From NCBI GenBank assembly GCA_012719135.1, contig JAAYAW010000078.1, positions 1-34,127 on the forward strand: a stretch of DNA of 34,127 nt. Direction: 5' to 3'. This document shows, piece by piece, positions 1 through 34,127 of this stretch (its first letter is position 1; each line of letters begins with the position of its first letter). Origin of the DNA: Chloroflexota bacterium. Lineage in GTDB: Bacteria > Chloroflexota > Anaerolineae > UBA1429. Made by a program: the position numbers and the translations under genes. Under the pieces are notes generated by a model. The model was not told the origin of the DNA and did not search any database. It saw only the letters and a list, made by a program, of their open reading frames with translations.

Positions 1-69
1 ATAACCGAGGATGTCTATCAGACCCTTCTCACCTCTGTCCCCACACCACAGGAGGAGGGCGTCCGGTGA
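1..69 (+). CDS. IS transposase, C-terminal end only (partial)
   Basis: The reading frame is open from base 1 and ends at TGA 67-69. It encodes the same last 22 residues as the complete transposase at 32819-34069. The rest of the gene lies outside the window on this side. It shows that the SIMPL gene at 198 has an IS directly upstream in the same orientation. Whether this is the same physical copy as the one at the far end cannot be decided from the sequence. Confidence 0.85.
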   Translation: MTEDVYQTLLTSVPTPQEEGVR

Positions 70-120
70 CGCTATCAAATGAGTGAATGACCATCGCTCG
101 GTGACGTTATCATTTGAGTG
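65..120. repeat. IS right end: two subterminal repeat units
   Basis: Read inward from base 120 on the minus strand, two copies of a motif CACTCA-N9-GTCACC occur, starting at 120 and at 85, 35 nt apart. The outer copy (97-120) is a perfect 24-bp inverted match to 32789-32812 at the IS left end. These are probably transposase binding sites. The 77 bases between the IS and the next gene show no convincing promoter. Confidence 0.8.
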
Positions 121-197
121 GACACGGACTGGGAACCCTCGGGCGCCTTGGAACGTCTTTATAGGTGTACGCAGAACACAACGCTCGGAGGATGAAC

Positions 198-953
198 ATG
201 CGAAGGTACAGTTTCGTGGCTATGGGCATCGTTATCGGTTTGTTGGTCCTCGGCGGGCTCTATGCGCTGCCAGGCATCATGGGAGTGGCGGCTCAGACGA
301 CTCCGGTTGCTTCGGCTGTGGCGAGCCTGCCGCGCACGATCACAGTGGTCGGCGAGGGAACCGTTTCCGCCGATCCGGATCAGGCCGTCGCGACCATCGG
401 CGTGGAGACGGTTGGTGACTCGGTTCAGGAGGCGACCGGAGAGTCGGCGGAGATCATGGAAGCTCTGCTCGAAGCGTTTGAGGCCGAAGGCGTCAAGGCG
501 GCCGACATTCGGACCAGCGGCTACAGCGTCTGGACCGACTATGGCTCGCGCGAGCTGATCGCCGGTGAGTCGGCGCCCATCTATCGAGTGAACAACACGG
601 TCACTGTCACGGTGCGCGATCTCGACATCTTGAGCACACTCCTGGATGCGGCCATCGAGAACGGAGCCAACTCGATTCATGGGATCACGTTCTCCATCGA
701 GGACAAAGTGGAGCTGGCCAGTGAGGCGCGCTCTCTGGCTGCAGCCGATGCCAAGGCAAGAGCGGAGGAGCTGGCTGAACTGGTAGGCGTCGAGGTGGGA
801 GACGTGATCAGCGTAAGCGAAGTGATCGGGGCTTCGACCTACCCCGTGATGCGTGAGGCAGCCATGGGGATGGGTGGCGGCGGTGCTGGCCCGATCTCGG
901 CGGGCGAACTCGAGTACACACTGCAGTTGCAGGTGATGTACGAGATCGAGTGA
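198..953 (+). CDS. Secreted SIMPL (DUF541) domain protein
   Basis: The 251-aa product has an N-terminal hydrophobic segment (residues about 6-30) typical of a signal peptide or anchor, then a SIMPL domain from about residue 46. That domain opens with an ITVVGEGTVSADPD-type strand and contains a VNNTVTVTVRD strand and a long alpha segment. SIMPL/YggE-type proteins are periplasmic or surface proteins of unclear biochemical role, some linked to oxidative stress. The start is ATG 198 because GGAGG at 187-191 sits six bases upstream; an in-frame ATG at 192 would abut the ribosome site. An IS ends about 77 bp upstream, so the native promoter may have been displaced. A strong terminator follows the stop, so the gene is probably monocistronic. 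Confidence 0.88.
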   Translation: MRRYSFVAMGIVIGLLVLGGLYALPGIMGVAAQTTPVASAVASLPRTITVVGEGTVSADPDQAVATIGVETVGDSVQEATGESAEIMEALLEAFEAEGVKAADIRTSGYSVWTDYGSRELIAGESAPIYRVNNTVTVTVRDLDILSTLLDAAIENGANSIHGITFSIEDKVELASEARSLAAADAKARAEELAELVGVEVGDVISVSEVIGASTYPVMREAAMGMGGGGAGPISAGELEYTLQLQVMYEIE

Positions 954-971
954 TCGGTAGGCGTATATCGC

Positions 972-1010
972 AGCCGGGGCGCGTAGTCAAACGCGCCCCG
1001 GCTTTCTTCT
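972..1010 (+). terminator. Intrinsic terminator after the SIMPL gene
   Basis: A perfect 12-bp stem (972-983 with 992-1003, mostly G and C) encloses an 8-nt loop and is followed by the T-rich tail TTCTTCT. It lies 18 bases after the SIMPL stop codon. This is one of the two clearest terminators in the window and separates the SIMPL gene from the SDR gene. Confidence 0.92.
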
Positions 1011-1058
1011 GTCCTTCCGGTACAGGACGGCGCCACGCTTCTTTCGTCTCTTCGCTGG

Positions 1059-1088
1059 TTGACGCGTGTCCGCCGGCACGTCTAGAAT
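1059..1088 (+). promoter_or_regulatory. Sigma70-type promoter for the SDR gene
   Basis: TTGACG (1059-1064) and TAGAAT (1083-1088) are separated by 18 bases. The start codon at 1115 lies about 20 bases past the expected transcription start. The preceding terminator supports a fresh transcript here. Confidence 0.7.
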
Positions 1089-1114
1089 CGGCCTATCCAC
1101 GTGAGGAGGCTCTG

Positions 1115-1924
1115 ATGAAAGATGGCAACGAGCTCGCCCGATTGACGGAAGCGGTCAGGGCAGTGCCCAGCCTCTTCCGGCTCGATGAACGCGCGGCGCT
1201 GGTCGTCGGGGGCACCAAGGGGCTGGGGAGGGCGATGGCTCTGGCCCTCGCTGCCGCCGGGGCGGACGTGTGCGTGGCCAGCAGGGGTCCCGAAGGCTTG
1301 GAGGAGACGGCCCAGGCGATCTGTGAGCTTGGCCGCCGGGGAACCGCCTATGCGGCCGATGCCACCGTGGAAGCCGACGTAATGGGGCTCATGCAGCACA
1401 TGAGCGGTACCTACGGGCGGGTGGATATCCTGGTGAACAGCCAGGGGATCGTTCACCTGCAGCCGATCATCGATTTCGATGCCGATGCCTGGCAGCGGGT
1501 GATTGACGTCAACCTCAGGTCGGTATTCCTGTGCTGCAAGCATGCCGCCCGTCTGATGCTCGCGCAAGGCAGGGGCAGGATCATCAATGTCTCTTCGGTG
1601 CGCGGGTTCCAGGGGCGAGCCCAGGACGCGGCCTATGCCCCAAGCAAGGGCGCCGTCAACCAGCTGACACGCTCGCTCGCGATAGAGTGGGGTCCGCGGG
1701 GCCTAAACGTCAACGGACTGGCGCCGGTGTTTACCCGCACGGCCATGGCGGCCCCCATGCTGGATGATCCGAACACCAGGGCCTGGATACTGAGCCGTAT
1801 CGCCATGAAGCGTCCCGGCGAGCTTGAGGACCTGTTCGGCCCCGTCGTGTTCCTCGCTTCAGACGCATCGGACTTTGTCAACGGGCATATCCTGGCCGTC
1901 GACGGGGGCTGGCTGGCGACCTGA
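1115..1924 (+). CDS. Short-chain dehydrogenase/reductase (SDR)
   Basis: The 269-aa product is a classical SDR. The NAD(P)-binding glycine motif is GGTKGLG at residues 32-38. The structural NNAG motif appears as NSQG near 108-111. The catalytic set is Asn133, Ser161, Tyr174 and Lys178 (YAPSK), and the C-terminus has the usual VNGHILAVDGG stretch. The fold is that of FabG and gluconate 5-dehydrogenase, and the likely reaction is reversible NAD(P)-dependent alcohol/ketone oxidoreduction in the cytoplasm. The substrate cannot be told. ATG 1115 is chosen because GAGGAG lies seven to eight bases upstream and the longer frame would run back through the promoter. It converges on the GH4 gene, leaving about 100 bp without a clear terminator. 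Confidence 0.9.
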   Translation: MKDGNELARLTEAVRAVPSLFRLDERAALVVGGTKGLGRAMALALAAAGADVCVASRGPEGLEETAQAICELGRRGTAYAADATVEADVMGLMQHMSGTYGRVDILVNSQGIVHLQPIIDFDADAWQRVIDVNLRSVFLCCKHAARLMLAQGRGRIINVSSVRGFQGRAQDAAYAPSKGAVNQLTRSLAIEWGPRGLNVNGLAPVFTRTAMAAPMLDDPNTRAWILSRIAMKRPGELEDLFGPVVFLASDASDFVNGHILAVDGGWLAT

Positions 1925-2026
1925 ACGGCAAGCGCTGTGCATACGGGGGGCCGGCCTGGCTGCGGTCGCTTCCTCGGCGCGGTGGGGCCGATCCGTGGAG
2001 GCCGCCCATCTGGGCGCTCGTCGGGC

Positions 2027-3448
2027 CTATCCCGCAGCGAGGCTCGGAGGGCCGCCATCCCCGGCTGGCCGAACCAGGCGGAGAGCGCCCTGATTGGGCT
2101 GTGCGATATCCGGCCATGTCGCTCCGGACCCGTTGAACTGCGGCAGCCAGGGAGACAGTGCCTCGAACATCTCGTCGGCCATGGCCCAGATCTCATCGGG
2201 TGAGCAGACGGCAGCCGTGAGCGGGTCGTGAAGTAACGCCAGCTTGACCAGCTCGCGATCGCCTGTCAGTGCGGCCTGTACCGCCATCTGCTGAACGTTG
2301 ATGCTCGCCCGGCAGGTGGCCGCGCACGGCTCGGGCAGAGGACCCACAAAGGCGGGATGGATGCCGTTGCGGTCGACGTAGGCCGGGATCTCGACGGTGC
2401 AGCCATCGGGCAGGTTGCTGATCAACCCGTGGTTTTCCACGTTCAGGTGCCCCCGGTAGATCCGGCCCGTCTCCAGCGCCTCTATGATGTACGAGCCGTG
2501 CTCGGTCGAGCGATCACCCATGCGTATGTGCTCGATCTCCCCGCTCATCCACTTGGGGTACATTTCCCGGTAGATGTCGGCCTGGGAGCGGCAATGGTTC
2601 AGGTAGCCCGCGGTAGGCCCATCGATCCAGACATCGGGATGGATCCATCTGGCCAGCTCGGAAGGGCGCTTGCGGTACCAAGGTACGTACTCCGACAGGT
2701 GCCCGTTGGATTCGGTGGAGAAATAACCAAAGCGCTTGAGGATATCCAAGCGCACAGGCTCGTGGGGTGCGATTTCCGGGTTGCGGGATATGGCCTCGTA
2801 CAGGAGAGGAAGCATATCCTTGCCCCGGTGGGTGACCTGGATGTACCAAGTCTGATGGTTGATCCCAGCGCAGACATAGTCGACCTCTTCTGCCGGAAGG
2901 CCCAGGGCCTTGGCGATCAGTTCGTGCCCTCCCTGGACTCCGTGGCACAAGCCCACGTAGAACACCCCTCCTGCTCGGCGCACGGCCCAGGAGTTCATGG
3001 CCATGGGATTCGAGTAGTTCAGGAGTAGAGCGTGGGGAGCCACGTCCCGCATGTCTCGCGCGATGTCGAGCAATACGGGTATGGTGCGCAGTGCGTAAAA
3101 GACGCCTCCAGGACCTAACGTGTCGCCCACGCACTGATCCACGCCGTACTTGAGCGGTATTTCCACGTCGTATCCAAAGGCCTCGAGTCCGCCAACCCGC
3201 GCCGTACAGAACACATAGTCGGCTCCGGCGATGGCCTCGCGCTGGTTTGTCGTCGGCACGATGCGTGCGCTGAGCTCGTTATCGGAGATGAGCTTACGGC
3301 TCAGGTTGGTCACCATTTCGAGGTTCTCAGCGCTGATGTCCATGAACCAGAACTCGGTATCGCGCAACTCCTCAACGGCCAGGATGTCCATCATCAAACG
3401 ACGAGTGAATCCGATGCTCCCTGCGCCGATCATCGCGATCTTGATCAT
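2027..3448 (-). CDS. Glycoside hydrolase family 4 (alpha-glucosidase/alpha-galactosidase type)
   Basis: The 473-aa protein matches GH4, enzymes that use NAD and a divalent metal through an oxidation-elimination mechanism rather than two acidic residues. Visible features are the Rossmann motif GAGSIGF (8-14), NYSNPM (144-149), the metal-binding GLCHG with Cys168 and His169, and GINH with His198. Length fits the family (about 430-480 aa). Closest in style to the MelA/AglA branch, so the likely substrates are alpha-galactosides or alpha-glucosides. AGGGATGA precedes the ATG. It lies 97 bp downstream of the URO-D-like gene on the same strand, so the two may be co-transcribed. No transporter is adjacent. 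Confidence 0.9.
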   Translation of the reverse strand: MIKIAMIGAGSIGFTRRLMMDILAVEELRDTEFWFMDISAENLEMVTNLSRKLISDNELSARIVPTTNQREAIAGADYVFCTARVGGLEAFGYDVEIPLKYGVDQCVGDTLGPGGVFYALRTIPVLLDIARDMRDVAPHALLLNYSNPMAMNSWAVRRAGGVFYVGLCHGVQGGHELIAKALGLPAEEVDYVCAGINHQTWYIQVTHRGKDMLPLLYEAISRNPEIAPHEPVRLDILKRFGYFSTESNGHLSEYVPWYRKRPSELARWIHPDVWIDGPTAGYLNHCRSQADIYREMYPKWMSGEIEHIRMGDRSTEHGSYIIEALETGRIYRGHLNVENHGLISNLPDGCTVEIPAYVDRNGIHPAFVGPLPEPCAATCRASINVQQMAVQAALTGDRELVKLALLHDPLTAAVCSPDEIWAMADEMFEALSPWLPQFNGSGATWPDIAQPNQGALRLVRPAGDGGPPSLAAG

Positions 3449-3545
3449 GTTTACTCATCCCTCAGCACTGGGGCGGTTTGAGCGGCCACGTGAGCGAGTA
3501 TAGGTGTGCCCGGCTGCAATGGCAACGGCGTACGTCAAGACGACG

Positions 3546-4637
3546 CTAGCAGCCGGACCACTGCCTCCCCGTGCACCAGCGCTCTACGCGCTGAAGAAGA
3601 GACAACCCGGCTTCGCGAGAGGGCACGCCCTGTACGCTGATAAAGAGGCCGCGTGCCGAGAGTGTTTCCAGCACCTGCTCGACTTCAGGATACGTGCATA
3701 TCACTTCCACGCCTTTGCCGGCGGCTTGAATCCGGCGATAGACGTCTACCCAGCGCGCATAGCCCTCGTTTCCAGCCCCGCACACCCACTGAACAGCATC
3801 CAGTGCGGAGATGCTCAGGATCGCGTCCAGATGTCGGAGTGCCCCGGGACCATCGAGATGGTATATGGAGCGTGAGAGGAACTGACACTCACGAGCCAAA
3901 CCCGGGAGGAAAAAGCGCTCGAACATGGCCGGCGAGATCATGCAAGAGAAGTCGTTCGATGGCACGTAGTAGCGCTCATCTGAGATGAGTGGGAGCCATG
4001 TACTGATCGGCTGGCCTGCGTCGCGGAGCTTGCGGAAGAACACCTCATAGATAAGCGCATAGTCCGCCTCGCCGCGGGAAAGCATCTGCAGGACGCGGTC
4101 GGGATCCGTGATCAAGTCCATCGCCAGGTTCGAGGGATCTCGAAGCGCAGCCAGCCAGTCACCTCCCGGATGCCAATCCGTCATGCCGGTGATGAACACG
4201 CCGCGCCCGGCTTCGAGGAACGCGTCAGTCAGTTCGTGTAGCTTGGCGAGGTAAGGGCTCTTTGTGTCGAGCTGAACACCATCCATCTGATCCCAGCTCT
4301 GGAGCACCGGATCAGTCCAGGCGGTGGTCTCGCCAAAGTGCAGGGGACATCCATAGAAAGTGGAAAAGACCTCCGGGCCCAGGTTCGGCATCGCGACGGG
4401 TAGAGTGTCGCCCAGGTACAGCTGGTTGCTTAGGCTCGCCAGTACGGACTGCGCTTGGTACGCGGGATCGAGCCAGCGATCCCGTAAGGATTCGTGCGCC
4501 GAGGGGGGTACGGGTACGTGCTCCTCCTTCGGCTTGGCCAGCGGGAACTGGACCACAGGCCTGTCCACGATTTCGCGCTCCCAGAACGCCTCTATGCGGT
4601 GCCGGGTCTGTTCGTAGTCGGGCTTTAGGCGGAACAT
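3546..4637 (-). CDS. Uroporphyrinogen decarboxylase-like protein
   Basis: The 363-aa protein resembles the URO-D/methylcobamide:CoM methyltransferase-like TIM-barrel superfamily. Supporting segments include SNDFSCMISPAMFERFFLP, the YHLDGPGALRHLD strand and a C-terminal VEQVLETLSARGLF segment, all typical of catabolic-cluster URO-D-like proteins. True HemE has an N-terminal RQAGR-type arginine motif that is not seen here, so haem synthesis is unlikely. A role in methyl transfer or in catabolism beside the GH4 enzyme is possible but unproven. CAGGAG lies seven bases before the ATG. No terminator is seen between it and the GH4 gene. Confidence 0.75.
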   Translation of the reverse strand: MFRLKPDYEQTRHRIEAFWEREIVDRPVVQFPLAKPKEEHVPVPPSAHESLRDRWLDPAYQAQSVLASLSNQLYLGDTLPVAMPNLGPEVFSTFYGCPLHFGETTAWTDPVLQSWDQMDGVQLDTKSPYLAKLHELTDAFLEAGRGVFITGMTDWHPGGDWLAALRDPSNLAMDLITDPDRVLQMLSRGEADYALIYEVFFRKLRDAGQPISTWLPLISDERYYVPSNDFSCMISPAMFERFFLPGLARECQFLSRSIYHLDGPGALRHLDAILSISALDAVQWVCGAGNEGYARWVDVYRRIQAAGKGVEVICTYPEVEQVLETLSARGLFISVQGVPSREAGLSLLQRVERWCTGRQWSGC

Positions 4638-4725
4638 GGTGTGCTCCTGTCAGGGGATGGGTCGTTGCCAGCATAGCCGCTCTTGGCCAGGCGGGCGAGT
4701 GAATGAGGAGGTTGCATCCCCGGTA

Positions 4726-4754
4726 TCGACAGTCCCCAAGGGTTGGGCTATCAT
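4726..4754 (+). promoter_or_regulatory. Likely promoter for scpA
   Basis: TCGACA (4726-4731) and TATCAT (4749-4754) are exactly 17 bases apart. The scpA start at 4780 lies about 20 bases past the expected transcription start. The box sequences are good but not perfect. Confidence 0.55.
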
Positions 4755-4779
4755 GTGATCTACCACACCGGGGGAGTGC

Positions 4780-5541
4780 ATGAGCCCGTACCAGGTTGAG
4801 CTCGAAGTCTATCAGGGGCCGCTGGATCTTCTTCTTCGGCTGATCGAGCGGGAGGAACTGGATATCACCGCGGTCTCTCTGGCGCTGGTGACCGACCAGT
4901 ATCTCGCGTACCTGGCTACCATCCGCGAGCGATCGGCGGCTCAGTTGGCGGACTTTCTGCAGGTAGCGGGACGCCTGCTGGTGATAAAGTCCCGCGTGCT
5001 GTTGCCTCGCCCGGATGATGATCTCGCCGATGATGACCAACTCGAGAGCGAGGACGATCTGGTAGCCCAGCTGCGGGAGTACAAGCGGTTCAAGCAGACC
5101 GCCTCCGTTCTGCGTGAGATCGAGGAACGCGGACGAAAGGCCTATTCACGGGCCGTGCCGGCGCCGAAACTGGAGCCTCGCCTGAGGCCCGGCGACGTGA
5201 GTGTGGACGAGTTGGTGTCCGCATTACAGCAACTCCTGGATGCCCAGCCCGACACCAAGCCCGTGGATGGCGTCGTCTCGCCCATCAGTGTACATATCGG
5301 CGACTGCATCGCGCGGATCCTGGATCGTGTGCAGCGCTACCCCCGTGCGCGTTTTAGCACGCTGTTACGCTCGGCCCGCAGCCGGCTGGAGATCATCGTG
5401 ACCTTTCTGGCTCTGCTGGAGTTGATCAAGCAACAGCGCGTACGTGCTACCCAGGAGAGGTCTTTTGGGGAAGTCTATCTGGAGATGCGCGAACCCGATG
5501 AAGGGTTTGAGAACGAGGTCGAGACGATCTATGAGCCCTGA
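4780..5541 (+). CDS. scpA: Segregation and condensation protein A
   Basis: The 253-aa product is a kleisin, the subunit that bridges the SMC ATPase heads and, with ScpB, forms the chromosome-organising condensin complex. The N-terminal signature YQVELEVYQGPLDLLLRLI and the following EELDITAVSL are diagnostic. A long acidic/charged middle (residues about 80-150) precedes a C-terminal winged helix (about 165-250) that binds the SMC head. Length is normal. scpB, usually next door, is absent here. The 3' end overlaps the convergent helicase pseudogene by 13 bp. The GGGGGAG before the ATG is the ribosome site. Confidence 0.95.
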   Translation: MSPYQVELEVYQGPLDLLLRLIEREELDITAVSLALVTDQYLAYLATIRERSAAQLADFLQVAGRLLVIKSRVLLPRPDDDLADDDQLESEDDLVAQLREYKRFKQTASVLREIEERGRKAYSRAVPAPKLEPRLRPGDVSVDELVSALQQLLDAQPDTKPVDGVVSPISVHIGDCIARILDRVQRYPRARFSTLLRSARSRLEIIVTFLALLELIKQQRVRATQERSFGEVYLEMREPDEGFENEVETIYEP

Positions 5542-7818
5542 TCGCTCAGCAAGCGTCGCAGGATCCAGATAGACGCGGCCTTGTCGAGAGGATCGTTGTT
5601 GTTGGCGCACTTGGGTGACTGGATGCAAGAAGGGCAACCCTCGGTACAAGGGCATTCGGTCACGAGTCTCAGCGTACTCTCCCATAGGTCACGCAGGATC
5701 TCAAAGCCCTTCTCCGCGATTTCCACTCCCCCGGCGTGAGCGTCGTACACGAATACCTGAGGTGCTCGCGTATCAGGATGCACAAGCGTGGATACGCCAC
5801 CGATGTCGTTTCTGTCGCACATGGCATATAGAGGTAGCATGGCGATGATCGCGTGTTCCACCGCGTGAATCCCGCCCGCTAGGTCGAGCCCCTGGCTCGC
5901 GATCTCCCGCGGGAGCGAGCCTGGCAGGCCGAACCAGAGCGCCTGTGTCTCGTAGGACTGCAGAGGTAGCTCCAGGCTCTCCTCACCCTGAACCGTTCCG
6001 GTGAACTGCTCATGCCGGCGGTATCCCGTTACCTGCGCCGTCACGCGCACCCGCCCCAGGAACACGGGCGCGGTCAGATCTGTCCGTGACCGTTCCGATC
6101 GGATGACCTGGGCCTGGTTATCTTCGATGGGCTCGGTGTAGTAGGTCGCGTCCGTGGGGAGCGCCCACACCGGGCAATGGACGATGTCCATCTCAGAGAT
6201 CAAGTGCAGGCGCCCCTGGTGAAGATGGATCGCCCCCGGGTGCACCCGAAAGAAGGCAGAGGTGGCATCCAGTTCCTCCAGCCCCCGGCCATTGTGCGAA
6301 GAATCCAGCAGCACAAAGGGCGAGCCATCTGCCCTCCGGAGACTGACGCGATCATGCGGGCGCCCCTCCCACGGGTAGACCCAGCGCGAATCACGTGTCT
6401 CCAGCAGGCTCTGGCTCACCAGCTGATCTCGCACGGCCTCCATGCCGAGGCCAAAGAGCACTTGGTCGTGCTCAGTCAGCGGGGCCTCGTAGGCAGCGCA
6501 CAACAGATGTGCGCAAAGCAGGTGGGGATTCGAGGGATGTACCAGCACATGCTCCGGCGGGCGCTGGAACAGCGCCTCCGGGTGCCTCATAAAGTACTGG
6601 TCCAGCGGGTTGGTGTAGGCCAGCAGGACCGTCAGTGAGTCCCGAGTGCCCCTGCCCGCGCGGCCGGCCTGCTGCCACAGGCTGGCAATCGTGCCCGGGA
6701 AGCCCACCAGCGGGGTGGCGGCGAGTTGGCCTACATCGATCCCAAGCTCCAGGGCATTCGTGGCCGCCACTGCCAGCAGATCGCCCGAGGCGAGGCGGCT
6801 CTCGATGCGTCGCCGATCGGCGGGTAGGTATCCGGCCCGATAGGGCGCGATCCGGCCGGCCAAGTCCGAGCTCTCTGGCGACATTTCTCTGGGCATGCAG
6901 GCATATCAGCTCCGCAAGACGGCGAGCACGCACAAAGGCGATGGTGCGGATGCCGCTCTGGACCAGAGTGGCCAGTAAGTTGCCCGCCTCGGCGTTGGTG
7001 CTATGACGGATGCCGCGAGCGGGATCCGTCACCGGAGGATTCCAGAGCACGAACCGGCGCCGCCCGGAGGGCGATCCGTCGTCATCTATCGTGGTTGCCG
7101 GGGCGCCGACGAGCCGTTCGGCGTGTTCGCGCCCGTTGGCCACGGTAGCGGAACAGAGGACGAACCGAGGCTCTGCGCCGTACTGCTCCGCCAGGCGACG
7201 TAGCCGCCTAATCAGCAGGGCCACGTAGGATCCGAACACTCCCCGATAGATATGGATCTCATCCAGGACAATGTAGGCCAGGTGTCGCAGGAATGTGGCC
7301 CAGGAAGTGTGATTAGGCAACATCGCGGCATGGAGCATGTCTGGATTGGACAGAATGATCGCCGCGTGCCGCCGCAGCCGCGTCCGCACGGGGGGGGCGG
7401 TGTCACCGTCATAGACGCCGAAGCGCAGGTCGGCTATGCGGCTGCCATCGATCAGACCGCCCAGGGCCCGCGCCTGGTCCTGAGCCAGCGCCTTGGTGGG
7501 ATAGATGTACAGCGCACGGGACATGGGGTCGGCCAGAAGCGCTTCGAGGGTGGCAAGGTTGTAGCAGAGTGTCTTGCCGCTGGCCGCTCCTGTCGAGATG
7601 AGCACGTGTTCGCCGGAGCGAATGGCGTCAAGGGCGGCCGCCTGGTGAGCGTAGAGCGGGAGCAGCCCGTGCCGAGTCAGAATGCTCTGGAGCGCTTGCG
7701 GCAGGGGACGGCTGAGCTCTCCGTAGCGCGCCTCACGAGCGGCGATCACCTCTATGTGACAGATCCGTCATTGATACTCGGGCAGATCCTGGAGGCGGGC
7801 GAGGGTCTCCTCGATCAC
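5529..7818 (-). pseudogene. DEAD/DEAH-box helicase with DUF1998 (MrfA/YprA-like), broken twice
   Basis: Two adjacent frames together make one SF2 helicase of about 760 codons, the length of B. subtilis MrfA (YprA), a DNA-repair helicase. The first part has the Walker A STGAASGKT, the DEIH box and the SAT motif. The second has the motif VI region WQQAGRAGRG and the DUF1998 end with the Cys cluster CPCTEGCPSCIQSPKC. The frame changes by +1 near 6885-6896; removing one C from the CCC run opposite 6891-6893 restores a normal reading (HAREMSPESSDLAGR). Upstream, a likely GTG start at 7818 reads 16 sensible codons to an in-frame TGA at 7770-7768, then continues in the same frame. A restart at GTG 7749 is possible but would not fix the frameshift. 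The gene is probably inactive, unless the frameshift is a base-call or assembly error. Confidence 0.85.
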
Positions 7819-7865
7819 CGGTGGCGCCCCTGGCGAGCGCTATGCGCCTGGCACTTAAGGTTCGC

Positions 7866-7894
7866 TTGGCACAGCACGCCCGGGCGCATAGAAT
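7866..7894 (+). promoter_or_regulatory. Sigma70-type promoter for rfbB
   Basis: TTGGCA (7866-7871) and TAGAAT (7889-7894) are 17 bases apart. The expected start of transcription is near 7901, giving a leader of about 59 nt before rfbB. The same TAGAAT box is used in the SDR promoter. Confidence 0.72.
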
Positions 7895-7959
7895 CCGGTG
7901 GAAAGCACCCCTGCAGGTGGTTGCCAGGGGCACACTCTGCCACCGAAGAGAGGCTATTG

Positions 7960-8991
7960 ATGAAGAGCATACTGGTGACCGGCGGTGCCGGTTTTATCGG
8001 CTCCAACTTTGTGCACCACATGTTGCGCGAGCACCCCGAGTACTCGATCGTCGTCTATGACAAGCTGACCTATGCCGGCAATCTCGATAATCTCAAGGAC
8101 GTCGCCTCTGATCCGCGATATGCCTTTGTGCAGGGCGATATCTGCGATGGAGAGCACGTCCGCCAGACGATCCTCGCCCACCAGATCGATACCATCGTGA
8201 ACTTTGCAGCCGAGACGCACGTGGACCGATCCCTCTCCGATGCGGGCAGCTTTGTGATGACCGATGTGTACGGGACCTATGTTCTCCTGGAGGCCGCGAG
8301 GGAGCTCCATCTGGAGCGCTACCACCAGGTCAGTACAGACGAGGTCTACGGCCAAGTTCTGGAGGGGGCTTCGGTCGAGACAGATCGCATTGAGACACGG
8401 AGCCCTTACTCGGCCAGCAAGGCGGGCGGAGATCTCATGGTCCTCGCCTACTATACCAGTTTCGGGCTCCCTGTGACGATCACGCGAGGCTCCAACAGCA
8501 TCGGCCCCTACCAGTATCCCGAGAAGGTGGTGCCTCTCTTTGTGACGAATGCTCTAGATGATCGGCCTCTTCCGATCTATGGGGACGGCCGCCAAATGCG
8601 CGATTACCAGTTCGTGGGCGATCACTGCGAGGGGATCGACGTGGTGCTGCATCGCGGCCAGTTGGGCGAGATCTATAACCTGGGAACCGGCACGGAGACC
8701 CGGAATATCGACATGGCTCGCAAGCTGTTGGCGATCCTCGGCAAGCCCGAATCCCTCCTGCAATACATAACCGATCGGCCTGGACATGACCGGCGCTACG
8801 CACTGAACGTGGATAAGGTCAAGGCCTTGGGTTGGCGGCCGCGGCATGACTTTGATGGCGCCCTGGAGGAAACCGTCCGCTGGTATGTGGACAACTCCTG
8901 GTGGTGGCGCAAGATCAGGTCAGGAGATCATTACCAGGCCTACTACGCGCGCCACTACCAGGGCCGCGAGGTGGATGCCCCTGCGGGCTGA
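7960..8991 (+). CDS. rfbB: dTDP-glucose 4,6-dehydratase
   Basis: The 343-aa extended SDR converts dTDP-glucose to dTDP-4-keto-6-deoxyglucose, the second step of dTDP-rhamnose and related deoxysugar synthesis. Visible are the NAD motif GGAGFIG (8-14), the catalytic TDE (126-128) and Tyr150/Lys154 (YSASK), and the conserved RGSNSIGPYQYPEK and YGDGRQMRDYQFV segments. These match RmlB rather than a generic epimerase. AGAGAGG lies six bases before ATG 7960; longer upstream frames are not coding. The partner genes rfbA, rfbC and rfbD are not beside it, so the pathway must be completed elsewhere. It converges on the GT2 gene with a 9-bp gap. Confidence 0.93.
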   Translation: MKSILVTGGAGFIGSNFVHHMLREHPEYSIVVYDKLTYAGNLDNLKDVASDPRYAFVQGDICDGEHVRQTILAHQIDTIVNFAAETHVDRSLSDAGSFVMTDVYGTYVLLEAARELHLERYHQVSTDEVYGQVLEGASVETDRIETRSPYSASKAGGDLMVLAYYTSFGLPVTITRGSNSIGPYQYPEKVVPLFVTNALDDRPLPIYGDGRQMRDYQFVGDHCEGIDVVLHRGQLGEIYNLGTGTETRNIDMARKLLAILGKPESLLQYITDRPGHDRRYALNVDKVKALGWRPRHDFDGALEETVRWYVDNSWWWRKIRSGDHYQAYYARHYQGREVDAPAG

Positions 8992-9000
8992 TGCGCCGAC

Positions 9001-10140
9001 TCAATCACGTACCTTGGCCCATAGTACGGTCTGACGGCCGCGAATGAGCCGGGCTGCGCCAGCCAGCGCCGCACCGTTAAGGAGGGCGACCTGCAGCGGG
9101 AGCGCGAGCCAGCCTGTGCTTCTGCCGTTCCTGGCCAAAACATAGCCTGCCAGGGCCGCCAATGCGAAGGCTCCCTCCAGCAGCAGAAAGGCCAGGTAGA
9201 GGGGACTTGGGAGCAACCAGGCTGTCCAGACAGGGAGGAGCGCAAAGGCCGCCGGGGCCATGGTCCAGCGGAGCACGCGGTGAGACAGGAACTGAAAGAC
9301 CGTTCGGGCTCCGCCATGCCATACCTGCCGCAGGCGAAAGATGCACTGAAGCCCTCCAGCTGCATTGCGCGATCTTCTCTCCCACTCTGCCTGCAGCGAA
9401 GGGGCGGCCTCCTCGCTGGACACTGCCCCGGGCTCGTAGCACATCCGCCATCCTCGGGCCACGATATCCATCGACGTATACAGGTCCTCCAGAATGATGT
9501 CCTCTGGCGGTGGCCTGTAGGCTTGCCTTCGCGCGAGCCAGATCTCTCCGGGGGCGCCCATCACCGAGCCAAACCGTCCATCGAGATCCTTGAGCCAGCC
9601 CTCATAACGCCAATACAGGCTTTCTCTCTCGGCGCCAGATTCGGTTCCGCGGATGCGCTTGATTCCACTCACCGCGCCCACCCGAAGGTCCGAGAGATGC
9701 CGAACGAGGAGCCGTGCAGCATCGGGTGCCAGACTGCAGTTCGCATCGGTAAAGAGCAGCGCTTCGCCGTGTAGATAGGGGAGCGCTCTGGCCAGCGCAG
9801 CCGCCTTGCCCTGGCGCTCGGGGCGATGCAATAGCCGCACCGACGCTCCGGCATGTTCTCGGACGAGATCAGGCGTCCGATCGGTGGAGCCGTCCGTGAT
9901 CACGGTGATGGTTAGCCTGTCCGAGGGGTAGGCCAGGGCTCGCGTGTTGATGAGCTTGGCCTCGATGCTTGCTTCCTCATTGTAGGCAGCAATCAGCACA
10001 TCCAGATGGGGATAGCAGATATCTTCGTCTGGCTGCTTCGCTGGTCGCGTCAGCCAGGCGAGTAGCACTGGGTATCCGGCGTACGTGTAGACGATGAGCG
10101 CCACCGAAAGCCAGAAAAGCGTCTCTGCTGCGGTTGGCAT
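9001..10140 (-). CDS. Membrane glycosyltransferase, family 2
   Basis: The 379-aa protein has one N-terminal membrane segment (about 5-28), a cytoplasmic GT-A domain and two to three C-terminal membrane segments (about 285-360). Motifs fit processive-type GT2 enzymes: LIAAYNEE, the TDGSTD nucleotide site, TDAN in place of DxD, the catalytic ED in LEDLYTS, and RRSRNAAG where many relatives have QxxRW. It likely transfers sugar from a nucleotide sugar to a lipid or growing polysaccharide. GAGGT lies about nine bases upstream of the ATG. It follows galK by 113 bp on the same strand. The acceptor is unknown. Confidence 0.85.
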   Translation of the reverse strand: MPTAAETLFWLSVALIVYTYAGYPVLLAWLTRPAKQPDEDICYPHLDVLIAAYNEEASIEAKLINTRALAYPSDRLTITVITDGSTDRTPDLVREHAGASVRLLHRPERQGKAAALARALPYLHGEALLFTDANCSLAPDAARLLVRHLSDLRVGAVSGIKRIRGTESGAERESLYWRYEGWLKDLDGRFGSVMGAPGEIWLARRQAYRPPPEDIILEDLYTSMDIVARGWRMCYEPGAVSSEEAAPSLQAEWERRSRNAAGGLQCIFRLRQVWHGGARTVFQFLSHRVLRWTMAPAAFALLPVWTAWLLPSPLYLAFLLLEGAFALAALAGYVLARNGRSTGWLALPLQVALLNGAALAGAARLIRGRQTVLWAKVRD

Positions 10141-10253
10141 CCTTGTCTGACCTCAATGCGAGTCAGGTTCTCCGGGAGCGGGACCTGAAGTGAAGTCGAA
10201 ATCTGGCGGCGACGGCGGCCCTGACCCCTTGATGGCGTACTGCCAGTCGTGTG

Positions 10254-11426
10254 TCAGTCGATCAAGCGGACACCATCACTGGCCTGGCAGACGTAAACCT
10301 CCGGGATGATGCCTGTGGCGCGTGTGTACGCTTGGGTCACACCGCGGACGAACGCGTCTGTGCTGGCCGAATCCACCAGGTTGACGGTGCAGCCACCAAA
10401 GCCTGCCCCTGTCATACGCGCTCCCAGCGTGCCTGGCATGTCCCAGGCTGCCGATACCATGGCGTCCAGTTCAGCGCAGCTGACCTCATAGTCGTCCCTG
10501 AGGCTTGCATGCGAGGCGTTCATCAACTGCCCAAAGCGTGCCACGTAGCCGCCCCTGAGCGCATCCACGGCATCAAGCGTTCGCTGACATTCGGAGACGA
10601 CATGATGGCACCTTCGGAAGGTGATCTCGTCCATGGTGTCGCGATGGGCCTGCAGTTGATCCATCGAGACGTCGCGCAGCGCGCTCACCTGCAGGATACC
10701 TGCGCCGCGCTCGCACTCTTCTCTGCGGCGGTTGTACTCACTATCTACCAGGCCCCGCCGCTTTTTGGTGTCACAGATGACCACGTCGCATCCGGAGGGC
10801 AACGGTACCGGTGAGTATTCCAGCGTGCGGCAGTCGATGAGGAGCGCATGATCGCGCTCGCCAAGGGAGACAATGAACTGGTCCATAATGCCGCAGTTCA
10901 TGCCGACAAAGTCGTTCTCAGCCTTCTGACACAGCAGTGCTCTCTGCGCTCCATCGATAGCCAGATCTCCGGCGATCTGGAAGGCATACGCCATTGCTAT
11001 CTCCACCGCGGCCGAAGAAGAGAGGCCTGAGCCAACGGGGATATCGGAGCTGAGGGCAACGTCCAGGCCAGCAAGGGGGAAGCCAGCTTCCTGAAGGGCC
11101 CAGGCGACCCCTCGCTGGTAGTTGCTCCAGCGTTGTGTGCCATCTGTCGCGATGTGATCGAGATCAAACATGGAGCGCGCGCCAAAGTCCGCGGCGACCA
11201 GCCGTACCCGCCGGTCGGCACGTGGCGCCACAGCCATAAAGGCGTAGCGATCGATCGCGGCCGGGAGAACAAATCCGTCGTTGTAGTCGGTGTGTTCACC
11301 GATCAGGTTCACGCGACCTGGCGCTGCGACGAAGAACGCAGGGGAGGCGCCAAAGGCCTTTTCGAAGGTCGCGACGGTTCTCTCCGCTAGCGCAACGAGC
11401 CGTACATCATCGTGCGGTGAGGACAT
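10254..11426 (-). CDS. galK: Galactokinase
   Basis: The 390-aa GHMP kinase phosphorylates galactose at C1 with ATP, the entry step of the Leloir pathway. The galactokinase signature GRVNLIGEHTDYN (37-49, catalytic Arg38), the ATP-binding VGSGLSSSAA (131-140), the catalytic-base region GIMDQF (Asp182) and the C-terminal GARMTGAGFGGC are all present. ATG 11426 is chosen because CAGGAG sits six bases upstream, and this gives a length close to E. coli GalK. The start lies inside the 3' end of the HAD gene (20-bp overlap), so the two are probably translationally coupled. galT and galE are not adjacent. Confidence 0.95.
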   Translation of the reverse strand: MSSPHDDVRLVALAERTVATFEKAFGASPAFFVAAPGRVNLIGEHTDYNDGFVLPAAIDRYAFMAVAPRADRRVRLVAADFGARSMFDLDHIATDGTQRWSNYQRGVAWALQEAGFPLAGLDVALSSDIPVGSGLSSSAAVEIAMAYAFQIAGDLAIDGAQRALLCQKAENDFVGMNCGIMDQFIVSLGERDHALLIDCRTLEYSPVPLPSGCDVVICDTKKRRGLVDSEYNRRREECERGAGILQVSALRDVSMDQLQAHRDTMDEITFRRCHHVVSECQRTLDAVDALRGGYVARFGQLMNASHASLRDDYEVSCAELDAMVSAAWDMPGTLGARMTGAGFGGCTVNLVDSASTDAFVRGVTQAYTRATGIIPEVYVCQASDGVRLID

Positions 11427-12150
11427 GAAGCGCTCCTGTCTGGAAGAGCCTGAGAAGATCGTGCAAGCTTCCCTGAGCATCCGCGGGCATGGTGTCGGAC
11501 TGAGATCCTCGTCCTCGATCGACCCAGAAGGTCCTCAGCCCCATCTTGCGGGCGGGCATGTCCATTTCCAGGCTGTCACCGACCATGAGCGCCTCCGGTG
11601 CGCGGCAGCCGAGACGGGAGAGAACGGACTCGAAGAAGGCACGTCGAGGCTTGCAGGCCGACATGGTCTCGTACGATGTGATCAGATCATACTGGAACTC
11701 GTCGGCGCTGACACCGGCCCAGCGAAGGCGCGCCAGTATGGCGCTAGAAGGAAAGACCGGCTGGGTGGCAATCGCCATCTTGATGCCCTCTTGCTGAAGC
11801 AGCATCACGAGGTCGCGGGCGGCGGGATCGGGCGCAGTCAGGTGAGCGAGATTCTCAAAGTCCCGAAGGTAAAAATCCTCCAGGAGAGGCTCGATCTCCT
11901 CTCTCGGACGGTTGATCCTGGAGTAGAACTCGCGCGCGAAAACTTCGGCATTGGTGGGACCGCGGCCGTCATTCTGCATCATGGCACGCATGCCCGTGTT
12001 GAGCGCCTCCAGGAAGGTGCCCGGGGAACATACCCCCTGCATCTTTGTCATCAACGCACGAAAGTAGGGAGGCGAGAACGTCTCCATATCATTGATGAGC
12101 AACGTGTCATCGAGATCCAAAAGTACGGCGCGGATGCGATCCTGTGCCAA
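11407..12150 (-). CDS. HAD-family hydrolase (phosphatase-like)
   Basis: The 247-aa protein has HAD motif I DLDDT near residue 12, a threonine/serine motif II in the DLITSYET region, a lysine-containing ACKPRRAFFE segment for motif III, and motif IV MVGDSLEMD. An alpha-helical cap lies between motifs I and II. Such enzymes usually remove phosphate from small molecules through an aspartyl-phosphate. Overlap with galK suggests a sugar-phosphate substrate, but this is inference. The start is TTG 12150, supported by AGGAGG five bases upstream. Confidence 0.87.
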   Translation of the reverse strand: MAQDRIRAVLLDLDDTLLINDMETFSPPYFRALMTKMQGVCSPGTFLEALNTGMRAMMQNDGRGPTNAEVFAREFYSRINRPREEIEPLLEDFYLRDFENLAHLTAPDPAARDLVMLLQQEGIKMAIATQPVFPSSAILARLRWAGVSADEFQYDLITSYETMSACKPRRAFFESVLSRLGCRAPEALMVGDSLEMDMPARKMGLRTFWVDRGRGSQSDTMPADAQGSLHDLLRLFQTGALHVLTAR

Positions 12151-12210
12151 GAGGTCCTCCTAACGGATGGTCTGCGCTAGCTCGTAGGGGGTCAGGGGCA
12201 GATGCCTCAC

Positions 12211-12238
12211 CCTGGTCGCCCGTCGCGACGTGACCAGG
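12211..12238 (-). other. Intergenic hairpin between the SEC-C and HAD genes
   Basis: A 7-bp inverted repeat, CCTGGTC (12211-12217) and GACCAGG (12232-12238), encloses 14 bases. It lies just past the SEC-C stop and upstream of the HAD start on the transcribed minus strand. No T tract follows, so it is not a standard intrinsic terminator. It may be a processing or stability element, or chance. Confidence 0.35.
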
Positions 12239-12244
12239 CGGTGG

Positions 12245-13243
12245 TCACAGGTCTCTGCCAGGGATGAGTATGGTCGGCCTAGGCTTGGGCGCCTCATCGG
12301 CGGGCACGTCAGCCGGCACTGCGCCTGGGAGGACCACTCCCCCCGCGGAGCGCCTCGTGCCGACCTCGGCACCGAAATCGGCCATGGTCGCCACCTGCTG
12401 TCCGGCCTGCCTGTTCTGAACCTCTCGCGTAATCTCCCTCATGCGGTCCCTGGTCTCCGCGGGATCGAAAAAGCGCGTTCCTGAGCCGATGAGAGCACGC
12501 AGACTGGCGGCGCGCTCGGACAGCAGAAATGCATGGTAGACGTGCCCACTGGCGCGCGATACCTGCTGTGGAGAAGCGCTGGGGTGCGCGTCCAGGTAGA
12601 GCCTTTGCGCATTCTCGACATAGGTGACCATTGGCCCCTCGAATTCAGTCGGGAGGACAAGCGTCGTGGGTGCCAGCCGCAGCTCGCCCGCCAACTCGTA
12701 TACGCGTCCCGCCAGGATGTCCCCCGGCCGGGCGTTCTGAGCGAGCAGTCGGCTGCGCAACGTGAGACTGGTGTCGGAGAGTGGCTCAAAGACGCGCAGA
12801 TGCTCATCGTCGCCCCGGGAGACGTAGCGGTACAGCCCCATGCGTGATTCGGCCAGAGCCCCCACAAGCTCCCGAAGGGAGTCGACGAATCGCGAACCCT
12901 CGTCTCGGATGAACAAGTCGATCAGCCGATCATGATCGGAGCCAAAGGCATAGTCGGTGACGAACCACTCTATCAGGCGGCGAACGGACTCTGAATCGAT
13001 CGCGGAAGAGGCTTCCTGGGCAAAGTGCCCCCCCCAGAAGATCGAAATGGCCTCCGAAAGAGCCTGTGAGAAGCGCGGCTGCAGCACGTACTGCGCCAGA
13101 GTGCCGTACATCGCCGCTTCTTCACCGTGGATGCTGGCGTTGCGGGCGGCCTCAAGCCGATCCTTGCGCATGCAGCAGTTCTTGTACTTTAGGCCGCTGC
13201 CACAAGGGCAGGGATCGTTCCTACGGACCGCGGTTGTTGCCAT
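12245..13243 (-). CDS. SEC-C motif (zinc-binding) protein of unknown function
   Basis: The 332-aa protein starts with a SEC-C motif, NDPCPCGSGLKYKNCC, with Cys12, Cys14, Cys23 and Cys24. This is the metal-binding tail module of SecA and of YecA-type proteins, here at the N-terminus. The rest is mostly alpha-helical and acidic with no recognised domain, and the last about 50 residues are Pro/Ala-rich and probably disordered. The function is unknown; a role in binding ribosomes or partner proteins, as for other SEC-C proteins, is only a guess. ATG 13243 directly precedes the motif. It lies 50 bp after the flavoprotein gene. Confidence 0.8.
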   Translation of the reverse strand: MATTAVRRNDPCPCGSGLKYKNCCMRKDRLEAARNASIHGEEAAMYGTLAQYVLQPRFSQALSEAISIFWGGHFAQEASSAIDSESVRRLIEWFVTDYAFGSDHDRLIDLFIRDEGSRFVDSLRELVGALAESRMGLYRYVSRGDDEHLRVFEPLSDTSLTLRSRLLAQNARPGDILAGRVYELAGELRLAPTTLVLPTEFEGPMVTYVENAQRLYLDAHPSASPQQVSRASGHVYHAFLLSERAASLRALIGSGTRFFDPAETRDRMREITREVQNRQAGQQVATMADFGAEVGTRRSAGGVVLPGAVPADVPADEAPKPRPTILIPGRDL

Positions 13244-13293
13244 GGACCTATCATCTCCGTTTCGCACGATGTTACCATAACGAGTCTGGGGGG

Positions 13294-15138
13294 TCAATCT
13301 CGCATATCACCGGTATGCTGCGGACGAACGGGTACCAAAGCGCGAGCGTGGGGCTCGCCTGCCGCCTTCCGGATGACGATGTAGCGCTCCCAACGTCGAT
13401 CATCGCACTCCAGCGGTTGCGCGGCGTCCGCAGTCGGAAATCGAAGGTGTGGCCCGCGGCTCTCATCGCGGCTGAGAGCCGCCAGAGCGATGGCCTGCGC
13501 CACCTGAAGAACGTTCACTGCCTCCACCGCGCGGGCCAGCGGGGCGCCCGATGGACTCACGCCCACATCAGCGATCTGCTGCAGATGGGCGACAAGCCAC
13601 TGGAGGCCATCGGTGGTACGGCACACACCGCAGCGTTCGCTCATGCTGTGCTGGACGTCGGTGAGTACCTCGTCGGGGCTTCTGCCGGCCGCCGTAAAGA
13701 GGCTCCCGATCGCCCTGCGGGCTGCCTCCACATCGATCCGCTGATCCAGTGAGGAGAGTCTCGCCGCGTTTGCAGCGGACTCGCCAGCGATGCGTCCGAA
13801 TACCTGGCTATCCAGGAGGGCGTTTCCGCCCGGGCGGTTGGCACCATGTTGCCCGCCGGCGGCCTCTCCTGCGGCAAAGAGACCACGAACGGCGGTATCT
13901 GCGCAGGCCCTGATTCGGATGCCCCCCTGAAAGTGCTGAACGGCAGGGGCGATCTCGAGCAGGCCTTCCGCGGAGAGATCGATGCCCCGCTCGGCCAGCC
14001 AGTCCACCGAAGGCGGGTTGATCGCCCGCAGGCGGGCCAACGGGCTGATGAGGTCTTCTTCGTTCAGCGGTGCGCCTCTCTCTTGCTCGTACCACTCGCC
14101 GATTGTGGGAGGCAGCGTGCCGGCTGTCAGGCCCTCAGGATTCCGAAGATAGTCGAGGAATACCCGTCTCCCGGACAGCATCTCCCTCGCGACAGCGACA
14201 TCGATCTGGTGCGACGCGTCCCGCTGTGACAGGGGCCAGCTGGCGCCCTTGGCAAAGAACACGGCTGCGCGTGTCTGCGGTGATGACCCAGGCATGTGAT
14301 CAGCCAGGAACTCTCTCCCGCCATCATCCACAAGGCGGGGCAGAGAGCGCATCATGCTACCGGAGCAGGCCAGCTTGGTGGCGGTTGAGCAGAGCCCGAT
14401 CTGTATAAACTCCAGGTTCACCAGTTCTGCGCCTGCTCGATAGGCCATGGCGTATCCATCACCGGTGCAATCCGGCGGAAACACGTTGGAGGCAAAGGCG
14501 CGCCCGGCCCCGCCCGTGGCGAGGACAACCGAACGGGCCGCGAAGGCGGACACCTCACCATTCTGCTCAGAGACGATTGCTGCGCCCACGACGCGGCCGC
14601 TCTCGGCAAGCAGCAACTGGGCGACCATGTGGTGCTCGATCACGTGCACGGGGGTGCCGCGCAAGCGGTCGAGGAGGGCCGCCTCAATGTGGTTGGCAGT
14701 GTGAGGACCGGTATAGCACGCTCGAGGGTACAGAGACCCATCGGTGAGAAACTGGTCAATCGCGCCATCGGCCCTATGGACCCACGGAACGCCCAGATCT
14801 TGCAGGTAGGCGACGGCCTGGGCGGCGTTCCGGGCCAGTATCTCGGCGAGATCATAGTCCGAGACTCTGCCGCCGATCGCGTAGATGTCCTCGGCATGAT
14901 GTCGCCAGGAGTCTGGCCCGCCGGGCGGCGTGTGCGCGAGCGTTGCATGAAACGCCATGCGATCCGAGCAAGCCGTTGCCGTCACGCCGCTGGCCCCGAG
15001 TTGGCCCTTGGTAATCAGCGTCACGTCCAGGGAGCGATCTGTCTCTTGAGCGGCCAGCGCGGCTCTCAAGGCCGCCCCTCCGCCCCCGACGACCAGGACA
15101 TCGGTCTGACGGATCTGGGAATGCTGTCGACTTGGCAC
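13294..15138 (-). CDS. FAD-binding fumarate reductase/L-aspartate oxidase-like flavoprotein
   Basis: The product is about 614 aa and belongs to the SdhA/FrdA/NadB flavoprotein family. The dinucleotide motif VLVVGGGGAALRAALAA lies near the N-terminus. ITKGQLGASGVTA, VVLATGGAGRAF and the FAD/substrate motif GGQHGANRPGGNALLDSQVFG also match, followed by a C-terminal helical domain. It probably oxidises or reduces a dicarboxylate or similar acid. No iron-sulphur subunit is adjacent, so a soluble oxidase or an orphan subunit are both possible. GTG 15138 is preferred because AAAGGA lies upstream and the FAD motif follows at once; GTG 15198 is an alternative without a good ribosome site. Confidence 0.85.
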   Translation of the reverse strand: MPSRQHSQIRQTDVLVVGGGGAALRAALAAQETDRSLDVTLITKGQLGASGVTATACSDRMAFHATLAHTPPGGPDSWRHHAEDIYAIGGRVSDYDLAEILARNAAQAVAYLQDLGVPWVHRADGAIDQFLTDGSLYPRACYTGPHTANHIEAALLDRLRGTPVHVIEHHMVAQLLLAESGRVVGAAIVSEQNGEVSAFAARSVVLATGGAGRAFASNVFPPDCTGDGYAMAYRAGAELVNLEFIQIGLCSTATKLACSGSMMRSLPRLVDDGGREFLADHMPGSSPQTRAAVFFAKGASWPLSQRDASHQIDVAVAREMLSGRRVFLDYLRNPEGLTAGTLPPTIGEWYEQERGAPLNEEDLISPLARLRAINPPSVDWLAERGIDLSAEGLLEIAPAVQHFQGGIRIRACADTAVRGLFAAGEAAGGQHGANRPGGNALLDSQVFGRIAGESAANAARLSSLDQRIDVEAARRAIGSLFTAAGRSPDEVLTDVQHSMSERCGVCRTTDGLQWLVAHLQQIADVGVSPSGAPLARAVEAVNVLQVAQAIALAALSRDESRGPHLRFPTADAAQPLECDDRRWERYIVIRKAAGEPHARALVPVRPQHTGDMRD

Positions 15139-15359
15139 GGCCAGGCCATCCTTTCGCCCGGGATGAAGCAAAGCGATCGCCGTCCGGGCGGCCCTCACGG
15201 CCGCCAGCCTATATGATAGATGCTCCCTGGAGAAACGGCTAACCGGGAGTTGGGCGCTCTGGAGACGAGGATTGCATCAGGGGGCACGGCCGTCGAGCCG
15301 CGCCCCATCAACGTAAGGAGACAGCCAGTGGTTCGTCGCCACCTGGGTTACCGCCGTGC

Positions 15360-15737
15360 TCACTCGCTTGCGCGTTTTACCGTCACAGTAGCGCCGCTCG
15401 GAACGCCCACAAAGACGCGGGAGTCGCCCTCAACATGCCCAAAGACGTTGACGGCGCTGGCTGGCCTGATGTCGTTCCCTCGGCTCATTGGGGTGCGGCC
15501 GAAAAAGATACAGAAGGCGTGCCCTGGCGCCCAGTAACCCAGATCACCCAACGCGACCACTTCCTTGGCATCCACGTCCTCATCGAGATGGACCGGGATG
15601 CCAAAGTAGATCTCGTCTCCCCAGGTGCTTGCTCGTGCCGAAATCGGCAGAGCCTCCCAGATGGCGTCTGCGGTGGACGAGTCATTAAGGACCGCCTCGG
15701 CGGTGGCGTTGCCTGCCGTGATGACTATACGACGCAT
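15360..15737 (-). CDS. Cyclophilin-like (TM1367-type) protein
   Basis: The 125-aa protein fits the cyclophilin-like beta-barrel family exemplified by T. maritima TM1367. Signature segments are an N-terminal RRIVITAG strand, NDSSTADAIWEALP, GDEIYFGIPV, LGDLGYWAPGHAFCIFFGRTPMS and the C-terminal VTVKRA. Family members have the cyclophilin fold but peptidyl-prolyl isomerase activity has not been established for them. GAGGAG lies seven bases before the ATG. It sits 50 bp after the Asp-box/ATPase gene and about 220 bp before the flavoprotein start; that 220-bp gap shows no clear RNA or terminator. Confidence 0.82.
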   Translation of the reverse strand: MRRIVITAGNATAEAVLNDSSTADAIWEALPISARASTWGDEIYFGIPVHLDEDVDAKEVVALGDLGYWAPGHAFCIFFGRTPMSRGNDIRPASAVNVFGHVEGDSRVFVGVPSGATVTVKRASE

Positions 15738-15787
15738 GGTGCACTCCTCTCGTGTTTTGGTACGGGCTCCAGGGGCCGCGTGGCTGC

Positions 15788-18700
15788 CTAGCTCAGCTCT
15801 TGTCCCTCGATCAACATCTCCGCGAGGCTATCGCGAAACCCCTGAGCGAGGCCGGAAGCACGCAGTATGCGCGGAAACGCTTCGGATGTGAACGTGTAGC
15901 GGCCTTCTTTCGCGGCAACGAGCGACGACAGCATAAGGCCATCCAGCGCGGCCGCGATCACGTCCTGAGGTATCCGCAGACCCAGCGCTTCCAGCGCCAG
16001 GCGCACCTGTTCGAGGATGAACGCCTCTCGCTGCGCCATTACCACAGAGATCAAGCGCTCTAGCGTGGTCGCGTTGCCCCAGATGATCTCAAAGAACAAC
16101 TCACGAAACTCGCTCGAGTGCTCGATGTCTTCCAAGTCCGACAGGCGCACCACGCGCTCTGCGCGTTCCGCCGCGCGCTCGACCAGCATCTGGCAGATGA
16201 CCTGCAGGATATTCGGGTGTCTGCCCGAAAGCAGCACGATCTCTGCCAACAACTGCTCGGGGTTTTCCATGGTTATGCCAAGCCCGGCCAGAGGCTCGCG
16301 CGCCAATCGCTGTGCTTCCTCCTGCGCCAGGTATCCGAGATGCAGTGTCCCACAAAACGAACGGAGCGGCAGATCATCGTCGTTCAACACGGCGTTCAGG
16401 ATGCGCTCTCCGCCCAGCACGAACCGGCACAGGCCTTCGTCGGAGAGCGATCGAAACACCCGAGTGAGTCGCCCTCCTTGAGCCCGGTCGAAGCGCATGA
16501 GGTTGTCCACCTCATCGAGCTCAAGCACGACCAGTCTATCGGGGTCATCACCGCGTGCCTTTAGCCGCAGGACCACACGCCGCAGCACGTCCATCGAAGC
16601 GCTCTCAACTGGGACTTGGCCGGCCAGAGACAGGGTCTTGAGGAACGAGGCATCGTCGGACACATGATGGCAATCGACGAACAGCGGCCAAAAGTCGCTG
16701 CTGTGCGAGAGAGAACGATGCAGCTGCCGGAGGAACGACGTTTTCCCGATCTTGCGTCCACCGAGTATGGCAAAGCTTCGGTCATTGAGGGCGCGAGCAA
16801 CGACTTTGACCTCGTACTCCCGACCGAAGAACATGCCGTGTGGTACCGGACCCGACTGCACGTACGGAGAGACCTGGGCCAGCGGGATGTTGCTTTGGAT
16901 GGTCTGGCCTAGCGCCAGGCCAGGATCATCGCTAGCCAGGATCTCCGCCAGTCTGTCACTATCGATCAGAATGAGCCCACCGGCCGATGGTGCCGCCTCC
17001 ATGCTGGCTGTCTGAGCCGCCGTGTCAGCGGGTTCCCCATCGATGACCAGCGCAAAGGGCGAAACGGCGCCCAGTCTGGCCGTCAGATCTCTGATGGCAC
17101 CGGCCTGGTCGGCCGCCGCGGTTCCGCTGGGAACGATCACCAGGGGAACGGCGGGAGGCAGATTCAGGCGTAACGGTGCGGTATCGAGCATGAACCCGAC
17201 CAGAGCGCCGGCGCGTTGCTCAGAGAGCAGGTCAAGCCCCAGCCGCTGGCCCAGGTCCCGTGCTCGCGTGGCATTCGCATCTCCAGTGGGCGCCAGCATG
17301 TCCTCGGGCCCCAGGCGCGATCTCAGTTCTGAGGCGGCGACAGGGGGCTCAGTACAGGGCTCAGCCTGTCCGGCCGTAGCCGGGGGGGCGGCGGTAGCGG
17401 ACTCCGGTTCGCGTGTGAACTCAGCCGCACCCGCGCTGGCCCGTCGAACTCGCCGACGCACTCGGGGCGCAAAGTGCAGCACGGCTCCAGCCAGGGCGAG
17501 CAGGCCGCCAAGAACGGCCAGAAGCCGGGATATGCTGTGCCCGAGGGCGGGCCTTTGTTCTATGCGATACAGCGCGCCTCTGCCATTGACGCGGTAGGCG
17601 AGGGCATTACCCGTGCCTGACGCGGGGACCAGTGCGCTCGTGCCGTCGGACGCCTCCAGTGTTGCCATCGTGCCCCCATCGGCGAGGAGGTCGACGCGGC
17701 CATCCACAGAAAGCAGTGCCTGCGGATCGTTGCCTGGCTGGCTTCCTGGGATCAGCAACGCCCGCTCGACCTCCACTGGCGTCCCCGCCGTGGCCGGCAT
17801 CGGCTCCCAGGCGCCTCGCGAACAGCGGCGCACTCGGCCCAACTGATCCAGGATGTAACCGTCACGGGAATCCGCCCAGGCCGCCTCGACTGCGTCAACG
17901 GCGGGCACTTTGGGGCACTGCTCTGCCCAATCGGGCCGAACCGATGGTGCTGCCGAATATACTGAGCCATCGGTCAGAGTCAGCACGATGCTCTCGGCGG
18001 AGGCCTGTAGCGTGACTGGGGCAGCGGAGGCGTAGCCCGGGCCGACCTGCAGCCATTCCGCTCCACCCTCGACATCGACGCACATGAGCTCGTCTGCCAG
18101 GAGGCACAGCACATCGCGATTCTGCGCGTCCCGGAAGTGCACCAGCGCAGTAGCCTCCGTGCCGAGGGAAGACGCCACAGGGAGAGCTTGCCACGTCTCG
18201 CCGCCGTCTGAGGCATGGAGGACCGCGCCGTCAGCACAAAGAGCAAAGACGGATGCGCCATCCTGGGCATCGACTGCGATGGAGAGGATCTCACCATGTC
18301 CTGCTCCCAGCGAACGAGGCAGGCTCCAGGATTGCCCTCCATCGGTGCTGTGACTAAAGCCCATGGGGGTGGATGCGTACAGCCGTTGGGGATCAGAGGG
18401 AGCGATGGTCAGCTCGTCTATCGACATAGCAGGCAGTGAGGTGATCCAGGGGCTCCAGGATCGCCCGCCATCGGTGGTCTCATACATGGATGTCTCCGTC
18501 GCTATGAGGCCAACCTGCCCGTAGCTGGCGGATGCAGCCAGAAGGGCCTCGCCATCCAGCAGGCCAAACAGTGCCTCGGGCTCTGTGTGGAGCAGCCACT
18601 CTGCGATGCGCTGGTCAGCCCAGGGCGATCCGGCGCCCGCCATGCTTAGCGAAGAACCGGCCGTCTGGGGCGCCGGCTGCCAGGACGTTCCACCATCCTC

Positions 18701-19432
18701 TGATGCGTGGATTCCGGAGGGCGCGCTCGCGAGCAAGGCCTTGCCCTGAGGCTCAAGCGTAGCCACCCAGTCTATGGGGCCTTCCGGTCCCTGCGATACC
18801 GATCGCCAGCTTGCTCCGCCATCTTCCGAGACGATCAGCCCGAGGCTGCAGCCGGCGATGAGGGAGTTCGGCTCAGCTGGATGCGGTGCGAGGGAGGTGA
18901 GCCGGCCGTACTCGGGTGATACAGGGATTGCGGACCAGCTTTCCCCACCGTCTGCGCTCTTCAGTAGTCCGTTGGGGGCCACGATATACAGGGCCCCTCC
19001 GGCGGGGCTCTGAACGAGCCCCAAATAGGCAGCAGCCCCGGGCGGTGCTGTCGCAACGGACCACGTCAGGCCGCCGTCTCTAGAGATCCCCAGCCCGAAC
19101 TCGCCCACGACGTAGGCGCTCTCGGGTAACGCCTGGTCGAACAACACGCTGATCACTGGCGAACGCCATGATTCCGGCAGGTCGCTCAGTTCCCACGTCC
19201 GCCCGCTGTCCCTTGTGGCATAGAGGCCCACGCTGGTGCTGACAAGCCGGACATCCGGATCGGCGGGATGAACCGCCAGCGCCAGCACGTGGGCGCCAGG
19301 CGGGTTCGCGAGGCGCTGCTCGCTGAGCCTGGGTGGGTTGCTCGCGATACAGAAGATCAGCGCGGCTATCAGGGCGATCACTGCGGCGCCAATCGCCAGC
19401 GCGGCTGGTCGCTTTGGGATTTCAGCTGGCAT
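15788..19432 (-). CDS. Transmembrane Asp-box propeller / STAND-like P-loop ATPase fusion
   Basis: This 1,214-aa protein has five parts. A membrane helix (about 11-31) is followed by a region to about 620 with eight Asp-box repeats, of S/T-x-D-x-G-x-x-W form, at 73, 117, 159, 202, 244, 319, 362 and 407; this suggests a BNR/sortilin-type beta-propeller. A second membrane helix (about 633-653) is followed by a basic RVRRRVRR stretch, placing the rest inside the cell. A Pro/Ala linker and a small alpha/beta region (about 720-860) lead to a P-loop ATPase beginning at FFGRE (868-872), with Walker A GGRKIGKT (891-898) and Walker B ending Asp973-Glu974. The C-terminus (about 1120-1195) looks like a winged helix. 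I infer an outside sensor controlling an inside nucleotide switch. The partner and ligand are unknown. It lies 105 bp after dnaE. Confidence 0.85.
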   Translation of the reverse strand: MPAEIPKRPAALAIGAAVIALIAALIFCIASNPPRLSEQRLANPPGAHVLALAVHPADPDVRLVSTSVGLYATRDSGRTWELSDLPESWRSPVISVLFDQALPESAYVVGEFGLGISRDGGLTWSVATAPPGAAAYLGLVQSPAGGALYIVAPNGLLKSADGGESWSAIPVSPEYGRLTSLAPHPAEPNSLIAGCSLGLIVSEDGGASWRSVSQGPEGPIDWVATLEPQGKALLASAPSGIHASEDGGTSWQPAPQTAGSSLSMAGAGSPWADQRIAEWLLHTEPEALFGLLDGEALLAASASYGQVGLIATETSMYETTDGGRSWSPWITSLPAMSIDELTIAPSDPQRLYASTPMGFSHSTDGGQSWSLPRSLGAGHGEILSIAVDAQDGASVFALCADGAVLHASDGGETWQALPVASSLGTEATALVHFRDAQNRDVLCLLADELMCVDVEGGAEWLQVGPGYASAAPVTLQASAESIVLTLTDGSVYSAAPSVRPDWAEQCPKVPAVDAVEAAWADSRDGYILDQLGRVRRCSRGAWEPMPATAGTPVEVERALLIPGSQPGNDPQALLSVDGRVDLLADGGTMATLEASDGTSALVPASGTGNALAYRVNGRGALYRIEQRPALGHSISRLLAVLGGLLALAGAVLHFAPRVRRRVRRASAGAAEFTREPESATAAPPATAGQAEPCTEPPVAASELRSRLGPEDMLAPTGDANATRARDLGQRLGLDLLSEQRAGALVGFMLDTAPLRLNLPPAVPLVIVPSGTAAADQAGAIRDLTARLGAVSPFALVIDGEPADTAAQTASMEAAPSAGGLILIDSDRLAEILASDDPGLALGQTIQSNIPLAQVSPYVQSGPVPHGMFFGREYEVKVVARALNDRSFAILGGRKIGKTSFLRQLHRSLSHSSDFWPLFVDCHHVSDDASFLKTLSLAGQVPVESASMDVLRRVVLRLKARGDDPDRLVVLELDEVDNLMRFDRAQGGRLTRVFRSLSDEGLCRFVLGGERILNAVLNDDDLPLRSFCGTLHLGYLAQEEAQRLAREPLAGLGITMENPEQLLAEIVLLSGRHPNILQVICQMLVERAAERAERVVRLSDLEDIEHSSEFRELFFEIIWGNATTLERLISVVMAQREAFILEQVRLALEALGLRIPQDVIAAALDGLMLSSLVAAKEGRYTFTSEAFPRILRASGLAQGFRDSLAEMLIEGQELS

Positions 19433-19537
19433 CGCGATCTCTCTTTGATCTGCGGGGATCGGCCAGCGGCCTACCGGCGATCTGGCTCGATAGCATGGCG
19501 AATCGGCTGTCCGCTCTCACACGCTGTGATCGCACCG

Positions 19538-22500
19538 CTAGGTCCAGTCCACGTGGAGACGTCCCTGGCCTAACAGTCCGGCCAGCCGGGCCTCCAGTTG
19601 GGACGAGTAGCCCGTGGTGGCGGTCGGAAAGTCCACCATCACGCGCCCGAGAGGGGTTCTCAACCAGACCGAGAAAGGCACATCGCCCTGGTTCTGGCCC
19701 AGGATGTCCAGGACTTCGGAGGCGACGCGGGCATCGCCGCTGCCATCGCCGTTTAGCGGTATCTCTATGCGGATCCGGGCGGCGCGTCGGCGGTTGGACC
19801 TTTGCGCCGCCTCGCGGGGCAGTACGTAGGGAGAGATGCGATCCGCGACGAGCGAGACGCGATCGTTGCGGAGGTTGACTTTGCCCTCGATCAGTGAGAG
19901 TTGCCCACTGACCAGGGCATCTTTGGATGCCTCGTATGTGCGAGGGAATATCACCATCTCCATCGATCCGGTTAGATCCTCAACCTGAGCAAAGGCCATG
20001 GGATCGCCCTTGCGCGTGCTGATGACGCGAACGGCATCCAGAACGCCAGCAACCATCACCGGCTGGCCGTCCTGCGAAGCGTCCAGGTCGGCTATGGACG
20101 CAAGCCGCGGGTCGACATAGTTCGTCATCACATCGAGAGGATGTGAGGAGACAAAGCATCCAAGCAGTTCCTTCTCGTCTGCCAGTCGCTGTCGATGGCT
20201 CAACGGGGGGGCGGAATCGGCCAGCTTGAGCCGCACACTGGAGCTCTCGCTCATCAGTTGCGGGCTCAGGTCAAAGAGGCTGCGCTGCCCCACATCGCGA
20301 GCGGCGTGCACCTCCTGGCTGAGCGAGTACAACGGGTCCAGCGACGCGAGAATCGCGTTGCGTTCTCCCAGGCTATCGAGTAAGCCGGCTCGCACCAGGC
20401 ACTCGAGAGCCCGTTTGTTGACCTGTCGAAGGTCGACGCGGTTGGCGAGATCCTCCAGCCCCAGGAAGGGTTGGCTTCCGCGTGCCTTGACGAGAATCTC
20501 TGCGGGTCCATCCCCGACATTCTTGATGGCGCCCAGGCCGAACCGAATCGCCAGGCTCTCGGCTCCTTCGAGCCTGGCCCGCTCTTCGAGCGTATGCCAT
20601 TCTGCGGGCTCGACCTCAAAGTCGATGCCTGATGCGTTGATATCCGGTGGAAGCACTGGGATACTCAACCGGCGACACTCGCTCACAAAAAGGGACACCT
20701 TCTCAAGGTTGCCGCGCTCCACGGTGAGAAGGGCAGCCATGAACTCGGCTGGATAGTGGGCCTTCAGGTAGGCCGTCTGCAGGGTGATGATCGCATAAGC
20801 GGCCCCGTGCGACTTGTTAAAGCCATAGCTCGCAAAGGTCTCGATATCTCCAAAGATCGCCTCGGCGATACCGGCGTCGATCCCATTGGCTGCGCAGCCA
20901 TCGATGAACTTGGCGCGCTGCTGCTCCATGACCTTGGCCTTTTTCTTGCCCATGGCACGGCGCATCAGGTCCGCTTCTGAAGCCGTAAAGCCAGCGAGGT
21001 TCGAGGCGATCTGGATGACCTGTTCCTGGTACACGATGATGCCGTAGGTCTCTGCGAGTATCGGCTCCAGCAACGGGTGCGGATAGGTAACGGGCTTGCG
21101 ACCGAATTTGCGATCGATGTACTCGGGTATTGAAGCCATTGGACCCGGGCGGTAGAGCCCCAGAATCGCAATGATATCTGTGAACTCGGTCGGCTGCATG
21201 TCCCGCAGAACACGGCGCATGCCCTCACTCTCCACCTGGAAAACGCCGGTGACGTCCCCAGAGGATAGTAGGGCGTAGGAGTCTGGGTCATCCAGGGGGA
21301 TGCTCTCTTGAGATATGTCGATGCCTCGCGTCTTCCTGACCCAGCCAAAGGCCTTGTCCAGGACGGTCAGCGTCGAGAGGCCCAAGACATCGAGCTTGAG
21401 CAGGCCGATATCCTCCACGTCGGACATGCAATACTGTGATATCACGCCTTCGCCGCGCGGGGCGCGCTGAAGCGGGGTGTACTCAACCAGAGGTCGATCG
21501 GCAATCAGGACGCCGGCGGCATGCGTGGAAAGGTGACGCGAGAGGCCCTGTAGCTTTTGGGAGTAGTCTATCAGATCGCGTATGTAGGGCCGAGTCTCGT
21601 AGAGATCACGTAGCTCGGGCACCGTGTCCAGACCATCCTGAATGGTCTTTTTCGGACCCGATGGAATGAGTTTCGCCACGTGATCGACTTCGCTCAATGG
21701 GACGCCCAGGGCGCGACCCACATCGCGGATGGCACCACGGGCTACCATGGTCCCAAAGGTCGCGATCTGCGATGTGCGATCTTCTCCGTACCGAGACGTC
21801 AGGTAGTCGATCACCTCCTGGCGACGGTCTTCGGGGTAATCGAGATCAATATCGGGCATCGTGATACGCCCAGGGTTCAGGAAGCGCTCAAAGATCAGGC
21901 CCAGGCTCAGTGGCTCGATATCGGTAATCCCCAGAGCATAGGCGACCAGACTGCTCGCGCCAGAGCCTCGTCCCGGACCGACAAGCATCTTGGCCTCTTG
22001 CTTGGCCCAGCGAACCAGGTCTTCGTTGATTAGAAAGTACTCGTCAAACCCCATGTCATGGATAACGCCCAACTCGTAATCCAGGCGGGCCTGTATGTCG
22101 GGCGTAATATCGCTGTAGCGACGCTTCAAGCCCTCCAGGCAGAGGTTCCTCAGGTAGGTTTCGGCTGTGCAGGCCTCGGGCACCTCGAACTTGGGCAGGT
22201 GATACCCCTGAAAGCCCGGGTCAAAGTCGCACTGCTCCGCAACGAGCAGCGTGTTCTCCACCGCTTCGGGGTAGGCTGCCATGACGGTGGACATCTCCTC
22301 GGCGGACATGAGGTAATAGTCATCGCTCCCCATGCGCATCCGTTCGGGATCCGAGACAGTCGTGTTGGTCTGCATCGCGAGCAGGAGGTCCTGCGCAGAC
22401 GCATCCTCTCGCATGGTATAGTGGACGTCGTTGGTGGCCACGCAACGCAGGCCAACCTGCCGAGCAAGCTCGACCAGTTGCACGTTGATGGCGTCCAGTT

Positions 22501-23047
22501 CCGGCACGCCGGCATGTCGTTGGAGTTCCACAAAGTACCGATCGCGTCCGAAAAGGTCCTTGAACCACTCCATCGTCTCGCGGGCCTGATCAAGCTGGCC
22601 TTCTCTGACCAGCGACGAGATCTGCCCGGAGAGGCATCCAGATAGGCAGATCAGGCCTTCGCTGTGCTCGGCCAGGAGTTCTCTATCGATTCGCGGCCTA
22701 TAGTAAAAGCCCTCCAGATTGGCGACAGTAACCAGCTTCAGGAGGTTCTGATAACCTGTGGCGTTCGCTGCCAGCAACACGAGGTGGTAGGAACGACCGT
22801 CAAGCCGCGCTTCTTTCTGGAACAGACGGCGCCTCGCCTGATACACCTCACAGCCAAAGATCGGCTTGATCCCGGCTGACTGAGCCGCATGATGGAATCT
22901 GATGGTTCCGTACATCTGGCCGTGATCCGTCAGGGCCAGTGCGGGCATACCCAGGTCACGGGCACGGCGACACAGGTCGGGCAGGCGTGCCAGGCCATCG
23001 AGGAGGGAGTACTCGCTGTGGACGTGCAGATGAACAAAGGAACCCAC
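19538..23047 (-). CDS. dnaE: DNA polymerase III alpha subunit
   Basis: The 1,169-aa replicative polymerase starts with a PHP domain (HLHVHSEYSLLDG at 6-18, DHGQMYG at 41-47), has the catalytic PDIDLD with Asp401 and Asp403 (same numbering as E. coli DnaE), a helix-hairpin-helix region and a C-terminal OB-fold (about 980-1070). Length is normal for DnaE1. The PHP metal-ligand pattern looks intact, so intrinsic exonuclease activity is possible. GTG 23047 is chosen: AGGAGG lies five bases upstream and the PHP domain begins at once. The longer frame to 23218 runs through the promoter and does not resemble DnaE. Confidence 0.96.
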   Translation of the reverse strand: MGSFVHLHVHSEYSLLDGLARLPDLCRRARDLGMPALALTDHGQMYGTIRFHHAAQSAGIKPIFGCEVYQARRRLFQKEARLDGRSYHLVLLAANATGYQNLLKLVTVANLEGFYYRPRIDRELLAEHSEGLICLSGCLSGQISSLVREGQLDQARETMEWFKDLFGRDRYFVELQRHAGVPELDAINVQLVELARQVGLRCVATNDVHYTMREDASAQDLLLAMQTNTTVSDPERMRMGSDDYYLMSAEEMSTVMAAYPEAVENTLLVAEQCDFDPGFQGYHLPKFEVPEACTAETYLRNLCLEGLKRRYSDITPDIQARLDYELGVIHDMGFDEYFLINEDLVRWAKQEAKMLVGPGRGSGASSLVAYALGITDIEPLSLGLIFERFLNPGRITMPDIDLDYPEDRRQEVIDYLTSRYGEDRTSQIATFGTMVARGAIRDVGRALGVPLSEVDHVAKLIPSGPKKTIQDGLDTVPELRDLYETRPYIRDLIDYSQKLQGLSRHLSTHAAGVLIADRPLVEYTPLQRAPRGEGVISQYCMSDVEDIGLLKLDVLGLSTLTVLDKAFGWVRKTRGIDISQESIPLDDPDSYALLSSGDVTGVFQVESEGMRRVLRDMQPTEFTDIIAILGLYRPGPMASIPEYIDRKFGRKPVTYPHPLLEPILAETYGIIVYQEQVIQIASNLAGFTASEADLMRRAMGKKKAKVMEQQRAKFIDGCAANGIDAGIAEAIFGDIETFASYGFNKSHGAAYAIITLQTAYLKAHYPAEFMAALLTVERGNLEKVSLFVSECRRLSIPVLPPDINASGIDFEVEPAEWHTLEERARLEGAESLAIRFGLGAIKNVGDGPAEILVKARGSQPFLGLEDLANRVDLRQVNKRALECLVRAGLLDSLGERNAILASLDPLYSLSQEVHAARDVGQRSLFDLSPQLMSESSSVRLKLADSAPPLSHRQRLADEKELLGCFVSSHPLDVMTNYVDPRLASIADLDASQDGQPVMVAGVLDAVRVISTRKGDPMAFAQVEDLTGSMEMVIFPRTYEASKDALVSGQLSLIEGKVNLRNDRVSLVADRISPYVLPREAAQRSNRRRAARIRIEIPLNGDGSGDARVASEVLDILGQNQGDVPFSVWLRTPLGRVMVDFPTATTGYSSQLEARLAGLLGQGRLHVDWT

Positions 23048-23164
23048 CAAGACCTCCTGAACGCGGTGGTAGACTGGAACGTGGCTGGGATCGCCATGCG
23101 GACGGCGAGACAAAGCTCGGGCTCGGCCCTCCCAAGGCCCGGTGTGGCCGACAGCGCCAAAGGC

Positions 23165-23192
23165 ATTGTAACACACCACGCACGGCCGTAAA
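23165..23192 (-). promoter_or_regulatory. Likely promoter for dnaE
   Basis: On the minus strand TTTACG (23192-23187) and TACAAT (23170-23165) are 16 bases apart. Transcription would start near 23158 and give a leader of about 110 nt before GTG 23047. The rest of the 310-bp gap between dnaE and the tRNA holds the tRNA terminator and an inverted repeat; no small gene is supported there. Confidence 0.5.
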
Positions 23193-23256
23193 GCCTGGGC
23201 GCAGACGACCACCCACAACGGCGCGGGCGACCGGGGGCATTCCCATGCTCAGGTAT

Positions 23257-23291
23257 AGAAAACGGCCGCGGCGACGGGGTCGCAACGGCCG
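23257..23291 (-). terminator. Intrinsic terminator of tRNA-Thr
   Basis: On the minus strand CGGCCG (23291-23286) pairs with CGGCCG (23268-23263). Inner CGAC/GTCG pairs extend the stem, and TTTTCT follows at 23262-23257. It lies about 66 bases past the tRNA 3' end and ahead of the dnaE promoter, so it should separate the two transcripts. Confidence 0.8.
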
Positions 23292-23294
23292 AGC

Positions 23295-23334
23295 TCGAAC
23301 GGGCTCCCGGATTACAGCGGATGATCCCGTTCGA
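23295..23334 (-). repeat. Inverted repeat in the tRNA-Thr trailer
   Basis: TCGAACGGG (23295-23303) and CCCGTTCGA (23326-23334) form a perfect 9-bp stem around a 22-nt loop. It lies between the tRNA 3' end and the terminator, so it would be part of the precursor trailer. It could guide 3' processing, or be an operator. No T tract follows it directly. Confidence 0.55.
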
Positions 23335-23356
23335 AGACGCTACCGGCACAATAAGG

Positions 23357-23429
23357 AGCCACCCTCGAGAGTTGAACTCGAAACCTGACGCTTACGAAGC
23401 GCCTGCTCTGCCGATTGAGCTAGGGTGGC
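23357..23429 (-). tRNA. tRNA-Thr (anticodon CGT)
   Basis: A full 73-nt cloverleaf folds on the minus strand. The acceptor GCCACCC pairs with GGGTGGC, the D stem is GCTC/GAGC, and the anticodon stem GGCGC/GCGTC carries the loop TTCGTAA with anticodon CGT, reading ACG. A 5-nt variable loop is followed by the T stem TCGAG/CTCGA. The discriminator base is T and CCA is not encoded (TCCTT follows). It has its own promoter and terminator. Confidence 0.96.
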
Positions 23430-23442
23430 AGGAACGAGCGGC

Positions 23443-23471
23443 AGTATATCATGTGGCAGAGGGAGCGTCAA
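23443..23471 (-). promoter_or_regulatory. Strong promoter of tRNA-Thr
   Basis: On the minus strand TTGACG (23471-23466) and TATACT (23448-23443) are exactly 17 bases apart, each one base from consensus. The -10 box ends 13 bases before the mature tRNA 5' end, leaving a leader of only a few bases. Confidence 0.85.
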
Positions 23472-23490
23472 ATGCTCACGGGGGCGCCTG

Positions 23491-23520
23491 TTGGACAAAC
23501 GCCCCGCGCTTGCCTAGACT
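23491..23520 (+). promoter_or_regulatory. Likely promoter for the lipoprotein gene
   Basis: TTGGAC (23491-23496) and TAGACT (23515-23520) are 18 bases apart. Transcription would start at or next to the ATG at 23527, and no ribosome site is visible before it. This points to a leaderless message. The site is divergent from the tRNA promoter, the two -35 boxes being about 20 bp apart. Confidence 0.5.
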
Positions 23521-23526
23521 CTTGCC

Positions 23527-25563
23527 ATGCTGAGGCCAAAGCTCGTTCGATCGGCGGCCACCATCCACGGGTTGGCAACACTGCTGATCCTGGCTTCCGG
23601 TGTTGCCTGCAGGCCACCCTCTCCGGAGGTGGCGCAGGCCGTTCTTCCTACCCGTTCAGCGACCCCATGCGTTGCCCACCTGGACGTGAGTGCCATTCCG
23701 GCCGGGGCGGCCATCATCGTGGATGGCGTCTATGCGGCTGAGGCCCCGGCGCGAGTTGCCGTCTCCCCTGGCGACCACTCGGTGGAACTGGTGGCGGACG
23801 GCTATGCGTCCTATCGCATGACCGCAGAGTTGGCTTGTGGGGCGAGCGAAGATGTGTCCGTTGAGATGTACGACAACACCCCGCCGTCGCTCGTTGTGGA
23901 GGAGCTTCCGTCGAGTGTGTACTCGGGCGATGGCCTAAAGGTTACCGCGACAAGCTCGGATAACAGCCAGGTTGCGAGTATGGCGCTCTTTATCGATGAT
24001 CAGATGATCTTCCAGCTGCAGGGGGATAGGCTCCGGCATAACCTCGATACGCGGGCGCTTGCGTTGGGCGAACACGTTCTGCGCATCGAGGCGCTGGACG
24101 TGGCGGGTAACGCTCGGGATGCCAGAGTGGCGTTCGCCATTCAGGGCGACGAGGCGCCTCGTTATGCTGTGGAGCCTACGGCGACAACCGCGGCTACGTC
24201 GGAGCGCGTGGCAACGGTCGCTCCCGTGCCCTTGCCAACGGAGACGTCCGCCCCTGCTGCAACTCCTTCGCTAACGCCTCTCGCTGCTGTTGCTGTGTAC
24301 GAGGACGAACTCTCGATCCTGGTGGATGACTACCTTCCCGCCCTCTACACCGATGTCGAGCGCACGGGGCAGCCCTATCCGTTGGTGAATCACGATCTGG
24401 TGGGACCGCCATCCTATCGGACGTTTCGTACGATCATCCTGCAGAACCAGTACTTGGAGATCGTGATACTCCCGGAGATGGGCGGGCGCATCTACCAGTG
24501 CCGGTTTCTGCCGACGAACCAGCCGCTCTTGTACAACAGCCGCGTGGCCAAGGTAACCAGATGGGGGCCTACGGATCAGGGTTGGTGGCTCGCGCTGGGG
24601 GGCATGGAGTTCGCTCTGCCAGTCGAGGAGCACGGATACCTGACGGCTCAACCGTGGGATGCCTCCGTGAGTCGGCAGCCAGATGGAAGTGCCACCGTCG
24701 CGCTTCAGGTTCAGGAAGAAACGCGGGGGATACTGGCCCGAGTGGAGGTCACGCTAAAGCCCGGGGAGGCAGCGATACGGTTACGGACGCAGCTGCGCAA
24801 CACCACCGGCGCCGAACAGGTCTTTCAGTATTGGACCAACGCGATGCTCTCTCCCGGCAGACACGGCGTCGGCCCTGAGTTGAGTATCGCCTTTCCGGCC
24901 GATCAGGTAGTCATCCACAGTCGAGGCGATACCAGCCTGCCAAGCGATGGAGCCACCATGCCGTGGCCACTATACGCTGGCCGGGATATGAGCGCCTACG
25001 GCGAGTGGCGCGACTGGCTGGGGTTCTTTGGCCCCGCACGCACGGCGCCCTTTATGGCCGTATACGATCGAGCCACTCAGATCGGCATGGTCCAGGCCAC
25101 AGCCGAGGGCATACTGCCCGGGGCCAAGATCTTTGGCTTTGGGAGAGAGTTCAACAACGACACGTTCAGCGAAGATGGCGCGCAGTATGTCGAGATGTGG
25201 TCCGGGGTTGCGCCTACCTTCTCGCAGGACGTCTCTCTGCCCGAGGGAGGGGTCCTCTCATGGGATGAGATCTGGTATGTGGTCGCGCAGAGCGACGGTG
25301 TCACGTTCGCCAATCAGAACGCTTCTCTGTATGCTTGGCGCGATGGTGAAGTGCTCCGGCTCACGGTGGCCTCCCCGGCGGATCACCGGTGGCGCTTGGT
25401 TATCACCCAGGGTGGCACGCCGCTGGGAGATGAGGTGTTTGATGTCCAGCCGGGCACCCCGTTCCGCTTTTCCGCTGATTTCCCTGGAGGCGGTTCTGGC
25501 GAACCAGTGCACATCGAGATCAGGGATCTAGCGGACAACTCCATCCTCGAGTACGTCTACTAG
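23527..25563 (+). CDS. Surface lipoprotein-like protein with PEGA, Ig-like and DUF5107-type domains
   Basis: The 678-aa protein has an N-terminal signal (1-27) ending in LASGVAC, with Cys28 as a possible lipidated residue, though the lipobox is atypical. Residues about 51-100 match a PEGA domain (IPAGAAIIVDG, GDHSVELVADGYASY). Residues about 118-210 look like an Ig/cadherin-type fold ending VAGNARDARV. A Thr/Pro/Ala linker follows to about 260. The remainder resembles DUF5107, with the LEIVILPEMGGRIYQCRF segment typical of galactose-mutarotase-like beta-sandwich folds. It is probably exported and may bind surface carbohydrate. It leads a likely operon, with the next gene 19 bases on. Confidence 0.75.
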   Translation: MLRPKLVRSAATIHGLATLLILASGVACRPPSPEVAQAVLPTRSATPCVAHLDVSAIPAGAAIIVDGVYAAEAPARVAVSPGDHSVELVADGYASYRMTAELACGASEDVSVEMYDNTPPSLVVEELPSSVYSGDGLKVTATSSDNSQVASMALFIDDQMIFQLQGDRLRHNLDTRALALGEHVLRIEALDVAGNARDARVAFAIQGDEAPRYAVEPTATTAATSERVATVAPVPLPTETSAPAATPSLTPLAAVAVYEDELSILVDDYLPALYTDVERTGQPYPLVNHDLVGPPSYRTFRTIILQNQYLEIVILPEMGGRIYQCRFLPTNQPLLYNSRVAKVTRWGPTDQGWWLALGGMEFALPVEEHGYLTAQPWDASVSRQPDGSATVALQVQEETRGILARVEVTLKPGEAAIRLRTQLRNTTGAEQVFQYWTNAMLSPGRHGVGPELSIAFPADQVVIHSRGDTSLPSDGATMPWPLYAGRDMSAYGEWRDWLGFFGPARTAPFMAVYDRATQIGMVQATAEGILPGAKIFGFGREFNNDTFSEDGAQYVEMWSGVAPTFSQDVSLPEGGVLSWDEIWYVVAQSDGVTFANQNASLYAWRDGEVLRLTVASPADHRWRLVITQGGTPLGDEVFDVQPGTPFRFSADFPGGGSGEPVHIEIRDLADNSILEYVY

Positions 25564-25582
25564 AATACGCCAAGGAGCATGC

Positions 25583-26902
25583 ATGAACTGTCCCCGTTGC
25601 GGCAATCCCCTGGAGACAGAGGCAGCGTTCTGTTCCATCTGTGGGCTCAAGATTGCACAGGCTACTCGCTCGCTGGTCGAAATCGCTGGCGAACCCGAGG
25701 CCGTGGCCGGCCCTGCCCAGGGACGCAAGCAGGGATGCCGGACAACACTCACCGTTGTCGGTGTTGCGCTGGCTGTGGTGCTGCTGGTGGGCCTGCTGAT
25801 TGCCGGGGCCGTTTACCTGGGCCTTCGCGATCGCGAGTCCGCGCAAGCCAACCAGGCGCAGAGCTACTTTGAGCAGGGCGAGGGGTATTTCGCAGACGAC
25901 CAGTACGAACTCGCGATCGCTGCGTATGACCAGGCGCTCCTGCTGGATCCTGATCATCCGGCGGCCAGCAGCAGGCGATCAGCGGCTCAGGCGATGCTGG
26001 ATGCAGGACCCACGGACACGCCGGCTCTGCAGGAGGCTACGATCGAGGCCCTGTGGCAGGAGCACCAACAGATGGTGGAGCTGGAGGAGTGGGCCCGCGT
26101 GCTCGAGACGGGGGAAGATATCATTCTGCGTGACCCCAGCTACCGCAGGACAGAGCTGGATGACCACCTCTTCAGGGCGTTCATGGGCTTGGCCAGAGAG
26201 AGCATCGCGGCGGACAGACCGGAGGAGGCTCTACGCTACCTTGATAGGGCCCTGTCCATTGTTCCACAGAGCCCTGAAGCAGTGCATCTTCAGAACTTGA
26301 CGAGCCTGTACCTGGATGGTATGCGCTTCTATGGAGCGGATTGGCCCAGTGCCATCGATCGCCTTGCTGCGCTCTATGCGGTGGACCCCAACTATAAGGA
26401 TGCGGCTGATCGCCTGCTTTCGGCCTATATCTCCTATGCGCAGCAACTGGAAACCGAGAGCAAATGGTGTGAAGCGGCCGCGCAGTATGGCCGAGCAATG
26501 GAGATCTCATCCGATAGCCCCCTCGTAGCCCTGCGTCAGAATGCAGAGGAGGAGTGCACGCTCGTAGGCGGGACAGCCACACCGGAAGGCCCTACCGAAA
26601 TCCCGTCTGGTTCCTATGCAGGCAGAGAGCTGCAGCCTGAAGCGATCGGAAGCGACAAAATGTCCATCCACGGTCACGTCTTTGACTCGTCGGGTGAGCC
26701 CGTCGCTGGTGCTCGCGTCGAGATCAAGGCCTGGGATTTCACCGCCTATGCAGTCACAGACGGATCCGGGCAGTTCTCCTTTGATGGGCTGGCCAACGCA
26801 GCCCCCTACACGCTGACACTCGTGGATCTGACATCCCTCCCAATCCAGGTTGAGACGGAGTGGGGAAGGCTTAGCTGGGTCGTGTTTGAGCAGGCTCAAT
26901 AG
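25583..26902 (+). CDS. Zinc-ribbon / TM / TPR protein with a C-terminal carboxypeptidase-regulatory-like domain
   Basis: The 439-aa protein begins with a zinc ribbon (Cys3, Cys6, Cys17, Cys20), then a basic linker and one membrane helix (about 56-80). Tetratricopeptide-like helices follow (FEQGEGYFADDQYELAIAAY and repeats to about 330), then a short low-complexity linker. A beta-sandwich at about 360-420 (GHVFDSSGEPVAGARVEI, TDGSGQFSFDGL) matches carboxypeptidase-regulatory-like domains. The topology places the ribbon inside and the TPR and beta domain outside. It may be a scaffold at the envelope. AAGGAG lies five bases before ATG 25583. Function unknown. Confidence 0.78.
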   Translation: MNCPRCGNPLETEAAFCSICGLKIAQATRSLVEIAGEPEAVAGPAQGRKQGCRTTLTVVGVALAVVLLVGLLIAGAVYLGLRDRESAQANQAQSYFEQGEGYFADDQYELAIAAYDQALLLDPDHPAASSRRSAAQAMLDAGPTDTPALQEATIEALWQEHQQMVELEEWARVLETGEDIILRDPSYRRTELDDHLFRAFMGLARESIAADRPEEALRYLDRALSIVPQSPEAVHLQNLTSLYLDGMRFYGADWPSAIDRLAALYAVDPNYKDAADRLLSAYISYAQQLETESKWCEAAAQYGRAMEISSDSPLVALRQNAEEECTLVGGTATPEGPTEIPSGSYAGRELQPEAIGSDKMSIHGHVFDSSGEPVAGARVEIKAWDFTAYAVTDGSGQFSFDGLANAAPYTLTLVDLTSLPIQVETEWGRLSWVVFEQAQ

Positions 26903-26920
26903 CGCAAGGAGACCGCCGCC

Positions 26921-27571
26921 ATGCCCGATCTTGAATCGATCGTGGAAGAAATCCGTGAGGACTGGACCCTCAAGAACCAAGTCCGTGACAGTACGCTCCA
27001 GCGCTCGCGCATGCTGATCAGGCTGTGCGCCAACTCGATCCGGGCCACCCACCGGCAGGAGTATGACGAGGCAGGCGCCTTGTTGCACGAGGCCAGGCGT
27101 GAGGCCGAGTCCATGATCGGGGAGGCTGCGCCGTTCGGGGATATCTCGGACTCGGGGTATCTCCTGGATGCGCTCAAGGAACTGGCCGAGGCTGCCCTGA
27201 CGCTCGCCTTTGCGACTGGAGGGCAACTGCCGACGCCGGCGAGCCTGAGCGTGCCCAACGCGTCGTACCTGAATGGTCTGGGTGAGGCCGCGGGCGAACT
27301 TCGTCGCTTGTCACTCGATGCGATGCGCCGAGACGATCTGGCAGAGGCGGAGAGGTATCTGGCGTACATGGACGACATCTATTCCCATCTTGTGACGCTG
27401 GACTTTCCGGATACTCTCACGCGGGGGTTGCGTCGCACGACCGATATGGTACGGGGCGTAACGGAGCGTACGCGCGGCGATCTGACGACGGCCGTGAGGG
27501 AGAACCTCCTGCAGGAGGCGCTCAAGGGGTTTGAGGAGCGCCTGCAACTGCAGGCGGGAGACGAAGGTTAG
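26921..27571 (+). CDS. Translin-family protein
   Basis: The 216-aa all-helical protein matches translin/TRAX. The family core YLNGLGEAAGELRRLSLDAM is followed by AERYLAYMDDIYSHLVTLDFPD and the LRRTTDMVRGVTERTRGDLT segment. Eukaryotic translin and TRAX form an octameric RNase (C3PO) that cleaves RISC passenger strands and, in Neurospora, tRNA precursor leaders. Archaeal and some bacterial homologues form similar octamers. Several conserved acidic residues (for example in the EAAGELRR and MDDIY segments) are present, so RNase activity is plausible but untested. It lies 18 bases after the TPR gene and 108 before hisS. Confidence 0.88.
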   Translation: MPDLESIVEEIREDWTLKNQVRDSTLQRSRMLIRLCANSIRATHRQEYDEAGALLHEARREAESMIGEAAPFGDISDSGYLLDALKELAEAALTLAFATGGQLPTPASLSVPNASYLNGLGEAAGELRRLSLDAMRRDDLAEAERYLAYMDDIYSHLVTLDFPDTLTRGLRRTTDMVRGVTERTRGDLTTAVRENLLQEALKGFEERLQLQAGDEG

Positions 27572-27631
27572 CCCGTGCTCGTAGCCTCTCACTCTGCCGG
27601 GTGCCGGCGAGGTTGGGGCAGGCGCACGGGC
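27571..27631. other. Nested hairpin between translin and hisS
   Basis: Three stems are nested in order. GCCCGTG (27571-27577) pairs with CACGGGC (27625-27631), CCTC (27585-27588) with GAGG (27609-27612), and GCCGG (27596-27600) with CCGGC (27604-27608). That is 16 base pairs in 61 nt, starting on the last base of the translin stop and ending 12 bases before the hisS -10 box. No T tract follows. It may act as a terminator variant or 3'-end stabiliser for the upstream operon. Confidence 0.5.
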
Positions 27632-27639
27632 AGCGATAC

Positions 27640-27648
27640 TGCTATAAT
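27640..27648 (+). promoter_or_regulatory. Extended -10 promoter for hisS
   Basis: TGC followed by a perfect TATAAT (27643-27648) forms an extended -10 element. No good -35 box lies 16-18 bases upstream, as is common for this promoter class. Transcription would start near 27655, about 25 bases before GTG 27680. Confidence 0.75.
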
Positions 27649-27679
27649 GGACGCCGCATAACGACCTCAGGAGGCCACC

Positions 27680-28969
27680 GTGTATCTTGCTCCGCGCGGC
27701 ACAATCGATATCCTGCCTGAAGACCAGCCGTACTGGCTACACGTCTATGATCAGATACGGCGGGTGACGCAGCTCTACGACTATCAGCGGATCGATATCC
27801 CGGCGTTTGAAGAGACCGGGCTGTATGTGCGCGGCGTGGGCGAAGGGACCGATATTGTCGACAAGGAGATGTACTCCTTTGTGGACAAGGGGGGGCGAGA
27901 TATCACGCTACGTCCCGAGTTCACGGCCGGGATCATGCGATCCTACATCCAGAATGGGATGCGCACGCGGCCGCAGCCCGTCAAAGTCTATACCACCGGG
28001 CCGATCTTTCGGTATGAACGCGTGCAGGCGGGTAGATATCGCCAGCACACGCAGTTCGATATCGAGTGCATCGGCTCCAGCGACCCGGCCGTGGATCTCG
28101 AGGTTATGTCTGTGGCGTGGCAACTCTTTAGCGAACTGGGATTCGAGGGCCTCTCGTTCCAGCTGAACAGCACAGGCTGCCCCGACTGCAGGCCCGGCTA
28201 CATCCGCAAGCTTGTGGCCTACTATGAGGCGCACCGGGGGGAGGTGTGCGAGGATTGCCGCCGCCGCCTCGAGCGTAACCCACTGCGGCTGCTCGATTGT
28301 AAGGTCGAAAGCTGCCAGCCCATCATCGCGGGAGCGCCGCAGATACTGGACGATCTCTGCTCCGAGTGCGCGGAGCACTTTGGCTCTCTGCATGGTTATC
28401 TTGATGGCCTCGGTCGAGCGTATGCGATCAACCACCGGCTGGTGCGGGGCCTGGACTACTACACCAAGACCGTTTTCGAGGTGTGGGCACAGGGCATCGG
28501 CGCCCAGAACGCTGTGTGTGGTGGAGGACGGTACGATGGTCTTGCGCAGGAACTGGAAGGCGAGCCCACTCCTGGGATAGGCTTTGGCTCCGGGTTGGAG
28601 CGCATTGTGATGCTGATGAAACAACAGGGCGTACCGGTGCCCGGGGTCCCGGGGCCGCAAGTGGTTCTGGCTTACCATGGGCAGCCGGCCAAGATACGCT
28701 GCCTTGGCCTGCTCACTGAGCTCCGTGAGCAAGGGGTGCGCGCGACCATGGGGTTTGATGATCGGAGCCTCAAAGCACAGCTGAGGAACGCCAACAGGCT
28801 GGGCGCTACTTATGCTCTCGTCCTCGGCGATCAGGAGTTGGCTGCCGACCGGATCATGCTGCAGGATATGGTGGGCGACGCGCCTCGTGAGACTATCGAG
28901 TTGGTGCGGGTGCTTGATGAGTTACGGACACGCCTGGGGGTGGAGGCAGCATGCAACGCGTCGGCCTGA
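27680..28969 (+). CDS. hisS: Histidyl-tRNA synthetase
   Basis: The 429-aa class II synthetase attaches histidine to tRNA-His. It shows PRGTIDILPE at the N-terminus, motif 2 (FRYERVQAGRYRQHTQFDIE near 112-131), the histidine-specific LVRGLDYYTKTVFE, motif 3 (GIGFGSGLERIVM) and a C-terminal anticodon-binding domain (about 330-420). A cysteine-rich insertion (CPDC, CEDC, CKVESC, CSEC) between motif 2 and the HisA motif suggests metal binding, as in some other bacterial HisRS. The start is GTG 27680 with AGGAGG five bases upstream. nadK begins inside its last codons. Confidence 0.96.
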   Translation: MYLAPRGTIDILPEDQPYWLHVYDQIRRVTQLYDYQRIDIPAFEETGLYVRGVGEGTDIVDKEMYSFVDKGGRDITLRPEFTAGIMRSYIQNGMRTRPQPVKVYTTGPIFRYERVQAGRYRQHTQFDIECIGSSDPAVDLEVMSVAWQLFSELGFEGLSFQLNSTGCPDCRPGYIRKLVAYYEAHRGEVCEDCRRRLERNPLRLLDCKVESCQPIIAGAPQILDDLCSECAEHFGSLHGYLDGLGRAYAINHRLVRGLDYYTKTVFEVWAQGIGAQNAVCGGGRYDGLAQELEGEPTPGIGFGSGLERIVMLMKQQGVPVPGVPGPQVVLAYHGQPAKIRCLGLLTELREQGVRATMGFDDRSLKAQLRNANRLGATYALVLGDQELAADRIMLQDMVGDAPRETIELVRVLDELRTRLGVEAACNASA

Positions 28970-29787
28970 TCTCTCGGCACGGCGCACAAGAGGCAGAGAA
29001 CCTGGCTGCGCGAGTGGGCGCGCTCCTGCGAGAGCGAGGCCTCCAGGTATGGCATTGTTCGCTGGACGATGAGAGGGGCCTGCTATCTGCTGCCCCTGAG
29101 CTCGACCTCTTGATCATATTCGGCGGCGACGGGACGATCGTGCGGGCGATTCGCGCGACTTCGGAGCATGGCGTTCCGATTCTCGGGGTCAACCTCGGCC
29201 GGCTCGGATTCCTTGCGGAGGTAGAGCCCTCGGAAATCGAGCATGTACTCCCCGCGCTCCTCGCTGGCGAGTATCAGATCGAAGAACGCATGATCCTCAG
29301 TGTGCGCGTCGAGCGGGCGGGCCAGATACTGCTGGATACCGGAGCCGTTAACGAAGTGGTGATGGCGCGAGGCCTGGTATCCCGCACAGTGCGCATTTCC
29401 GTGGACGTGGACGGGCACCACGTGTTTTCGCCTACATGTGACGGCATCATCGTCGCCACGCCGACCGGAAGCACGGCTTACTGCCTGGCTGCCGGTGGAC
29501 CCATCGTGGCCCCAGGCCTCCCTTGTGTCACCATGGTGCCGATTGCAGCGCACCTGGGCATCGCTCACGCCCTGGTTATCCCTTCCTCGCGAGAGCTTTC
29601 CCTAACGCTGCTCAAGGGAGACGATTCCGTCGTGACGGTAGATGGGCAGGTTGATTTCCGCCTGCAGCCCGGGGATCGGCTGGTAACCTGCGCGAGCGAG
29701 CAACTCGCACGATATGTCCGTCTGGCCGACGATGGCTACTTTTATGAGACGGTCCTCAGGAGGCTGGGCTGGGCCGACCGGGCCTGA
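28951..29787 (+). CDS. nadK: NAD kinase
   Basis: The 278-aa enzyme makes NADP from NAD using ATP or polyphosphate. It has the GGDGTIVRAIR motif, NLGRLGFLAEVEPSE, NEVVMARG and the PTGSTAY segment that binds NAD, followed by a GGPIVAP loop. The later PxxPHxLxxRP region of many NAD kinases is read here as PIAAHLGIAHALVIP, a divergent form. ATG 28951 lies 19 bp inside hisS, with GGAGG just upstream, so translational coupling to hisS is likely. Confidence 0.92.
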   Translation: MQRVGLISRHGAQEAENLAARVGALLRERGLQVWHCSLDDERGLLSAAPELDLLIIFGGDGTIVRAIRATSEHGVPILGVNLGRLGFLAEVEPSEIEHVLPALLAGEYQIEERMILSVRVERAGQILLDTGAVNEVVMARGLVSRTVRISVDVDGHHVFSPTCDGIIVATPTGSTAYCLAAGGPIVAPGLPCVTMVPIAAHLGIAHALVIPSSRELSLTLLKGDDSVVTVDGQVDFRLQPGDRLVTCASEQLARYVRLADDGYFYETVLRRLGWADRA

Positions 29788-29889
29788 CCGGTCCCGCGAT
29801 CGTCGCTCGTGGCTCTACCGGTGCTCTCGTCCTCATCTGGTGACCCGGCCAGGCAGTGCTGAGGCACTGACGGCTCCTCCGCGATACCT

Positions 29890-29918
29890 TTGACAGCGCC
29901 CCTCTGGCGGGACATAAT
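29890..29918 (+). promoter_or_regulatory. Promoter for recN
   Basis: A perfect TTGACA (29890-29895) and CATAAT (29913-29918) are exactly 17 bases apart. Transcription would begin near 29925, about 37 bases before the TTG start at 29962. No obvious LexA-type palindrome overlaps it. Confidence 0.85.
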
Positions 29919-29961
29919 TCCGGCATGCCGCTGTGCCCAAGCCTCAGGCGGAGGGATTCTC

Positions 29962-31689
29962 TTGCTCCTGGAACTGACCATCTCCAACCTGGCTATCATC
30001 GAGTTCGTACGGCTGGGATTCTCTACTGGCTTTAGCGTCCTGACAGGAGAAACCGGCGCGGGCAAGTCGATTATCATCGATGCAGTAACGCTGCTGCTCG
30101 GTGGCAGAGCCTCCGCGGACATGATCCGCACCGGCAGCGACGCGGCCTATGTCGAAGGGGTGTTTTCTCTGGAGCCGCGGGCTCAGAAAGCGCTGGGACC
30201 CCTGCTGGATGAAGGGGGTCTGCGTGACGATGATGGTGACCTGATCATTCGCCGCGAGATCTTGCGAACGCGTCGCAGCGTCTGCCGTGTCAACGGCCGT
30301 ACCGTACCGCTCTCGACTTTGGAGGAGCTTGGCAGCCATCTGATCGATATCCACGGTCAAGGCGATCATCTATCGCTCCTTCAGCCACGCACGCATGTGG
30401 GGTTCCTGGATCGCTATGGGGGGCTGCAGGAGCACAGTGAAGCCGTGGGGAGGATCGTTCGAGAGCTGCGTTCGATCCGTTCGCGCCTAGAAGACATGCA
30501 ACGCGATCAGCGCGAGATAGCGCGACGCGTGGATCTATTGAACTACCAGACTGAAGAGATCGCAGCGGCTGCTCTCGCTGTGGGCGAGGACACGGAACTC
30601 GCCGTGCAGAGGATCCTGCTCTCCAATGCGGAACAGAGGCTACATCTCGCGGCACAGATATACCAATCCCTGACGGGGGCTGAGGAGCGCCCGCGGGCGG
30701 CTCTGGACCAGATCGGGGAGGCGATGGAGCTGCTCTCGGACCTGTGCAAGTTGGATGGCGCCCTGCGTGAGGAGAAGGAGATGCTAGACTCGGCCTACTA
30801 TCAGGTCGAGGAGCTCGCGCGGAGCATCCGCAGCTATCGCGATGACATAGAGATCGACACCGAGGCGTTGGCCGCGATCGAGGATCGTCTGGCGCTGATC
30901 CGTGGCCTGAAGCTCAAGTATGGGGACTCGATCGAGGAGATCATCGCCTTTGGAGAGCGTGCCAGGGCGGAGTTGGACGCGATATCGCACAGCGAGGAAG
31001 AGGGCGAGGCTCTCCATGGCCGCGAAGCCGTGTTGCTTGATGAGCTTTCTGCGCGCGCTTCTGAGCTGTCCACGCTCAGGCGTGAGGCTGCGGCGCGCTT
31101 GAGCGCCGAGGTGGAAGCGCAGCTGGATGAGTTGAACATGCCTCAGGCACGCTTCATCGTGGACCTTCGTCATGAACCAGCCGCCGACGGGTCACATGAC
31201 GGGGTGCTTATCGGCGGGGAGCGTCTTCGCTACGATCTGACCGGTGTCGATCGCGTCGAGTTCCTGATCGCGCCCAACCCCGGCGAGGCTCCGCAGCCTC
31301 TGGCGAGGATCGCTTCCGGAGGAGAGACCTCCAGGCTCATGCTGGCGATGAAGTCGGTGCTCTCTGCCGCGGATGCCACCCCGACGCTCATCTTTGACGA
31401 GATCGATGCGGGTATTGGTGGACACACGGGAGACGTGGTGGGGCGGAAGCTGTGGCGCTTGGCACGGGATCACCAGGTGTTCTGCGTTACGCATCTGGCG
31501 CAAATCGCGCGATTTGGCACCCAGCACGTGCAGGTGGCCAAGCAGGTGGTGGACGATCGCACCTATTCCGTTGCCCGTCCGCTCTCTTACGAAGAGCGCG
31601 TGGAGGAGTTGGCCATCATGCTGGGAGGCGCTGCGACTGATTCCCATCGTCGCAGCGCCCTTGAGCTCCTGCAGGAGATCCACGCCTAG
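29962..31689 (+). CDS. recN: DNA repair protein RecN
   Basis: The 575-aa SMC-like ATPase acts early in double-strand-break repair. It has Walker A GETGAGKS (29-36), a long coiled-coil middle (about 150-360), the ABC signature ASGGETSRLMLAMK, and Walker B LIFDEIDAGIGG followed by the D-loop and the switch histidine segment CVTHLAQIA. Length fits RecN. TTG 29962 is chosen: GGAGGG lies about six bases upstream and the conserved LLELTISNLAIIE begins there; the longer frame would start at or before the promoter. The stop overlaps the stop of the convergent membrane gene. Confidence 0.95.
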   Translation: MLLELTISNLAIIEFVRLGFSTGFSVLTGETGAGKSIIIDAVTLLLGGRASADMIRTGSDAAYVEGVFSLEPRAQKALGPLLDEGGLRDDDGDLIIRREILRTRRSVCRVNGRTVPLSTLEELGSHLIDIHGQGDHLSLLQPRTHVGFLDRYGGLQEHSEAVGRIVRELRSIRSRLEDMQRDQREIARRVDLLNYQTEEIAAAALAVGEDTELAVQRILLSNAEQRLHLAAQIYQSLTGAEERPRAALDQIGEAMELLSDLCKLDGALREEKEMLDSAYYQVEELARSIRSYRDDIEIDTEALAAIEDRLALIRGLKLKYGDSIEEIIAFGERARAELDAISHSEEEGEALHGREAVLLDELSARASELSTLRREAAARLSAEVEAQLDELNMPQARFIVDLRHEPAADGSHDGVLIGGERLRYDLTGVDRVEFLIAPNPGEAPQPLARIASGGETSRLMLAMKSVLSAADATPTLIFDEIDAGIGGHTGDVVGRKLWRLARDHQVFCVTHLAQIARFGTQHVQVAKQVVDDRTYSVARPLSYEERVEELAIMLGGAATDSHRRSALELLQEIHA

Positions 31690-32666
31690 GCCTCATCTCC
31701 CTGGAGTTCACCAAAGACCAGAGTCCAGCTCACGGAGCGGAACGTCTCGTAGATGCCCATGAGGGCGCCGATCGCAGCCACGCTGATGAGCAGAGCTGGC
31801 ACCCCGGCGAGCATCGTCAGGGCTGCCGACTCTGTTGTTCTCCACGCCAGAATGGCCGGAATCAGGATGCCCGCTCCGGCGGAAATGGCGACGGGCGCCA
31901 AGACCAACCCCAGCGCCATCTCGATCACGCCGAGTACGATCCACATCCAGGCCGTCTCCTTCACGTGCCCCTTGAGCAGAGCGTAGCCCTCGCGGATCGC
32001 TTCCATAACTCCCCGGTCATCCAGAACGATGGCGCGGTAGGCATACTCTTTGGTCATGGAGAGTGCGCCGCAGGCCACAATGGAGAGAGCAATCAGCAGG
32101 ATGACCCAGGCGGCGCCCAGTATGATCATCCAGATGACGCCCAGCGCAACCCACGCGCCCTCGGCCGACACCATGGCGACACCGGGAACGATGGTCAGCA
32201 GTCCCAGCACGGCAAACACCACGGCGAAGACTAGCGCAAGCAAGAACGACACCAGCCCGATTACGAGCGACACCAGGAACAGAGGGACGATGGTCTGCCA
32301 TCCTTGCTGCAATCCCGAGCGAAAGCTTGTTTCCCCGGTACGCTGGGCCTCGGCAGCCATGCCGATGAGGGCGCCTCTGGAGGTGTTCCGCACAATGAGG
32401 CTGACAAGGGCGGCAACCAGACCGACGATGGCCAGCACCGCCATGGCTGCGAAGGCCATGGCCAGGATGTTCTGCCAATCTCCCATAAAGATCCGGTTGA
32501 GCCGTGCGACATCCCCGTTATCCAGAGTGTATTGAAGCCCTGTTCCGCCGTTCCCGACGCCGCCGGAGGCTCCTCCGCATATCGCCAGCGCGACGCCAAA
32601 AGGCCAGAGGGCCTTGTGCTTGAATGTCATGCGGGCCGCACGGTCTAGAATTGTGCCGTACTTCAT
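31686..32666 (-). CDS. Multi-pass membrane protein of unknown function
   Basis: The 326-aa protein has about six predicted membrane segments: about 18-32, 67-92, 120-150, 160-205, 235-260 and 275-310. A short GGxSGGxGNGG glycine stretch follows the first helix. Its pattern (long amphipathic helices between paired membrane helices, MEAIREGYALLKGH before a late helix) resembles the membrane domains of the glycerophosphodiester phosphodiesterase-associated and DUF975-like families, but I cannot assign a family firmly. GGGAG lies seven bases before the ATG. It ends in a CTAG stop shared with recN. Confidence 0.75.
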   Translation of the reverse strand: MKYGTILDRAARMTFKHKALWPFGVALAICGGASGGVGNGGTGLQYTLDNGDVARLNRIFMGDWQNILAMAFAAMAVLAIVGLVAALVSLIVRNTSRGALIGMAAEAQRTGETSFRSGLQQGWQTIVPLFLVSLVIGLVSFLLALVFAVVFAVLGLLTIVPGVAMVSAEGAWVALGVIWMIILGAAWVILLIALSIVACGALSMTKEYAYRAIVLDDRGVMEAIREGYALLKGHVKETAWMWIVLGVIEMALGLVLAPVAISAGAGILIPAILAWRTTESAALTMLAGVPALLISVAAIGALMGIYETFRSVSWTLVFGELQGDEA

Positions 32667-32719
32667 GTTGCGCTCCCTTCTTCCACGTTAGCCGGGCTGG
32701 ATAGGCTCCACCCATCCTC

Positions 32720-32725
32720 ATTATA
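32720..32725 (-). promoter_or_regulatory. -10 box for the membrane protein gene
   Basis: A perfect TATAAT on the minus strand lies 54 bases before the ATG at 32666. No good -35 box is found at the right distance upstream. The IS begins only 30 bases further upstream, so the insertion may have cut into or replaced the native upstream region. Confidence 0.5.
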
Positions 32726-32754
32726 TACGCGAGAGGGACGCCAGGGGTCGTATT

Positions 32755-32812
32755 CACTCACCTAAAATGTCACCGACGGGCTACAGTTCACTCAAATGAT
32801 AACGTCACCGAG
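32755..32812. repeat. IS left end: two subterminal repeat units
   Basis: The outer unit starts at 32755 (CACTCA-N8-GTCACC) and the inner at 32789 (CACTCA-N9-GTCACC), 34 nt apart and in the same orientation. The inner unit (32789-32812) is the exact inverted match of 34097-34120. The inner unit ends six bases before the transposase ATG, so transposase binding here could also repress its own gene. Confidence 0.8.
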
Positions 32813-32818
32813 GGGACG

Positions 32819-34069
32819 ATGCCCGACGAAGACAGAATGCCTACTAGTGAGCTGTTGGCCTACCTTACCCGCATGCAGAAGCGATATCGAGTAGCGGACC
32901 GAGGAGGACGAGGAGCGCTTCTCAACGAAATGGAAGAGATGACACAGCTGCATCGCGAGACGCTGATTCGTTGGATGGGCCGCACCGTGGAAAGGAAGCC
33001 CAGGCGCCGGGAGCGAGGACGTCGCTACGGTTCCGACGTAGAGGATGTGGTGCGAGTCATCTCCGAGACGCTAGACCACATCTCACGGGAGCGTCTGACG
33101 CCAGCGCTGGTGCCCACAGCCAAGCTCCTGGAGGCTCATGGGGAACTGCTGCTCCGGCCAGGACTCCTGGAAGCACTGGGAAACATCAGCTGCGCCACGG
33201 TGGGACGGATGCTGAAGAGGATCCGTCAGGACGAGCCTCGTCTGCCTCGCCGCGGGCCGCAGGAGGCCAACCGACTCCGGACAGGAGTTCCGATGCGACG
33301 TATCCCCTGGGATGAGCCCAATCCCGGGCACGTTGAGGTGGATTTGGTCTACCATAGCGGATCCATTGTAGGTGGCGAGCATGTGCATACGCTCCAGTTG
33401 GTCGACGTAACCACGGGATGGAGCGAGCGTGCGGCCCTGTTGGGGCGCAGCTATCTCGTCATGTCAGATGGCTTTCGACGCATCCTGGACAGACTCCCCT
33501 TCGCCATCCTGGAACTGCACCCCGACAACGGTTCAGAGTTCTTCAACCGCTACCTGCTGCGCTTCTGGGCTGAGACCGTCCCTGGCCTCACCCTCAGCCG
33601 CTCCAGACCATGGCACAAGAACGACAATCGCTTCGTCGAACAGAAGAACGACACTCTTGTCCGCGCCTTCCTTGGCCATACTCGCCTCGACACCGCACAC
33701 CAGACTCGCATGCTCAATGCCCTCTACGAACGCATGAGCCTCTACTACAACCTCTTCCAGCCGGTGATGCGGCTCCGCTCCAAAGAGATCGCCACCGATC
33801 CGCTGAGAGGCTCGCGCGTCCGACGCCTCTATGACACCGCCGCCACACCGTTGGAGCGGCTGTGCCGAACCGATGCGATCACTCCCTCGGAATGCGAGCG
33901 CCTTGCCCGGCAGCGAGATAGCATCAATCCAAGGGAGTTGCACCGCGAGATCGAAGAGCGCCTGCGGCACCTTTTCACCCTTCCCAGCGCGCGGCCCGGA
34001 ATAACCGAGGATGTCTATCAGACCCTTCTCACCTCTGTCCCCACACCACAGGAGGAGGGCGTCCGGTGA
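32819..34069 (+). CDS. DDE-type transposase
   Basis: The 416-aa protein has an N-terminal helix-turn-helix region (about 8-60), a basic linker, and an rve-like RNase H catalytic domain. The acidic triad is probably Asp175 (HVEVDL), Asp236 (HPDNGSEF) and Glu274 (KNDNRFVEQKN); the last two are 38 residues apart. The DNGSEF and KNDN-FVEQKN signatures are typical of the ISNCY/IS1202-like groups. The reading frame is intact, so the element may be active. GAGGGGA precedes the ATG at close spacing; an in-frame ATG at 32837 is an alternative. Confidence 0.9.
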   Translation: MPDEDRMPTSELLAYLTRMQKRYRVADRGGRGALLNEMEEMTQLHRETLIRWMGRTVERKPRRRERGRRYGSDVEDVVRVISETLDHISRERLTPALVPTAKLLEAHGELLLRPGLLEALGNISCATVGRMLKRIRQDEPRLPRRGPQEANRLRTGVPMRRIPWDEPNPGHVEVDLVYHSGSIVGGEHVHTLQLVDVTTGWSERAALLGRSYLVMSDGFRRILDRLPFAILELHPDNGSEFFNRYLLRFWAETVPGLTLSRSRPWHKNDNRFVEQKNDTLVRAFLGHTRLDTAHQTRMLNALYERMSLYYNLFQPVMRLRSKEIATDPLRGSRVRRLYDTAATPLERLCRTDAITPSECERLARQRDSINPRELHREIEERLRHLFTLPSARPGITEDVYQTLLTSVPTPQEEGVR

Positions 34070-34127
34070 CGCTATCAAATGAGTGAATGACCATCGCTCG
34101 GTGACGTTATCATTTGAGTGGACACGG
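34001..34127. repeat. 127-bp terminal repeat of the window (right copy)
   Basis: This stretch is identical to 1-127. It covers the end of the transposase, the IS right end and seven flanking bases (GACACGG). That the identity continues past the IS boundary is notable, since those seven bases should differ between IS copies unless the k-mer vertex spans them or the molecule is circular. Confidence 0.95.
34065..34120. repeat. IS right end: two subterminal repeat units (second copy)
   Basis: These bases are the same as 65-120. Read inward on the minus strand, the outer unit starts at 34120 and the inner at 34085. The inner unit begins just before the transposase stop codon. Confidence 0.8.

Follow-up and report, generated by a model that had tools for sequence, protein, structure and literature searches.

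A membrane-spanning Asp-box propeller protein with a STAND-type ATPase in Anaerolineae, a candidate sensor of a two-ATPase switch

The window, a 34,127-nucleotide stretch of DNA from a Chloroflexota bacterium, contains an intact open reading frame (gene A, ATG start) for a protein of 1,214 amino acids in which two tandem Asp-box propellers are joined across a membrane to a STAND-type ATPase and a winged helix. The preliminary description had proposed that a single chain combines an Asp-box propeller, a second membrane helix, a STAND-type ATPase and a winged helix, and the sequence, a structure model, and at least 25 related proteins agree on this plan. The main new result came from the gene neighbors of A, namely its pairing with a second ATPase of the AAA_35 family. 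We regard it as an evenly balanced proposition that A acts as the transmembrane sensor in a modular switch of two STAND proteins, which probably controls effectors directed against the cell itself. The features are listed in Table 1.

Table 1. Position of gene A, its parts, the neighboring dnaE, and examples of B proteins with an outer domain
Feature	Position	Strand	Remarks
Gene A	15788..19432	-	TM1, tandem Asp-box propellers, TM2, pseudo-nuclease-like domain, STAND-like ATPase, winged helix
TM1 / signal anchor	19346..19402	-	Residues 11-29
Two tandem Asp-box beta-propellers	17558..19330	-	Residues ~35-625
TM2	17468..17524	-	Residues 637-655; basic flank RVRRRVRR directly after
Alpha/beta domain, PD-(D/E)XK-like topology, without catalytic residues	16868..17332	-	Residues ~701-855
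STAND-like P-loop ATPase	16133..16837	-	Residues ~866-1100
Walker A	16739..16762	-	Residues 891-898
Walker B acidic pair D973-E974	16511..16516	-	
Winged-helix domain	15818..16132	-	Residues ~1101-1205
dnaE (DNA polymerase III alpha)	19538..23218	-	Listed ORF extended 5'; 105 bp upstream of A, same strand
B proteins with ~130-aa outer domain	L055 6373-8037, L058 6323-8020, L061 9956-11668, others		

In the structure model of residues 15-1214 (mean pLDDT 75), the propellers span model residues 18-612; TM2 forms a long helix, and both the ATPase (pLDDT mostly >90) and the winged helix are present. Hydropathy analysis gave exactly two transmembrane segments, the second of which lies at the corresponding place in nearly all of the at least 25 propeller-bearing relatives, counting the window protein. 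Both membrane helices and the basic inner flank of the second, as originally described, were recovered. Across an alignment of 24 proteins, 76 Lys and Arg residues were counted in the 15 positions following TM2, versus 38 before it; therefore, the C-terminal part of A should be inside. Read from the sequences, several relatives have a signal peptide with an AxA-like motif at its end.

Seven canonical Asp-boxes start at residues 73, 117, 159, 202, 244, 319, and 362, spaced mostly by 42-44 residues, and are followed by a degenerate eighth, ASDGGETW. Since shuffled copies of the protein contained 0.005 Asp-boxes on average and at most one, these repeats cannot be due to chance. The eight repeats reported initially were thus found, one of them in degenerate form, but the extent of about 340 residues did not hold: according to sequence and model, the outer region is two tandem Asp-box propellers of about 590 residues, with the repeated motif seen in the sequence and the propeller fold in the model. 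Pfam matches above the cut-offs in this outer region were PSII_BNR, Sortilin-Vps10, and BNR. WD40 propellers (G-beta and others) filled the VIA list for the full-length model and were uninformative on function.

The top Foldseek matches of the model were GH74 xyloglucanases, which themselves have tandem Asp-box propellers, and the profile of the A family could be aligned with a GH74 chain from position 32 to 643, across both propellers (whole-sequence E 2e-33). Sensor histidine kinases with propellers also matched this profile, weakly; no histidine kinase domain was found in the gene A protein by the domain scan. We take the Asp of the TDIGG motif in the N-terminal propeller to be the catalytic residue of GH74 enzymes. 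In the alignment, this position is occupied by Ser67 in the window protein and by Asp in only 4 of 24 proteins, and because this residue is not conserved, A was rejected as a GH74 enzyme; it differs from them also in that its propellers are membrane anchored. The propellers are more variable than the ATPase (mean pairwise identity 36% versus 55%). A relative of A at locus L074 (8148-11063, reverse strand) has propeller blades near-identical to one another, suggesting recent blade amplification in the sensor.

Between TM2 and the ATPase, the model places a part absent from the first description, which is a separate alpha/beta fold. Modeled alone (pLDDT 78), it shows the order helix-strand-strand-strand-helix-strand, which fits the topology of PD-(D/E)XK nucleases. 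VIA returned many folds of this type, the best being FokI (Z 7.9, none reaching 8) and others including EndoMS, RPB5, Shedu, HindIII, Card1, and Can2, along with some unrelated entries (acetyl-CoA carboxylase). Foldseek found no match to this domain with E below 1e-3, and its retroviral-integrase-type entries (TM-score ~0.23) were taken as noise. The alignment of relatives contained no conserved D...(D/E)xK motif, and strands 2 and 3 lacked conserved acidic residues. Judging from this alignment and the model, the domain is probably an inactive nuclease-like adaptor.

The Walker A motif and the acidic pair Asp973-Glu974 were confirmed where they had been placed before; the protein has the Walker A and hhhhDE-type Walker B motifs of STAND NTPases, with key residues invariant in 40 relatives. 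Pfam recognized AAA_22 at residues 885-1015 (28.7 bits, cut-off 27). The assignment as a STAND-like ATPase agrees with a sequence match to the archaeal STAND-type ATPase 2FNA (E 1.7e-12) and a structural match to another, 2QEN (PABY2304; Z 23.4, 314 of 350 residues aligned, rmsd 3.6). The latter alignment extends through the winged helix, previously considered probable, and the C-terminal helical and winged-helix domains of A are arranged as in 2QEN. The P-loop core, helical domain, and winged helix are common to A and these archaeal proteins, which as solved comprise 350-357 amino acids without propellers or transmembrane helices, whereas A has both. For nSTAND1 (PF20703), the window protein scored 17.4 bits, below the Pfam cut-off of 27.1, and one distant relative of A scored 31.0.

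With the inner part of A as the query and a threshold of E 1e-15, 50 of 396 genomes of the class gave a match, which was strong in about 30. The propeller-TM-STAND plan, with several Asp-boxes, recurs in at least 25 proteins from Anaerolineae, counting that of the window. A single-protein pattern scan of genome contigs yielded only one full-length relative because such a scan reaches close relatives only. The outer part is exchangeable in some A proteins: TIR domains occupy the position of the propellers in A proteins from another class of the phylum, and two EAD7 matches replace them in another A. Domains of the effector-associated type are known from bacterial conflict systems (PMC8195603). 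No match of A to PADLOC anti-phage defense models was found at E 0.01, and on this ground a known defense family was rejected.

Gene B, encoding the second STAND-like ATPase (AAA_35), follows A on the same strand in 21 related loci, and this adjacency is typical of most relatives outside the family of the window organism. In 20 of the 21 loci, the B match starts -29 to +26 bp from the stop codon of A; at L074 it starts 557 bp after it, and the B frame itself still reaches the stop. A and, with few exceptions, the B proteins of these pairs retain an intact Walker A. The C-terminal modules of B vary, comprising two transmembrane helices with an outer domain, CHAT (L066), Cap12/TIR-like (L053), and caspase. 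Most adjacent B proteins of Anaerolineae have two transmembrane helices around the outer domain and no known enzyme. This domain of about 130 amino acids carries the conserved motif YNPF ... FYS[GA]F and was not named by Pfam in the B proteins scanned. In the other Chloroflexota class, the TIR-bearing A is paired with a B containing a caspase domain (C14), the two frames overlapping by 7 bp. Genes for TIR, nuclease-like, and STAND domains overlapping an AAA_35-caspase gene were seen at L116 (5811-10684), L144 (230-5148), and L145 (5572-10484); by their domain content, these pairs are a candidate compact death or defense operon.

At the window locus, gene B is absent next to A. AAA_35 was matched only once in the genome, by a CHAT-AAA_35 fusion that is encoded on a different contig (C55, ~16.4-18.6 kb), unlinked to A, has the CHAT His and Cys motifs, and is present in most members of the taxonomic family. 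It matched PADLOC SAVED_CHAT and BovA only over the CHAT domain. With its ATPase part as a query, 30 of the same 396 genomes matched at E 1e-30. B was present in 25 of the 30 genomes with strong A, and 5 genomes had B without strong A (Fisher p 7e-30, a statistic that ignores shared ancestry). The exceptions were four genomes with B and no A match at all and five with strong A in which B was undetected. Literature searches gave nothing on PF14516 and only unrelated papers for the name AAA_35.

The proposed two-STAND switch is favored by the conserved plan of A, the coupling of B to its stop codon, their co-occurrence, the effector-type modules on B and A variants, the matches of the ATPase to 2FNA and 2QEN, the greater variability of the propellers, and the CHAT motifs of the B in this genome. 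The non-adjacent B of the window genome, the genomes with only one of the two genes, the prevalence of adjacent B proteins with membrane helices and no known enzyme, the signaling-type partners of distant relatives, and signs of vertical inheritance count against it, so that we hold it at about even probability. Since the ATPase next to its relatives often bears protein-cutting, TIR-type, or membrane modules, A looks like a surface receptor for an alarm or self-destruct switch. A ligand, such as a glycan or surface protein, would bind to the outer propellers and alter TM2 and the pseudo-nuclease linker; the ATPase of A would then exchange nucleotide and assemble jointly with B, and this assembly would switch on the C-terminal module of B. 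The earlier proposal that binding outside changes nucleotide state or oligomerization inside would fit this scheme. In the window genome, the partner would be the unlinked CHAT-AAA_35 protein, and because it carries CHAT, the outcome could be regulated proteolysis, perhaps cell death or defense. The winged helix, suggested earlier as the output, is less likely to have this role because the gene directly downstream in relatives encodes the second ATPase with death-type or membrane modules.

A more specific version, which we consider only tentatively, is a transmembrane immune or death receptor whose double propellers would recognize a foreign or self surface molecule, with a two-STAND hetero-oligomer firing a caspase-like, TIR-like, or membrane effector, in functional terms a membrane-anchored counterpart of the Apaf-1 apoptosome. 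A similarly modest probability is given to A regulating ordinary physiology by sensing extracellular polysaccharide or the envelope state and signaling through the winged helix to DNA, like MalT, or to kinases and phosphatases. The presence of the winged helix, the closeness of the propellers to polysaccharide-binding GH74 enzymes, and the propeller-bearing histidine kinases matching the family profile are consistent with such regulation. So are distant A relatives paired with proteins that look, from their sequences, like GAF, histidine kinase, or SpoIIE-like (PP2C-like) phosphatase proteins, which points to signaling rather than death, and two relatives near Ser/Thr kinase genes. However, a winged helix is standard in such ATPases and here would be membrane held, and what is conserved next to A is not a target operon but an ATPase bearing CHAT, TIR-like, caspase, or transmembrane modules. 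If A were a Ycf48-like machine for envelope assembly or chaperoning, driven by the inner ATPase, instead of a switch, the PSII_BNR/Ycf48 matches would be explained, but Ycf48 itself is a single propeller without an ATPase, and the STAND type of the ATPase and the effector-type domains of co-encoded partners and variants make this very improbable.

Gene order raises the question of whether A has a housekeeping role in DNA replication or cell growth. A is adjacent to and co-directional with dnaE in 12 loci, including the window and L067, from three families (f1, f42, and f8), and no terminator-like site was found in the gap between the two genes in the window; at L064 and L065, the start of A overlaps the stop of dnaE by 4 bp. 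The A tree, midpoint rooted and with modest support on some inner branches, largely follows taxonomy, and together with the dnaE linkage this suggests vertical, housekeeping-like inheritance. A replication role is nevertheless unlikely: in family f39 and others, A lies away from dnaE and is coupled to B instead, and several nearly complete f1 genomes lack A. At L068 and L069, dnaE, A, and B stand in a row; because these loci diverge immediately outside both the dnaE-linked and the B-linked groups, the ancestral order may have been dnaE-A-B. Elsewhere in the window, a cyclophilin-like protein (PF04126, E 2e-42; 15360-15737, reverse strand) is encoded downstream of A, and a PEGA/Big_7/DUF5107 protein followed by a zinc-ribbon, TPR, CarboxypepD_reg protein (23527-26902, forward strand) lies divergent from tRNA-Thr and dnaE.

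Several known systems resemble A or the A-B pair in part. Apaf-1 is a STAND ATPase with two sensor propellers upstream of a caspase; these are WD40 rather than Asp-box propellers, the protein is cytosolic and of another STAND subfamily, and the likeness is a functional analogy without close kinship. Hybrid two-component sensors of Bacteroides (3OTT, 4A2L) share with A an extracytoplasmic propeller sensor, a transmembrane helix, and a cytoplasmic signaling part, but their output is a histidine kinase and their propellers are of another type. The nSTAND2 conflict operon consists of two adjacent STAND genes with variable effectors, mostly GT4 or HEPN, and a predicted hetero-multimer in which one NTPase is eroded (PMC8195603). 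Adjacent STAND genes, found at the 21 related loci and absent at the window locus, and variable effectors are common to A-B pairs; the latter differ in retaining Walker A in both members of nearly all pairs, in B being AAA_35, and in A being a transmembrane propeller receptor. Identity with nSTAND2 was rejected because both ATPases keep Walker A.

Among published concepts, those nearest to A and B in the texts searched are the STAND systems, ternary and two-gene, that Kaur and colleagues described (PMC7159879, PMC8195603); STAND sensors diversified by DGR are a further related one (PMC10907252). In the literature searched, which includes few subscription papers, no description of an Asp-box propeller-TM-STAND protein was found, consistent with the initial impression that no described system joins these parts across a membrane, and A looks like a type of bacterial surface receptor that has not been reported before. 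In the same literature, immune and death switches of the STAND type mostly sense inside the cell. A conserved family that combines an outer sensor and an inner STAND switch in a single chain, and has a partner ATPase bearing effectors, would show how surface contact triggers bacterial cell-fate decisions, and A-B is a two-protein system amenable to testing in a laboratory host.
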